Part shown: one piece after another, positions 1 to 64,000 of the stretch
How positions within the stretch are numbered: the first letter of the stretch is position 1
How the letters are laid out: every line of letters starts with the position of its first letter
The notes under the pieces: generated by a model
Database searches by the model: none
Seen by the model: only the letters and a program-made list of their open reading frames with translations
What the model was told of the DNA's origin: nothing
Position numbers and translations under genes: made by a program
Source of the DNA: Candidatus Woesearchaeota archaeon
GTDB lineage: Archaea; Nanobdellota; Nanobdellia; Woesearchaeales; JAFGUC01
Assembly: GCA_016938695.1 (NCBI GenBank)
Contig: JAFGUC010000006.1
Span: forward strand, 1-64,000
Length of the DNA: 64,000 bases
Reading direction: 5' to 3'

Positions 1-1600
1 ACAAGTCATAGTTTCATTTACACTATTCCATTCTAGTATTGCAGTGTCTAGATATGGCTCAGTAACGTCAATTCTTACATACAACCAGTTGTTGTTAGTT
101 GATGATGCGTTTGGAAGTGTTGGTAATGCATAATCTACTAATGGATTTGTTGTATCGATTCCAATGTACCTAAGTTCTGTGTTGTTGCTGTTTCCAACAG
201 AGTCATTTACAAAGATGAAATAACTATAATTTCCGTCTGTTAGTGATGATTTGTTAAGTTCACAATAATAATTAGGTCCTGATCCTATACAAGTTACTGG
301 TTCGTTTACTCCATTCCATTGTAATGTAACATTTTCTAAAGTTGTTTCATTGATTGTTACATTTATTACCGTCCAATTTCTAGGAATTACTGTGTTTGTA
401 CTTTCAGTTGGTGCAACAAATTGTATTTTTGGTGCAGTTGAATCTACATAATTTACTCTGTATACTGTTTGATTATTGTGTGACATTGTGTCGTTGACAT
501 ATGTCTTGAATGTGTAAGTTCCGTCAGCTAGTGAAGTTTTATTTACATAACAGAATCTGTTTGGTTCGACACCTGCACACGTCATAGTTTCATTTACATT
601 GTTCCATTCTAGTGTTGCTGTATCTAGATAACTTTCAGTTACATCAATTCTTACATACAACCAGTTGTTGTTTGTTGAACTTGCATTAGCAAGTGTTTGT
701 GCTGAATAATTTACTAGTGGGTTTGTTGTATCAATTCCAATATACCTTATTTCAGTATTATTTTTGTTTCCTAAGGAATCATTTGCATAAACAATATAAC
801 TGTAGTTCCAATCAATTAAATTTGTCTTGTTGATTCCACAGTAATAATTTGGAGTTGAACCAATACAGATTAGAGATTCATTGACTCCATTCCATTGTAA
901 TGTTACATTTCTTAATGTAGTTTCATTAACAGTTACATTAATATAAGTCCAATTTCTTGTTGTAACAAAATTACTGTAGTCTGTTAGTGGAACAAATTGT
1001 ATTAATGGATTTGTTGTATCGATATAGTTTACTCTGTATATTGTTTGATTTCTATGCGACATAGTATCATTTACGTATGTCTTGAAAGTATAATCTCCGT
1101 CTGGTAGAGATGTTTTGTTTACATAACAGAATCTATTTGGTGCAACTCCTGCACATGTCATAGTTTCATTTACTCCATTCCATTCTAGGATAGCAGTATC
1201 TAAATATGGTTCTGTTACATCAATTCTTACATATAACCAATTGTGATTTGTTGATGATGCGTTTGGAAGTGTTGGTAATGCATAATCAACTAATGGATTA
1301 GTTGTATCTATTCCTATGTACCTATATTCTGTTTTATTTTCATTTCCTAAAGAGTCATTAGCGTATACAATGTAACTATAATTTCCATCAATTAAGTTTG
1401 TCTTGTTAACTTCACAGAAATAATTTGGAGATGTTCCAGTACATGGTAATGTTTCATTAACATTATTCCATTCTAAAGTAATTGTATCAAGATTTAATTC
1501 GATAACTGTTACATTAACAAAAGTCCAGTTTCTATTTACAACTATATTATTTATTTCAGTTGGGCTTGTGAAATTAATTTGTGGGTTTGTTAAATCTAAA
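1..1600 (-). repeat. Tandem 576-bp (192-aa) coding repeats in the giant protein, each made of two Ig-like subunits of about 96 aa
   Basis: gcagtgtctagatatggctcagtaacgtcaattcttacata at 41 recurs at 617 and 1193, spacing exactly 576 bp. Confidence 0.9.
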
Positions 1601-4600
1601 GTGAAATTCCATGTGTTTGTTGAGTTTGTGTTATTTGCATAATCCCAACATATCAAACTCCAGTTGTGTTGACCTTCGCTGAATCCAGGGATAATTATTG
1701 AATATGGGGTGTTATTGAATGTTGGAAGATTACTTCTGTTGACTACACCATCAATTGTTAGATTACACCAATTATTATTTTCAAGACTATCATTTACTGT
1801 CCACTCGAAAGTTATTGAAGGATTTGCAGTTGCAAAATTATTTTGTGGAATTATTCTTGTTATTGTTGGAATTCCAAATCCAGTTAAATTCATATAGAAT
1901 GTTTTACTTTGTACATTATTTACTATGAAATATTGTGTAGTATTCATTCCTAATGTAGCATTCCAAATTCCATGGTCGTGGATACTTGCTGTGTTAATTG
2001 AGTTAGTCCAGTTGTTTGTTATATATGGTAATGTTAGATTAGTATTTTTAGCTCCATTAGGGGATTCTAAAATTACTTTAGGAATTAATCCATAGTCTAT
2101 ACCAAGTTGTGATGTGCTTTCTATTCCTAGACTGTTAATTGACGACTCAATATCAAGTAATTCTCCGTAATAGTAATGATTATTTGGATTGATTACTGGA
2201 TTATTGAAATTAATATTTATTCCTGCAAATATATCAAACCATTCTGTGTCTCTACTTACTGAATAAGTCCAATTACTGAACCTAGTCCAAATTGTATAAT
2301 TTCCTGCATATACTGATGAATTTGGATTAAATGTTATACTTGTTTTACCAGATGAATTTGTTAAGTTCCATCCAATTATTTTATTTACTTCTGTTCCAAT
2401 TATTGGATCAGTTAAGTTTACAAGGAAGGAAACATTAATATTTTCTCTTCCATATAATTCTGTTGCAATTATTTTTAGATCATCTTGCATTGCACCAGAA
2501 ACACTATCTCTGTCTATATCTTTATTTCCTGCGATTGTATCCATATCTAGTTCAATGATATTTACTGTTCTAGTTGCATTTGCACTTAGTGTGTTGTTAG
2601 CGTAACAATCAACAGTCCAGTTGTATGTTCCGTATGTAATGTGTGGAATTGTGAAATTGTAATTTTGAGTTTTTATTAATGGTCCTATTAGAGTGTCATT
2701 TAATACGTTGTTAATGGATAATGTACAATTCATTATTCCTACTTCGCTTTCAGGTTGGTTTGCACTGAATGTTAAATTTAATTCTCCTGCTCCCATAGTT
2801 CCATTATTTTGTGGTGCAACTAAAGTTACTGTTGGAGCTGATAATGAAACATTAAATGTGAAATTTATACTTGAACCTATATTTCCTTGTGTATCATTAC
2901 AAGTTACATACCAGTAGAATTGTCCTTGACTAAATGTTACTGGTAAGAAATAGTTTAGTGTTGGGAAATTACCATTATCAAGACTTGTTTTTGTTTGTTC
3001 TAAATGCCATCCTCCCCAACTTCCGTAAAGACTACAAGTATCTAATACTCCGGAATCAAAAGATGAAAATCCTAATGCGAATGTTGGGAATATCTTTTGA
3101 GTGTTATTTTGTGGAGAGTATAATGTTACATTTGGTGGAGTTATGTCTGTTACATTTACATACGTTGAAATACTGTTTGGAGTTCCTGCATAATAATATA
3201 TATCTAAATTGTTAATTATACTACATCTTATTTCAACATTTGTTCCAGGAATATTTGCAAGTGTTGTAATTGTTGCCCATCCTGTTGCATCTGTACTTGA
3301 AGTTCCAATCAAATTATTGTTATAATAGAACATTATGTTGTGATTTTGAATTGGGTTTCCAGTAAATTCATCTAATACCCTACAGTCTATTGATATGTTT
3401 TCTCCTTCAGTTAATATTGTTGCATTTGTCGTTATGTCTGATAATTGTGATTCGGATGTTAAAATAAAGTATTTTGGTGGAGTTGTTTTATTCCAATTAT
3501 CAGATGAATCATTTGCATAAATTGTGTTTACATTGATTCTTCCAAGTTCGCTAAATTCTACGAAATCACTTGTATCTAAGATGTAATTTGCTGTTGCAGT
3601 TTTGTCTTTTGTGAATCCAGTTATTGTATAATTTGTGAAACTACCTGTTCCATTGTGTTCTGCAAGCGCATTACTTAAATTAACTTTATCTTCCCAAGTT
3701 GAGTATGCTAGCACTCTTTCTCCTCTGTGAACTATTGTTCCGTCTGTTACGTTAAGTCCCCATGTGTTAAATGTTGGGGCTTCAATATCTGGACCAATTT
3801 TGAAATGATAACCGCTATAGTCTGACCAGTAACTTGATTTTTTACCATATCCAGTTACTGCATAATTTCCGTATGCTTGTCCTGTTGTATCCCATGAGAA
3901 GAATGCTTGTCCTTCCATGTTTGTTGTTTGTGTTGTTAGTTGTGTAACTGGCTCACTTTGTGTTGTTGTAGTACCAATATTGATGTTATTTGTTTCAATT
4001 CTAACTTGATCTACATATGCTGTTTGAGTTGCAACTGCTCCGCCAGTTCCAGTTGTTCTAAATTCCCATTTAATTGTGTGTGTTCCTGCAGGAATGTTTT
4101 CAGTTGCTGTTGCCCAAGCAGTTCCACTTGTATCAGTTAATGTACCATCTAGATAGAATCTTAAGTCACTTGTAGCAGTTGCTCTAATCCATCTCCAAGT
4201 TAATGTTGAATCTTCTGTTACAATAATTGTTTTTTCAAATGATGTTCGTTCGATAGCCCAATCACATGCGTTTCCAGTACAGTCAACAATTAATCTTGCA
4301 GAATTAGTTCCATCACTTCGTTGTGCATTTGAAATGCTTACTCCTCCAAGTGGGGTTGTTGAACCTGCGCTCCAATATCCTCCAGTAATTGTGTCACCAT
4401 TGTCAAAGTTATCAACAACTAAATATTCATTATGTGTTGTTGTTTGAGTGCTTGCAGCTGAATTATTGAAGTAAACTCCAATTCTATGAGTGTTTGAATC
4501 CCAGATATTATTCATTTCCAATAATATGTCTGTTGCTGCGTTGTTACATGCTCTATCTGCATTCCAAAAGTAGAAGTTTAATGGAATTGCTCCTTGATCT

Positions 4601-7600
4601 GCAAATCTTAAATCTGCACAATCTGCTCTTAATAATCCTGCAGCAATTAGGCTTTGAGTATCTAATGTAAATCTTATGATGCCGTTTGTGTAACTGTTTG
4701 TTCCAACATTAGTTACTGGAATTTCAACTCTTCTTGTCCAAGAATTATCCCACCATCCTGTTGTTTGATTGTCTACTCCAAGATTTCTAATTATATATGC
4801 ATAACTTTGTGCGTTATCTAATGGATTGTTATAAAAATCTCTAAATGAAGAATTTGGTGCAATTAATTCTCCTTGAGCAACGTAATGATCATCTAATTCT
4901 ATATCGTATGATGTCTTGAAATTCACACTAACATTAAAATATTGTGTTGGACTTGTTTCTACATTTGCTTGTGGAGAATCATCTGTGCAGCTTATAAACC
5001 ATTCATATCTTCCATCTGTTAAAGTACCTGTTAAGAATTGATATACTTTTTCACTAACTGTGTTATCTACATCAACACTTGAACCATTTACAAATACTTC
5101 GCATGATGCAATGTTTGATGTTACGTCATTTGTGATGTATGTGAATAATATTTCTCCGTCTGTATCGATACTGTTGTTTGATGGTGATATTAAAGTAATT
5201 TCAGGACCAATTGTATCAGGACCTACTGAAAAATTTAATGCCGTTCCAGTATTATAATTATGACTATCGCTGTTATCATAACATTCAACATTCCATTCGT
5301 ATTTATTGATTGGAATATTTGTTAGTGAGAATGATTGATTTATTCCTCTTGTAATTGTTGTATCTGTTTTGTTAATTGTTCCATTTATTAATAATGAACA
5401 ATTTTTAATTTCAGTTTCATCTGCAACAGTGTATATGAAATTAATATTTCCACTAATACTTTGATATTCATTTTCAGGATATAGTAATGTGATTACTGGT
5501 GCATCATAATCGTAGTTTACAATTACTGTTCTTGTTTCTGAATTGTCCCAGTTACTATTTGTAGAGTCATCAATACAACTGATGTAATAATTATATGATG
5601 CTTCGCTTAATCCTGGTATTAGGAAATGTTGAGTGTATGATTCATTTACTGAATTATTAGTTTGGTTTGCAAGTCCATTTACATATAATGTACAACTATC
5701 AATTTCTGACATGTAATCATTTACTGTGAAATATATGTGTATATCTCCATCTGTATCAGTTGCTCCGTCATTTGGAGATAGAATTGTTATTACTGGTGGT
5801 GTATTATCGTTACCAACTGTAAAGACCCACCAATTGCTTAATATCCAATTATTTTGTGGAGAATCATCAGAACAATTTACTCTCCATGTGTGGATTCCTG
5901 ATGCTAATGTTAAATTTATTGTTTGTATTTCTCCATCATAATTTACTGTTTTTGTCTCATTTGTAATACCATCTAAAATTAGTGTGCATGAATCTACATC
6001 GCTTAATTCATCACTGGCATTAAATTTGATTTGTACAAATGAGAATGAATCTGCTCCATTTGGTGGTTCTAATTGCTGAATTACTGGTGGGGTTGTATCT
6101 GGTCTAACTGTTATAATTCTACTTATTGAATGTCCTTCGTTATTGTTTGTTGAGTCGTCTGTACAATTTACACTCCAAAGGTATCTTCCATTTGCTAATG
6201 CAATAGGGAATGTGTTTATTCCTTGTGTTATTGTGTTGTCTGTTGCTTGTACTGTCCCATTAATGATTAATTCGCAAGATGCAATGTTTGAATAAGTATC
6301 TGTTACAGTGTAGTTAAATACAATGTTTCCGTCAATATCTTGAGTATTGTTATCAGGTAGATTTAATGTAGCTTCTGGAGCAGTGCTATCTAAAATTGTA
6401 ATTGTTGTTGAAAGTATATTTTCTGCTGTATCAATTACATAGTATGTGCTATTCTTTATTGAACAATTTATTCTGTAAAAATCAGGTTCACTAATTGATG
6501 TTTGATAAGTTGCCCATCCTGTAGAGTTTGATCTTGTATTTCCAACATATGTGTTGTTTATGTAGAAGAATACTGTATAGTCTTCTATTGTTTTAGTCAT
6601 GTCTTTATCATATACTCTACATGAAATATTGAATAATTCATTTTGATCTGCAATTGATTGTGATCTTGTAATTGTAGTTACATTTGATTCATCTAAGATG
6701 AAGAACCATCCTATGTATCCTGTTTCGCCGTATTGTCCTAAGTCTGTTGCTCTAATATTTGATACATCAACTCTTCCAACATGATTGAATTCTGTGTAAT
6801 TTGAAATATCTAATGTGTAGTTAGCCCATTTATCTGTTGGAGTAATTATTTTTTCAAGACTTGTTCCATTTCCGTTGTGTTCTATATATGCTGGATATGT
6901 TAAACCTCTATCTGCATCATTCCAATATGAGTATGCTAGAACCTGTCCATTTCGTCTTAGGTATGCACCATTAGTAATATTAAGTCCGTATGATGATGCA
7001 GTTGGTGCTTTTGTATTAAAAAATTCAGTCGATGCTAACATTCTATATTGCTGGTGAGTTGTATCTAATCCTCCACCGATTGCAAGACCTGTTTCAGCCC
7101 ATGTTGCTCCATTCCATATACCAAATCCAATATCATAGTATGCAGTCATACCACTTAGGTATACATGGTCAGTAAATTCTCCATGTTCTAATCTTACTCC
7201 TGCAATAGTCCATCCCCATGTGTCGACTGTTTGTTCTGCACCAAGAGTTGTTGTTCCACTTGCAACGATTCTATATCTCATTGCAGTTCCTTCACCGTAT
7301 GCAATAATTGCATCTCCTGATAATGCTTCAAAAGTAATATCAAAAGGCATTCCGTTTTCATAGTTAACACTTGTTGAAGGAGTTCCCATGTCAGTCCAGC
7401 CTGCTCCACTCCACATGAATGTGTGGAAATCTTGAGTGTTATCATCTACAATTCCTGCAATAATTCTATTTGAGTTTGGATCAGATGCTAATTGTATTAC
7501 TCTTGGTTGGGCAGTTAATGATCCTTGTGCATTTCTTCCTGACCATACTCCTCCTGAATATGTATTGTAGTAAATGTTTGTTGTTGCATCATGTCTATAT

Positions 7601-10600
7601 GCAATTAAAGCATCGCCTGATGTTGATTCGTATGCAATGTCAAAACATTGTCGGTCTGCCCAACAATTATTTGTAACTTCATTTACTGCTCCCCAAGTTG
7701 CACCATTCCAAACTTGTACATTTACGTCTGCTAATGCATCGTTTGTTGCAAGAATTAACTCATTTGAAGTTATACTTGGATTAGCAACCAATCTTATGAA
7801 TCTTGGAGTACTTCCTATGTCATTTGCATTTTGTTCTGCAGTCCAAGTTGTACCATTCCAAACCCTGTATCTTGGAACATTGCTTCCTGTAACCGCATAT
7901 ACTACCATTGCATTTCCAGAATTACTTTCATATGCAACGTCTAATGCTTTATATGCTGTTCCTGTGTCTGCTGAGAATGTTTGTAATGCTCCCCAACTAC
8001 TTCCATTCCATACTGCACCATATACTCTTCTAGGTCCACCTTCATTACTTTCCCAAATCGCAATTACTTCTGGTTTGAATGGATGTCTTGCAACTTCTAA
8101 CCATGTAGGATGATTGAAGTTTCCAGCAGGTGCATTTGGAATGTCTGATTGAGTACTTCCTAATGTGCTTGTGTCTGGATTGAATGTTCTGTATCTTGGT
8201 GAGTATTGCATTTCTGCGTTATGGAATCCTGACGCCCAGAATAGTAATGCATTTCCTTGTGACACTGGGTCGATTGCTAGCATCCAAGTTCTATTCTCAA
8301 TGAATTTCGTTTCTCCAATTCCAAGTACTCCGCCGTACGTAATTTCTGCAGCACCAATATTGTATAAATATGGAGTTAGTAATGGAGTTTGTGCTGTATA
8401 TTTTGGAACGAATGAATTATCTATGTTATTCCAAATTAAATATTTGTATTCATTGTCTTCTCTTATTTCGTTGCTGTTACTTTTAGTTATGTTAAATTCT
8501 TTAGGTATTTTTTCTGTGAAAGTAAATTTATTTATTCCGATGTACGATTTTAATGTGAATTCAGTTGTGAAGTCTTCTGTCCAAGGATCAATTGTTGTTT
8601 TTGAATTTCTTATTATATCAAAATCATAACTTTCTTTTGCTAATATGTTTTTAGTGATTGAGATTATTTTGTCGTTTGTTGTTGCAGTTATTGTTACATT
8701 GTAATTTCCAAGATTTTCTAGGTAATATGTTGCATCGTATGTTCCTCTACTAGTTAATTTTACTTCATTACTACTTGTTGTTAGAATTTCAAGGAATCCG
8801 TCTGGTCTTTCAATTCTTATTGAGATATCTGCATCTTTTACTAAGAAACCTTTGTTGTCAAGAACAACTATTTCAAATTTAGCTGGCTCTTCATTGTGAT
8901 ATATTGGTTTGTTTAAGTTAGCTGCTAATAATCCGTATGTGAACCATATTTTTTGTGTATAGTTAGCTTGAGTTATTATTATTTGATATAGGCCTGGTCT
9001 TATGTTTTCATTTGGAACTGCTGTTATTTTTGTACTTGTAATTATTGTAGTGAAATCTGCATTATTGTCATCTATATCTTTTATTTCTGCGCTGATAATA
9101 TTATCGATACTAAATTCTACGTTTTCTCCAATATTTATGTTATTTTCAATTGAAGGATTTATTATTATGCTTTGAACTTTTATTGAGCTGTCTTTCTTTG
9201 TAGTAATGTCTATTTCTTTGTAGAGGTTTTTATCTTTGTTTATTGTGAATGTTAATACTCCTGATATGTTTGTGAATATTCTTTGTTCTTTTGTATCATC
9301 AATATTTATTAGGTCTATTGTTATTTCATCTGGATTTATTTGTGTACCATTTTCTGTTGTTATTATTGAGAACTCTACATCTTTTATTGAGCTGTTAGTC
9401 AAGTCTTCTTGGCTATATATTATTTCAAGATTTAGATTGTTATTTGGAGTTATGTATTCTTTTTCTTGATCTAATTGTAAGTAGATATTTTCTTTCTCAA
9501 GACTTGCAGGATCTTGTAGTGTGAATGTTACAATTGTGTCTTCGCAATTCCAATTATAGTATGTTTGGTTGATTGCTGTATTGTATTTTGAAACTACTAA
9601 GTTATCATTTTCTGCATCTTGGATGTATTGATATATATTTTCTATTTCTGTTTCATTTAATGAATCAATGTATGTATTTAGATCTCCACAGTATATTTCT
9701 GAAGCGAAAACACCTTTAATACTTCCAAGTTTTAATGTACTTGTTGTGTTGATTTTTGCTGAAACGACAAGTAACTTGTCGTCGATTGTTTGTATGTTTT
9801 CTATGTTTATGTTTTCAGGTATTATAATTTCTATTTCAAATGTTTGAGTTGAAGTGTGGGGAGTGTTCCATCTTAACTTTTCAATTAATCCATCATTATC
9901 TTCATCTAATTCTTCTAGATTGATTTCTTCATTGTTAGTTACTTCGGTTTTTGTTCCATTTATGTACCAGAATAATTTTACTTTTCCTTTTTCTGTAGGT
10001 GTAATTATTGTTTCAGTTGTTATGTTTTGGTAATGGAAGTCACTTTTAACAATTACTTGTTTTCTATTTTCAGATATGACTTTTTCTTGTTTTGTTGGTG
10101 CTGGTGTTTTATATTCAACAATTACTTCATTGTAGTTTGAAATTATGTTGTTTGTATCTGTAATTATGATTTTTTGATCAGGAATTAAAGTAGAATTTTC
10201 TATAACTTCTTTTATTTGATTTTTAATTATGTTTAGTTCTTTTTCTGATTTTGAGATTTCATTATTAGCAATTAATTTTGTGATTATTTTACCTGTTTTT
10301 TCATCAAGAATTTGTTTTTGTGTTTCTAGTTTTGATAGAGCCAATTCTTTTTGAGCTAATTCTTTTGTTTTATTTACTAGTTCTTGTGGATTTAGTCTTG
10401 TTTTTGTTTCTATTATGTTGTTGTTGGTTACTATTGTGTTGTTGTCTGTGTCTTTGATAGTTATTTCTGTTGCAGTTATTGGAACTTCTATTTTATTTGA
10501 GCTTCTAATTGTGATCCATTTTACATTTTCATTTATTTTTGCTTCTTTTTGTAGTGTTTGACTGTTATCTGTTGTGTTTATTTTGAATTCTTCTTGTATT

Positions 10601-12435
10601 GTTATATTTTCAATAGTTGCGGTTAGGATCACTGTATATTCTTTATCAGTTAATAGCATATTTGCAGTGTATATTCCTAATTCTAATTTGTTAAATTCTA
10701 TTGTCTGAATATCTCGTCCATTTCCAATGAATTTAGCAACTATTGAGTTGAATTCTGAAATTGTACTAATTAGAACTGTGTTATTTGAATTTTGTGTGTA
10801 TTCTCTATTTTCTAATTTTATTGTTTGATTTGGAAGGGTTGTGTTTATCTCGAATAATTTACTGGATATTCCTTCTTTGTTTAGTGTGTTTAATTGTAGT
10901 TTGTATTCTTTTTCAGTTAGGAATACTTCTGCTTCAAAGAGATCTTTTGTAATTCTTGTGAATACTAAATTTATACTTTCTTTTTCGCCAAGTAAGTTAC
11001 CGTATACTTTAGTAATGTTTTCATCATTTGTTTTTAGGATTATTTTTTCAAGAGTATATCTTTGGATGCCTTTGCTTGTTATTTCTATATTGCTTTCATC
11101 AATTCCTATTTTGAATGTTGTACTTGTTGTTAGGTTTGTTCCGTTGATTTCTATTTTTGCCGTTGTTTGATATTCTCCTAATATTATTCCTGTGTTGGTT
11201 GGACAAGTTATATTGAATTTGGATTCATTTGGTTGTATTATATATTCGCAGACAGTCCATATTCCTTCTTCTGGAGTTGTTATGTTTAGTTGTAGATTCG
11301 TGTTATTATTTCTTTTAATTGAAGGTAGTTCGATATTGAATGTAATTGAATTATTTTCAAATTCTTTTTGTATTGCTGTAATTTTGAATGGTTGTTCTGA
11401 TTTATGTACTGTTATTTTTTGTTCTACTTTTCTGTATTTGTCGCTTTTTGTTAATTCAAAGAGTACTGTGTATTCTCCTTCTTCTTCTGGTAAGAATTCT
11501 GTCTTGAAACTTTCGTTTGAAGTGTATTTGTATGTTTCTTTGTTAGTAGGAGATATAATTGTTATTCCCAGATTTGTTTGCTTTTCTGTTTTTGTGGTTA
11601 TTATTATTGGTTCGTATGTTGTATTTCCAATAATTTCAGTTTCTAGGTTTATTTCGTTTGAGTCTTTTAGATATAATTCTATTTCTTTTGATTTTGTTAG
11701 ATTACTATTTTCATTTATTATGTTTAAGTTAGCTTCAATTAGGTATGTTCCAATTTCAATAGGTGCATTCAATTGGCATTGGAATTCTTTTGATTGCTCT
11801 AATGTTATTTTACAAAGTGTTAATTCGTCTGAACCTTTTTTGTGTATGAATAGGTTTAGTTTTATTTCGCCATTGTTATTTTGGACTTCAACATTTCCTT
11901 TTATTGTTATGTTGTTATTAGCCGGATCTACTTCTTGTTTGCTATCGATATTGATTTGTAATGTGGTCTTGTTTAGCTGTTCGATGTTTGTTGTTTCTTC
12001 TTTGTCTTCGTATATTATTACTTGTTTTGATGTTGAAACCTTCATTCCTTGGTATTCAGTTGATACCTTTATTTTGTAGATCCCTGGGTTTTCTATTGTT
12101 GTTGCTATGTATGTTTTTGTAGTTGAGAATCTATCTATTATTGTGTCTCCTTTACTTATTTCTACATCAAATTCTTTTGATGCAACTGGAATATTGTCTA
12201 TCCTAAATATTGCCCATGCTAAGATTTCTTCATTTGTTTTGTATGTGTCTGTATCTAGGACAAGATTCAATGTTATGTCTTTATTAGCATTCAATTTAAT
12301 TGGATTTGTTGCATTTACAGCTTCTAATTTAATTGATGCTAGAGTTGTTGTTGTAAACATTGTTAGGAGGATTAAAGTTAAAACTAGCAAAATCTTCGCG
12401 ATACTGGTTTTGTTGTATCTATTAGATTCGCTCAA
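1..12435 (-). CDS. Giant secreted/surface adhesin-like protein, partial (C-terminus off left edge); Ig-like repeats, DUF2341-like domain, propeller-like repeats, N-terminal signal sequence
   Basis: Minus frame with codons at 3k+1..3k+3 was read from 12435 to 1 and spot-checked at 9001, 6001, 4201, 3001, 1201 and 1. It gives (TTG)SESNRYNKTSIAKILLVLTLILLTMFTTTTLAS..., rich in N-x-T/S sequons, with repeated DxTxPxIxxxSPxNxxxxxxxxIxFxxxVxDxxSxIxxCxLxxNG Ig-like units. GGAGGAG lies just upstream of the TTG. Absent from the ORF track because no stop is in the window. Confidence 0.9.
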   Translation of the reverse strand, partial: MSESNRYNKTSIAKILLVLTLILLTMFTTTTLASIKLEAVNATNPIKLNANKDITLNLVLDTDTYKTNEEILAWAIFRIDNIPVASKEFDVEISKGDTIIDRFSTTKTYIATTIENPGIYKIKVSTEYQGMKVSTSKQVIIYEDKEETTNIEQLNKTTLQINIDSKQEVDPANNNITIKGNVEVQNNNGEIKLNLFIHKKGSDELTLCKITLEQSKEFQCQLNAPIEIGTYLIEANLNIINENSNLTKSKEIELYLKDSNEINLETEIIGNTTYEPIIITTKTEKQTNLGITIISPTNKETYKYTSNESFKTEFLPEEEGEYTVLFELTKSDKYRKVEQKITVHKSEQPFKITAIQKEFENNSITFNIELPSIKRNNNTNLQLNITTPEEGIWTVCEYIIQPNESKFNITCPTNTGIILGEYQTTAKIEINGTNLTTSTTFKIGIDESNIEITSKGIQRYTLEKIILKTNDENITKVYGNLLGEKESINLVFTRITKDLFEAEVFLTEKEYKLQLNTLNKEGISSKLFEINTTLPNQTIKLENREYTQNSNNTVLISTISEFNSIVAKFIGNGRDIQTIEFNKLELGIYTANMLLTDKEYTVILTATIENITIQEEFKINTTDNSQTLQKEAKINENVKWITIRSSNKIEVPITATEITIKDTDNNTIVTNNNIIETKTRLNPQELVNKTKELAQKELALSKLETQKQILDEKTGKIITKLIANNEISKSEKELNIIKNQIKEVIENSTLIPDQKIIITDTNNIISNYNEVIVEYKTPAPTKQEKVISENRKQVIVKSDFHYQNITTETIITPTEKGKVKLFWYINGTKTEVTNNEEINLEELDEDNDGLIEKLRWNTPHTSTQTFEIEIIIPENINIENIQTIDDKLLVVSAKINTTSTLKLGSIKGVFASEIYCGDLNTYIDSLNETEIENIYQYIQDAENDNLVVSKYNTAINQTYYNWNCEDTIVTFTLQDPASLEKENIYLQLDQEKEYITPNNNLNLEIIYSQEDLTNSSIKDVEFSIITTENGTQINPDEITIDLINIDDTKEQRIFTNISGVLTFTINKDKNLYKEIDITTKKDSSIKVQSIIINPSIENNINIGENVEFSIDNIISAEIKDIDDNNADFTTIITSTKITAVPNENIRPGLYQIIITQANYTQKIWFTYGLLAANLNKPIYHNEEPAKFEIVVLDNKGFLVKDADISIRIERPDGFLEILTTSSNEVKLTSRGTYDATYYLENLGNYNVTITATTNDKIISITKNILAKESYDFDIIRNSKTTIDPWTEDFTTEFTLKSYIGINKFTFTEKIPKEFNITKSNSNEIREDNEYKYLIWNNIDNSFVPKYTAQTPLLTPYLYNIGAAEITYGGVLGIGETKFIENRTWMLAIDPVSQGNALLFWASGFHNAEMQYSPRYRTFNPDTSTLGSTQSDIPNAPAGNFNHPTWLEVARHPFKPEVIAIWESNEGGPRRVYGAVWNGSSWGALQTFSADTGTAYKALDVAYESNSGNAMVVYAVTGSNVPRYRVWNGTTWTAEQNANDIGSTPRFIRLVANPSITSNELILATNDALADVNVQVWNGATWGAVNEVTNNCWADRQCFDIAYESTSGDALIAYRHDATTNIYYNTYSGGVWSGRNAQGSLTAQPRVIQLASDPNSNRIIAGIVDDNTQDFHTFMWSGAGWTDMGTPSTSVNYENGMPFDITFEALSGDAIIAYGEGTAMRYRIVASGTTTLGAEQTVDTWGWTIAGVRLEHGEFTDHVYLSGMTAYYDIGFGIWNGATWAETGLAIGGGLDTTHQQYRMLASTEFFNTKAPTASSYGLNITNGAYLRRNGQVLAYSYWNDADRGLTYPAYIEHNGNGTSLEKIITPTDKWANYTLDISNYTEFNHVGRVDVSNIRATDLGQYGETGYIGWFFILDESNVTTITRSQSIADQNELFNISCRVYDKDMTKTIEDYTVFFYINNTYVGNTRSNSTGWATYQTSISEPDFYRINCSIKNSTYYVIDTAENILSTTITILDSTAPEATLNLPDNNTQDIDGNIVFNYTVTDTYSNIASCELIINGTVQATDNTITQGINTFPIALANGRYLWSVNCTDDSTNNNEGHSISRIITVRPDTTPPVIQQLEPPNGADSFSFVQIKFNASDELSDVDSCTLILDGITNETKTVNYDGEIQTINLTLASGIHTWRVNCSDDSPQNNWILSNWWVFTVGNDNTPPVITILSPNDGATDTDGDIHIYFTVNDYMSEIDSCTLYVNGLANQTNNSVNESYTQHFLIPGLSEASYNYYISCIDDSTNSNWDNSETRTVIVNYDYDAPVITLLYPENEYQSISGNINFIYTVADETEIKNCSLLINGTINKTDTTITRGINQSFSLTNIPINKYEWNVECYDNSDSHNYNTGTALNFSVGPDTIGPEITLISPSNNSIDTDGEILFTYITNDVTSNIASCEVFVNGSSVDVDNTVSEKVYQFLTGTLTDGRYEWFISCTDDSPQANVETSPTQYFNVSVNFKTSYDIELDDHYVAQGELIAPNSSFRDFYNNPLDNAQSYAYIIRNLGVDNQTTGWWDNSWTRRVEIPVTNVGTNSYTNGIIRFTLDTQSLIAAGLLRADCADLRFADQGAIPLNFYFWNADRACNNAATDILLEMNNIWDSNTHRIGVYFNNSAASTQTTTHNEYLVVDNFDNGDTITGGYWSAGSTTPLGGVSISNAQRSDGTNSARLIVDCTGNACDWAIERTSFEKTIIVTEDSTLTWRWIRATATSDLRFYLDGTLTDTSGTAWATATENIPAGTHTIKWEFRTTGTGGAVATQTAYVDQVRIETNNINIGTTTTQSEPVTQLTTQTTNMEGQAFFSWDTTGQAYGNYAVTGYGKKSSYWSDYSGYHFKIGPDIEAPTFNTWGLNVTDGTIVHRGERVLAYSTWEDKVNLSNALAEHNGTGSFTNYTITGFTKDKTATANYILDTSDFVEFSELGRINVNTIYANDSSDNWNKTTPPKYFILTSESQLSDITTNATILTEGENISIDCRVLDEFTGNPIQNHNIMFYYNNNLIGTSSTDATGWATITTLANIPGTNVEIRCSIINNLDIYYYAGTPNSISTYVNVTDITPPNVTLYSPQNNTQKIFPTFALGFSSFDSGVLDTCSLYGSWGGWHLEQTKTSLDNGNFPTLNYFLPVTFSQGQFYWYVTCNDTQGNIGSSINFTFNVSLSAPTVTLVAPQNNGTMGAGELNLTFSANQPESEVGIMNCTLSINNVLNDTLIGPLIKTQNYNFTIPHITYGTYNWTVDCYANNTLSANATRTVNIIELDMDTIAGNKDIDRDSVSGAMQDDLKIIATELYGRENINVSFLVNLTDPIIGTEVNKIIGWNLTNSSGKTSITFNPNSSVYAGNYTIWTRFSNWTYSVSRDTEWFDIFAGININFNNPVINPNNHYYYGELLDIESSINSLGIESTSQLGIDYGLIPKVILESPNGAKNTNLTLPYITNNWTNSINTASIHDHGIWNATLGMNTTQYFIVNNVQSKTFYMNLTGFGIPTITRIIPQNNFATANPSITFEWTVNDSLENNNWCNLTIDGVVNRSNLPTFNNTPYSIIIPGFSEGQHNWSLICWDYANNTNSTNTWNFTLDLTNPQINFTSPTEINNIVVNRNWTFVNVTVIELNLDTITLEWNNVNETLPCTGTSPNYFCEVNKTNLIDGNYSYIVYANDSLGNENKTEYRYIGIDTTNPLVDYALPTLPNASSTNHNWLYVRIDVTEPYLDTAILEWNGVNETMTCAGVAPNRFCYVNKTSLPDGDYTFKTYVNDTMSHRNQTIYRVNYIDTTNPLIQFVPLTDYSNFVTTRNWTYINVTVNETTLRNVTLQWNGVNESLICIGSTPNYYCGINKTNLIDWNYSYIVYANDSLGNKNNTEIRYIGIDTTNPLVNYSAQTLANASSTNNNWLYVRIDVTESYLDTATLEWNNVNETMTCAGVEPNRFCYVNKTSLADGTYTFKTYVNDTMSHNNQTVYRVNYVDSTAPKIQFVAPTESTNTVIPRNWTVINVTINETTLENVTLQWNGVNEPVTCIGSGPNYYCELNKSSLTDGNYSYFIFVNDSVGNSNNTELRYIGIDTTNPLVDYALPTLPNASSTNNNWLYVRIDVTEPYLDTAILEWNSVNETMTC
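4450..4765 (-). other. DUF2341-like domain within the giant protein
   Basis: Translation WWDNSWTRRVEIPVTNVGTNSYTNGIIRFTLDTQSLIAAGLLRADCADLRFADQGAIPLNFYFWN... Confidence 0.7.
7070..8200 (-). repeat. Propeller-like repeats (about 100 aa) within the giant protein
   Basis: Recurring FDIAYESxSGDALIAYxxxxxxxxYRVWNGxxWxxxx modules; coding copies near 7309, 7606 and 7909. Confidence 0.65.
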
Positions 12436-12976
12436 AAGGACTCTCCTCCAAGAATTTATTGTATGAACTCTTTGGTTCTTTTAGTTGTGAAAAAATTTCG
12501 ATAGCTCTTGATCGCTTTAATCCAACTTGTTTTGTTATTTCAGAAATTCCTACGCCTTTGTTGTATGCATGTGCGATGTGCGTGTATCGTAGAATTTGTG
12601 GCGTTATTTTTCCTTTTGTTGTAATGTACTCAGAAATTAGTTGTTGGATTCGTTTAGGAGTCATCTTTGCACTTTGTCTTGTGCTTAGAAGATGGGAACT
12701 TGTGCTATCTCTTGTGTTTAGATACTCCTTAATGTTGTTTAACAGGTTTAAAGAAATGTGCGCTTCTCTTTTTTCTTTTGCGTGCGAATTTTCAGAGAAA
12801 ACGATTTGTTTGTTTCGAAGCTTAACGTCTCTAACCTTGATATTTGTCAGTTCTGAGACTGTGCAACCTGTTTCATATAGAATTTGAATAAGAATCTTGT
12901 CTCGTGTGTTCTTCGTATTTCTAACTAGGTCTATTATCTCTTCTACTTCTAAATAAGTAATATTTTCCTTAGTCAT
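12422..12976 (-). CDS. Tyrosine recombinase/integrase-fold protein, catalytically degenerate
   Basis: ILYETGCTVSELTNIKVRDV and TPQILRYTHIAHAYNKGVGISEITKQVGLKRSRAIEIFSQL match XerC/D boxes, but Arg-I is T, HxxR is QxxR, LGH is VGL and the Tyr position is F. Confidence 0.75.
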   Translation of the reverse strand: MTKENITYLEVEEIIDLVRNTKNTRDKILIQILYETGCTVSELTNIKVRDVKLRNKQIVFSENSHAKEKREAHISLNLLNNIKEYLNTRDSTSSHLLSTRQSAKMTPKRIQQLISEYITTKGKITPQILRYTHIAHAYNKGVGISEITKQVGLKRSRAIEIFSQLKEPKSSYNKFLEESPFERI

Positions 12977-12993
12977 TACTACGCACGCACAAG

Positions 12994-13022
12994 TTTCGTA
13001 ATATATTTGAAAAAACGAAACT
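12994..13022. promoter_or_regulatory. Inverted repeat GTTTCGT-N15-ACGAAAC in the recombinase-like gene promoter, next to a TATA-like TTTATAAA
   Basis: gtttcgt 12994-13000 and acgaaac 13016-13022; tttataaa at about 13025-13033. Confidence 0.5.
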
Positions 13023-13228
13023 CATTTATAAATGTTTTGTTATTATTTTTATTAGTGCGTCGTTGTTTTATGTTAATTTTTCAGTGTTTTTTTGTTAGAA
13101 TAGAAGAGTTTAATAACCCTTATTGTATTTTATGTATTGAAATTGATTTGACTTATTGTTTTTAATGGAATTTTAAAAATTAGAATTCTTTACAATTTGT
13201 CTTTATCTTTTTCGTTTTGAGGTAAAAA

Positions 13229-13471
13229 ATGAACGGAAGTTTTTCGGGTGGTCGTTCAAACTCTAGACCTGGTGGTTTTAGAGATAGACCAAAATTTGGT
13301 GGAAGTAGAAATGGCGGTGGACAAGGTAGATCCTTTGGTGGTCCACGAGAAATGCACAAGGCTGTTTGCGCAGATTGTGGCAAAGAATGTGAGGTTCCGT
13401 TTAAACCTGTAGAAGGTAGAGACGTTTACTGTCGAGATTGCTATCCTAATCATAGACCAGCAAGAGATTAG
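13229..13471 (+). CDS. Gly/Arg-rich protein with CxxC-x17-CxxC zinc ribbon
   Basis: CADC-GKECEVPFKPVEGRDVY (17 aa)-CRDC; N-terminal GGRSNSRPGGFRDRPKFGGSRNGGGQGRSFGG. Confidence 0.85.
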   Translation: MNGSFSGGRSNSRPGGFRDRPKFGGSRNGGGQGRSFGGPREMHKAVCADCGKECEVPFKPVEGRDVYCRDCYPNHRPARD

Positions 13472-13494
13472 GTAAAAATTTTTTTTAATTTATT

Positions 13495-16395
13495 TTATAG
13501 GATTTCTTTCCTTAAAAGTTCGATTTGAGACCCAAAATCAGCAATTCTGTTTTTGGTATCATCATCGTCTTCTCCAACAAAAAATTCAGAAAGTCTTGGT
13601 TTACTAACTGGTTTTTGTTCTTGTTGTTGAACTTTTTCAGCTTCTATTTGTTCTTCTTTAACATGAATTTCTTCTTCTAATTTTTGATGTTCAATAATTT
13701 CATCAGATACTTCTTCAATCAGTTTTTTTTCTGGTTCATTATTTTCTGTAACTTCTGTTATAAATGTATCTTCATCTTTTATTAATGTGCTAATTTTTTG
13801 TGTGATTCTAATTTGTATCTGGTTAATTTCTTCTTGAAGCACATCTAATTCATCATCGATATTAATTTCTTTTTGTTCTTCTTTTTTTGGACCAAACATT
13901 ACAACTCCTGTTGTTAGCATCATTGCAATTATTATTGCGAGAGTAATGTATGGTATTAAATCTTCAGGACCGGCTGAGTATGATGTTGGAAGTTCGGTAA
14001 TTGCATGTCCTTGTATTGTTTCTAATGGATTTTCTTTTGATTTTGTTTGAATGTTACTTAGAATTTTAGGTTTTTCTTCGTCGCTTAATGAATTAACGTC
14101 ATTTGTTTTCTCTGTTATTTTCTTGATATTTTCAGTTTTATCTGCGTTGTCAATTAGTATTGTGTTTAATGCATCAACTTTTGAGATGTCTGCATTTCCG
14201 TTGATGAAGTAAACAGATTCTCCGTTAGTTTTGTCAGGATATATTGTTATTATTATGTTGTTTGCAGTAGTTTTAGTAACTTCTGCAAAATTGTTAGGAA
14301 TCTCGATATTCCTTTGGCTTGTTGTAATTGTTTCTGGTATTATTTGATAGATTAAACTTCCTTCATTTAGATTTTTTCTTGAGAATGTGTTAATTATTAG
14401 AATTTGTTCCTTTGTTTCATTATTTAGGTATTCAAGTTGTACTTTTACAAATTTTGTTATTATATCAAGATTTGTTTGTTTTGTGAAGATATTACTTGTT
14501 AGTTCATCTAAGATTTCTTCACTGAATAGGTTTTGATATAAATCATCAATTATACTTTTGATTTTATCTTCAGTTGAAACTCTAACAACCTGCTTTTTTT
14601 CTAGGATTTTTATTCTTTTGATATTTGATTGTAATGTTTCTTGTTCGAACTTGTTGATTTCGTTTATTTTATTGTTTATATCAGAAGGACTTTTTTTATC
14701 CATTAGGAGTGCTACAAAATCATCTTTTAATGTTCTAGCTTTTGTTGCTAGTGTTACGAGACTTTGTTCTGTGTTGTAGATTTCATACACTTTTGCAGTT
14801 AACTCATCATCTCCTTTCGGGTTTGTAATTGCATCGTCAATTGTATTGATGAATTCTGTTAATTTTTTGATGTCATCTTGATACATGTTTTGAGTTGCAT
14901 ATTGACTTACACTGAATTCTCTTGCTTCTGATGAAACTTGATTATTTTTTTTGTCTTTGCATATGACTTTGTATAAATATGTGTTAAAGCCTAAGTCTAA
15001 TGTAATTTTTACATTTGCTTTTTCGCCTAATTCGTTTCTTGCTATTTTTTGTGTCCAGTCAACAGCGTTTTTTGGTTTTAGGTATAGCATACATTCTTCA
15101 AGGTAAATATCATCACTTGCATTGAATTCAAATGCTGTTAAAAGCTCACTAGTTACTGATTTTTCTTCAGGTTCTATTAGTGTTATTTTTGGTTTTGATT
15201 TATCTCCTTTTATTGCAAGTTCAAATTCATCTGTTTTGTACAAGTAAATTGTTTGGATGTAATTTGATAGAATTTGTAAACTTTGATCATATTCATTGTA
15301 GTCTGGATGAACAATTCTTACAAGATATGTTCCTTTTGGAACTGTAATTGTAATTTGTCCGTTTGAATTGGTAGAATATTCCTTTCCATTAATTACTATT
15401 TTTGCATTTGAAATGCTATTTTTTGTAAAGAAATCATTTACTATAAAGTTAACTACAATATTTTCTCCACCAACTTCAACGGAATAAAGTTCAGTTAGTG
15501 TTTCGCCTGTGTCTTGGTTGGTGATTTTTAATTTTACAACATAGTTATCTTCGTCTTCAAATTTGTAAGTTACTTCTTTACCTGTTTTGTCGTAAGTTCC
15601 ATCTAGATCAAAGTCCCATTCAAATTTTAGATTATCATAATCATATACGATTGCCTTGAATGTTATTGATTCGTTAATTACTGGATTTTCTGGGAAAATA
15701 GTTATTTTATTGAAGTTGTCTTCTAAATTGATTATTGTGTTTTCTTCAACTGTAATTTGTTTAGTCATTGTCTTTGAATATTCGTAGAAATCGGAATTAA
15801 CAATTATAGTGTATGTTCCTGGAACGTCAGGTGCGTCTATTATGAATTCTTTAATGTCTTCAACTGTTACAGTTGGATATTGTAATACTGTGTTTTGATT
15901 AGAATCTTTTATTGTGATGTCTAGCTTTGTGTCTTTTTGAACATTAAGGTTTAACAGGATTGTATTTCCTGTGTAATATGTGTTCAAGTCGGTTGTAAAT
16001 GAAAAATCTTGAGGTTCAATAAATAAATCCCACGTGTATGTATCTGAATTAAATGGATTTGTTGAGTCGATAACATTTACTGAGATTTCTGCATCAAAAT
16101 CTGAATCTTCAAAATTGATGTTTGGATGGTCTGTTATGTATTTTGTTGTATTTAAGAAAAATTCTTTTTGATTGTTGTTTGATTCTAGAATTATTCCGTT
16201 TACTGACCAGAAAATTGATGCTGTATTGTAGTTATGATTGATAGATAAGTACTCATTCTTTCCTTGTATGAATGTTGCGTAATTAGAATTTGGAGTTTTT
16301 TGTGTAATTCCTGCTAAAGTAAATTGAGCTAAAATTAATAGTGCGAAAGCTAGAACTAGGAATGTTTGTAATGTTCTCAACCTACCTCTCATCAC
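13495..16395 (-). CDS. Secreted, membrane-anchored PKD-domain protein with cytoplasmic coiled-coil tail
   Basis: N-terminal signal; PKD-like FEWDFDLDGTYDKTGKEVTYKFEDEDNYVVKLKITN; PEGA-like KGTYLVRIVHPDYNEY; C-terminal TM and charged coiled coil. Confidence 0.75.
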   Translation of the reverse strand: MMRGRLRTLQTFLVLAFALLILAQFTLAGITQKTPNSNYATFIQGKNEYLSINHNYNTASIFWSVNGIILESNNNQKEFFLNTTKYITDHPNINFEDSDFDAEISVNVIDSTNPFNSDTYTWDLFIEPQDFSFTTDLNTYYTGNTILLNLNVQKDTKLDITIKDSNQNTVLQYPTVTVEDIKEFIIDAPDVPGTYTIIVNSDFYEYSKTMTKQITVEENTIINLEDNFNKITIFPENPVINESITFKAIVYDYDNLKFEWDFDLDGTYDKTGKEVTYKFEDEDNYVVKLKITNQDTGETLTELYSVEVGGENIVVNFIVNDFFTKNSISNAKIVINGKEYSTNSNGQITITVPKGTYLVRIVHPDYNEYDQSLQILSNYIQTIYLYKTDEFELAIKGDKSKPKITLIEPEEKSVTSELLTAFEFNASDDIYLEECMLYLKPKNAVDWTQKIARNELGEKANVKITLDLGFNTYLYKVICKDKKNNQVSSEAREFSVSQYATQNMYQDDIKKLTEFINTIDDAITNPKGDDELTAKVYEIYNTEQSLVTLATKARTLKDDFVALLMDKKSPSDINNKINEINKFEQETLQSNIKRIKILEKKQVVRVSTEDKIKSIIDDLYQNLFSEEILDELTSNIFTKQTNLDIITKFVKVQLEYLNNETKEQILIINTFSRKNLNEGSLIYQIIPETITTSQRNIEIPNNFAEVTKTTANNIIITIYPDKTNGESVYFINGNADISKVDALNTILIDNADKTENIKKITEKTNDVNSLSDEEKPKILSNIQTKSKENPLETIQGHAITELPTSYSAGPEDLIPYITLAIIIAMMLTTGVVMFGPKKEEQKEINIDDELDVLQEEINQIQIRITQKISTLIKDEDTFITEVTENNEPEKKLIEEVSDEIIEHQKLEEEIHVKEEQIEAEKVQQQEQKPVSKPRLSEFFVGEDDDDTKNRIADFGSQIELLRKEIL

Positions 16396-16406
16396 TTACC
16401 CCTTCT

Positions 16407-16520
16407 TTATTTTTTATTTTTGAGTATGTTATAGATTTCTGTAAGTATGCCTTCCAGCATAGTGATTTTATTGTCAATTTCAAGCTGTTTTTTTTCTATA
16501 CGCTCAAGCCTGTCACTCAT
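16407..16520 (-). CDS. Small 37-aa coiled-coil peptide (possible)
   Basis: MSDRLERIEKKQLEIDNKITMLEGILTEIYNILKNKK*, upstream of the PKD protein on the same strand. Confidence 0.4.
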   Translation of the reverse strand: MSDRLERIEKKQLEIDNKITMLEGILTEIYNILKNKK

Positions 16521-16637
16521 GTCTTTTTAAAAGAGCTGCTTGTTTTTAAATTTACCTATTAATATATTATAGTACTTTGGTTTATAAGCGAAACTTTTTT
16601 AAATTGCTTCTAAATCAGATAACCAGATTCGTTTTTT

Positions 16638-16712
16638 GGGTCTATAGCTCAGCCTGGTTAGAGCGACTGACTCTTAATCAGTAGGTCGGGGGTTCAAATC
16701 CCCTTAGACTCA
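16638..16712 (+). tRNA. tRNA-Lys(CTT)
   Basis: Acceptor GGGTCTA/TAGACTC; anticodon arm ACTGA-CTCTTAA-TCAGT; T-loop TTCAAAT. Confidence 0.95.
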
Positions 16713-16717
16713 TTTTT

Positions 16718-16792
16718 GCCGCTGTGGTGTAGTCCGGCCAATCATATCGCCCTCTCGAGGCGATGACCCGGGTTCGAATCCCGGCGGTGGCA
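16718..16792 (+). tRNA. tRNA-Glu(CTC)
   Basis: GCCGCTG/CGGTGGC acceptor; TCGCC-CTCTCGA-GGCGA anticodon arm; T-loop TTCGAAT. Confidence 0.95.
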
Positions 16793-16808
16793 TTTCTTTT
16801 TTTAGAAA

Positions 16809-17387
16809 GTGTTATATATGGATTTTGTTTCTTTTTATTTTATGATTGAGATATTGTCTGGTTTACTAACGTATGTATCGCTTTTTTTCGGTGCTTTTCT
16901 TGCTGTGAAAACTTGTGAAGAATTACATTCCGGTGAGAAATATTTTGTATTAGTTCGTCAAGTTTCTTTGTTTATCTTGCTTTTGTTTGGAAGTTATGCT
17001 ATTTTCGGTATATCATTTTTTTCATTTGGTTTTTTGGTGTTGTCTGGAATATTAATTGTTGTATTAAATTCTAAGAAATACTATGACTCAATAATTTTTA
17101 TGTTGATTATTACAATTTCTGTTTTTGTTAGTGCTTCAAAGTCAATTTTATTGGGTTATGATACTAGAATATTGTTTTTTCCTTTTACATTTTTTTATGG
17201 TGTGATGCAAGGAACTTTAGATTCAAAGAAATTTATATTTGCGATTCATGATTATAAGAAATTTACAACGCAAACAAAATTCAAGCTAACTGAACAAGTG
17301 TCTATGTATTTTACAATCTTTAAAAAATATTTATTATCATTTATTGTTGCAATTATTTTAGGAGTAGCTATTTTTTTGTTAAAATGA
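16809..17387 (+). CDS. Multi-pass membrane protein of unknown function
   Basis: 192-aa ORF with several hydrophobic helices. Confidence 0.7.
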   Translation: MLYMDFVSFYFMIEILSGLLTYVSLFFGAFLAVKTCEELHSGEKYFVLVRQVSLFILLLFGSYAIFGISFFSFGFLVLSGILIVVLNSKKYYDSIIFMLIITISVFVSASKSILLGYDTRILFFPFTFFYGVMQGTLDSKKFIFAIHDYKKFTTQTKFKLTEQVSMYFTIFKKYLLSFIVAIILGVAIFLLK

Positions 17388-17398
17388 GGTGAATTAAT

Positions 17399-18316
17399 AT
17401 GACTCTTGTAACTATGAAAAAAATCCTTGCAAAAGCAAACAAGGAAGGATATGCTGTTGGTGCATTTAATATTAATAATATGGAAATATTGCAGGGTGTA
17501 ATTAAAGCTGGTGAAAACCTGAAAAGTCCATTAATTATTTCTTGTTCTGAAGGAGCAATTGAATATGCTGGTATTGATTATTTAATTAATTTAGTTACGA
17601 CTGCTGCTAAATTGACTAAGATTCCAATTGCATTGCATTTAGATCACGGTAAAAATTTTAAGATAATTAAGCAATGTATTGATAAGGGTTTTACTTCTAT
17701 TATGATTGACGCATCTCATTATGATTTTAAGGAAAATGTTAAGTTGACTAAGCGTGCAGTTGCTCTTGCTAGAAAAAAAGGTGTAACTGTTGAAGCTGAG
17801 ATTGGAAAACTTAGTGGTGTAGAGGATTTAGTTTCTGAACGACGTGGAATTTATACTGATCCTGCTGAGGCTTTTGAATTTGTAAAACAAACTAAAGTTG
17901 ATGCTTTGGCTATTGCAATTGGAACAAGTCATGGTGCGTACAAATTTAAAGGAGAAAGTCATTTGGAATTTAGTATTTTAAAAGAAATTAAGTCTAAACT
18001 AAAAATGCCTTTAGTGTTACATGGTGCTTCAAGTGTTTATCCTGAATTAGTTGAAAAAGTTAATTCTCATGGTGGTGAGATGGAAAATGCTCATGGTGTT
18101 ACTGATTCTTTGTTGAAGAAAGCATGTAAACTTGGAATTAATAAAGTGAATACTGATACTGATTTACGACTTGCTTTTACGGGTGCATTACGAGAAAGCC
18201 TTATGAGGAATAAAACAAGTTTTGATCCAAGAAAATATTTAATTATGGCTCGTGATGACATCACAAAAGTAGTTGAGCGAAAAATTAAGGTGTTTGGTAG
18301 TCAAAATAAGGCATAA
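17399..18316 (+). CDS. fba: Class II fructose-bisphosphate aldolase family protein
   Basis: AVGAFNINNME, IALHLDHGKN, EAEIGKLSG, LAIAIGTSHGAYK, LVLHGASSV, INKVNTDTDLR. Confidence 0.92.
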   Translation: MTLVTMKKILAKANKEGYAVGAFNINNMEILQGVIKAGENLKSPLIISCSEGAIEYAGIDYLINLVTTAAKLTKIPIALHLDHGKNFKIIKQCIDKGFTSIMIDASHYDFKENVKLTKRAVALARKKGVTVEAEIGKLSGVEDLVSERRGIYTDPAEAFEFVKQTKVDALAIAIGTSHGAYKFKGESHLEFSILKEIKSKLKMPLVLHGASSVYPELVEKVNSHGGEMENAHGVTDSLLKKACKLGINKVNTDTDLRLAFTGALRESLMRNKTSFDPRKYLIMARDDITKVVERKIKVFGSQNKA

Positions 18317-18347
18317 TTTTTTAAATTGATTTTATTTTTTTTGTTTT

Positions 18348-19631
18348 ATGTCCTTAGATAAGAAGATTCATGATATATTACATTTTATTTTAGCTAAAAA
18401 GAATTATGAAGATTATATTCCTTATATTCATCATGAGTTAGATGTTGGTTGTGATACTCTTCATTTGAATGAACTTAAGGGAGATTTATTTAGTGTTTCT
18501 TCAGGTAACGTTTATACTGGAGAAAATCCTATATTTAATAGTGTTAAAGCAGATATTCCTGATTCTTGTTTTGAAATTGCAAAGGACCCAAATTCTGTTA
18601 TGGTTGTTTTACCGCGACATAAGAGTTTATATGATCATTTAGTTGGTCAACCAGTACATCACGATGTTATTAATAAGAACTTAATGTTGATGGCTGGCAA
18701 TAATTTATTTCATTTAAAGTTTGGTCCATCGTTACGTAATAATGGTGCGTTTATGTTTGTTAGAAACGATACAGTTCTTTTTCGAAAGGGAATGATACCC
18801 ACTCATATTCGTGCAAAAGATTATAGTCAGTTTGTATTGCCAGAATATCTATTTAGGGAGATGATTGAAGGTCCTATTCGTCATGATATGATGTGTTTTT
18901 TAGGGCAACGAAAAACTTCTTCGGGTCGTGAAACAGGAAGGACTAAGACGGGAGAGTTGCGTCCCATTGGTGGATTATTTTTGAAGACTATTGGTGATTT
19001 AATTGAAAAATATTCTGAGGACTATGGAGTTAAATTTTATGCAGTTCCTGCAAATTTTTCTTTTTCAAAATATCCTGACGCTCCATATGTAGTTCATGAT
19101 GATGAAATACAAAATCCTCTTTGGAAATTGGAAAAATACTTTTGGCAACAAAGATTTGTATTTGAAACGTATCCTAAACATTGTGAATCAGATTATCGAG
19201 CAAAATTAGATGCTGTTGTAAAATATGGCGAACCAATTTTAATGAATGGAAATGTTCATACTTTTAGAAAATCCGGAGAATTTGCAGAAATGATTACTCA
19301 AAAAATTGGTGAACTTGAAGCAGTATTTCCTATAACTTTATTGTATAAATCTTTAAATGGCGAGTCTAAAATGCATCTTGATGAATTATTTTCTAATATG
19401 CAGGAGAATTATGAGAACTTGAAATCAAAGTCAGTTGATGTTTCTGCAATTCTTGAAGATATGGTAAGAACATATGTTCATGCTGTAGGTCACTTAAATT
19501 CAAATCCTTTTTATCATTTGGATTCTGTTAAACATTCTAAATTGATTGTAACTGATTCAGATGGTATTGTTCATTCGACGGATTCTAAATTACAGAATTG
19601 GTATTCAAACACAATAACTCATTTGATTTAA
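18348..19631 (+). CDS. Glycerol-3-phosphate acyltransferase-like (PlsB/PlsC-type) protein
   Basis: HX4D-type motif in VVLPRHKSLYDHL; MAGNNLF; GRETGRTKTGELRPI resembling the PlsB GGRSRTG block. Confidence 0.7.
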   Translation: MSLDKKIHDILHFILAKKNYEDYIPYIHHELDVGCDTLHLNELKGDLFSVSSGNVYTGENPIFNSVKADIPDSCFEIAKDPNSVMVVLPRHKSLYDHLVGQPVHHDVINKNLMLMAGNNLFHLKFGPSLRNNGAFMFVRNDTVLFRKGMIPTHIRAKDYSQFVLPEYLFREMIEGPIRHDMMCFLGQRKTSSGRETGRTKTGELRPIGGLFLKTIGDLIEKYSEDYGVKFYAVPANFSFSKYPDAPYVVHDDEIQNPLWKLEKYFWQQRFVFETYPKHCESDYRAKLDAVVKYGEPILMNGNVHTFRKSGEFAEMITQKIGELEAVFPITLLYKSLNGESKMHLDELFSNMQENYENLKSKSVDVSAILEDMVRTYVHAVGHLNSNPFYHLDSVKHSKLIVTDSDGIVHSTDSKLQNWYSNTITHLI

Positions 19632-19876
19632 TTCTTCCACTTCGAATGACCAAATTGGATTATTAAATCAAATCCGTATTTTTCTAGAACAATTGGTGTG
19701 TCACATGCTCCAAAACAAGAATTTCCCCACAAGTATACTTCGCAAATTTCTTTAGCAGCATCATAAATCTCTTTAGATTCTGGCTTGAGACCATCTGCAA
19801 ATTGTAAACAGACTTTTTTTGCCTTATTTTTTTTAATTAATTCTAGTACTTTATCTTTGTTTAATTCGTATTGCAT
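19628..19876 (-). pseudogene. N-terminal fragment of a Dph2-type diphthamide biosynthesis protein
   Basis: KKVCLQFADGLKPES...LWGNSCFGACDTP...DLIIQFGHS, then KWKN*; ends after 82 aa. Confidence 0.7.
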
Positions 19877-19930
19877 TTTTACTAAAATATATAATTAAAT
19901 ATTTAAAGGCAGTGGTATTTAAGGTTTTAG

Positions 19931-21229
19931 ATGAAAAAAAGGGGTGCTACTTTTACAGCTAAAAAAGGTCTATCTCAGGTAGATTGGGCGATTAGCTTAG
20001 GAATTTTTATGTTATTTTTAGCTAGTTTTTTTGTTTTTATTATTCCTAATTTGCCTTCTGTTACTAGGTCTGAATCTTTAATTTATTTGTTAGAATCGGG
20101 TCTTGATAGCTATTATTGGAATGTTTATAGAATTCCACTTTTTGTTAAGACTAATAGGACAGTGGGTTTTAATGAATTTGAACCTTTTTTTGCACCAATT
20201 AGTTTGAATCCGAGTTTTAATTATAGTTTTCAGTCGGGTCGACATTTTCAGAAATCTCGTAGCGGTATTGTTTTTTTAGCGAACATGTCTGAGGAATACA
20301 ATATTTTTTGGATGGTAAAAAGTGTTTCTTCATATCCATCATATTATGGATTCTATGATTTAATTTCATCGTATACAAGAGTTCAACTTCAAAATACTGA
20401 TTTTTTAGCAGAGTTAGATTCTGGAATGGTTAACCAAGTATATTATGGTTCTGAGGAGAGAATTAAAGATGTCAGTCTTAAAGTTGGTGGTAAGCGACTT
20501 GTTAATTCGTTGAATTATTCATCAACTCCAATTTTTGCAGAATACTATACTGCAACAAATAGTTTTAATTATAGTCAGATGATTTTTGCAAATAATCCTG
20601 CAGTTTACAATATTTTCAAGATGTTTGATAATTTTGGAAATACTTTTTTAGTAGATTCTTCTTTTGAATTGGATGGTTATGATAGATATTATGCGAATAA
20701 TCAAGAGTATGGAACTCTTTATAATTTTGGTGACTGTTATAATTTTTCGACATCATTTCTAACTTTTTATGACAATACCGAAGGTTTAGTTTTTGTTTTT
20801 AGTAGTCCTGTTTGGGTTGATTTTTGTGTTGATGAGGGAGATTTAATACAATTTTCATTCTTGTACAATATGTCTGAAGATTTTAATTATAAGTATATTT
20901 TTTTTACTGGAAATTATGAAATAGCGCAAACTTTTTCGGATACTCCTGCAATGGATGTTGGAATCTCTGAGAATTTATACGGTTTGAATTTAGATCTTCT
21001 ATATAGTTTTAATAAAACAGTTGATGAAGTTAAAGATGAATGGGGTTTTCCAGATTCTAATGATTTTAGAATTGTTATTTTTGATCCTGCAAATAAAAAT
21101 TATTATTTTGATTATAAAACTGCTGAGCCTGATGCTTCAGTTGATATTTATGCTAAAGAATATAATGATTATATTCTTGATAAGTATGGTAATTTAACTA
21201 GAGTTAGTATTAGTCTTATGACGTGGTGA
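19931..21229 (+). CDS. Secreted/membrane protein with N-terminal pilin-like TM segment
   Basis: MKKRGATFTAKKGLSQVDWAISLGIFMLFLASFFVFIIP, then a large extracellular part. Confidence 0.6.
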   Translation: MKKRGATFTAKKGLSQVDWAISLGIFMLFLASFFVFIIPNLPSVTRSESLIYLLESGLDSYYWNVYRIPLFVKTNRTVGFNEFEPFFAPISLNPSFNYSFQSGRHFQKSRSGIVFLANMSEEYNIFWMVKSVSSYPSYYGFYDLISSYTRVQLQNTDFLAELDSGMVNQVYYGSEERIKDVSLKVGGKRLVNSLNYSSTPIFAEYYTATNSFNYSQMIFANNPAVYNIFKMFDNFGNTFLVDSSFELDGYDRYYANNQEYGTLYNFGDCYNFSTSFLTFYDNTEGLVFVFSSPVWVDFCVDEGDLIQFSFLYNMSEDFNYKYIFFTGNYEIAQTFSDTPAMDVGISENLYGLNLDLLYSFNKTVDEVKDEWGFPDSNDFRIVIFDPANKNYYFDYKTAEPDASVDIYAKEYNDYILDKYGNLTRVSISLMTW

Positions 21230-21233
21230 TTTT

Positions 21234-21632
21234 GTGATATTTGATAAGCGTGGTTTTTTGAAAACAATGGAAGTTTTTATTGCTATTACTATTGTTCTTG
21301 TTTTTGCGCTTTATGTTAATAATAACAATATTGTTAAGGCAAATGAGATTGCAGTTGGTGCTTTAGATGTCTTAGCAAGAGATTCTGAATTTCGCTCTTT
21401 AGTTTTTGACATATCTAATGTTTGTTATGATAAGGGTGCTGGAACTTTGTTGGTTGATAAAATTGATGAAATTTTTCCAGAATATCTTGATTACAAGGTC
21501 TGTATTTTTGAGGATGTTAATTTCAAGATAAATGATTTACCTGACGTTAGAGTTTATGTTGAGAGTTATTATTTTTCCGCGAAATATTTTGAGTATTCCC
21601 CTCGGGTTGTAAAGATATTTTACTGGAGTTAG
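21234..21632 (+). CDS. Small protein with N-terminal TM, partner of preceding gene
   Basis: FDKRGFLKTMEVFIAITIVLVFALYVNNN; 4 nt downstream of the preceding gene. Confidence 0.55.
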   Translation: MIFDKRGFLKTMEVFIAITIVLVFALYVNNNNIVKANEIAVGALDVLARDSEFRSLVFDISNVCYDKGAGTLLVDKIDEIFPEYLDYKVCIFEDVNFKINDLPDVRVYVESYYFSAKYFEYSPRVVKIFYWS

Positions 21633-21670
21633 GGGTAAACTTTTTAAATGAAACATCTTTTATTATATCT

Positions 21671-22093
21671 ATGGATGGGTACAAGTATCTAGAACATACT
21701 GCAGATGCTAAATTTGAGGCTTTTGGACAAACATATGAAGAATTGTTTGAAAACTGTGCGTATGCTGTTGAAAATTTAGTTGTAGATACTAGTAAGGTTG
21801 AACCTACTGTTTTGAAAAAGATTAATGTTGCTTCAAATGATGTTAATTCTTTGTTATATGATTTTTTAGAGGAGATTATTTTTTTAATTGACGCTGAATT
21901 ATTTTTAGTTTCAAAGGTTTCTATAGTTGAAATGGATTTAGAAGAAAATACTTTGTTTGCAAAAGTTTTTGGTGAAGAAATTGACTCTTCTAAGCATGAG
22001 TTAAAGAATAATCTTAAAGCTGTGACTTATAATGAGATGAAGGTTGAAAAGACTGATTCTGGATATAAAGCTACGGTTGTAATTGATTTGTAA
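21671..22093 (+). CDS. Archease (RtcB cofactor)
   Basis: YKYLEHTADAKFEAFGQTYEELFENCAYAVENLVVD; next to rtcB. Confidence 0.9.
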   Translation: MDGYKYLEHTADAKFEAFGQTYEELFENCAYAVENLVVDTSKVEPTVLKKINVASNDVNSLLYDFLEEIIFLIDAELFLVSKVSIVEMDLEENTLFAKVFGEEIDSSKHELKNNLKAVTYNEMKVEKTDSGYKATVVIDL

Positions 22094-22122
22094 AGGAAAT
22101 TAATATAAACTAATGCCTTTTT

Positions 22123-23574
22123 TTGTGTTCTATTATGTTTATTGAAAAGAAAGACGAATTTGTGTATGAGGTTAAGGATGTTTCTGGAATGAGAGTTCCT
22201 GCTTATCTTTTTACTTCTGAGTCTTTAGTTGAAGCTTTAAAACAAGATAAAACACCTGAACAGATTGCAAATGTTGCAACACTGCCAGGGGTTGTTAAAT
22301 CTGTTTTTTGTATGCCTGATGCTCATCAAGGTTATGGATTTCCAATTGGTGGTGTTGCTGCATTAGATTTTGAGACCGGTGGGATTTCTCCAGGTGGAAT
22401 TGGTTATGATGAGAATTGTGGAGTTAGGTTGATGTTTGTTCCTTTGACGTATTCTGAGTATCAAAAGGATCCTGAGAAAGCAGAAAGACTTCTTAATTTA
22501 ATATTTAGATTGATTCCTGTTGGTGTTGGTGCGGAGACTAATGTTGATCAACGAGTTGATTATGATGAGTTGGATGAGATTCTTCGTGATGGCGCTAAGT
22601 GGGCAGTTTCTAAAGGGTATGGTTTTCCAGATGATTTAGATTCCTGTGAAGATAATGGTACTATGTTAGCAGATCCTTTGAAGGTTTCAATGAAAGCAAA
22701 AAAACGTGGTAGACGTCAGATTGGAACTTTAGGTGCAGGTAATCATTTTTTAGAGATACAAAGAATTTCTGAGATTTTTGATTCAAAGGTTGCTGAAACA
22801 TTTGGTTTGAAAAAAGATTATTTAGCAGTCATGATTCATTGTGGTTCTAGGGGTTTAGGACACCAAGTTTGTAGTGATTATTTGCGTGAAATTGAACGAC
22901 AATATCCAGATTTAGTTAGTGAATTAGTTGACCGTGAATTAGTATATGCGCCAAGTGGTTCTGAATTAGCAAATGATTTCTTTTTAGGAATGAGTGCTGC
23001 TGCAAATTTTGCATGGGCAAATCGTCAAGTAATTATGCACAATGTAAGAATTGCATTTAATAAAATTTATTCAGTTCCAATGGAATCTATGAAATTATTA
23101 TATGATGTTTGTCATAATATTGCTAAGGTTGAGGAACATAATGTTGACGGTGTTATGAAAAAACTTTATGTCCATAGAAAAGGTGCAACTCGAGCATTTC
23201 CATCAGGTCATAAAGATGTTCCTCTTCAATATAGAGATGTTGGCCAACCAGTTATTATTCCTGGTTCAATGGGAACTAGTTCTTATGTCTTACATGGTAC
23301 GCAAAAGGCAATGGAATTAAGTTTTGGTTCTACTGCTCATGGTGCGGGTAGACGATTGAGTAGATTTGCAGCTAAGAAGGAATTTACTGCTGAAGGTATT
23401 AAGCAGAGTTTAACAGACAAAGGAATAACTTTGAAGTGTGGTTCTTTGAATGGAATTGTAGAGGAAGGACCTGAGTGTTACAAAGATATTGATGAAGTCA
23501 TTAGAATTACTGATTCTTTAGGAATTGCAAAAAAAGTTGCAAAATTAGTTCCATTATCAGTTGTTAAAGGTTAA
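22123..23574 (+). CDS. rtcB: tRNA-splicing ligase RtcB (start probably ATG at 22135)
   Basis: MPDAHQGYGFPIGGVAALD, GGIGYDENCGVR, GTLGAGNHFLEIQ, HCGSRGLGHQV, GSMGTSSYVLHGT, HGAGRRLSR. Confidence 0.95.
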   Translation: MCSIMFIEKKDEFVYEVKDVSGMRVPAYLFTSESLVEALKQDKTPEQIANVATLPGVVKSVFCMPDAHQGYGFPIGGVAALDFETGGISPGGIGYDENCGVRLMFVPLTYSEYQKDPEKAERLLNLIFRLIPVGVGAETNVDQRVDYDELDEILRDGAKWAVSKGYGFPDDLDSCEDNGTMLADPLKVSMKAKKRGRRQIGTLGAGNHFLEIQRISEIFDSKVAETFGLKKDYLAVMIHCGSRGLGHQVCSDYLREIERQYPDLVSELVDRELVYAPSGSELANDFFLGMSAAANFAWANRQVIMHNVRIAFNKIYSVPMESMKLLYDVCHNIAKVEEHNVDGVMKKLYVHRKGATRAFPSGHKDVPLQYRDVGQPVIIPGSMGTSSYVLHGTQKAMELSFGSTAHGAGRRLSRFAAKKEFTAEGIKQSLTDKGITLKCGSLNGIVEEGPECYKDIDEVIRITDSLGIAKKVAKLVPLSVVKG

Positions 23575-23606
23575 ACTTAAATATTACAATTTTCTTTCTT
23601 TTTTCT

Positions 23607-24869
23607 ATGTATCAAAAGGTAAAAGGCACAAGGGATTTTTATCCAGAGGAATTTGGTTCTAGATGGCAGGTTTTTTCAAGTATTAGAAATACTGTAAAAA
23701 AATTTGGATTTAGTGAGATTGAGTCTCCTGCTTTTGAGAGTTTTGATTTGCTTTCAGCAAAACAAGGCGAAGAGATTAGAAGCCAAATATTTACATTAGA
23801 AAAACAAGGCAAAGAAGATCTTGGATTACGATTTGATTTAACTGTTCCATTTGCAAGAATGTTTACTTCAGTTCAGATGAGTTCAAAAAAACCTGTAAAA
23901 TGGTATGGACTTTCTAGAATGTGGCGTTATGAACAACCTCAAAAGGGTCGTTTAAGAGAATTTTATCAACTTAGTGTTGAGATGTATGGTACTAATTCAA
24001 TTGATAGTGATTTTGAAACTGTGGCTTTAGCTATCAGTGTTTTAAAAGATTTAGGATTGACTTCTGATGATTTTGTAATTAGAATTAATAATCGAAAACT
24101 TCTTCAAGGTTTTATTGAGAGTTTGAAGATTGGTTCTAAGTATGTTGATTCTGTTTTTAGAGTAGTTGATAGTTATACTAAATCGAGCTCTGAAGATTTT
24201 AGAAAAGAATTGTCTGAGATTGGATTGGATTCAAAACAAGTTGATTATATTGTTGAGTTTATGACTGTTAAGTTGGAAGACCTTAATGAATTAGAAATGG
24301 ATTCAGTTATGCGTGAAGGTTATACTGAATTAAAGGGTCTTTTTTCTATGTTAGAATGTTTAGGAATGAAAGATTTTGTAGAGTTTAATCCGTTTATTGC
24401 AAGAGGTTTGTCTTATTATACTGGACTTGTTTTTGAGTGCTTTGATAGACAAGGTAAATTTAGAGCAATTCTTGGTGGTGGACGTTATGATAATCTTGTT
24501 TCCCTGTTTGGTGGACAAAGTACGCCTGCAATTGGTTTTGCAATAGGAGATGTTACTTTAGAATTATTGCTTCGTGATCGTGAGAAATGGCCTAAGCCTT
24601 CAATTGGTCCAGAGTATTTTGTTGCTTGTGTAAGTGATTCTGTTAGGATGAAAGCTTATGAAATTGCAATGAAACTACGAAATAAATTTAGTGTTGATGT
24701 TGATTTGAGTTCAAGAAAATTAGCAAAACAATTATTCTATGCTAACTCAATTGGTGCAAAGTGGACTGTGATTGTTGGTGAAGACGAACTTAAAGAGAAT
24801 AAAGTTGTTCTTCGTGATATGGTCTTGGGAACAGAACATCAAAAAGATTTAGATGAATTATTAGATTAA
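23607..24869 (+). CDS. hisS: Histidyl-tRNA synthetase
   Basis: KGTRDFYPEE, LRFDLTVPFARMF, YGLSRMWRYEQPQKGRLREFYQ, GLSYYTGLVFECFD, GGGRYDNLV. Confidence 0.95.
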   Translation: MYQKVKGTRDFYPEEFGSRWQVFSSIRNTVKKFGFSEIESPAFESFDLLSAKQGEEIRSQIFTLEKQGKEDLGLRFDLTVPFARMFTSVQMSSKKPVKWYGLSRMWRYEQPQKGRLREFYQLSVEMYGTNSIDSDFETVALAISVLKDLGLTSDDFVIRINNRKLLQGFIESLKIGSKYVDSVFRVVDSYTKSSSEDFRKELSEIGLDSKQVDYIVEFMTVKLEDLNELEMDSVMREGYTELKGLFSMLECLGMKDFVEFNPFIARGLSYYTGLVFECFDRQGKFRAILGGGRYDNLVSLFGGQSTPAIGFAIGDVTLELLLRDREKWPKPSIGPEYFVACVSDSVRMKAYEIAMKLRNKFSVDVDLSSRKLAKQLFYANSIGAKWTVIVGEDELKENKVVLRDMVLGTEHQKDLDELLD

Positions 24870-25238
24870 TTCTTTTATTCTTGGGATGCAATTTTTGCAT
24901 ACAAATCTTGTTTCATCAAATTTTATTCCATATTCTTTTTTGATTGTTGCTTTGCATATTGGGCATGCAAAGTATTCACTTTCGGGTTTTTTATCAAAGA
25001 ATTCTTTTGATGATATGGTTTTGAAACTGCTTAGACTAGTTTCTTTTCCTTCATTTTGTTTTGTTAGTCCGCAAGATAAATCTTTATGTGCAAAGTGATT
25101 TACTTTTACATTGCCAAATTTAGGTATTACTGCTTTTTTACAGAATGGACAGAATAATTCCATACTCGGATCTTCTAATTTGTCTATGTGATATTTTGTA
25201 CCGTTTTTGTCAATTGCAATGAATAATTTTCGTGTCAT
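24861..25238 (-). CDS. CoiA-like zinc-binding protein
   Basis: CPFCKKAVIPKFGNVKVNHFAHK plus CPICKATI...CKNC. Confidence 0.6.
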   Translation of the reverse strand: MTRKLFIAIDKNGTKYHIDKLEDPSMELFCPFCKKAVIPKFGNVKVNHFAHKDLSCGLTKQNEGKETSLSSFKTISSKEFFDKKPESEYFACPICKATIKKEYGIKFDETRFVCKNCIPRIKELI

Positions 25239-27694
25239 CGTATTATTGTTGAATGATTTATTTTTTGTAGTCTTATATTATTTTCTACGTAACTTTCAAT
25301 TTTTGATTCGTGTGAGACAATTATTACTTGTTCTAGTTTTAGATTATCTAAAACTTCTTTAAGTCTATCTAATTGCTGACTTGAAAAACCATCTGTTGGT
25401 TCATCTAAGATTATTATGTTTTTAGTTTTTATGTTTGATACTAATTCATTTATTACTTTGTTTAATGCGAGTCGATATGCTAGTGCTAAACTTGTTTTTT
25501 CTCCACCAGACAGACTTAATATGTCTGCATCGTGTCCTTGTAATGTAACTATTGGTGTAAAGTCTTCATTTAGTTTTGCAGTAATATCTTCATCTTCGAT
25601 TAATATGTTGAACCATTTTTGGAATTTTGAGTTAAACCTATCGTGAATTTGAAGAAGGACTTGTTTTTCAATTGTATCAATTAATTCTGTGAATTTTGTG
25701 TTTAACCAAATATTATGTTGTTTTAATTTTGTTGTTTCATTTGTGATTTCTTCGATTTTTTTGATGTTGTTTGTAATTTCAATTATTGCTTTAGTTGTAT
25801 ATTCTATATCTTTTTGAGTTGCAGATTTCTTTGATAATATTGTTGATAATTGAGATGTTATTTCATTTATTTTTTGTTTGATGTCGCTTTGTTTTTCTTC
25901 TAAAATTTTTCTATTTGAGGATGTTTCTACTAAATCAATTGTTATTTTGTTTTCTGGTTCGATTATTTTTTGGAGTGTTATTGTTTTATTTTGCAATTCT
26001 TCAAGTTGTGTTTTTGATTCGTTGATTCTTGTGATTATATTGTTTAATTCTATTTGTTGCTCTTTGTTTTTTTGTATTAGTATAATTTTGGTTTGCAATT
26101 GTGTTTTTCGTTCTAGTTCTTTTTCAAATTTTATTTCTTCAAGCTTTTTTAGAATTTCAATGTTATTTTGTATTTGTTCGTTTGTTTTTTCTTGTTCTGT
26201 TTTTTTGAGTTTTAGATTTTTGGTGTTATCTTCTAGAATTATTTTCTTTTCATTTAGATATTTTATTTTTTCTTTAGTTATTTTTATTTCATCTAAATGA
26301 TTTTTTAGTGCTTCTTGTTTTATTTTTAATTCGTTGAGTTTTTTATTTTTGGCATTTATTTCTTCTTTTATTGATATGTTTTCTGTGTTTGTTTTTGTTG
26401 TTATTTCGTGTTTGTGTTGGCTTGTTACATCTTGTAAACAAGTTGGGCAGTGTTCTATTTTTGTGATTTTAGTAATCGTTTCTTGGTTTATTTTTATTTT
26501 TGCAGTATATGTTGCAATTTCTTTTTGTAGAAATTCAATTTCACTTTCTATTTCATTAAGTTTGTTTGTGAATTTTTCTTCAAGGTTTGTTTTGTCTTTT
26601 AGTTCTTGAAGTTGTGTTGTTAGATTAGAATCTGTTAATATTTTTGTTTGAAGTTCTGATATTTCTTTTGTTAGGTTTGTTTTTATTTTTTCTTGGTTGT
26701 TTATTTTTTCCTTTGTTAGGTTTATATCTTGGAGTCTATTGTGATAATTAGTTGTTATTTCATCAATTTCTTTTTTGATTTTGTTTTCATCTTCAAGATT
26801 CTCTATAAGTTTTATGCTTTCTTTTTTTGTGGTTAATTCTTTTATTTTGTTTTTTATTTCTTCGATTTTTTGGATTGTTATTTGTATATCTTTTTTTGCA
26901 GATGTTATTTCATTTATCTTGATCTTGTATTCATTTTCTTGTTTTTGTATGTCTTGAATTACTTTTGATGTTGTTTGTTCTTCTTTTTCTGCAGTTTCTT
27001 TTTTCTGATTTGTTTCTTGAAGTAGTGGTTCTATTTTTTTAAGTTCTTGATTGAATTCTTTTAGTTTTGTTTCTTCTTGTAATAATTTTGTTTTTAATTC
27101 ATCAATTCCTTTTGTTGTTTCTTCGTTGATTTTTATTTTTATTCTAAGGTTTCTTGAAACGATTGTTATGTTGTCTTTTATTGTTTTATATTTGTCTATA
27201 CCAAATACTTTTCTTATGATGTCTAATCTTGCTTCTTCATCTTCGAAGAGTATTTGTTTCATCATTTCTTGTGGAGTGTAAACTGAATATCTGAACAGAA
27301 GATTTTTTTTGGTTTGTGGATATCCTAATAGAGTTTCGATTTGTGATTTTAATTCAATAGGCATTAATGGTTTTGTTTCTCCATTAATTGTAAGAAATCC
27401 TGCTTCTTGCTTAATTCCGTTTTGTGTCTTTTTTAGAATTCTTGTTATCTCAATATTTTTTTTATCTATTATTAGTCTAAGAATTATTTCGCAAGATTTT
27501 TCTCCTCGTCTTAGTAAACTTGTTGGAGTTATATTGTCTTTTATTAATCCAAATAATGCGAATTCAATTGCTAAAAGAATTGTTGATTTTCCTGAACCGA
27601 TGTCTCCGCTAATTAATGTTGAGCCTCTAGTAAAATCTATTGTTGTGTCTTGGTAGCTTCGTACATTTTTTAGAGAGAGACTTTTAATTAACAT
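25235..27694 (-). CDS. rad50: Rad50/SbcC-type SMC ATPase
   Basis: Walker A GDIGSGKST, zinc hook CPTC in coiled coils, LSGGEKTSLALAYRLAL, ILDEPTDGF, VSHE. Confidence 0.92.
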   Translation of the reverse strand: MLIKSLSLKNVRSYQDTTIDFTRGSTLISGDIGSGKSTILLAIEFALFGLIKDNITPTSLLRRGEKSCEIILRLIIDKKNIEITRILKKTQNGIKQEAGFLTINGETKPLMPIELKSQIETLLGYPQTKKNLLFRYSVYTPQEMMKQILFEDEEARLDIIRKVFGIDKYKTIKDNITIVSRNLRIKIKINEETTKGIDELKTKLLQEETKLKEFNQELKKIEPLLQETNQKKETAEKEEQTTSKVIQDIQKQENEYKIKINEITSAKKDIQITIQKIEEIKNKIKELTTKKESIKLIENLEDENKIKKEIDEITTNYHNRLQDINLTKEKINNQEKIKTNLTKEISELQTKILTDSNLTTQLQELKDKTNLEEKFTNKLNEIESEIEFLQKEIATYTAKIKINQETITKITKIEHCPTCLQDVTSQHKHEITTKTNTENISIKEEINAKNKKLNELKIKQEALKNHLDEIKITKEKIKYLNEKKIILEDNTKNLKLKKTEQEKTNEQIQNNIEILKKLEEIKFEKELERKTQLQTKIILIQKNKEQQIELNNIITRINESKTQLEELQNKTITLQKIIEPENKITIDLVETSSNRKILEEKQSDIKQKINEITSQLSTILSKKSATQKDIEYTTKAIIEITNNIKKIEEITNETTKLKQHNIWLNTKFTELIDTIEKQVLLQIHDRFNSKFQKWFNILIEDEDITAKLNEDFTPIVTLQGHDADILSLSGGEKTSLALAYRLALNKVINELVSNIKTKNIIILDEPTDGFSSQQLDRLKEVLDNLKLEQVIIVSHESKIESYVENNIRLQKINHSTIIR

Positions 27695-27864
27695 TTTTAT
27701 TTTTTACATTGATTGGAATTTATATAATTTTATTAAGTGACTACCAAAAAGTTTATATATTGGAGACGTTATTCTTAAGTAGAGAAAATTCCAAGGCTCT
27801 AGTAGTTTTACTGTTCCTTAATTAAAAAGAGGTGAAACTAGAATTTAGAGAGGTGTATTGAAAA

Positions 27865-29196
27865 ATGTTTAGGCGTGTGGTTTTGGCTTTGCTTGTCTTA
27901 GCAACACTAGTTTTGTCTGCTTGTTCTCAAACAGGATTCGTCATTGATAAATTGAATGGTAATGGCGACGTTTGCATTCCAAAATATGATGTTAATGGTA
28001 ATGATCTTAATGAGTGCGGTGTAGAGCAAACAAGTGAAGAAGAACAAGCTGATGAGTTGAGTGATCTTGATGATCTCTTAGCAGAAATTGAGAAAGATAT
28101 GGACACTAATGATTCTGTAGTTGATACAACTTCAAAAGACGAAGTTATTGAAACTGAGTCTGACAAAGAAGACGTTTCTGAAACTGTTGTTCCTGTTGAA
28201 GATTCGACTGGACTTTTAGTTAAAGAAGTTGTCGAAGGAGAATTAGTTGAACTTAAACCAAGAGTAACTGATCCTGATGGAGATCCAATTAAATTGGAAT
28301 TTTCAGAACCACTTGATGAGAATGGTCAATGGTATACTAAGGAAGGTGACGCTGGTGTTTATGTTGTAACTGTTAAAGCTGACGACGGTCAATCAGTTAG
28401 TGAACAAAAAGTTAAAATTATTGTTGATGCAAAAAATAAAGCACCAGTTATTGTAATTGGCGATGAATTAAGATTTGCAGAAGGCGATAAGATTGTTCTT
28501 GAACCTGAAGTTAGTGATCCTGAAGGAGAACCAGTTACTGTTAGTTATTCAGGTTGGATGAATTCTGATTCCTATCAAACAAGTTATGATGATGCAGGAA
28601 CTTATTCTGTAACTATTTTAGCTTCAGATGGAAATAGAGAATCTAGCAAGAAACTGAAAATTGTAGTTGATAATGCAAACAGAGCTCCAGTTATACAGAA
28701 AATGCCAAAGTTATCTGTATTAGAGGGAAATGAATTGGTTTTGAATCCAGTTGTAAGTGACCTTGATGGAGATAATGTTGAAGTTACATTTGAAGAACCA
28801 TTTGATTCTAATGGTAAATGGCAGACAGCAGAAGGAGATGCTGGAGAATACAAAACAACAGTTGTTGCAAGCGATGGCGATAAATCCGCTAAATTGAGTG
28901 TTGACATTGTTGTTGAGTCTTTGAACAAAGCACCTGTACTGCAACAAATTAAGGATATTAATGTAAACGAGGGTGAAGAAGTTGTTATTTCCCCACTTGC
29001 AATAGATCCTGAGGGAGAGCCAGTATCATTTGAGTACAGTGGTTGGATGACTACTAGTAGCTATTTAACAAATTACAACGATGCAGGAACTCATACTGTA
29101 ACTGTTACAGTAAGTGATGGAGTTTACTCTGATTCACAAGATGTTACTGTTATTGTAGAAGATGTTAACAGAGCTCCAGTAATTACTTGGGGATAA
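27865..29196 (+). CDS. Lipoprotein with tandem Ig/PKD/cadherin-like repeats
   Basis: MFRRVVLALLVLATLVLSAC lipobox; about four repeats of NRAPVIxxxxxxxVxEGxxxVLxPxVSDPEGxxVxxxYSGWM...DAGTYxVTVxxSDG. Confidence 0.8.
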   Translation: MFRRVVLALLVLATLVLSACSQTGFVIDKLNGNGDVCIPKYDVNGNDLNECGVEQTSEEEQADELSDLDDLLAEIEKDMDTNDSVVDTTSKDEVIETESDKEDVSETVVPVEDSTGLLVKEVVEGELVELKPRVTDPDGDPIKLEFSEPLDENGQWYTKEGDAGVYVVTVKADDGQSVSEQKVKIIVDAKNKAPVIVIGDELRFAEGDKIVLEPEVSDPEGEPVTVSYSGWMNSDSYQTSYDDAGTYSVTILASDGNRESSKKLKIVVDNANRAPVIQKMPKLSVLEGNELVLNPVVSDLDGDNVEVTFEEPFDSNGKWQTAEGDAGEYKTTVVASDGDKSAKLSVDIVVESLNKAPVLQQIKDINVNEGEEVVISPLAIDPEGEPVSFEYSGWMTTSSYLTNYNDAGTHTVTVTVSDGVYSDSQDVTVIVEDVNRAPVITWG

Positions 29197-29272
29197 AATC
29201 CTTAAGTTTTAATTTTTTTTTAATTTAATTTTCAAAACCTTTTTAATATGAAACTGCTTTTTCTTTATTCTA

Positions 29273-29860
29273 ATGAAACATATTGCAACAAAACGTGAAG
29301 ATTCGGGATTTAATTTTGTTAGAATTTTGGGACGTGTTTTTAGACCTAAGAAGTATAGATTATTAGTTCTGGAATCTTATTCGAAGTCATTTCTATTTTA
29401 TTCAATGATTATTTTGATTGCTACGGTGTTTACTTTGATATTTAATTATGATTCTTTGTTTGCACTTAATTTTACAATTGAGGTGCCTGCTCAGAATTCT
29501 TCTGTTGATGTTTTCCAGAATACATTTTTGTTAGAATCTGTGTTAAAATTGTTTGATAATCCTGTTAAGTTTTTTATGTTTGTATTTCCATCTGTATTTT
29601 TGTATTTGTTTTTTTATTTGTTTTTCAAATATGTAGCAATTGCTTTGGTTGCAAGTTTATTGTTTTTCATATTGTCAGGATTTTTCAAAATCCATGTTGG
29701 TTTTTCTAAAATCTTTAAAATTAATTTGTTCTCTATTGTTATTATGATATTTTTTGAGGCATTGGGAATCCCATTTTATAGTACGTTTCAAGTTCCTTTA
29801 TTGCTTTACTTGGTGTTATCATCACTTGCTTTGTTTTTTGTTGGAAGTTCTAGTGCTTGA
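29273..29860 (+). CDS. Multi-pass membrane protein of unknown function
   Basis: 195-aa ORF with several hydrophobic segments. Confidence 0.6.
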   Translation: MKHIATKREDSGFNFVRILGRVFRPKKYRLLVLESYSKSFLFYSMIILIATVFTLIFNYDSLFALNFTIEVPAQNSSVDVFQNTFLLESVLKLFDNPVKFFMFVFPSVFLYLFFYLFFKYVAIALVASLLFFILSGFFKIHVGFSKIFKINLFSIVIMIFFEALGIPFYSTFQVPLLLYLVLSSLALFFVGSSSA

Positions 29861-30330
29861 AAATGATTGTTTCTTTAATTGCTGCTATTGCTAGAAATGG
29901 TGTTATTGGTTGTTATGGTAAACTTCCTTGGGATATTCCTGAGGATATGGCGTATTTTCGTCGCGTTACTTCTGGTGGTGTTTTGATTATGGGTCGTAAG
30001 ACTTTTGAGAGTGTTGGTGTTCTTCCTAATAGATTTACAATTGTTTTGAGTAATGTCTTGATGGGTGAGGATGAAGATTTTGTTTATATTAGTTCTGTTT
30101 CAGATGCAATACAATATGCTTCTAGGTTGGGTGCTTCTGAAGTGTTTGTTTGTGGTGGTTCTAAAATATATTCTGAATTTTTAGATGTTGTTGATAGAAT
30201 GTATATTACTCACTTGAATGATGATTATGAAGGAGATTCGTTTTTTCCCGTTGTTGATTATTCTAAATTTGAAGTAATAAGCTCTGTTGATTTTAGTTCT
30301 GGAAAATTTTGTGTATATGAACGAATATAG
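29857..30330 (+). CDS. folA: Dihydrofolate reductase
   Basis: SLIAAIARNGVIGCYGKLPWDIPEDMAYFRRVTSGGVLIMGRKTFESVG; VFVCGGSKIYSEFL. Confidence 0.92.
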   Translation: MKMIVSLIAAIARNGVIGCYGKLPWDIPEDMAYFRRVTSGGVLIMGRKTFESVGVLPNRFTIVLSNVLMGEDEDFVYISSVSDAIQYASRLGASEVFVCGGSKIYSEFLDVVDRMYITHLNDDYEGDSFFPVVDYSKFEVISSVDFSSGKFCVYERI

Positions 30331-30357
30331 CAAAGGTTTTTATTTTATTGTTGATTA

Positions 30358-30945
30358 TTGTTTTTTATGGTAAAAATAATTCTTGCATCGGGTTCTCCAA
30401 GACGTAAACAATTGTTATCACAAATTCTAGGAAATAATTTTGAGGTTGTTGTTGGTGATTATGAAGAGGATAATTCTCGTAAAATTAGCCCTCGTGATTT
30501 AGTAGTTGATCAAGCTATTGGAAAAGCAAAGAGTGTTTATCGTAAAGTCAATTCAGGATTAATTATTTCTGCTGATACTTTTGTTGTGTATGATAACAAG
30601 GTTTTAGGAAAACCGGTTGATTCTGTTGATGCAATTGATATGCTAAATTTGATATCTGGAAAAGAAATATTAGTTTATACTGGACTTTGTATTTTAGATG
30701 TTGTTAGTGGTAAGTTAGAGTCTGATTGTGTTATAACTAAGGTTAAGATGGCGCCTTATAGTAAGGATGTTGCAATGGCGTATGTTGCGACAGGCGAGCC
30801 TTTAGATAAAGCAGGTTCTTTTGCAATTCAAGGTAAAGGTGCTGTTTTAGTTGAGAAAATCGATGGTTGTTACTTTAATGTGATGGGTTTTCCTTTATAT
30901 ACTCTAAGCAAAATGCTTTCGACGTTTGGAATTACTGTTTTTTAG
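30358..30945 (+). CDS. maf: Maf-like nucleoside triphosphate pyrophosphatase (start probably ATG at 30367)
   Basis: ILASGSPRRKQLLSQI; ISADTFVVYDNKVLGKP; DKAGSFAIQGKGA. Confidence 0.92.
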   Translation: MFFMVKIILASGSPRRKQLLSQILGNNFEVVVGDYEEDNSRKISPRDLVVDQAIGKAKSVYRKVNSGLIISADTFVVYDNKVLGKPVDSVDAIDMLNLISGKEILVYTGLCILDVVSGKLESDCVITKVKMAPYSKDVAMAYVATGEPLDKAGSFAIQGKGAVLVEKIDGCYFNVMGFPLYTLSKMLSTFGITVF

Positions 30946-31087
30946 AAATTTGTCGAGAGTTTTTAGTTTTAATTTTGTGCGTATTATTGATGTTTCTAAT
31001 CAAAAGATTTAAATAGATATATCTTTTATTTCAGTTAATAATAAAAGGGGAATAATCGATATCTAATGATTTTCGGAGGATTTTAAG

Positions 31088-31519
31088 ATGGCAGGTTTTT
31101 TTTCAAAGTTTGTTAACAAGTTCTCCTCTCAGGAAGACAAAGAGGACGAAGTAGTAAACGACGATTTCGAAGAGGATTACGTTGAACTTGATACAGCAGG
31201 TTCTAAGGACAAAAAGTCAAAAATAATAGTTAGACCTTATACAATTGAAGATTTTTCTGATATTAAGGCTGTTCTTGACGCTTTACGTGAAGGTTACACT
31301 ATTGCTTTAATTAACATAAAACCTTTGAGAGAAAAGGATATTGTTGAATTAAAACGAGCAGTTGGTAAATTGAAGAAAACTTGCGATGCGATTGAAGGGG
31401 ATATTGCTGGTTTTGATGAAGATTATATTATAGTAACTCCATCTTTTGCAAAAATACATCGGGAAAAGATAGAACCTAAGGAAGTTAAGACTTCACAGCC
31501 TGATGATGATGATTTCTAG
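31088..31519 (+). CDS. sepF: SepF-like cell division protein
   Basis: KIIVRPYTIEDFSDIKAVLDALREGYTIALINIKPL...RAVGKLKKTCDAIEGDIAGFDEDYIIVTPS. Confidence 0.85.
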   Translation: MAGFFSKFVNKFSSQEDKEDEVVNDDFEEDYVELDTAGSKDKKSKIIVRPYTIEDFSDIKAVLDALREGYTIALINIKPLREKDIVELKRAVGKLKKTCDAIEGDIAGFDEDYIIVTPSFAKIHREKIEPKEVKTSQPDDDDF

Positions 31520-31593
31520 GCTTTGTGAATAGAAACATTTTTAAATAGGTGTAGTTCCCAACAGAAAATAGAATTATTAAAGGTTGATTAATC

Positions 31594-31887
31594 ATGGTAC
31601 AAAGAAAAGGCGGAGCAAGAAGAAAAACACGAGGAAAGTTTAGTAGAAGTGCTCGTGAGAAAGGAAAGTTTAGTGTTAGCAAGTTCTTTGAAGAGTTCAA
31701 TGATGGTGAAAAAGTAGTTCTGAAAGCAAACACATCTTACCAAAGAGGTATTTACTTTAGACGATTCCACGGTTTAGTTGGAACTGTTGTAGGTAAGCGA
31801 GGAAGTTGCTATCATGTTGCTATAACTGATCATACTAAAGACAAGACACTTATCGTGCATCCAGTGCACCTTATGAAGGCTAGGTGA
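31594..31887 (+). CDS. rpl21e: Ribosomal protein eL21
   Basis: GGARRKTRGKFSRSAREKGKFSVSKFFEEFNDGEKVVLK...GRRGSCYHV-type C-terminus. Confidence 0.92.
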   Translation: MVQRKGGARRKTRGKFSRSAREKGKFSVSKFFEEFNDGEKVVLKANTSYQRGIYFRRFHGLVGTVVGKRGSCYHVAITDHTKDKTLIVHPVHLMKAR

Positions 31888-32237
31888 ATATATTGGCAAA
31901 ACCTGATATTATCGAGATGAATCCAATAAGCTCAAGCGAAATGAAAGATGAGCTTAAAAAAATACAAAAAAGAGATGGTGAATTAAATTTCAGAGCTAAC
32001 AAAGCTATGGAATATTTAGATCAATTCAAAACATTGAAGAAATCCGATGCGAAATCTTTGATATCTGAAATTGAATCGATGGGCATCTCTAGAATCAGGT
32101 TAGAACACATCGTTAAGATTGTTGATTTGTTACCTCAATCAGTTGAGGATTTGAAAATGCTTATGGGTGGGTACAATGTTACTCTTCCAAAAGAATCAAT
32201 GGAACAAATTATCGATGCTGTAAAAAAAGTAGCTTAA
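31884..32237 (+). CDS. rpoF: DNA-directed RNA polymerase subunit Rpo4 (RpoF)
   Basis: 117-aa protein with RPB4-like C-terminal helices, overlapping rpl21e by 4 nt as in archaeal rpl21e-rpoF operons. Confidence 0.8.
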   Translation: MNILAKPDIIEMNPISSSEMKDELKKIQKRDGELNFRANKAMEYLDQFKTLKKSDAKSLISEIESMGISRIRLEHIVKIVDLLPQSVEDLKMLMGGYNVTLPKESMEQIIDAVKKVA

Positions 32238-32244
32238 ATTTTTT

Positions 32245-33180
32245 TTATATTTTTGTTGTTATTATCGATTTTTCTTTAACTATTACAGAATGTTCATGTT
32301 GGCTTACTATTCCATTTCTTTTTTCAACTAATGGTGGATATGCATGTATTATATTTTGTTCTTGTAATTTTTTGAGTGCAAAGTTTACTTTGTTTACTGG
32401 AAATTTTTTTGTTAACCATCGTGTTGTAAATGGTAATGTTTTGTATTCTGATTGTATTTCTTTTAGAACGTCTCTAATAATTGGTAATCTTACTGGTTGT
32501 GGATTTACTAATGAAAATATTGTTGGATTGCTTGATTCATTTACATAACCTTCTCCATCTGTTGCGAATGGTTCAATTGCAATTATTTGATTTTCTTTTA
32601 ATTCTATATTGCTGTGATTATCATAATTTGGAACATGTGGATCGCAGTGTATTTGTAATATTCCTAGACCATGTCCACCAAGATTTCTTATTGGAGATAG
32701 ATTGTGCGACATGATTGTTTCTTGAATCTCTTTTCCAATGTCGCCTAGTTTTGTTCCAGGATAAATTAATTTTAAAGCGTTGTTTAGAGCTTCCTTTGAT
32801 GCATTTAGAATTTCTTTGAACTCGTTATTTGGATTAACAGTAATTGCAGTGTCTCCGATTGCACCATTTACTGATGCGCCTACATCTAATTTTACCATAT
32901 CTTCTTTTTTTATTGTAAGATTATCGTCTATAGTAGGACAGAAATGCGCTGCGATTTGATTGATTGAAATTTGTGCTGGAAACGCTGGTCTTGCTCCTTG
33001 TTTAATCATAAAATTATCAACTTCGTCGCAAATTTCTTTTACACTTGCACCTTCTTTAATTAAGCTTGCACCTAAGTCTCTTGCTTCTCCAGTTATCTTT
33101 CCTGCTTTAATCCAATCATCCATTAAATTTTTAGAAGTTTGTTTGTTTATTAGTCTTTTGGATTTAGTAAATAATTGCAA
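32245..33180 (-). CDS. map: Type II methionine aminopeptidase
   Basis: ARPAFPAQISINQIAAHFCP; KLDVGASVNGAIGDTAITV; NLGGHGLG; AIEPFATDGEG; EHSVIV. Confidence 0.92.
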   Translation of the reverse strand: MQLFTKSKRLINKQTSKNLMDDWIKAGKITGEARDLGASLIKEGASVKEICDEVDNFMIKQGARPAFPAQISINQIAAHFCPTIDDNLTIKKEDMVKLDVGASVNGAIGDTAITVNPNNEFKEILNASKEALNNALKLIYPGTKLGDIGKEIQETIMSHNLSPIRNLGGHGLGILQIHCDPHVPNYDNHSNIELKENQIIAIEPFATDGEGYVNESSNPTIFSLVNPQPVRLPIIRDVLKEIQSEYKTLPFTTRWLTKKFPVNKVNFALKKLQEQNIIHAYPPLVEKRNGIVSQHEHSVIVKEKSIITTKI

Positions 33181-33757
33181 CTAGAACTCTTTTTACGTTT
33201 TCAAAATATGTTTTTCCAGGGTCTGCATTTTCGTTGTTGTCGCCTTTTGTTATGAAATAAATTCCTTTTTCATCAATACCTTTTTCAATTACTCTATGGA
33301 TTATTGTTCCGTCCATGTAGTTTGTTGTAAATGAAATTATATCGCCAACTCTAATTTGGTCTGCAGATTTTGGAACTATTTCGATAGCATTTGCTTCTGA
33401 ATCAAAAAATGGGTCCATTGAATTTGTATCGGTAAACCTTGCCCATTGCGCGTTGTCAATTTCGATTATGATTTTGTTATCGTATACTTTGATTTGATCT
33501 TCTTTAATCCAATTTGAAGGTGACGCTTTTTCTCTATCTTCTTCTTTTATTACAACATAATCTAAAATTTGTTGGTTCAGAGATTTTGTTTCTTTTTCAG
33601 GATTACTTGTTGTTAAGTTGCTTTGTGCAAAAGTAATTTCTTCACTGTTGATTCTTTCAGTTGGTTTTTCTGACTGTGATTCGTGGTAGATTATGTTTGC
33701 AGCTGACACTAGTAGTGTTAGTAATACTAATGTTGTGACTGTTAACCTCATCCCCAT
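33164..33757 (-). CDS. Signal peptidase I, archaeal/ER type
   Basis: TNSMDPFF (Ser), VGDIISFTTN, IIHRVIE (His), FITKGDNNENADPG. Confidence 0.85.
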   Translation of the reverse strand: MGMRLTVTTLVLLTLLVSAANIIYHESQSEKPTERINSEEITFAQSNLTTSNPEKETKSLNQQILDYVVIKEEDREKASPSNWIKEDQIKVYDNKIIIEIDNAQWARFTDTNSMDPFFDSEANAIEIVPKSADQIRVGDIISFTTNYMDGTIIHRVIEKGIDEKGIYFITKGDNNENADPGKTYFENVKRVLVAIIY

Positions 33758-33918
33758 ATTTTTGGTGTTTTTGGTTTGAATATATAAATGTTCTTAATTT
33801 CTATATTGAAAATAATTATTTTGTTGTCACTAAACAGTAATATTTAAATACCTTTGTTGCATTTTAGAAATTATTAAATATAAATTCGCTTTAAAAAATA
33901 AACAGGGGGTTAACTTAT

Positions 33919-34926
33919 ATGAAATCATATTCCGGTAAAGGTTTAATCAAAGCTGGTGGCGTTACTGCTGCTGTTTTAGGCCTAGTACTTTTATTGACTG
34001 GTTGTCCAACACCTGGCCCTGGTCCTTCTCCAACTCCAGTTGTTGTTAGTTATAATTTAACTGGTGCAACTCAGAATGATTATAGAACTGATATTAACAG
34101 TACTGATAAGACTATGTCTGGTTTAGAGGTATTGGTTCAAAATGGATCATTTGATTCTGCTGAATGGAGACAAGGTTCAACAATTGGTACAGTTGACTAC
34201 AATCCTTCTACTCAATCACTTAGCATTATTGGTAATCCTAATTTAGGAGACTTAACAATTAGATTATATGGTTATGGAACTTCTGGAGATATGTCTTCAG
34301 TTGATGTTACTGGATTGACTTATGGTCCAAAAGGATCTGAAGTAGTTTGTCCTTTAGCAAGTTTACCTTCTGTTTATGGTTTCGAATTTGATTCAATGAG
34401 TAGGAGTGCTCCAATTGGTGAAGGAGGATTTCCCGAATTTTATGTTCAACATTATACTTTCCTAAACACTAGTGGAGATTTACGAACTTTTGCTGATGAT
34501 AATAGTTTTACAGAACTAGGTGTTGATGGTAATAAAGTTGCATTTGTTTTGTCTGATAAAGTTGTAGGCTTTGATTATGCAAATGCTTCTAGTGTTTTAG
34601 ATTTACCTAATACTTATGTAGGTCTACTTGATGTTTTCAAATCATTAATTGATTTTGAATCTCAATATAATAGTATGCATGCATTAACACCAGGAGTTGT
34701 TAACTCAACTTCAGCTTATTCACAAAGTGACTTTGATGCAATGTTTACTGATGTTCCTGATTCAGAGATTCGAACATCAATTGTTCCTAATTCAAATAAG
34801 TTTGCTTATGGATTAAGTGATACTGCTAGTCGGTATGTCCTTTTTTCACAAGGTAGTTTGATTCATGTTTTTGGAATAAGTGAAACTCAATATAATAAAA
34901 TAAAAGATGCGGATTGGTTGAACTAA
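33919..34926 (+). CDS. Lipoprotein of unknown function
   Basis: GLVLLLTGC lipobox followed by PTPGPGPSPTP linker. Confidence 0.7.
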   Translation: MKSYSGKGLIKAGGVTAAVLGLVLLLTGCPTPGPGPSPTPVVVSYNLTGATQNDYRTDINSTDKTMSGLEVLVQNGSFDSAEWRQGSTIGTVDYNPSTQSLSIIGNPNLGDLTIRLYGYGTSGDMSSVDVTGLTYGPKGSEVVCPLASLPSVYGFEFDSMSRSAPIGEGGFPEFYVQHYTFLNTSGDLRTFADDNSFTELGVDGNKVAFVLSDKVVGFDYANASSVLDLPNTYVGLLDVFKSLIDFESQYNSMHALTPGVVNSTSAYSQSDFDAMFTDVPDSEIRTSIVPNSNKFAYGLSDTASRYVLFSQGSLIHVFGISETQYNKIKDADWLN

Positions 34927-34927
34927 A

Positions 34928-37900
34928 ATGAAAAGATTTGCTTTATTATTGGCTTTAGTATTTAGCTTATCATTAGTTTATGGATTAGTTCCTACTATTG
35001 ATTCACATAGTGTTAGTGGTTCAACTGTTGTCGGAGTTGACTTTAATGTTAACTTTGTTGCTAGCGGAACTAGTTTGACTACAGTTCAATTGTATAACTT
35101 AGATACTAGAACTTTATTAGATAGTAGAGCATGTAGTGGTTCAACTTGTTCAGGAACTTTTACTTTAAATTTTGGAACAGTTGGAGTTAGAAATTTATTT
35201 TTAGTAGTTAGAGCATCTGATGGTTCTAGATATACTGATTCGCCTTTTGCTGTTGATGTTACGTCTGTTCCAATATATCAATATTTTTGTGATTCTGATT
35301 TCGATGGACAGATTGGAATGGAGATAGATGGTAATTGTACTGGTGTAGGTTGTGTTCCTGCTTTATGTTCTGTTAGTTCTGGTCTTGATTGTGATGATTC
35401 ACGAGCAGATACTTATTACGGTGCTGCTGAACTTTGTGATTCTTATGATAATGATTGCGATGGTTCACAGGATGAAGATTTTTATAATTTAGGTTCTGCT
35501 TGTTTTGTTGGTGTTGGTGCTTGTACTAATAGTGGTTTTTATGTTTGTGCTTTGAGTAAACTTGATGTTACTTGTAGTGCTAGTCCTTTATCGCCTACAG
35601 CTGAAATTTGTGATAATATTGATAATGATTGTAACTCATTTATTGACGATGGTTTATCACGATTATATTCTAATCAAGTTGGAGTATGTTCTGGTTCAAC
35701 TGAAAGTTGTTCTTTAGGTAGTTGGGTTTTAGATTCAATTGCTAATTATGAAGCTGTTGAATCAAGTTGTGATTCTTTAGATAATGATTGTGATGGAACA
35801 ACTGATGAGAATTCTGATGCATCTTGTAATGATGGTCTTTATTGTAATGGTGTAGAAACTTGTTCATCTGGTAGTTGTTCAGCTGGTGTTGCAGTTGATT
35901 GTTCATCTAATGATTTATCAGCTATTGGACAATGTGATTATGATGCTTTTCCATTAACTTGGGATTTTTTTGCAGGATTTACTTCTACATGTAATGAAGT
36001 TTTAGATTCCTGTACTACTTCCGTTGTTAATGTAGTTTCTTCATGTTCAATTGCATCATGTGGTGCTTCTTGTGAGTCTTCATCTGATTGTCCTTTGACT
36101 GATTGTTCAGCATCAAACTATTGTTTGAGTAGTAGTATTTTGCGTTCATATAACTCAGTTTCAGATGTATGTTCGAATTGTAGTTGTGTTTCTGGTACTT
36201 GTTCATCTTATACTGATGTTAATGCACCTTTGAATTCAAATCAAAATGGTGTATGTTCTGGTTCATACCAGAGATGTTCGTCTGCAACTTTTGTAGATTA
36301 TTATTTAGACATTGTTGGTTATGAATTAACTGAAAGTACTAAAGATCATTTAGATAATGATTGTGATGGTTTAGTTGATGAAGGACTAAATAATGCTCCA
36401 ACTTTTGTTGGAGATACATTTTACACATTTAATCAATATTCATATTTGTTAATTGACTTAGATACTCAGTTTGAAGATATTGACTTGGATGATTTAAGTT
36501 ATACTGGTTATACAGAATATGCAATTAACTTTTCAATTAGTGGTTCGATTGCAAATGTTTCCTCAAAACTGTATGGAAATTTTTCAATAGATTTTACGGC
36601 TGACGATGGTTTTGGTGGTAATGTTACTCAAGATGTTTATTTTTTTGTTAATAGAACTAACTTGGATGTTCCTGTAATTAATTCATGTTACTTGAATGAG
36701 AGCGTAGTTTATGCAAATACTAAGTTTAAAGTTATTTGTGATGTTACTGATTCAGATCCAATTTCTTTAGAATCTGAATTGTTTGTCAATGGTGTATCTG
36801 TTCTTAATGGCAGTGATGTTTTTAGTGGTTTATGGTCAAAAGATGATAATGTAACTTTAAAAGTTACTGCATGTGACTGGTCATATTGTTCAACTGAATA
36901 TTCACTTAATTTTACTGTTGCAGATGCTTTGCCTGTTTTGACTATACTTGGTTTTTCGTCTTTAAGTAGTCCATCTGGTGATGACCCAGTTTACTATTGT
37001 AATTTTAGTGTGACTGCTGATCCTGATGGTGAGTGGTATACACCTGTTGTTCAATTTTTATGGAATGATAATGAAGAGTATAATACTTACTTTGATGGTA
37101 ATATTACTACTTCCTATAATATTGATAAATTATTTTCATATAACTATAACATCTCGGAACGTCTTGGATATTCTGTTGTTGAGGTAGGAACTGTTGTTGG
37201 TTGTAATGTTACTTTATATCAAGGTTCATTAACAGTATCTGATACTTCAAATGTTACAATTGTTAACGATGTTCCTGAGTTAGTTAGTTTGAGTTTGTTA
37301 AGAGACTACAGTTCAAGAGGAAATGATTTGGTGTATTATACATCTTCAAATGCGACTTTTGATTTAACAAGAACTGTTAATATTGTTGATTATTTGGGTG
37401 CAGATTATTATGTTTGGTACTCAACAAATGAAAATGATGTTATGCATGTTGGAAGTTCTTGGTGGGCACAGCAAACTTCTATTGATGTGACTTTATGGAA
37501 TGGAACTGTTTTACATTCAAGTAATTTTTATGCTAAACCAGAAATTGTTTTTCCATCAGAAGTTGGAAATTATACTTTTACAGTTGAAGTTTTTGACGAA
37601 TTAGGTGCATCTACAGGTATTGTTACTGTTAATGTTGACTTAAGAAATTATGCTGTTGAATTACCAACTTTAATTTGTGAAGATATGAATATTTCAGATG
37701 GTTGGGAAAATGTTGGTGCTTTTGCATGTACATGTTCAAACAATTATTTAGGTTATTTGTATACAAATGAAAACAGAACAATTAAATTATCTAATATTGG
37801 AGATTATCTTAATAGTTTTAATATGTCTGTTGATTTGTTAAGTGTTTATGATTATGACTTAGCATTGTTGTCTGAGAGTAATCCATTTGATAAAGTAAGT

Positions 37901-38473
37901 TCAAATGTTTATCAATGGTTCCCTCTTTGGGCAAATACAAATAAGACGTATACTTTTAATGTAACTTGTACTAATGAAGTTGGAAGTGTAAATCGAGAAG
38001 TTGTTGTTGATGTTGCAGAAGGAGATTATGATTTTGTTGATTCATTTTTTGTTGGTGTTGATGTAACAAATGTAACTGGTAATGGTTTGAATGAAACTCT
38101 TGCAACAGTTCCAACTGATGTTAATGCAACTGAATGGGTCTTTGGATATAATGATGTTTTACTTATGCAAAAATTTTTAGGAACAAATGATTTGAGTTTG
38201 ATTGTTCCTATTAATAATTTATGGGAAAATGTTACTGATACAAACGGCCACGTTGGAGGGTTAAATTCAGAAAACCGTTTTGATAGATTATCTTACAATA
38301 TGACTCAAATGATGCAGTATTATAGATCTTTGGATATGAATGAAAAATATTTTTTAAATTCCTTTGAACCTGATTGGACTCCAATTGCATGTTCCATAGA
38401 TGAATATAATCAAGGAATTTGTGTTGATGGTTATACTACTGCTTATAGTGTAAAAGTAATTAAAGTAAAATAA
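34928..38473 (+). CDS. Secreted protein with MopE-like metal-binding motifs
   Basis: Signal peptide; four motifs: ELCDSYDNDCDGSQDEDF, EICDNIDNDCNSFIDDGL, SSCDSLDNDCDGTTDENS, DHLDNDCDGLVDEGL. Confidence 0.8.
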   Translation: MKRFALLLALVFSLSLVYGLVPTIDSHSVSGSTVVGVDFNVNFVASGTSLTTVQLYNLDTRTLLDSRACSGSTCSGTFTLNFGTVGVRNLFLVVRASDGSRYTDSPFAVDVTSVPIYQYFCDSDFDGQIGMEIDGNCTGVGCVPALCSVSSGLDCDDSRADTYYGAAELCDSYDNDCDGSQDEDFYNLGSACFVGVGACTNSGFYVCALSKLDVTCSASPLSPTAEICDNIDNDCNSFIDDGLSRLYSNQVGVCSGSTESCSLGSWVLDSIANYEAVESSCDSLDNDCDGTTDENSDASCNDGLYCNGVETCSSGSCSAGVAVDCSSNDLSAIGQCDYDAFPLTWDFFAGFTSTCNEVLDSCTTSVVNVVSSCSIASCGASCESSSDCPLTDCSASNYCLSSSILRSYNSVSDVCSNCSCVSGTCSSYTDVNAPLNSNQNGVCSGSYQRCSSATFVDYYLDIVGYELTESTKDHLDNDCDGLVDEGLNNAPTFVGDTFYTFNQYSYLLIDLDTQFEDIDLDDLSYTGYTEYAINFSISGSIANVSSKLYGNFSIDFTADDGFGGNVTQDVYFFVNRTNLDVPVINSCYLNESVVYANTKFKVICDVTDSDPISLESELFVNGVSVLNGSDVFSGLWSKDDNVTLKVTACDWSYCSTEYSLNFTVADALPVLTILGFSSLSSPSGDDPVYYCNFSVTADPDGEWYTPVVQFLWNDNEEYNTYFDGNITTSYNIDKLFSYNYNISERLGYSVVEVGTVVGCNVTLYQGSLTVSDTSNVTIVNDVPELVSLSLLRDYSSRGNDLVYYTSSNATFDLTRTVNIVDYLGADYYVWYSTNENDVMHVGSSWWAQQTSIDVTLWNGTVLHSSNFYAKPEIVFPSEVGNYTFTVEVFDELGASTGIVTVNVDLRNYAVELPTLICEDMNISDGWENVGAFACTCSNNYLGYLYTNENRTIKLSNIGDYLNSFNMSVDLLSVYDYDLALLSESNPFDKVSSNVYQWFPLWANTNKTYTFNVTCTNEVGSVNREVVVDVAEGDYDFVDSFFVGVDVTNVTGNGLNETLATVPTDVNATEWVFGYNDVLLMQKFLGTNDLSLIVPINNLWENVTDTNGHVGGLNSENRFDRLSYNMTQMMQYYRSLDMNEKYFLNSFEPDWTPIACSIDEYNQGICVDGYTTAYSVKVIKVK

Positions 38474-38480
38474 ATTTTAG

Positions 38481-40832
38481 GTGATGACAATAAAAAGAGG
38501 TGTTTTGTTATTATTTTTGTTATTAATTATTTCTAACGTTGTTAGTGGTTACACTATTAGTAGTCTTGATTTAACTTATACGGAAGCTGATTTAGTACCC
38601 GGAGTATTGTTTAGTACGCCTTTGAGTAGTTCTGTTAATATTGTTTTAGAATTAGATTCTGAAGATGTTATTTCAGTGAGCTTTTATTGTAGTGGTGGAA
38701 GTTGTTCTAATGGTGATTTAATTGGTTCTGGTTTGGTTATTAACAACAGGGTTGGTTTTAGTTTTGATAGTTCTCTTTTTTCTTCTAATTTTTTTGTATT
38801 TTATACTGATTTAGATTCTAGCAATTATAGATTTAGGATGCAAAGCACAGGTGTATCTACACAAACTTGTGTTGGTGGTTGTACTGATTCAGGAATTGTT
38901 GAGTATTTTTATTCTGAGATTTCATCATCAGAATCTTGTGACGATCATATTTTTTCATTAACAGATTATTCATTCTGTCCTTCAGTAAACCAAGATAATT
39001 GTTCTGATTTTGGTGCTTATAATCCAATTGATATGTCTTCTTGTTCTGCAAATTATAAGAAGTATGCTTTACTAACTCCTTGTGGTGATGTATCAACAGA
39101 AAATTTTGTGTATAAAGTAGGGACCGTTTATTCAGATGTCTATGAAAGTAATTGTACTTTGAATAATTATTATTCCTGTGAAGGAAAGAACCTTTATTCA
39201 ATTACAAAAACTGGAAACTTTGATGATGATATTTGTGCGTGTGAAGTTAAAAAAACATTGAAAGAAACTTGTTTATCTGATAATTTATGTAACAGTGGAG
39301 AAGGTATTTGTGAAAAACCAACTACAAGTACAACTGGCGCTGCAATTATTAACACACCTGACATGATAACAGTTGACCAAGAAGCTAAATTGGTTTCAAA
39401 TATAGAAGTTACTTGGGAAGTTTTAGACTCAAATAATAAAGCAATTGTTTTTAATCAAAAAGCAAAGGAACTTACATTAACTGATCTAGAAGTAGGACGA
39501 TATAGAATAACTGCTGACAATCAAATAAATTATTTGGATGTTGTAACTTGTATGTCTGATAATGATTGTTCTAATCAGATATGTGTTAACCCAAGTACGT
39601 TGAATTCTAGCTGTCAAACAAAGGTTTGTTCTAATGATGAAGATTGTTATAAAATTATAACTAAAGAATTTCCATTAGCGTATGATATTAAATGTATGAA
39701 TTCTTATTCAGTTGATTCTTATTGTGATTATAAAAATATTACTTGTAAAAGTGAACAAGATTGTGTTGGTAAAGTTCCTATTGATGCAAAAGGTGTTGTA
39801 TGTTTAAATCCGGGTAAAAAAGATTCGTCTTGTCAATATGCAAATTGTAATATGGAATGCTCTTTTGATTCTGAGTGTGATGATAATGATGAAGCAACTA
39901 TTGATGTTTGTCAATTACCTGGAACTTGTCAATCTGTTTGTTTAAATAAATTACAATTTATCCCAAAAGAACCAGAGAGAATCAATTACGATGATTTGCC
40001 TTATTTGGATTTTATGTTATATAATCAAGAACAATGTAAATTCAAGTTAAATGGAAAATATGAAACTATAACTAGGTTACCAATTCAACTTAGAAATTCA
40101 ATAGAAGGAAATAATTCTTTATCGATTGAATGTGAGTCCTTTGTATACAATACTTGGTATAATTACAAAGTTCAAAAAGATGAACCAACTAAGGTTGAAG
40201 AAACAATTGCAGAATTAAAACAAGTTTTGTCAAAAGAAAAAATAAAACAAATTGATGGTGCACAGGATAAGTTAAAAGATATTATTACAGTTCAAAACAC
40301 AATTGAAGAAATAAATGGAACTAGCCAAATTACAACTTCTTTAGATATCAAAGAAAATGTAACTGATTTAGAAGTATATTTACAGATTCCAAAATGTATG
40401 GCAGAATCTGTTAGAGAACTTGAGTTTGATAATGAAGAGTTCCAAATTTTAATTGATGACCCTTTGATTATGTGGCATTTTAAAGAGGCATTATCACAAC
40501 AAGATTTAATTTATAGAGTAAAAAAACAAGTGTCAAAAGAATGTTTTGACCAATTGAAAGTTATGACTTCTGCAGATTTTGAAGTTGACAATTCTTGGTG
40601 GGTGTATATTGTTTTGATTCCAATAATATTTTTTGTATATTCTTACTTTTCTAAATTTGCAATTCCTCCAACAGATGAAGAAAAAGATTCAGATGCTGTT
40701 GAGAATTATGTTAAACTCTTAAGGAAAAGAGTTGAAAAATTAAGAGAAGAATTCTCTGAAGATCACATTAAAACACTTCTTGAAGAAGAAGGCATTGATG
40801 ACCATTTGATTGAAAAGGCAATGAGTTTGTAG
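38481..40832 (+). CDS. Secreted Cys-rich protein with C-terminal TM anchor
   Basis: N-terminal signal, many Cys, WWVYIVLIPIIFFVYSYF near the C-terminus. Confidence 0.65.
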   Translation: MMTIKRGVLLLFLLLIISNVVSGYTISSLDLTYTEADLVPGVLFSTPLSSSVNIVLELDSEDVISVSFYCSGGSCSNGDLIGSGLVINNRVGFSFDSSLFSSNFFVFYTDLDSSNYRFRMQSTGVSTQTCVGGCTDSGIVEYFYSEISSSESCDDHIFSLTDYSFCPSVNQDNCSDFGAYNPIDMSSCSANYKKYALLTPCGDVSTENFVYKVGTVYSDVYESNCTLNNYYSCEGKNLYSITKTGNFDDDICACEVKKTLKETCLSDNLCNSGEGICEKPTTSTTGAAIINTPDMITVDQEAKLVSNIEVTWEVLDSNNKAIVFNQKAKELTLTDLEVGRYRITADNQINYLDVVTCMSDNDCSNQICVNPSTLNSSCQTKVCSNDEDCYKIITKEFPLAYDIKCMNSYSVDSYCDYKNITCKSEQDCVGKVPIDAKGVVCLNPGKKDSSCQYANCNMECSFDSECDDNDEATIDVCQLPGTCQSVCLNKLQFIPKEPERINYDDLPYLDFMLYNQEQCKFKLNGKYETITRLPIQLRNSIEGNNSLSIECESFVYNTWYNYKVQKDEPTKVEETIAELKQVLSKEKIKQIDGAQDKLKDIITVQNTIEEINGTSQITTSLDIKENVTDLEVYLQIPKCMAESVRELEFDNEEFQILIDDPLIMWHFKEALSQQDLIYRVKKQVSKECFDQLKVMTSADFEVDNSWWVYIVLIPIIFFVYSYFSKFAIPPTDEEKDSDAVENYVKLLRKRVEKLREEFSEDHIKTLLEEEGIDDHLIEKAMSL

Positions 40833-40867
40833 ATATTTTTTTATATTAATTAGTATTTCTTAATCAC

Positions 40868-41626
40868 ATGCAATTTAAAATATTAGGTTCGGGTGGAGCA
40901 ATTCCAATTCCGAGACCGTTTTGTCAATGTGAAGTTTGCAATCAAGCAAGACTAAATTCTAAATTGAAAAGGAATAGTTCTTGTGCAAGTATTGGAAATG
41001 TTTTAATTGATTGTCCTGAAGATATTTCTGATTCTTTGAACAGAAATAATATTACTAATATTGATTATTTATTCTTAACTCATTGGCATCCCGATCATAC
41101 ATTTGGCTTGAGAGTTGTTTTGGAAGCTAATTATGATTTTATTAGTCATGAGGCAAATAAAGTAATTACGGTTTGCTTGGGGAAAAAAGTGTATAAAACT
41201 TTAAAAGAAAAATTTCCAGTAATAAATTATTATGTAGATGTTTTAAAAGTTGCAAAACTTAAATTTATAGAAGACAAAGAAATAATAAAATTTAATGGAT
41301 TTAATGTAACTGTAGTTGGTTACAAAGGACCTAATTCAGATTGGTATGCTTTTTTAATTAATGATAAGTTATTGTATTCTTCTTGTGATACTATTGAATT
41401 TGATAATTATAAGAATTTTAAAAATTTAGATTATTGGGTTACTGAGTGTGGGATTTTTTCGGTAGATACTGAAATTTCATTTAGTGATATGTTACTTAGA
41501 ATAAAAGAACTTAATCCAAAGTATGCTATTTTAACTCATATTGAAGAACCTGAAATTAATAAAATACCTGATGATATTGGAAAAGTTAAATTAGGATATG
41601 ATGGGATGGTTATTGAATTATCCTGA
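40868..41626 (+). CDS. Metallo-beta-lactamase fold hydrolase, PhnP-like
   Basis: GSGGAIPIPRPFCQCEVC; LFLTHWHPDHTFGL; THIEEPE. Confidence 0.85.
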   Translation: MQFKILGSGGAIPIPRPFCQCEVCNQARLNSKLKRNSSCASIGNVLIDCPEDISDSLNRNNITNIDYLFLTHWHPDHTFGLRVVLEANYDFISHEANKVITVCLGKKVYKTLKEKFPVINYYVDVLKVAKLKFIEDKEIIKFNGFNVTVVGYKGPNSDWYAFLINDKLLYSSCDTIEFDNYKNFKNLDYWVTECGIFSVDTEISFSDMLLRIKELNPKYAILTHIEEPEINKIPDDIGKVKLGYDGMVIELS

Positions 41627-41647
41627 CTTCTGAGAAAAATTTAAATC

Positions 41648-42073
41648 TTATTTTTGTAATCTGCTATAAATAATATTTACAAACTCAACAACTTTCGTTG
41701 CGTATTCTTCATCTAAAGATGTTCCATAATATAACATTCCATTTCTGAAGTATCTTAATTGATCTGTAAATTGAATATCTTTTTCTTTGAATCCTAGAAT
41801 TTGCAAATATGCTACTTCTGCTTCATGTGCACCTTGACCCGAGGCATTATATCCTTTTAGAAACATTTTTGCTCGTATTAATTCCATTATGATGTCGTAA
41901 CATGATTTGATTATGTCGTTTGCTGTTTCATTACTAATTCCAAAAGCTTTAATCTTTTTTTGTAAAAAATTATATGATTTTTCTGATTCATCTTTTAGAA
42001 ATTCTGCTCTAGATTTATCTGGTGATTGCTCTTTTACAGTGCCGTTTTCAATAAATCTTTTGAATTCTTTCAT
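41648..42073 (-). CDS. HEPN-like domain protein
   Basis: Helical 141-aa ORF with YDIIMELIRAKMFLKGY and LRYFRNGMLYYG; adjacent to MNT gene. Confidence 0.7.
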   Translation of the reverse strand: MKEFKRFIENGTVKEQSPDKSRAEFLKDESEKSYNFLQKKIKAFGISNETANDIIKSCYDIIMELIRAKMFLKGYNASGQGAHEAEVAYLQILGFKEKDIQFTDQLRYFRNGMLYYGTSLDEEYATKVVEFVNIIYSRLQK

Positions 42074-42627
42074 AACTCAAATCCTCCTGTGATAATAATT
42101 CCGTTGGCTAAGTTTTCTTTTAAGTGTTTATGAATTTTATCGAATGATTCGTAAAAATTGATGTTTATTTTTCTCTCAATTTCTTTTTCATAGTTGCTTA
42201 GGTTTGTTTTCTTTTCTTTTCGTCCTATAATTGCAATATCCAAATCTGAGTTTATTGTATCTTCACCACGAGAATAACTCCCAAATAAAATAATTGTAGC
42301 TCCTGCATATTCTTTTTCTAATACTTCAGCAAGACCTGATAAATAAATTTGTTTGAGGTTTTCAGCTCTTTTTAGTTGTATTATTTTATGATTTTGTGTG
42401 TTTAGTGTTATTGAGAGTCGTTTTGTTTCTGTATCTTTTTGTACAATTATGAAATATAGAGTTTCAAGGACAGGCAGAGATTTCTTAATTGCTGGTTGCG
42501 AAACATTTAGTTTAATAGAAAGTTGTCTTTGATTTATTGCTACGCCTGTTTTTTTATATAGTTCTTTTAATATTTCGTTTTGTAATTGTGTTAACTTTAG
42601 TTTATATATATTTACCATAGTTAACAT
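42070..42627 (-). CDS. HTH-MNT nucleotidyltransferase domain protein
   Basis: N-terminal HTH and MNT motif GSYSRGEDTINSDLDIAII; overlaps HEPN gene by 4 nt. Confidence 0.82.
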   Translation of the reverse strand: MLTMVNIYKLKLTQLQNEILKELYKKTGVAINQRQLSIKLNVSQPAIKKSLPVLETLYFIIVQKDTETKRLSITLNTQNHKIIQLKRAENLKQIYLSGLAEVLEKEYAGATIILFGSYSRGEDTINSDLDIAIIGRKEKKTNLSNYEKEIERKININFYESFDKIHKHLKENLANGIIITGGFEL

Positions 42628-42644
42628 GTGTTAACTTAAGTTAA
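42620..42644. promoter_or_regulatory. Putative operator, overlapping palindromes GTTAACATGTGTTAACTTAAGTTAA
   Basis: Contains perfect palindrome TTAACTTAAGTTAA and paired GTTAAC, between TATA-like ATATATTAA and the HTH-MNT start. Confidence 0.5.
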
Positions 42645-42758
42645 TATATAAATTTTTGGTTTTTACTTAACAGATTTATTATTAGTTTTGGATAAACTTG
42701 CTATTTGTTTAACTGTAATTCAATAACTTTTATAAATTCTAATTCTTAAAATCAAAAA

Positions 42759-44471
42759 ATGGAAGATAAAATACGAGAATATGCATTAGAGAATGCAGTT
42801 AAGTTTAAGGGAAAGGCTGCAGCAGGTGTTATTATTGGAAAGCTTATGGCTCATGACCAAACAATAAAACAACGTATGCAGGAATTGTCTCCGATTATTA
42901 ATAAAATTGTGAATGAAGTTAATTCTATGTCTTTAGAAGAGCAGACTAAATTATTACACGATATTAATCCAGATTTTGATAAACAACAAGAAGACAAGAA
43001 AAAAGAAAACAAAGAAAAGAGTCAATCATTAAAAGAACTTAAGAATGTAACTGAAGGAGTTGTTATGAGATTCGCTCCGTCACCTTCTGGACCAATGCAT
43101 TTAGGTCACGCAATGACTGGTGGACTTACTTGTCTTTATGCTAAAAAATATAATGGAAAATTTATACTAAGAGTTGAAGATACTAATAGTGATAATATTT
43201 ATCCTCCTGCTTATGAACAGATTCCTGAGGACGCTGCTTGGATTTTTGGGAATGTGAATGAAGTCTGGATTCAGTCTGACCGAATGCAGATTTATTATGA
43301 TTATGCTCAGAAATTTTTTGAAAAAGATTCTTTGTATGTTTGCACTTGTGATAGAGAAGTATTCAAGGAATTAATTACTGAATCAAAACCATGTCCTTGT
43401 AGAAGTTTACCTAAAGAGGAACAGTTAGCTAGATGGCAAAAGATGTTCGATAAGGAAAATGGATTTAAGGAAGGTGAAGCTGTTGTAAGATTCAAATCTG
43501 ATATTGAAGATAAAAATCCCGCAATGAGGGATTTTCCTTTGTTTAGAATAAATGATTCTGAACATCCTAGACAAGGATTGAAGTATAGGGTTTGGCCTTT
43601 GATGAATATGTCTGTTACTGTTGACGACATTGAAGCTGGGATGACGCAAATTATCCGTGCAAAGGATCATATGGATAACGCTAAACGTCAAAAAATGATG
43701 TATGATGTTCTTGGTGTAAAGTATCCTGAAACTTATTTTACTGGTCGATATAATTTTACTGGTTTAGAATTATCTTGTTCTAAAACTAAGGTTAAAATTG
43801 CAGATGGTGAGTTTAGTGGATGGGACGATATTAGATTGCCTTTCTTAAGAGCATTGAAACGACGAGGATATCGACCTGGTTCTTTTTTGAAGTATACTGA
43901 ATTGGTTGGTTTGACAAGTATTGATAAGAGTGTTGATGCTAAAGATTTTTTCCAAGCTTTAGATTCTTATAATAAAGATATTATTGACCCGATTGCAAAA
44001 AGATTTTTTATGATTAAAAATCCTATGCCTATTACAATTGAGGATGCTCCTGAAATTTCAGAAGAGCTTGATTTACATCCTGATAATCTTAAAGGAGGAA
44101 GATCCTTTTCTACTGCCCAAAAATTCCTTATAGAGAAAGAAGACTTTGAGCATGCTAAGTCTTCAGGTAAAGTATGCAGATTAATTGACTGGCTTAATTT
44201 CAGTGTTAATGATCAAGTCAAATTTGAAGGTAGGAGTTATGAAGAATTTAGAGGTCATGGAGACATTATTATTCATTGGCTTCCTGCTGATGATTCTTTA
44301 ATTGATATTGAAGTTCTAATGCCCGATAATACTTTAATTAAAGCTAAGGCAGAACGTAATTTGAATCTTATTAAAGTCGATGAAGTTATTCAATTCCAAA
44401 GATTTGGATTTTGCAGACTTGATGAAATTAAATCAGATGGAACAAGAGTTTTTTGGTTTACCCATGAGTAA
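42759..44471 (+). CDS. gltX: Glutamyl-tRNA synthetase (archaeal type)
   Basis: RFAPSPSGPMHLGHAM; LRVEDTNSDNIYPPAYEQI; CSKTKVK. Confidence 0.95.
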   Translation: MEDKIREYALENAVKFKGKAAAGVIIGKLMAHDQTIKQRMQELSPIINKIVNEVNSMSLEEQTKLLHDINPDFDKQQEDKKKENKEKSQSLKELKNVTEGVVMRFAPSPSGPMHLGHAMTGGLTCLYAKKYNGKFILRVEDTNSDNIYPPAYEQIPEDAAWIFGNVNEVWIQSDRMQIYYDYAQKFFEKDSLYVCTCDREVFKELITESKPCPCRSLPKEEQLARWQKMFDKENGFKEGEAVVRFKSDIEDKNPAMRDFPLFRINDSEHPRQGLKYRVWPLMNMSVTVDDIEAGMTQIIRAKDHMDNAKRQKMMYDVLGVKYPETYFTGRYNFTGLELSCSKTKVKIADGEFSGWDDIRLPFLRALKRRGYRPGSFLKYTELVGLTSIDKSVDAKDFFQALDSYNKDIIDPIAKRFFMIKNPMPITIEDAPEISEELDLHPDNLKGGRSFSTAQKFLIEKEDFEHAKSSGKVCRLIDWLNFSVNDQVKFEGRSYEEFRGHGDIIIHWLPADDSLIDIEVLMPDNTLIKAKAERNLNLIKVDEVIQFQRFGFCRLDEIKSDGTRVFWFTHE

Positions 44472-44509
44472 CGAAATCTGTAATAAACAAAAGCTTTTTA
44501 TATTAACTT

Positions 44510-45037
44510 TTGTTCACCAAGAATATAAGTTGGGGTGAGCAAAAGTTGGATTTTTTTAGTATCGGTAAAGAGTTAACAACTTTCAAAAAAGAAGTTAAAA
44601 TTGCTTTTCAAAAGGTTCAAGAAGAATCTGATGAACATCTTGATTCTATAAATGAAAATACAACTGAGATTCAATCGTTACAATCTTTTTGTGAGGAACT
44701 TGATTGCAAGATTGATAAACTCGCTGAAAAAATTGATAACATATATCTAGTTCTTGAGCAGGTGGGCCTTGTTGAGAAAAAACCTGTTTTCAATAAATTG
44801 TTTGAATTGACAAAATCTGAATCTGAGATTTATGGTATACTAAAATCTTCTGAAGATGATTTGTCTTATTTGGATATTAGTCATAATACTGGTTTTGATC
44901 AAGAATCAATAAAAAGTATTTTGGCAAGTTTAGTAAAAAAAGGAGTTCCAATAGTTCAAACTTTTTTGAATAATGTTGCATATATTACTATGCAAAAAGA
45001 ATTCAAAGAAGAAAAAGGAATTGTTGTTCGAACTTGA
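44510..45037 (+). CDS. Coiled-coil plus HTH-like protein
   Basis: N-terminal heptads; ELTKSESEIYGILKSSEDDLSYLDISHNTGFDQESIKSILASLVKKG. Confidence 0.55.
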   Translation: MFTKNISWGEQKLDFFSIGKELTTFKKEVKIAFQKVQEESDEHLDSINENTTEIQSLQSFCEELDCKIDKLAEKIDNIYLVLEQVGLVEKKPVFNKLFELTKSESEIYGILKSSEDDLSYLDISHNTGFDQESIKSILASLVKKGVPIVQTFLNNVAYITMQKEFKEEKGIVVRT

Positions 45038-45154
45038 TTTTTTTATTTTTTAGTTTTCTTTTAATTTAGTTTAATGCTAGTTTTAATTAGAATGGAAATA
45101 ACTTAAGTAAGTAAATATTTTAAAAAAATTTTAAGAAAAATGATTAGGAAGAAC

Positions 45155-45256
45155 CTACTTTCGTGCTCTCTTTCTTTTCTCTTTCTTCATCTTTTTACGT
45201 TGCCATTTCCAACGCATTTGACCTTTCTTTTTCCAACGTCTTGAACTTCTCTTCAT
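45155..45256 (-). CDS. rpl41e: Ribosomal protein eL41-like mini-protein
   Basis: MKRSSRRWKKKGQMRWKWQRKKMKKEKRKRARK*; MRWKWQRKKMKK resembles archaeal eL41 (MRWKWxKKRMRR...). Internal Met may be the real start. Confidence 0.65.
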   Translation of the reverse strand: MKRSSRRWKKKGQMRWKWQRKKMKKEKRKRARK

Positions 45257-45293
45257 TTTTTACTTCCACCATAAATAATTTAATAAAATAAAA

Positions 45294-45368
45294 TGCCGCC
45301 GCCGGGATTCGAACCCGGGTCTTCGGCGCGAAAGGCCGAAATGATTGGCCGGACTACACTACAGCGGC
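45294..45368 (-). tRNA. tRNA-Glu(TTC)
   Basis: GCCGCTG/CGGCGGC acceptor; TCGGC-CTTTCGC-GCCGA anticodon arm. Confidence 0.93.
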
Positions 45369-45382
45369 AAATGTAAGTATAA

Positions 45383-45496
45383 TGGGCCTGCCGAGATTTG
45401 AACTCGGGACCACTGGTTTACTTAGTGTGTGAAACGTGGACTTATAAGACCAGCGCTCCAATTGCCCTCAAATGATCCAGGCTAAGCTACAGGCCC
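45383..45496 (-). tRNA. tRNA-Ile(TAT) with two putative introns (45419-45442, 24 nt; 45462-45476, 15 nt)
   Basis: Acceptor GGGCCTG/CAGGCCC; CTGGT-CTTATA[AGTCCACGTTTCACACACTAAGTA]A-ACCAG; D-arm GCTTAGCCTGG[ATCATTTGAGGGCAA]TTGGAGC; T-arm CCGAG-TTCAAAT-CTCGG. Spliced length 75 nt. Confidence 0.82.
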
Positions 45497-45612
45497 GAAT
45501 ACAGCAAAGGAAACTGGGTCTATTTATAAAGTTTTTCGTTTTGTTTATTTTTAAAAACTTTTTTTATTTCAAAAGAAAGAAAATATAAATCATCCCCTTT
45601 TTAAGTCTTTCT

Positions 45613-46347
45613 ATGACGCTAAATATTGATGGTTTAACTGTTGTTGTTGAGGAAAACAGAAAAGTTCTAGATGAGTTTAGTATTAGTTTAGATGATGGTT
45701 CTGTTGCAATAATTTTTGGTCCAAATGGTACTGGAAAATCAACTTTACTTTCTGCAATAGGTGGAATGATTACGCCTCAAAAAGGGAGCATTATTTTTGA
45801 TGGTCATGAATTATTAGATTTGTCTCCAGATAAGCGTTCAAAACTTGGAATTGGATTTGCATTTCAAAATCCTCCTGAAATTATTGGTGTTAAGCTAAGA
45901 GATATTTTTAAGATTTGTTTGAAGAAAAAACTGGATGAACCTTTTAGCGAAGATGAATTTGAGATGATTAAAGAGTTTGATTTAGAACGATTTTTAGATC
46001 GTGATGTAAATCATAATTTTTCCGGTGGAGAAAAAAAACGTGCTGAGATATTACAGATGCTTTTTTTGAAACCTAAATTATTATTATTAGATGAACCTGA
46101 TTCTGGTGTTGATGTTGAGAGTCTTAACTTAATTGGACGTGCTATTAATGCTTATATTCAAGAAACTGGTGCAAGTGCAATAATTATTACTCATCATGGA
46201 GATATGTTCAATTACATTGAGTCAGATATTGCTTATGTTTTATTGGACGGAAAAATAAGATGTTGTGGAAATCCTTGTAAAGTGTTTAATAGAATTACTA
46301 AGGATGGGTATAGTGGATGTCGAGGATGTGATTGCGATGTTGAATAA
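45613..46347 (+). CDS. sufC: SufC Fe-S assembly ATPase with Cys-rich C-terminal tail
   Basis: FGPNGTGKSTLLSAIGG; FSGGEKKRAEILQML; LLLDEPDSGVDV; tail CCGNPCKVFNRITKDGYSGCRGCDCDVE. Confidence 0.9.
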   Translation: MTLNIDGLTVVVEENRKVLDEFSISLDDGSVAIIFGPNGTGKSTLLSAIGGMITPQKGSIIFDGHELLDLSPDKRSKLGIGFAFQNPPEIIGVKLRDIFKICLKKKLDEPFSEDEFEMIKEFDLERFLDRDVNHNFSGGEKKRAEILQMLFLKPKLLLLDEPDSGVDVESLNLIGRAINAYIQETGASAIIITHHGDMFNYIESDIAYVLLDGKIRCCGNPCKVFNRITKDGYSGCRGCDCDVE

Positions 46348-47434
46348 TTTCAAACTTGATTCTAGTTTTTCAAAAGACCTTGAAATGTCTGGTTTTTCTA
46401 TTGATGGAGAATTGAGGACAGGTTCATATATGCTTCAGGATGGTAATCTGATTGGATCAGAAAGTACTCAAGATGGTTTAGAGATTTTGGATATTAAAGA
46501 AGCAATGAAAAAATATTCTTGGGTTCCTGAGTTAATGAATTCTTTGGTTTCAAAAGATAAAGATGAATATACTAAGAGGACCGCAGAAAATTTTGATGGT
46601 GGATATTTTGTTTGGGTCAAGGAAGGTGCAAAAATTGATCTTCCAATGCAATCTTGTTTGATGATTTGTAAACCAAATTATGAGCAACGAGTACATAATA
46701 TCATTGTTCTAGAAAAAGATTCAGAATTAAGAATAATTACTGGGTGTTTGCAACATACAAATAGTTCAGTAACTCACATTGGAATTTCTGAAATTTTTGT
46801 TAGAGAGAATGCTAAATTAAATTTTACAATGGTCCATAATTGGGGCACAGAATCTTTAGTTCGACCTAGAACTGCTGTGAAAATTGATGAAAACGGTGAA
46901 TTTGTTTCAAATTATGTTTTATTAAATCCCGTAAAAGATATTCAGATGAATCCGGTTGCTAAATGTGCAAGAGGGGCAAAAGCAAGTTTTAATGGAATTA
47001 TTTATGCAACAGAAAATTCTAAAATTGATTCTGGTGCGAGAATTGAACTTAATGGAGAAAACAGCAGTGGTGAAATTATTTCACGTGTTGTTTCAACTAA
47101 GGGTTCAAAAGTTTATTCTAGAGGACAATTGATAGGAAATACAAAATCTAAAGCTCATATGGAATGTAATGCAATTATTTTGGAAAAAAATTCCAGTGTG
47201 ATTGCGGTTCCTGAGATTGAGGCAAATGATAATGAAGCTGAGATGAGTCATGAGGCTGCAGTAGGTAAGATTGCAGACAAAGAAATATTTTACTTAATGA
47301 CTAGAGGACTTTCTGAAGATGAAGCCGTATCAACTATTATTCGTGGTTTTATGGATGTAGCAATTTTTGGGTTACCTAAAAATCTTGAAAAACTTATTCA
47401 GAATGTTGTTGATGATGCATCAAAAGGTTTTTGA
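46337..47434 (+). CDS. SufB/SufD family Fe-S scaffold protein
   Basis: C-terminal SufBD features: GEIISRVVSTKGSKVYSRGQL, CNAIILEKNSSVIAVPEIEANDNEAEMSHEAAVGKI. ORF track start 46265 is probably too early; ATG at 46337 fits. Confidence 0.88.
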   Translation: MLNNFKLDSSFSKDLEMSGFSIDGELRTGSYMLQDGNLIGSESTQDGLEILDIKEAMKKYSWVPELMNSLVSKDKDEYTKRTAENFDGGYFVWVKEGAKIDLPMQSCLMICKPNYEQRVHNIIVLEKDSELRIITGCLQHTNSSVTHIGISEIFVRENAKLNFTMVHNWGTESLVRPRTAVKIDENGEFVSNYVLLNPVKDIQMNPVAKCARGAKASFNGIIYATENSKIDSGARIELNGENSSGEIISRVVSTKGSKVYSRGQLIGNTKSKAHMECNAIILEKNSSVIAVPEIEANDNEAEMSHEAAVGKIADKEIFYLMTRGLSEDEAVSTIIRGFMDVAIFGLPKNLEKLIQNVVDDASKGF

Positions 47435-47504
47435 TTATATATATTCCAAAACTTATTTTATTGTATCTAAATGCTTTTATTAATGTTTTACTTTTATTTT
47501 TCTT

Positions 47505-48065
47505 ATGAGTCTTATTGAGAGACTAAAAGATATTAGAATTAGAGTTTCGGATTTGGTGATTAATGACGCTCCGTTAAGTGTAGACCAAGCAGTCTTACGG
47601 TGTTTTGTTTCTGAAAAATTAGCTCGTGAAATGTTAAAGAAGTGTAATGCTCAAGAAATATTTGATTATTCTGATTGCGTTTTAGATGGTTTTTATTTGC
47701 AACGTGGTAGAAAGGGAATTGAAGTGATTGATGATTCGCACCATATAATTTGTCATGAGTATGATGGATTATTTATGGACGAATCAAATGTTTTTTTTTC
47801 GGAAGTGAAATCAACAAGTTTACATGGTTTTACTTATAAAATTCCCCGTGCATTACAATTTGCAGATATGTTTTTTTCAGATTCTGAGTTTTTAATATTT
47901 TATCCTTGTAATGGTTCAAGTAAATCTTATTGTGCACATGAAATTGAAAAAGAGTATCCTAAAATTTCAGTAATTGATTTGGGATATAAACAGAAAGATT
48001 TTGCAGTAGTTGTTAATGATATTTATTGGACAAATAAACGTATTCTAAAAAAACAACGGAATTAG
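47505..48065 (+). CDS. Hypothetical protein
   Basis: 186-aa ORF, no recognised family. Confidence 0.55.
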   Translation: MSLIERLKDIRIRVSDLVINDAPLSVDQAVLRCFVSEKLAREMLKKCNAQEIFDYSDCVLDGFYLQRGRKGIEVIDDSHHIICHEYDGLFMDESNVFFSEVKSTSLHGFTYKIPRALQFADMFFSDSEFLIFYPCNGSSKSYCAHEIEKEYPKISVIDLGYKQKDFAVVVNDIYWTNKRILKKQRN

Positions 48066-48220
48066 AGTTTCGCCTCTAACATTCGATATATGTTTCGCAA
48101 ATGCTCAAGCATATTTTAAGAATGCGAGGACCGGGAAACAGAACTTAGAGTTTCGCCTCTAACATTCGATATATGTTTCGCAAATGCTCAAGCATATTTT
48201 AAGAATGCGAGGACCGGGAA
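48062..48220. repeat. Direct repeat: 76-bp identical copies 48062-48137 and 48145-48220 (offset 83 bp), including 15 nt of the tRNA-Gly 3' end
   Basis: ttagagtttcgcctctaacattcgatatatgtttcgcaaatgctcaagcatattttaagaatgcgaggaccgggaa occurs twice; second copy runs into the intact tRNA. Confidence 0.95.
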
Positions 48221-48276
48221 TCGAACCCGGACCACACCCGTGGCAGGGGCGTATTGTACCACTCAACCATCCTCGC
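48206..48276 (-). tRNA. tRNA-Gly(GCC)
   Basis: GCGAGGA/TCCTCGC acceptor; CGCCC-CTGCCAC-GGGTG anticodon arm; T-loop TTCGATT. Confidence 0.93.
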
Positions 48277-48295
48277 GTATTAGGAAATAGAATGG

Positions 48296-48368
48296 TGGGC
48301 CCACCCGGACTCGAACCGGGGATCAACGCCTTGTAAGGGCGCTGTCATAGCCACTAGACCATGAGCCC
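48296..48368 (-). tRNA. tRNA-Val(TAC)
   Basis: GGGCTCA/TGGGCCC acceptor; GCGCC-CTTACAA-GGCGT anticodon arm. Confidence 0.93.
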
Positions 48369-48478
48369 ATATAAATATATCATGAAAGAAAAGTCAAGTA
48401 TTTATAAAAGTTACGGTCTCGTGTGGATATTTTCACCAAAAAGTTTATATACTAATCTCGGCTATTTTTTTAGGTAGA

Positions 48479-49072
48479 TTGTTAGATTGTGGGGGGAAAA
48501 TGTATAATCAGACTAAACCATTTAGAGAAGAGTATCTTATAGCTCTTGATTTTTTGCCAAACGGATATCCACTAGATTCAACTCCATCTCACAAGAGGTT
48601 GCCAATAATCCAGGCACTTGGACGCGAAAAGTTTGTTTTATTGGAACTAGTTCCAAAGAAAGGAATTTTTATTCAGCCGTTCGAAGAATTATACGCTGGT
48701 GATGGTAAACGTGACAAGATACATCATATTTTAGGTAAACTTCCTGTTAATAAGTTAACTCAAACAGCAAGAGCAGAGTTAGAGCATGCAATTGAGAGTG
48801 TAATTGATTCTAGAGAGAAGGAGTTTGTTAATTTCTTTAATAAGGCAATGCCTCTTTCAACAAGAATGCATGCAATTGAACTTCTTCCAGGTTTTGGAAA
48901 GAAACATATGCTTCAGATAATTGAGTTTAGGGATGAAAAACCTTTTGAGAGTTTTGATGATATTAAGGCTCGTTTGAAATTGGTTCCTGACCCAAAGAAG
49001 GCGATTGTAAAGAGAATTTTGCAAGAGCTTGAAGGAGAAGAGAAGCATTATCTGTTTGTAGAAAATAGATAA
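48479..49072 (+). CDS. DUF655 predicted RNA-binding protein (OB + HhH)
   Basis: EEYLIALDFLPNG; HHILGKLPVNKLTQTARAELEHAIE; LLPGFGKKHMLQIIEFRDEKPFESFDDI. Confidence 0.85.
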   Translation: MLDCGGKMYNQTKPFREEYLIALDFLPNGYPLDSTPSHKRLPIIQALGREKFVLLELVPKKGIFIQPFEELYAGDGKRDKIHHILGKLPVNKLTQTARAELEHAIESVIDSREKEFVNFFNKAMPLSTRMHAIELLPGFGKKHMLQIIEFRDEKPFESFDDIKARLKLVPDPKKAIVKRILQELEGEEKHYLFVENR

Positions 49073-49098
49073 AAAAAATTAAAAAAATTTTTTTATTT

Positions 49099-50313
49099 TT
49101 ATTCTGTTTGATTTATTTCTTCGTTTTCAGTTGAAATAGTTTCGTTGTCTTCAGAATCTTCGTTATTATCTATTGTTTCATTGTTTTCTGTGACATTGTC
49201 TGTTTCGTTTTCAACTGTAGCGTTTTCTAAATCATCTGAGACGCCAACTGAAACTGAAGTTTCAGGTTCTTCTCCAAAATAAACTTTAACTACATTGCTG
49301 TTGAATTTTCCATCATCAAATACTGTTGTAATTCTATAATATGCAAATGGTAAAGGATTTTCATCAACGTATTGTGTGTTTAGTTTATCAGTTAAGTATT
49401 CTAAATAGCCGTCTTCAGGGTATTGTAGTTCTTTGTTTTCTGCACTTCTAACAATTTTATAATATTGGAAGTTTCCTTCTTGTTTAGTTGCAGTCCAGAA
49501 TAATTTTACTGAGTTGTCTGAAACTTCATATGAAAGCTCTACATCATTTTTAAATTCTGTTTCTTCTTTGTTTTCGTTGTCTTCAATATTTTCAACTTCA
49601 ATTTCTATCACATTACTATTTGTTTTTTTGTCTGAATAAACAGCAGTTATTCTGTAGTATGCTTCTTTTAGTGGTTTCTCGTCAGTATATCCTGTATTAA
49701 GTCTGTTAGATTCTACTTGAATATATCCATCTTCTGGATATTGTAGTTTTTTATTTTCTTTACTTCTAACAACTTTATAGTATTGAAAATTTTCATCTTC
49801 AGGAACAGCGTCCCAACTTAACTTTATTCTATTATCTTCAGTTACTTCATATTTAAGTGAAAAAGTTTCAGGATATTCCTCTTTTATTTTCTTTTCTTCT
49901 TTATCTTGTTCTTTTTCTATGAATTCTTCTTTGTATTCCTTAGCTTCTTCATCAATAGTCTCGTTTGTTATTTCAGAATATTTTCTTAAACAATCGAGAT
50001 CTTTTGTTTCGTGGTCAATATAAACTACCATTCTGAAGTTTGTATCTGGATCAAAAATTGTTGCTTGATAATAATTTTTGACTTGCATTTGTTCGCCACA
50101 TAGAAGTCTTATTTCGTCAATTTTTTCTTGAACAAAATCAGAATCTATTTTTATCATTTGAATGTCTGCATTTGGGTGTTCAGCTAGAAAACTTGCTACC
50201 TCTGGATTTGCTTTAATAATTTCCAAAGGATTAACAAGAGAACATGCGCTAAGACTTAAAAGCAGAACAACCAAAATACTCAATATTGTTGTATTTCTCA
50301 TTTCTCGAATCAC
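49099..50313 (-). CDS. Lipoprotein with two FN3-like repeats and acidic C-terminus
   Basis: LLLSLSAC lipobox; repeated KLxWxAxxxEGNFQYYKIVRSxENKxLQYPEDGYxxxxxxxLNTxYxDExPLxxAYYRITxVxxDxKxNSNVV. Confidence 0.75.
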   Translation of the reverse strand: MIREMRNTTILSILVVLLLSLSACSLVNPLEIIKANPEVASFLAEHPNADIQMIKIDSDFVQEKIDEIRLLCGEQMQVKNYYQATIFDPDTNFRMVVYIDHETKDLDCLRKYSEITNETIDEEAKEYKEEFIEKEQDKEEKKIKEEYPETFSLKYEVTEDNRIKLSWDAVPEDENFQYYKVVRSKENKKLQYPEDGYIQVESNRLNTGYTDEKPLKEAYYRITAVYSDKKTNSNVIEIEVENIEDNENKEETEFKNDVELSYEVSDNSVKLFWTATKQEGNFQYYKIVRSAENKELQYPEDGYLEYLTDKLNTQYVDENPLPFAYYRITTVFDDGKFNSNVVKVYFGEEPETSVSVGVSDDLENATVENETDNVTENNETIDNNEDSEDNETISTENEEINQTE

Positions 50314-50349
50314 CCCGGGTTTGTACTCTTAAATTTGTTTTTTTTGTTT

Positions 50350-50985
50350 TTAAAGTTTTTCTATTTTGTTCATTCCAAAACAAACACTCTTAATTCTCTT
50401 TAGTTTTCGCGTATGATGTTCATATGTGTTTTTTAGTGGATAGTCAAAATCGTATTTGTAAAATATTTCGAAGTTGTTATCTTCGATTAGTTTCATTATA
50501 TAATCTTCAGTTATTGATTTGTGAAGTGAGTATATGTTTGATGCAATTGGAAATGATTGTTTTAGAAAATTTGCATCGATGTGTTTATCCCTTGTTCCAA
50601 AAGGTGGATTCATTATAATTGTATCAATTTGTTCAGATGGTTCATATGAGAGATAGTCTTTTTGAATTATTTCATAATTGTATTCTTCTTCAGTAAACCC
50701 TTCTAATTCAACTAAATTTTCTTTAAGTGTTTCTAAAGCATCAGGATCTTTTTCTAGAAAAATTACTTTTTTTGCTCCAAAGAGTAATGCTCCAATACCA
50801 ATTATTCCTGTTCCACATCCAGGGTCTAAGATTACTTTTTCGTGTAAGTCACCATATAGATGAGCTTCCCATAATATGTTTGTAATTTCTTCAGAATCTG
50901 ATGGATATTGTTCTAGATGAACTTTAGGCTCATCAAAACTTTTTAAAGTTGACAAAAATATTGCTATTTGTTTTTTTCGAATCAT
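50350..50985 (-). CDS. METTL5-like N6-adenine methyltransferase
   Basis: VILDPGCGTGIIGIGALLFGAKKVIFLEKD; IIMNPPFGTR. Confidence 0.85.
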   Translation of the reverse strand: MIRKKQIAIFLSTLKSFDEPKVHLEQYPSDSEEITNILWEAHLYGDLHEKVILDPGCGTGIIGIGALLFGAKKVIFLEKDPDALETLKENLVELEGFTEEEYNYEIIQKDYLSYEPSEQIDTIIMNPPFGTRDKHIDANFLKQSFPIASNIYSLHKSITEDYIMKLIEDNNFEIFYKYDFDYPLKNTYEHHTRKLKRIKSVCFGMNKIEKL

Positions 50986-51275
50986 TTTTCATCTACGGTG
51001 AATAATACTGAATCGTGAACATCAAAAATTCCGAGTCTTGCGGCACAATCTAACCAACCATGTGCGTAGTTTAATGCTGCAAATGCATTGATATAATCTT
51101 CTTTATCTTTGAAGAAAAACATAGTATCGTTTAGATAACATTCAACCATATTTATTATATCTTCTCGCTCTTTATCTAATTTTGTACGATTTGCACTTTC
51201 TTTTGCCATTTTAAGAGCTCTAGTTGTGATATCGTAGTATTTCTCTATTTTTTCTTTGGTGATTATGTTATCCAT
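50982..51275 (-). CDS. DUF357 family protein
   Basis: KIEKYYDITTRALKMA...MVECYLNDTMFFFKDKEDYINAFAALNYAHGWLDCAARLGIF. Confidence 0.8.
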   Translation of the reverse strand: MDNIITKEKIEKYYDITTRALKMAKESANRTKLDKEREDIINMVECYLNDTMFFFKDKEDYINAFAALNYAHGWLDCAARLGIFDVHDSVLFTVDEK

Positions 51276-51354
51276 TATTTTTTCTGTGTTTTGTTCTGTA
51301 TTTAAATGTTTTTTATTAGAAACCTTTAAAAAGTTCCTTATATAAATATTTATT

Positions 51355-51498
51355 ATGGATTTGCAAGAGTTTACTTATGTTGATTGGAAAGACAAGTCTA
51401 ATTGGATTGCTCTTGCTTTAGCGGCTTTCTTGTTCTGGTGGGGCATTAAGAACATATTAAGTGCTCTTGCTGCAGATTTGATTTTAGCTTTAATATGA
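51355..51498 (+). CDS. Small single-TM protein (47 aa), absent from ORF track
   Basis: MDLQEFTYVDWKDKSNWIALALAAFLFWWGIKNILSALAADLILALI*, overlaps next gene by ATGA. Confidence 0.65.
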   Translation: MDLQEFTYVDWKDKSNWIALALAAFLFWWGIKNILSALAADLILALI

Positions 51499-52112
51499 TT
51501 AAAATGTTTTCGAAAAGAGGTGGCGATAAGAAAGGTATGTTTTCTGTAGGGATGATAATAGCTTTCTTTATGTCAGTTTCTATTGCAATTATTGTTGTTT
51601 TTGTTCTTCTTACTCAAATGGACTATACAACTGACCGTGCTCTTATGAGTTATGCTTATATTAGAGATGAGGTTGTTGTTGGTTCTGATTTATTTTATGT
51701 TGATGGTGTTGATGGTCGTGAAGGTTATTTATCTAATGGAACAGGAATGATGCGACTATCTGAAACTAGCGGTGCAATGCGATTGGATAAGACTTTATTC
51801 AAGATTACAACTCGTCATGGAGAAGGAGTTTATACTTTTGGTGGAATTGGTCGTGATAAGGCAGTTTTATCCGCTAATGGAACTTCTTCAAAGTATGGTG
51901 TTGAATTTGTTTCTACAACTAATGATGGAACTCATAACGATATTACATTGAAGGTTGGAGAAGTCATAAAAATATTTTTTATATTTCCAACACCAGTATA
52001 TGAGGATGAAGGTTTAGAGTTATCTATGTATCCTCATAATGGTCGAGCTGAGACAAAAAGATTAGTTGTTCCAGATATTATTGTTTCAGAAAGAGTTCAA
52101 TTGTATCCTTAG
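51495..52112 (+). CDS. Archaellin/pilin-like protein with N-terminal TM
   Basis: KKGMFSVGMIIAFFMSVSIAIIVVFVLLTQ N-terminus, extracellular remainder. Confidence 0.45.
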   Translation: MIKMFSKRGGDKKGMFSVGMIIAFFMSVSIAIIVVFVLLTQMDYTTDRALMSYAYIRDEVVVGSDLFYVDGVDGREGYLSNGTGMMRLSETSGAMRLDKTLFKITTRHGEGVYTFGGIGRDKAVLSANGTSSKYGVEFVSTTNDGTHNDITLKVGEVIKIFFIFPTPVYEDEGLELSMYPHNGRAETKRLVVPDIIVSERVQLYP

Positions 52113-53278
52113 AGTAAGTAAGATATTGTTGGAATTATTAAGCAACCTAACATATTGTTTCTTGAGATATTTTTTGTTATTGTGGTTAATCCTAATGTGG
52201 TTGATGAAATTAAGATAATTATTCCAACAAATCCTGTGAAAATAAGAACTAAAATTGTTATTAGTGCGATTATTGATATTACTAATTTTTTGTAGTTTAC
52301 TTTAACTATAATTTTCGCAAAAATATTTGTCAGTAGAAATCCTAAGAAAACTGCAATTGAACCTGTAATTAGAGCAGCAATTAATAATAATAAAAAATTA
52401 GTCATTTCTAGATTTGGAATAAATTTTGTAATTGCTAATACTGCTCCATTTCTTGCTTTATTAATTGTGTAGAGTGTTATTATTGAGATTGCCATATTTG
52501 CAGTGTTTATTCCACCAGTTAAAATTAAAAATTTTTCATTGTTTGATTCTTTAATAAAATATTGACCAAATATTGCTGAGTGTGATGAACCAAAACCAGG
52601 TAAGAATGCAGCAACTGCTGCGACAATTGTTGCAATTATTGATGGTTTTAATTCTATTTTTGCATCTATCTCATTTTGTTTTGGAATATTTGTTTTGTCA
52701 TTTAAACTTAATATTAATCCTGATATTCCAAAGAATCCACTTAATAATGGAAGTAGTGTGTTTTGTATTGGAATTTTTAGAACAATTAAACCTAAAATTC
52801 CAGATGCTATAAAAATAGTTAATGATTTGAATCTGTTGCTATCTTTGAAAATAATAAATCCAATTAAGATTATTAAGATGTAAACAATTTTTCCTTTTAG
52901 TATTTCATTGAGAAATTTAAATGATGGAATTAAAATTGGTGCTAGAATTATTGCAGTAATAAGACTAAAGAAACTTCCAATTATTGTAAGTTCAACTGCT
53001 TTTTTTCCGTTTCCTTCTAGAAGCATTTTGTGTCCGGGTAAGGCTGTTAAAAAAGTAGAATCATCAGGTGCTCCTAAAAAAATGCTTGGAATTGAATCTA
53101 AAAATGTGTGAGTTATTGCTAATGATAGTATGAAAGCAGATTTTAGATTTGAATCTATGTTTAAATTTAAACTAATTAATATTGTTGCAATTAAGTTTAC
53201 GTGAATTCCTGGAGTTAGGCCAGTAAAAGTCCCGGAAATCACACCGGCTAGGATTGCTAGGATTATTTGGGCGAACAT
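52109..53278 (-). CDS. TctA/DUF112-like integral membrane protein
   Basis: GVISGTFTGLTPGIHVNLIA; TFLDSIPSIFLGAPDDSTFLTALPGHKML; AAFLPGFGSSHSAIFGQ; multiple TMs. Confidence 0.85.
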   Translation of the reverse strand: MFAQIILAILAGVISGTFTGLTPGIHVNLIATILISLNLNIDSNLKSAFILSLAITHTFLDSIPSIFLGAPDDSTFLTALPGHKMLLEGNGKKAVELTIIGSFFSLITAIILAPILIPSFKFLNEILKGKIVYILIILIGFIIFKDSNRFKSLTIFIASGILGLIVLKIPIQNTLLPLLSGFFGISGLILSLNDKTNIPKQNEIDAKIELKPSIIATIVAAVAAFLPGFGSSHSAIFGQYFIKESNNEKFLILTGGINTANMAISIITLYTINKARNGAVLAITKFIPNLEMTNFLLLLIAALITGSIAVFLGFLLTNIFAKIIVKVNYKKLVISIIALITILVLIFTGFVGIIILISSTTLGLTTITKNISRNNMLGCLIIPTISYLL

Positions 53279-53672
53279 GAAATCTTTAAAACGCCCAGAT
53301 TCATAAGCCTTAGCCCGTAAAACCCGGAAATCCTTCGGAAAATTTTAACTGTTTTTCAACCCATTTTTTTGCTAAAAATTGGCAGTTTTTTGGCATTTTT
53401 GCCATTAATTGTTGGCATCCAAAAAGGTCTTTTTCTTTTGGGGTGTTGAGAGGTTATTGGTTGCCGTTATTTATAAAGATTGTCCCATTAATGCGGATTC
53501 CCGGACTTTTTCTTAAAATATTTTCACGGTTTGGTTGCCCCATTTCATTTTATCGACGACAAATTAAATTTAATTCTTTTTTTGAATTTGCTGTGTTACC
53601 GCATTTGTACCCCTTTTTTTATACATTTTTGTAGCCTAAGTCCTCTTTTAAAATGACAATCTTAAGCCTTGT

Positions 53673-53819
53673 ATGAATAAAACTAAAATGCTCATTATTC
53701 GTATAACTGAGAATCAAGAGAAATTGTTAGAATATGAGGCTAGAAAAAAGGGTTTTATGAAAAAATCGGAATATATCCGTTATATATTATTCAAAAAGGT
53801 GTACTATGATGGAAGATAG
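53673..53819 (+). CDS. Ribbon-helix-helix DNA-binding protein, absent from ORF track
   Basis: MNKTKMLIIRITENQEKLLEYEARKKGFMKKSEYIRYILFKKVYYDGR*. Confidence 0.65.
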   Translation: MNKTKMLIIRITENQEKLLEYEARKKGFMKKSEYIRYILFKKVYYDGR

Positions 53820-54000
53820 CTTTGAAATGTTAAGATCTGAAAGAAGAAGTTTCTTTTGCCCTAATAAATTATGGAAAGAATTACTTGAACAAACATCAGA
53901 TTGCATATCTGTGTCAAGTTATATCAAAATGGCAATACTTGAGAAAATGATTAGGGATGAGCCTGAAAAAAAGGAGTATTTTGAAAGTTTAACAGCATAA
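53806..54000 (+). CDS. Second RHH-like small protein
   Basis: RRSFFCPNKLWKELLEQTSDCISVSSYIKMAILEKM; overlaps preceding ORF by 14 nt. Confidence 0.55.
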   Translation: MMEDSFEMLRSERRSFFCPNKLWKELLEQTSDCISVSSYIKMAILEKMIRDEPEKKEYFESLTA

Positions 54001-54036
54001 GATAAATTTATATTTTTTATTTACTTTCTATTTTTA

Positions 54037-54351
54037 ATGGCTACATTCAAGGTTATCTTTTCAGCAGTATTGGTTTTATTTTTTAGTATGATTATTTATT
54101 CTATCATTACTCCAGAAATAAATAAAATAAATACAGAAGTTGCGAAAGTAGATTCTACAGGAGTCACAACAAATACATTGGAAACTGTAAATTCTATTCC
54201 AGACCCAAAAGGTTCCATAAAACAAGGAGCTGGAAACTTTTTATTGAGATTATTAGAAAATCATCCTTTTCTTTTTATTTTATTAGCAGTCATAGTTACA
54301 GTGGTTTGTCTATATTTTGGTGTCACAGTAACTCAAATAAAAAATTTCTAA
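54037..54351 (+). CDS. Small two-TM membrane protein
   Basis: 104 aa with N- and C-terminal hydrophobic helices. Confidence 0.5.
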   Translation: MATFKVIFSAVLVLFFSMIIYSIITPEINKINTEVAKVDSTGVTTNTLETVNSIPDPKGSIKQGAGNFLLRLLENHPFLFILLAVIVTVVCLYFGVTVTQIKNF

Positions 54352-54358
54352 AAAAAAA

Positions 54359-54845
54359 TTAAATCAAATTAATAATCTCTTTACTTCTTTTCCTAATAGT
54401 TACTTCTATTACGCCAGTTGCATTTGTAATATCTCTTTGAGTTCTTTCTTCTCCTGTTTTTCTAGTTGCAAGATATATGGCTGAAGCTACTAATGTCTCA
54501 GGATGCTTACCATAAGTAATAGGCTTTCCTCTAATTCTGATTAAAATTTCTCCCGCTTCTCTCATAGTGTTATGGCTAAGTCCAAGTCTTGAAGAAAATC
54601 TTGGAAGATAATCTAGTGCATCAGCTCTGTGAACATTTAATTTTAAATTTTTCTTTAATAGCATATATGTTCTAAGCATTTTTTTCTTTGGAATTTCAGA
54701 ATATGCTATTATTTCTAATGGCGTCTTTGGAACTTTATGTATCAAGCAAGATGCATATATACTTGCATAAGCTAAACTAATATTATCTCTTCCAACATTA
54801 AGATTTTTTTCAATTGCTAATTTTAATATTATTCTTGCTTCTATT
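54359..54845 (-). pseudogene. C-terminal fragment of transcription factor B (TFB)
   Basis: IEARIILKLAIEKNLNVGRDNISLAYASIYASCLIHKVPKTPLEIIAYSEIPKKKMLRTYMLLKKNLKLNVHRADALDYLPRFSSRLGLS...TQRDITNATGVIEVTIRKRSKEI; no Zn-ribbon, TGA directly upstream. Confidence 0.8.
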
Positions 54846-55115
54846 GCACATCAAAAATTAGATGTAGTTTCTGGTGGTTGTGATATGTTAGAACGGCGAG
54901 AGAAACTTGCAATGGCATCTGACAAGGTTATTTTACTTAATGGTGGACAAGGAACTTATGAAGAATTTTTTTATGCAATCCATTCAGAAAAACAGATTTA
55001 TTCTTTAGTTACTAGTGGTGGTGTTGCAGAATTATCTAAAAGTCTTTCAGGCAATAAACTAGTTCATCCTTGTTACAGTGTTGAAGAAATAATAGAAAAA
55101 ATATTTGAAAAATAA
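54846..55115 (+). pseudogene. C-terminal fragment of a LOG-family (lysine decarboxylase-like) phosphoribohydrolase
   Basis: HQKLDVVSGGCDMLERREKLAMASDKVILLNGGQGTYEEFFYAIH; N-terminal half missing. Confidence 0.75.
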
Positions 55116-57533
55116 TTATTTTTCAATTTCAACTTTGAATTCTTCTGCATTTTGTAGAATAATCTCTTTTGCATTTGTTGCTGCTTTAAGATCGTTCATA
55201 AATTCAGAAATATCAATTGAAGTTGAAATTGTTATTTTGCTAAGTTCTGTTTTCATTGATACTTGTTCAGCAGATTTGAACTTTCTAACTTCGTATAGAA
55301 CTTTTAGCATTTCGTCGCCTTTTGTTTCGATGTCTGAATCAATTAACTCTTCGTTGCAAGTAGGCCATGAAGAAACGTGTATACTTTTTTCATTTTCTTC
55401 AGATGCAAATTTCCAACTGTAGATTTCTTCAGTAATGAATGAAACTATTGGCGCATATAATTTTAATACACTCAATAATGATTGTCTTAATGCAAATTGT
55501 CCAGATACTCTTTGCTCTTTTCCTCTTGTATCAGGATTATATAATCTGTCTTTTACAATTTCGAGATAGTTATCACAGAGTGTAATCCAGAAGAAATTTT
55601 CTGTTGCTTGTCGAGCTTTTGAGTATTCGTATTTATCAAAGTTATCAGTAGCTTCTTTTATTAGAGTGTTTAATTTTGATAATACCCATTTATCAGCTGC
55701 TTCTAATTTAGCTGGTTTTGTATCTTTATCAAAATCTTCTAGATGCATTAAAGCAAATTTTGATGCGTTGAATAGTTTGGTAATTAATTTTTGACCATTC
55801 TGGAAATCTTTATCTTGAGTTGCAACGTCTTCACCAAGTTTTGCAGTTGATGCCCAATATCTCATTGCGTCTGCACAATATTTTTCAAGCATAGTTTTTG
55901 GTGCAATTGCATTTCCTTTGGATTTAGACATTTTCTTTCCATGTGGGTCAAGTGCCCAACCTGAAATTGCTGTTTCTTTCCAAGGATTGATATTATTTTG
56001 TAGTTGACTTTTTACAACTGTATTGAATAACCAAAATGTAATTATGTCGTGAGCTTGTGGTCGTAAGTTCATAGGATATAATTTACTGTAAACTGTTGAT
56101 TCTTTGAATAATTCTGCAGTTATTTTTGGTGTTAATGAACTTGTTGCCCAAGTGTCTAAAACATCTTTTTCACCAATGAATTCAGTTCCACCACATTTTG
56201 GACATTTATCAATTGGTGCTTTATCGGTTGTAGGATCAACAGGTAATTGTGATTCTAATGGTAAAATTGTTTCATTACAATCTTTACAATACCACACTGG
56301 AATTGGTATTCCATAAAATTTTTGTCTCGATAAACTCCAATCCCATTGTAGTCCATTTACCCAGTTATCATATCGGTTTTTCATGTGTTCAGGATACCAT
56401 TTTAGTTCGTTTCCTGCTTTTAGTAATTCTTCTTTCATGTCAAGATATTTTAGGAACCATTGTTTTGTGTTTAAAATTTCAATTGGAGTTCCACATCTTT
56501 CATGAACGTTAACCATGTGCTTGATTGGTTTTTGATTTAGAAGAAGGCCCTTTTCTTTCATTTCTTCTATAATTGCTTTTCTTGCTTCAACAATTTTTAG
56601 ACCTTCATATTTTTGTGCAAGTTTAGTCATTATTCCATGTTCATCAATTGCAACTTTGAGTGGTAAGTTATGTGCAAAGTACCACTCCATATCTGTTTGA
56701 TCTCCGAACGTACAACACATAACGATTCCTGTTCCTTTTTCTGGATCAGCTCTTTCGTCTGGTAGAATAGGAACTTCAAACTCAAACAATGGAACTTTTG
56801 CTTTTTGTCCGAATAATGGTTTGTATCTTTCATCATCTGGATGTGCAAAAATAGCAACACATGCAGGAAGAAGTTCTGGTCTTGTTGTAGCAATAACCAA
56901 ATCTTTTTCAGTACCATCTGAATTTTGTAATTTGAATACTATGTCGTTGAAGAAAGACTCTTTTTCAACATCTTCAATTTCTACTTGTGCAATAGAACAG
57001 CTACATTGAGGACACCAAATACTTGGTGCTTCTTTTCTATATTCTCTGCCTTTTTGATATAAATCAATAAATGATTTTTGTGATATTTTTTGACAGTGTT
57101 CGTTTATTGTGGAATAGAAAATGTCATAGTCTGCAGCAAATCCAATTTTTTTCCAGTCTTGGACAAACTCAGGTCTAATTTCTGCAAGATAATCTAGACA
57201 TTCTTTTACGAATTCTTTTCTGGAATGAGTTTTTTCAGAAATCTTTCTTTCTTTCTCAACTAATCTTTGAGTTGGAAGTCCATTATCATCTGTACCAAAT
57301 GGAACAAAGACTTCAAATCCTTTCATTCTTTTGTATCTTGTGATAAAGTCTTGTTGTGAAAATGAGAATGCATGGCCTATATGCATCTTGCCGCTGACAG
57401 TTGGTGGAGGGGTATCGACAGAAAATATTTCTTTTTTAGTTTCTGGATTAAATTTGTATATTTTTTCCTCTTCCCAGTATTTCATCCATTTTTCTTCGGA
57501 CTCATGTATGTCGTATTTCTTAGGCAATTCCAT
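55116..57533 (-). CDS. valS: Valyl-tRNA synthetase
   Basis: TPPPTVSGKMHIGHAFSF; WCPQCSCSIAQVE; DVLDTWATSSLTP; GKKMSKSKGN. Confidence 0.95.
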   Translation of the reverse strand: MELPKKYDIHESEEKWMKYWEEEKIYKFNPETKKEIFSVDTPPPTVSGKMHIGHAFSFSQQDFITRYKRMKGFEVFVPFGTDDNGLPTQRLVEKERKISEKTHSRKEFVKECLDYLAEIRPEFVQDWKKIGFAADYDIFYSTINEHCQKISQKSFIDLYQKGREYRKEAPSIWCPQCSCSIAQVEIEDVEKESFFNDIVFKLQNSDGTEKDLVIATTRPELLPACVAIFAHPDDERYKPLFGQKAKVPLFEFEVPILPDERADPEKGTGIVMCCTFGDQTDMEWYFAHNLPLKVAIDEHGIMTKLAQKYEGLKIVEARKAIIEEMKEKGLLLNQKPIKHMVNVHERCGTPIEILNTKQWFLKYLDMKEELLKAGNELKWYPEHMKNRYDNWVNGLQWDWSLSRQKFYGIPIPVWYCKDCNETILPLESQLPVDPTTDKAPIDKCPKCGGTEFIGEKDVLDTWATSSLTPKITAELFKESTVYSKLYPMNLRPQAHDIITFWLFNTVVKSQLQNNINPWKETAISGWALDPHGKKMSKSKGNAIAPKTMLEKYCADAMRYWASTAKLGEDVATQDKDFQNGQKLITKLFNASKFALMHLEDFDKDTKPAKLEAADKWVLSKLNTLIKEATDNFDKYEYSKARQATENFFWITLCDNYLEIVKDRLYNPDTRGKEQRVSGQFALRQSLLSVLKLYAPIVSFITEEIYSWKFASEENEKSIHVSSWPTCNEELIDSDIETKGDEMLKVLYEVRKFKSAEQVSMKTELSKITISTSIDISEFMNDLKAATNAKEIILQNAEEFKVEIEK

Positions 57534-57659
57534 TTGATGACAAAATTATGTATAATTTATAAAGATATTCTTTTAATTTTTAAAAACTTTAAATGATTTT
57601 TAGATATAGTTTTATATATTTGTTAATTCTTACTTTCTTAAAGGTTATGGGGGAGACGC

Positions 57660-60600
57660 TTGATGAGTGGTTTAGAAAGTATAGTGCTAGATGGTAGGTT
57701 CAGCTCGGATGCAAAAAAAGAAATAATTAGTGCACAAGAGATATCTAAGGAAATCAGTCTTCCGGTTGATGTTTTATCATATTTGAATCTTGAAAACTTA
57801 TTTTCTGATTTTGTCAAAGGAGCAAAGAAAAAATATTTAGCATTTGCAGGTTCTTCTTTAGCGTATTTATTATTAAAGTCGCAACGTAACTTTAATCACA
57901 CTTTGAGTAACTTTAGTCAGGATAGGCGAGTTGATATTTCTAAATATATTGTATTTTCTGTTGATGATTTAAAAAAATATTCGTCAGAGTCTTTGTTTGA
58001 TGAAGAAAAATATACTTCGCCAAGTTTTATTTTTGATAGAGAAAAGTTGAATGTTGGAAATTATTTGTTCCAGCTAATTGAATCTGATTTAAGTTCTATT
58101 CCAAGAATTGATTTTAAAGATTCTACTCTTGAGTTTAATGATTATGCTATTCGAAAAATTAGAAGTATTTCACATTATTCTGAATTTTTTAATAAGTATT
58201 CTGTTTTTTTGGAAAGTCAGAATGATTTTATTTTAGCATCACAACTTGATTTGATTCCTAAGTTGTTTTTAGATTATGAAAAAGTTTTTTCAGAGTTTAA
58301 AAAGAATGAATCAATAAAATATATGGATTCTGTATTACGAGCTCATGCAGTTTATAATGGACTAGTTCCGTCTAAGTTTTCAAGTGTATATCCTTTTTTA
58401 GAAAGAACCGGTCAAGAGATGCAGTTTGTTATTGATTTAGCTACTCAAGCAAAAATTGCGTCTGATGTTTTGTTGTCATATGATTTAAGTGAGGGAAAGA
58501 AACCATTTATCTATGTTACTAGTGATGGTCAATTTAAATCTTTTACAAGTGACTCTTCTTTGGCAGGTCAAACAGGTGAGAAAAAATTAGATACAATTTC
58601 AACACTTGTTGGTGCTTGGTGTGATAGTCTTACTAGAGTTTTTACTCATAAAAATGTTTATAGTCCATTTAATAGATTGGATGAAATGCTTAGATATTTT
58701 GGTATTTCTGATGAATTATCAACTAAGCTTTCTGAGAAATTTTCTTTAGAGATAATGAACCGTCAATTGACTGGAACAGGTACTGTTGATGTTCCAAATT
58801 CTTTTGTAGATGCAACTGGTGTTGTTTTTGATAATATGAATTTGTTGACTGTTGATGAATACCGAGGAAGTAAATTTGCGGAATCGTTGAAATATTTAAT
58901 GGAAAACTTTCTTGGTAAAACTTTAAATGATTGTAGTTATAGATTGTTTTCATCTAATACTAGTCATCTGGCAGATAATATTCGAAAACAAATTAATGTC
59001 TTTGATACTGAAAAAAACGAAGATATTGTTTCTTTTAAGAGAATTGGAAATAATGTTGAATCAATGTTATCTTCTGTTTCTAGATTGTTTCCTGGAGAGA
59101 AATATGAAATTTTTCAAGGAGGAAATTCTGGAGTATGTACTGTGTTTTCGATTGGAAATTTATTCCAGATATATGTTCCATATCAATCAAAAATTGAGGT
59201 TCTAGATTCTTTTGAATCTGTACGTGAGATTGATCCTTTCTCTTCGACAGTTGTTTTATCTCAGATTTATGCGCATGAAACAGTTCATTTGGCGCAGATT
59301 AATACTCCATTGATGTGGAAGAATATTTTAAATTCTATATTGGGTTTTGTTGCAACTAATGCCAAAAAAGATATTGAAGAAAATAAACTTGATGTAGTTT
59401 CGTCTTTTTCACGAGAAAGTTCTATGTTTCATAAGTATGATGAAACTCAAAGGACAAGAGTAAATTTTTATGAAACATTAATTGATGAATATTCTGCATT
59501 GTGTATTGGTAAAGGAGATCTTGCTGATAATTTAAGAAAAATTGGTCTTTACAATGCGTTTACTGAGGTTAATGTTCAATATGGTTGTGTTGTTAGAAAT
59601 AAGAGTGGGCAGAAAATTGTTTCTTTTGTTCAACCTGGAATTATGTTAAAGCGTAGAGATTATGAAAATATTATTGCAGAAGAGCATCTGGTTGATTGGC
59701 AGAAAAAAACACAAGAATGGTCTGAACAGGGTTATGATTTAGAAGAAAAAATACAAGAATATATTTCTTCTCAAACCTCTGTGGCTGATGATAGTTTTTC
59801 AAAATTACGAAGTGAATTACAACAGGCAAAAGCTTCTAATGATGTTGAGGCAATTGAAAAAATTAGACAGAAGATTGCAATACATAAGAAGCAAAGAAAT
59901 GAATTGTACAGACAAAGTTGGATTGAAACTGTTGAAAAATCTCAGTATGCAAAATCTTTAAAAGAACTACAAGACGCTGTTGATTCTTTAAATTCATCGA
60001 GAATTGATTCTGCAATTAGAAATATTGAAGATTTGGGCTTAATAGTTGACCGTGGAACATCTTTTTTTGAGCGTGATGGTTCTTTTAGAACTGAGCATTA
60101 CACTTCAATAAAATTAGATGATACGCCAAATACTAGGATTGCTAGAGCGAACATTAAGAGTTTGAAGACTGCATTACATAGGCATGATGTTGTTACTTTA
60201 GATAGACTTGTGAAATATTTCAAAAATAGACAAGACGAATTTGGTGCAATGATTGAAACTCAGGCTGAGTCTTTTAGTTTGTATTTAGTGAAAAAAATGA
60301 TTGATGAATATTCTCCAGATACTGAGTTTACAGATGAGAGTCGTGAATTCTATAAATCAGAAATTGAGAAATCAATGCTTTCTGCGGGAAAACGTGCGTT
60401 GTTATATCAAGAATTAATTAGCGATTCAAAATTGGACTTTGCTCAGATAAGTTCTAGACTTTCAATGAAAGGACTAATTTATTCTAGAGTTTTGAATTCA
60501 GAAAATACAAGAAAATCTACAGAAAATTTGTTTAAACTGGGTTATTCGCCAATAAATCCAACTGAAGCGTATGACAGTATTTCTGGTTTACTTGAGAGAA

Positions 60601-60812
60601 TTAAGAATTATAATCTTGAAAATCCTAATTCAAAAATTTTATTCAAGGATTGTTTAAGGCCTATGAATCAAGCTAGAATGCAAATTGACTTGAAATATCG
60701 TGCGCACATTCCTTTGTTTACAGAATTATTGGATAAATTTGGTCCAGAGGATGCGTTTTCTATGATTGTGAATTCAGAAACAATGGATGACATTAGAAGA
60801 TATTTGAAGTGA
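57660..60812 (+). CDS. Large protein with HExxH metalloprotease-like motif, unknown family
   Basis: 1050-aa ORF; HETVH at 59274-59288; downstream YETLIDEYSALC; C-terminal coiled coils. TTG at 57660 or ATG at 57663 start. Confidence 0.8.
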   Translation: MMSGLESIVLDGRFSSDAKKEIISAQEISKEISLPVDVLSYLNLENLFSDFVKGAKKKYLAFAGSSLAYLLLKSQRNFNHTLSNFSQDRRVDISKYIVFSVDDLKKYSSESLFDEEKYTSPSFIFDREKLNVGNYLFQLIESDLSSIPRIDFKDSTLEFNDYAIRKIRSISHYSEFFNKYSVFLESQNDFILASQLDLIPKLFLDYEKVFSEFKKNESIKYMDSVLRAHAVYNGLVPSKFSSVYPFLERTGQEMQFVIDLATQAKIASDVLLSYDLSEGKKPFIYVTSDGQFKSFTSDSSLAGQTGEKKLDTISTLVGAWCDSLTRVFTHKNVYSPFNRLDEMLRYFGISDELSTKLSEKFSLEIMNRQLTGTGTVDVPNSFVDATGVVFDNMNLLTVDEYRGSKFAESLKYLMENFLGKTLNDCSYRLFSSNTSHLADNIRKQINVFDTEKNEDIVSFKRIGNNVESMLSSVSRLFPGEKYEIFQGGNSGVCTVFSIGNLFQIYVPYQSKIEVLDSFESVREIDPFSSTVVLSQIYAHETVHLAQINTPLMWKNILNSILGFVATNAKKDIEENKLDVVSSFSRESSMFHKYDETQRTRVNFYETLIDEYSALCIGKGDLADNLRKIGLYNAFTEVNVQYGCVVRNKSGQKIVSFVQPGIMLKRRDYENIIAEEHLVDWQKKTQEWSEQGYDLEEKIQEYISSQTSVADDSFSKLRSELQQAKASNDVEAIEKIRQKIAIHKKQRNELYRQSWIETVEKSQYAKSLKELQDAVDSLNSSRIDSAIRNIEDLGLIVDRGTSFFERDGSFRTEHYTSIKLDDTPNTRIARANIKSLKTALHRHDVVTLDRLVKYFKNRQDEFGAMIETQAESFSLYLVKKMIDEYSPDTEFTDESREFYKSEIEKSMLSAGKRALLYQELISDSKLDFAQISSRLSMKGLIYSRVLNSENTRKSTENLFKLGYSPINPTEAYDSISGLLERIKNYNLENPNSKILFKDCLRPMNQARMQIDLKYRAHIPLFTELLDKFGPEDAFSMIVNSETMDDIRRYLK

Positions 60813-60822
60813 TTAGAAAAAA

Positions 60823-60930
60823 CCCTAACACAAATGTTCACGAGGAACACCTGTGCCAGGGAAAAAGAGGTGATTATAAAAAAACCCAACTCAAATGCAG
60901 ACGCACTTGAGCTAGGGAAAAAGAGGTGAT
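60823..60930 (+). ncRNA. Two tandem structured hairpin elements, each ending in AAAAAGAGGTGATT (anti-SD complement)
   Basis: Copy 1 (60823-60875): CCCT AA CACA AAT GTTC ACGAG GAAC ACC TGTG CC AGGG. Copy 2 (60885-60931): CCC AA CTCA AAT GC AGAC GC ACT TGAG CT AGGG. Same internal loops, different helix sequences. Confidence 0.6.
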
Positions 60931-61084
60931 TGAGTGTGATTTTTGTTATTTGTTACTACTACTTAGTGTATTACTCATATATAAACTTTTCGTTTTTAAT
61001 ACTATTGAATAGTAGTTACTTTTTATATGTATTTTTTGATGATTTTACCCTATATTTATAAATTTTTGGATGTTTTTTGATGCT

Positions 61085-61627
61085 ATGTTATGTAATGGCT
61101 GTAAAAAGGAGTATAAGGATGTTGTACGTGATCTAGCAAACAGGATATATTGTAAGCCTTGCTTTTTGCGGTTAATAGAGCGTAAGGTTAAAAAGGAATT
61201 ACGGGGAATAAATCATCAAAAAATTGCTTTATTAAAATCGGATTCTGCTTCTTTTTTTGTATTAAAGTCAATTTTAACGGTTCCTTATGTTGTAATTGAA
61301 AATTTAGATAATTATATTGTATATGATACTGTGATACTGCCTTTTACTTGTGAAGATGAAGATGAATTATTTTTAGATCAAATTTTTAGTGGAAAATTTC
61401 CTAGAAAACTTGGCAATTATACTTTGAAGAAAACAAATTTTTTGAAGCCTTTATTGAATGTTAGCCTAAGTGAATGTAAGACATATTGTGATTTAGTTGG
61501 AATTAAGGTTAAAGTTGATGATACATCTAGTAAAATATCTCGGATTTTTTTGGATAGAATGTCTGAAAAAAATAAATCGTTAAAACAGAGTCTTTCTAGA
61601 TTTGTTCAAAAATTCTCAAAGCTTTAA
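61085..61627 (+). CDS. Zinc-ribbon protein resembling Ncs2/CTU2-type tRNA thiolation factor (ORF track start 61070)
   Basis: MLCNGCKKEYKDVVRDLANRIYCKPCFLRLIERKVKKEL, then no recognisable PP-loop SGGKDS. TATA-like tttataaat about 26 nt before ATG 61085. Confidence 0.5.
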   Translation: MLCNGCKKEYKDVVRDLANRIYCKPCFLRLIERKVKKELRGINHQKIALLKSDSASFFVLKSILTVPYVVIENLDNYIVYDTVILPFTCEDEDELFLDQIFSGKFPRKLGNYTLKKTNFLKPLLNVSLSECKTYCDLVGIKVKVDDTSSKISRIFLDRMSEKNKSLKQSLSRFVQKFSKL

Positions 61628-62707
61628 TTATTCTAAAATTGATTTATTTTTCTCTAAAATTGGATGTTTTTGTAATATTAATGGAAGATACTTTGATTCT
61701 TTTAGACTAGGACCTAAGTATTCTAGATCTGAAATTCCAAATTTTCCAGCGAATAATGGTTTGAGTTTGTTTTCTTGATTGAGGTATTCTATTATTTTTT
61801 CTCTTCCTTGAAAGTATAAATGGTCTTTGATATATCCGCCTGGTTGAGATGTATCTTTTAATCCTCTTTTTACTCTTTTTGTAATGACGTACGCATTGTT
61901 CATTCCAAGATTATACTTTTCTTTGATCTCTTTAAACACTTTATAGAATGAGTTGTTGATTGCTGATTCTGCAGCGATGCAACGTGCACAAATAAATTTT
62001 AATCTTGTCTCGTTATTATTGTGATATAAATCTTCCATTACTGTTGCTAGTCCTTCTTCTGTTTCTAGGTAGCTTGGTGTTCCGATGTTTCCTAGAACTT
62101 TGTATTTTTGGTTATATCCATTGACACTTCGTAACACATGTGTTTCGATTTCATGACATAGTAATGTTTTAATCTCTTTAAATGAGAAATTTCTTGATTT
62201 AATGTTTATTTCTTTTTTGGTAGGATTTACAAAAAGGTTTGATGTTAGTCGTTTTTTAATAGTTACTTTCCAGCATAGATTGAATTCTTTTAAATGTTCT
62301 TGAAAGATTGTTTTTGTGATTTGTGGATCAATATTTCTGGTTTGTTTTTTTGATTTTCGTTTGTTGATTAAATCTCTTGCTTTATCAACTATTTCTTCAT
62401 TAGGTTTTCCGAAAATCATTTCTGGCTTTTCACCATTTTTTAGATTTTGTAGAAAATTTGTTTTGATTATTTGGTGATTTTGCAATTCAGAATATACTCT
62501 CTCTTTTGGTGATAGACGGCTTATTCTTTTTTTTAACTCTTCAAAATCAGTTTTTGGGCTTTTATATTTGTATTGGGGATTATATTCTTCTTTGTTTTTG
62601 TAATGCTTGAAAAAAATTTCTCTTTCTTTTGAATCGTTAACTGGAGTAATGAATGGAGTTAAATCTAGACTCTTGTTTAGTTCCTGAAATTTATTATCCC
62701 AGTGTAT
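61628..62707 (-). CDS. DUF1704 (QEGLA/MATCAP-like) putative metallopeptidase, with extended N-terminus
   Basis: FKEIKTLLCHEIETHVLRSVNGYN; LGTPSYLETEEGLA. The frame stays open upstream of the ORF-track start (62485) with NPQYKYKSPKTDFEELKKRISRLSPKERVYSEL. Confidence 0.78.
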   Translation of the reverse strand: MHWDNKFQELNKSLDLTPFITPVNDSKEREIFFKHYKNKEEYNPQYKYKSPKTDFEELKKRISRLSPKERVYSELQNHQIIKTNFLQNLKNGEKPEMIFGKPNEEIVDKARDLINKRKSKKQTRNIDPQITKTIFQEHLKEFNLCWKVTIKKRLTSNLFVNPTKKEINIKSRNFSFKEIKTLLCHEIETHVLRSVNGYNQKYKVLGNIGTPSYLETEEGLATVMEDLYHNNNETRLKFICARCIAAESAINNSFYKVFKEIKEKYNLGMNNAYVITKRVKRGLKDTSQPGGYIKDHLYFQGREKIIEYLNQENKLKPLFAGKFGISDLEYLGPSLKESKYLPLILQKHPILEKNKSILE

Positions 62708-62732
62708 TGCAATTCACCCCTTTTATATGAAA

Positions 62733-64000
62733 TTAATTAGTTATGGAGAAATCTTCTCCAAATATTTTTTCCAAACTTGCCATTAATTCTTTGTTGATTT
62801 TTGGTTTTTCAAAATTCTTAATTTTCTCTAATTCTGAATCTAGCTTTTCAATTTCGATTTTTTTCAAATTTGAAATTTTTCCATCAACAATTTTTCCTTC
62901 TTCTATTTCTGTTCTTTTTTCCATGTCTTTAGTTAAGAAGACTTTATTTTCTGCAATAATTAACTCAGCATATTTGTCTTTTTTGTAGAATATCTTAAGT
63001 TTTAATTTTTCAAAGTCTTTAATTTTTATTCTTTGAATTGTTTCTATAACGAATTTTAAATATTCTGCAGAATCTTTTCTTAGTTTACTTAATTCATTTT
63101 TCGTTATTTTTTTATTTTCTATTTTTTCAAGAATTTCTTTTAGAATTGTAAGGAATTTGTTAGGTATAATTCCTTTTTCGATTATGTGTTTCTGGAATTC
63201 TTTTTCGATGTCTGCATCTTTTACTTTATCAACATCTTGAGTCAATAATAAGTCTCTAGTTGCAGAAAGGATATTATCTTTTACGTCTTTAAATGATTCT
63301 TTTTCTTTTTTCTCATATAATTCATCAAATAATTTTTTGATTCGTTTTAGATATTTTTCAGAATCATCTAGCAACTTATCAACTTGAGCACCAGTAACGT
63401 CTTTTATTATTCCATGTTCTAAATCTTTGTAGTACTTTCTATTTTGTTTTAATATTTCAACATATTCTGGTTCTAAGATTTCTTCTTTTTTGACAAAAAT
63501 CTCTTCCATTAATTTTATTGTTTCTTTTGGTGTTGGTGGTGGAATACCATATACCATTAACGCAGCTTGACTTGGAGTTAATGTTGACCAGTATATATCA
63601 GATTCAATTAGGTTTCTTATTTTTCCTCTGATTCTTTTGATCATTTCGTCTCCTGCGTTCATGAACATATCGATTGCTTCTGGGCTTGGTTTTATTTTTC
63701 CCATTGTTAGCAATTGTTTCCATGGCATGAAGATTCCTCTATCATAAAATGGAATTCCATCTCTTAGTACTGTGAATATTACTGGATTTGCATCTTTAAT
63801 TGATTCCCAGAAGTCAGTAAGGATGTAAACTTGAATGTTTAACTTGTTTTGAATTCCTGTAATTTCTCCTGCTTCAATTCCCATGCCAATAATTATTGCT
63901 CTTAATTTATCTTTTAATTCTGCACGAGTCATTCGTTTGACGTCAGTATCATCAATTATTATTGCAACGTCAATATCACTTTTATCAGTTGCTTCGCCTC
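62733..64000 (-). CDS. Nucleotidyltransferase-domain protein with long helical C-terminus, partial (N-terminus off right edge)
   Basis: Frame is open upstream of the ORF-track start: GEATDKSDIDVAIIIDDTDVKRMTRAELKDKL... with NTase SDIDVAII motif. Confidence 0.7.
   Translation of the reverse strand, partial: GEATDKSDIDVAIIIDDTDVKRMTRAELKDKLRAIIIGMGIEAGEITGIQNKLNIQVYILTDFWESIKDANPVIFTVLRDGIPFYDRGIFMPWKQLLTMGKIKPSPEAIDMFMNAGDEMIKRIRGKIRNLIESDIYWSTLTPSQAALMVYGIPPPTPKETIKLMEEIFVKKEEILEPEYVEILKQNRKYYKDLEHGIIKDVTGAQVDKLLDDSEKYLKRIKKLFDELYEKKEKESFKDVKDNILSATRDLLLTQDVDKVKDADIEKEFQKHIIEKGIIPNKFLTILKEILEKIENKKITKNELSKLRKDSAEYLKFVIETIQRIKIKDFEKLKLKIFYKKDKYAELIIAENKVFLTKDMEKRTEIEEGKIVDGKISNLKKIEIEKLDSELEKIKNFEKPKINKELMASLEKIFGEDFSITN

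Follow-up and report, generated by a model that had tools for sequence, protein, structure and literature searches.

The tandem hairpin element at positions 60823–60930 of the window (the whole 64,000 nt stretch of Candidatus Woesearchaeota DNA that was analysed) is real: both copies are present where the preliminary description had placed them, with the compensatory P2 change between the copies that it had pointed out. Based on fold, promoter, and homologues, the element is predicted to be a small RNA (sRNA) gene of two units on the minus strand, running from about 60954 to 60817. Established here are the conservation of both structure and promoter, the gene's free-standing context, and a tail nearly identical to the 16S rRNA anti-SD. 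It is fairly probable that this is an anti-SD sRNA that masks AAAGAGGUG SDs and represses mainly membrane, pilin, and secreted proteins.

The 18 nt repeated tail AGGGAAAAAGAGGTGATT, as described earlier, is present in two exact copies (0.08 expected at up to three mismatches), with none other in the window within three mismatches; the motif GARGTGATT occurs a third time at 60806–60814, at the end of the 1050-aa gene. Spacing between the tandem units is 56–61 nt. The element had been read on the plus strand, with internal loops AA/CC and no poly-U, and none of these three points holds. The plus-strand fold of the region has an energy of -29.2 kcal/mol (z -3.04), against -46.4 kcal/mol (z -6.77) for a slightly longer stretch on the minus strand. 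What appear as loops are A.C mismatches on the plus strand only; on the minus strand G.U pairs form there, giving two continuous hairpins of 14 and 17 bp with the unpaired AAUCACCUCUUUUU between them, and runs of seven and six T follow the hairpins. Because the continuous hairpins, the G.U pairs, and the U7 and U6 runs are all found there, the RNA is assigned to the minus strand.

Read in this direction, each unit has the order AAUCACCUCUUUUU, hairpin, U-run, downstream of an archaeal promoter. An operator-like palindrome, TACTATTGAATAGTA (61000–61014), with similar ones upstream of homologues, lies 5′ of this promoter, which combines a BRE-like CGAAAAG (60986–60992, minus strand) with the TATA box TTTATATA (60978–60985, minus strand); BRE and TATA sequences are likewise found 5′ of the homologues. 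From the TATA spacing and geometry of this promoter (60978–60992, minus strand), transcription is predicted to start near 60954, within a second TACTACT/AGTAGT motif (60952–60968) that has similar counterparts in many homologues, giving a predicted leader of 60932–60954. There follow, all on the minus strand, the first anti-SD tail, AAUCACCUCUUUUU (60918–60931), which is unpaired in the fold and copies the 16S end GAUCACCUCCUUUUU; hairpin 1, of 14 bp with a four-base loop (60885–60917), supported by the fold, by covariation, and by a match to the covariance model R2 at 60877–60931; a terminator-like U7 (60878–60884); the second anti-SD tail, again AAUCACCUCUUUUU (60862–60875); hairpin 2, of 17 bp (60823–60861; R2 match at 60816–60875); and a terminator-like U6 (60817–60822).

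A covariance-model search of DPANN genomes, which the preliminary description had proposed as a check, recovered homologues throughout the order. The model R1, built from the two window copies alone, matched only these two copies in the organism's own genome, and matched 185 out of 353 genomes of the order at E≤0.1. With R2, built from 12 gap-free relatives in RNA orientation, 307 of the 353 genomes were matched at E≤1e-3, including 161 out of 180 of high quality, and 197 out of 220 genera. A phylum-wide draw gave matches in 271 out of 371 genomes at E≤1e-4, and these include many families that belong to other orders of the class. Genomes carry one to four R2 matches, mostly one or two and often in tandem; most relatives are single units, and the window locus has two. 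An exact-pattern scan of 84,980 species matched at least 112 stretches, in which the exact tail is fixed by the search pattern itself. The 80 titles listed comprise 76 archaea labelled Woesearchaeota, Nanoarchaeota, Pacearchaeota, or similar, and four contigs with a bacterial label; L108 and L121, without a promoter, are probably chance matches, and L125 and L131, with a promoter, are perhaps misbinned. Seven IMG/VR contigs (L181–L187) also carry the sRNA pattern and are either mislabelled archaeal contigs or viral copies.

That the element is a structured RNA with covariation in its DPANN relatives is likewise borne out. In an alignment of 12 sequences, 11 of the 15 stem pairs changed on both sides, and pairing is kept in 95.6 % of cells. 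With 117 sequences, 13 out of 15 pairs changed on both sides. Double-changed cells number 474 (shuffled mean 123), and the covariation score is 0.695 (at most 0.137 for slid versions). Fitting this larger alignment to the model biases it in the model's favour, but both kinds of control, shuffled and slid, still lie far below. Order-wide conservation together with covariation places the element far beyond chance. A protein-coding reading was rejected, as the stems covary without a reading frame, varying in length and bases, and there is no conserved start codon. No Rfam family matches at the gathering threshold, and in a lax Rfam search the best result for the window was only E 0.6 or worse; a search for DNA similarity in phages and plasmids gave nothing better than E 0.6. 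The literature searched, mostly open-access papers on archaeal and DPANN anti-SD sRNAs and structured RNAs, gives no description of the element.

Among the matches listed, a BRE/TATA promoter (CCGAAA..TTTAWATA) lies within 300 nt upstream in 107 out of 112 homologues, and in nearly half the TATA box ends 22–31 nt before AUCACCUC, which would put the 5′ end of the RNA at the tail or just ahead of it. Of 110 of these promoters, 76 come with a palindrome of the TACTACT-N4-AGTAGT type, compared with 9 in shuffled sequence. For the 89 loci with both neighbours, again among the matches listed, 52 have a divergent upstream and a convergent downstream gene, and in 60 the downstream gene is on the opposite strand, unlike the fixed same-strand downstream gene of a riboswitch or cis-leader. 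There is no constant partner gene beside the homologues. Recurrent neighbours, named by motif, are presumably a Lon-like S16 protease, a RIO1 kinase with DnaG primase, a PLD-type lipoprotein, ScpA, S24e, SMC, and a small PP-loop-like protein similar in kind to the one encoded at 61070 in the window. Since the neighbours vary and are mostly divergent or convergent, a free-standing sRNA gene is the simplest reading of the sequence data; the promoter (107/112 among the matches listed), the U-run, and the neighbours together describe a free-standing unit such as is expected of a trans-acting anti-SD sRNA. The element is not a 3′-UTR regulator of the 1050-aa gene, one of the roles suggested earlier, given its own promoter on the other strand, its convergence on that gene, and the position of homologues beside other genes. 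Relatives of the 1050-aa gene were absent from 60 genomes of the order, and the element is therefore not tied to that gene.

Several features of the surroundings were recorded. The 1050-aa protein (57660–60812, plus strand) is without a confident Pfam domain. The 185-aa gene (61070–61627, plus strand) lies divergent to the sRNA; it is similar to a small gene that recurs beside the sRNA at 14 other loci, and it has a weak match to the PP-loop family PF01171. Beyond it, the gene at 61628–62485 (minus strand) falls in the MATCAP family (PF08014, E 8.8e-40), which is named for a microtubule-associated tyrosine carboxypeptidase, a label unexpected in an archaeon. An 83 nt tandem duplication with a 97 % match is present at the tRNA-Gly/tRNA-Val genes (48055–48220). 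On contig C70 of the same genome (L419:7890–7955), a promoter with a similar palindrome is followed by CGAAAAGTTTATATA and a 141-aa ORF, which is possibly co-regulated by the same transcription factor as the sRNA. A second conserved RNA-like element, GCCCGUCACGAGAGUACC...GGGAGUUAGUGUUACGGGCUACA, is present at L023:1665–1745 and about 20 other loci (including L019, L022, L027, L037, L095, and L123), where it adjoins the sRNA, often in the RIO1/DnaG context; it folds at -29 kcal/mol, has ACA at its end, has no Rfam match, and is possibly a guide RNA of the H/ACA type.

The organism's own 16S rRNA ends in ...GGGAUCACCUCCUUUUUAUUU, in which AUCACCUCCUUUUU is the part equivalent to the tail. The sRNA tail AAUCACCUCUUUUU is this 3′ end minus one C, and the missing C is consistent (sRNA CACCUCUUU, 16S CACCUCCUU). 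At the loci found with R1, 22 out of 26 tails are ATCACCTCTTTTTCCC and the rest are AACACCTC with fewer T; variants among the relatives are AACACCUCUUUU. Like that of an anti-SD sRNA, the tail is exposed, being unpaired in the fold and complementary to SDs. Judged by its sequence, the tail is an anti-SD and not an SD, and because it copies the 16S 3′ end the pairing partners of the RNA would be mRNAs and not the ribosome. The link to SD/anti-SD pairing made in the preliminary description therefore stands, with the roles exchanged: the RNA carries the anti-SD, the 16S 3′-tail sequence, and the proposed ribosome-binding decoy is lost with the SD that it would have required.

In the proposed mechanism, each unit consists of a single-stranded tail, AUCACCUCUUUUU, a hairpin of 13–17 bp, and a U-run. 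The tail would pair in trans with mRNA SDs of the form AAAAGAGGUGAU, i.e. (A)AAAGAGGUG(AU), hiding the SD from the 30S subunit so that translation is blocked, with repression falling mainly on membrane, pilin, and secreted proteins. The hairpin and U-tail would terminate the RNA, protect it, and perhaps bind an Sm-like protein; having units in tandem would add dose, and the level of the sRNA would be set by a transcription factor binding the palindrome. We infer each of these steps, from SD pairing and 30S competition to repression and palindrome-factor control, from sequence. It counts against this explanation that the standard archaeal terminator is of another kind than a hairpin with a U-run behind it.

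Candidate targets support this mechanism to differing degrees. In the organism's own genome AAGAGGTGAT occurs five times (reversed control 0): two sites are in the sRNA complement, one is in coding sequence, and two are directly before start codons, as the SD of a type IV pilin-like gene (CTCAAAAGAGGTGATTATG, a 13 nt complement to the tail; leader CUCAAAAGAGGUGAUUAUG) and of a gene for a 74-aa membrane protein. When 464 kb of this genome are ranked by duplex energy, the pilin and the small membrane protein come out near the top, as do further membrane or secreted proteins. Across 288 genomes, the sRNA-type SD AAAAGAGGTGAT-N0-6-ATG is present in 155, some matches being the sRNA's own complement; the perfect 16S complement of the same length, AAAGGAGGTGAT-N0-6-ATG, is present in 26. 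Genes recurring behind sRNA-type SDs, named by motif, are what we take to be small membrane proteins, pilins, pilin-like proteins, MscS-like channels, and a 42-aa protein. An N-terminal membrane segment is encoded by 33 out of 51 genes behind sRNA-type SDs and 7 out of 23 behind 16S-type SDs (P=0.011), and in 464 kb of the organism's own genome by 7 out of 11 AAGAGGTG-led genes and 38 out of 141 other SD genes (P=0.016), an enrichment that in both comparisons is based on small numbers.

Statistical support is strong for one family, a 78-aa membrane protein (alignment A5) present in 220 out of 269 genomes, in which AAAGAGGUG is kept before the start codon across dozens of families. This protein family was first noticed via its SD, by which 7 of the 90 members were found and 83 were not. 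The base before GAGG is A in 63 and G in none of the 90, compared with 34 A and 24 G in background start-proximal SDs (P=9e-10), and AAAGAGGTG is present in 42 out of 90 members compared with 4 out of 73 in the background. As a G would lengthen pairing with 16S rRNA, its absence speaks for the sRNA. The 78-aa gene is within 10 kb of the sRNA in 13 out of 53 genomes, about one being expected; this may simply be conserved gene order. Against the target reading, A-rich leaders are common in AT-rich genomes, and a few genomes without an R2-detected copy (G239 and G058) keep the same SD in this family. The complementarity behind both the family statistics and the membrane bias is partly common to 16S rRNA, and sRNA-type SDs could therefore be kept for ordinary initiation.

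The same resemblance to 16S rRNA allows a different function, in which the RNA would mimic the 16S 3′ end and titrate a protein that binds the AUCACCUC tail of pre-16S rRNA, such as an initiation factor, Nob1, or a Dim2-kind KH protein; the signal that the promoter reads would in this way be linked to ribosome maturation or initiation. The near-identical tail, the tandem binding sites, which suit a sponge, and the frequent position of homologues beside S24e or RIO1 kinase, a ribosome-maturation factor, are in keeping with such a role; it is nevertheless unlikely, since one C is consistently missing (CACCUCUUU compared with CACCUCCUU), the SDs of candidate targets follow the sRNA version, and the RIO1 linkage is one of several contexts.

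The hairpins and U-runs of the minus strand, and the same-strand downstream gene of some homologues, could also belong to a terminator, or to an attenuator or leader of a neighbouring gene. Such a cis element is improbable with its own promoter directly upstream, mostly divergent upstream and convergent downstream genes, and no constant partner, and a terminator has no need of a fixed 14 nt tail. Very little weight is given to a repeat or mobile DNA element (REP/MITE, or attC-like site): tandem hairpin units with flanks in common would suit one, but the organism's own genome has one locus, with no scattered extra copies found in it, and genomes elsewhere have one to four matches in place of the many dispersed copies of a REP/MITE, promoter and gene order are conserved, and the stem sequence varies between species while pairing is kept. 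Equally hard to credit is the plus-strand RNA proposed earlier, presenting GAGGUGAU, which is complementary to 16S rRNA, as an SD decoy, given the weaker fold, the lack of a U-run after the hairpins on that strand, the A.C mismatches where the other strand pairs, and a conserved promoter that points the opposite way.

Extending the anti-SD sRNA reading, it is possible, though somewhat less likely than not, that an ancient class-wide archaeal sRNA runs an envelope regulon of pilins, secreted proteins, and small membrane proteins in uncultivated DPANN lineages, with SDs that evolved to match the sRNA and not 16S rRNA. If so, it would be an archaeal counterpart of the bacterial envelope-stress sRNAs. 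The sRNA is present in roughly 90 % of the good genomes of the order, offers a simple testable rule (the tail against AAAGAGGUG SDs), and opens a way to study surface control in archaea with small genomes that often depend on a host. Because the RNA imitates the ribosomal anti-SD, it can be tested directly whether mRNA, sRNA, and ribosome compete for one set of eight bases. Deeply conserved base-pairing sRNAs whose regulon can be defined are hardly known from archaea, and the literature searched describes none in DPANN archaea.

By sequence the sRNA is a member of none of LhrC, NmsR, the csRNAs, or sRNA162; in function, its closest analogues would be the bacterial anti-SD sRNAs LhrC, NmsR, and csRNA and, in archaea, sRNA162. 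The csRNAs of Streptococcus reportedly form a family of small RNAs that resemble one another, share a regulator, and base-pair with SD regions through unpaired C/U-rich stretches; unlike the present element they are bacterial, CiaR-controlled, and of other architecture. In Methanosarcina mazei, sRNA162 is a trans-acting archaeal sRNA in which a single-stranded linker masks the ribosome binding site; it comes from a methanogen, has one main target, and is unrelated in sequence (PMC3510493), and unlike the present element it is without a conserved anti-SD tail plus terminator-like hairpin. The sibling sRNAs NmsRA and NmsRB of Neisseria mask the SD of several mRNAs by means of two UC-rich anti-SD regions, which are single-stranded or lie in a loop, but they are bacterial, have three stem-loops, target TCA-cycle enzymes, and are restricted to one group (PMC5362039). 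LhrC of Listeria is a multicopy sRNA, induced by cell envelope stress, whose redundant CU-rich motifs bind surface-protein mRNA and hinder translation (PMC4132741). No Rfam link connects the element with LhrC, which is bacterial, has motifs also in a stem-loop and the terminator, and is not a near-copy of the 16S tail, whereas the element is found only in Nanoarchaeota-type genomes, apart from the four bacteria-labelled contigs among the 80 titles listed.
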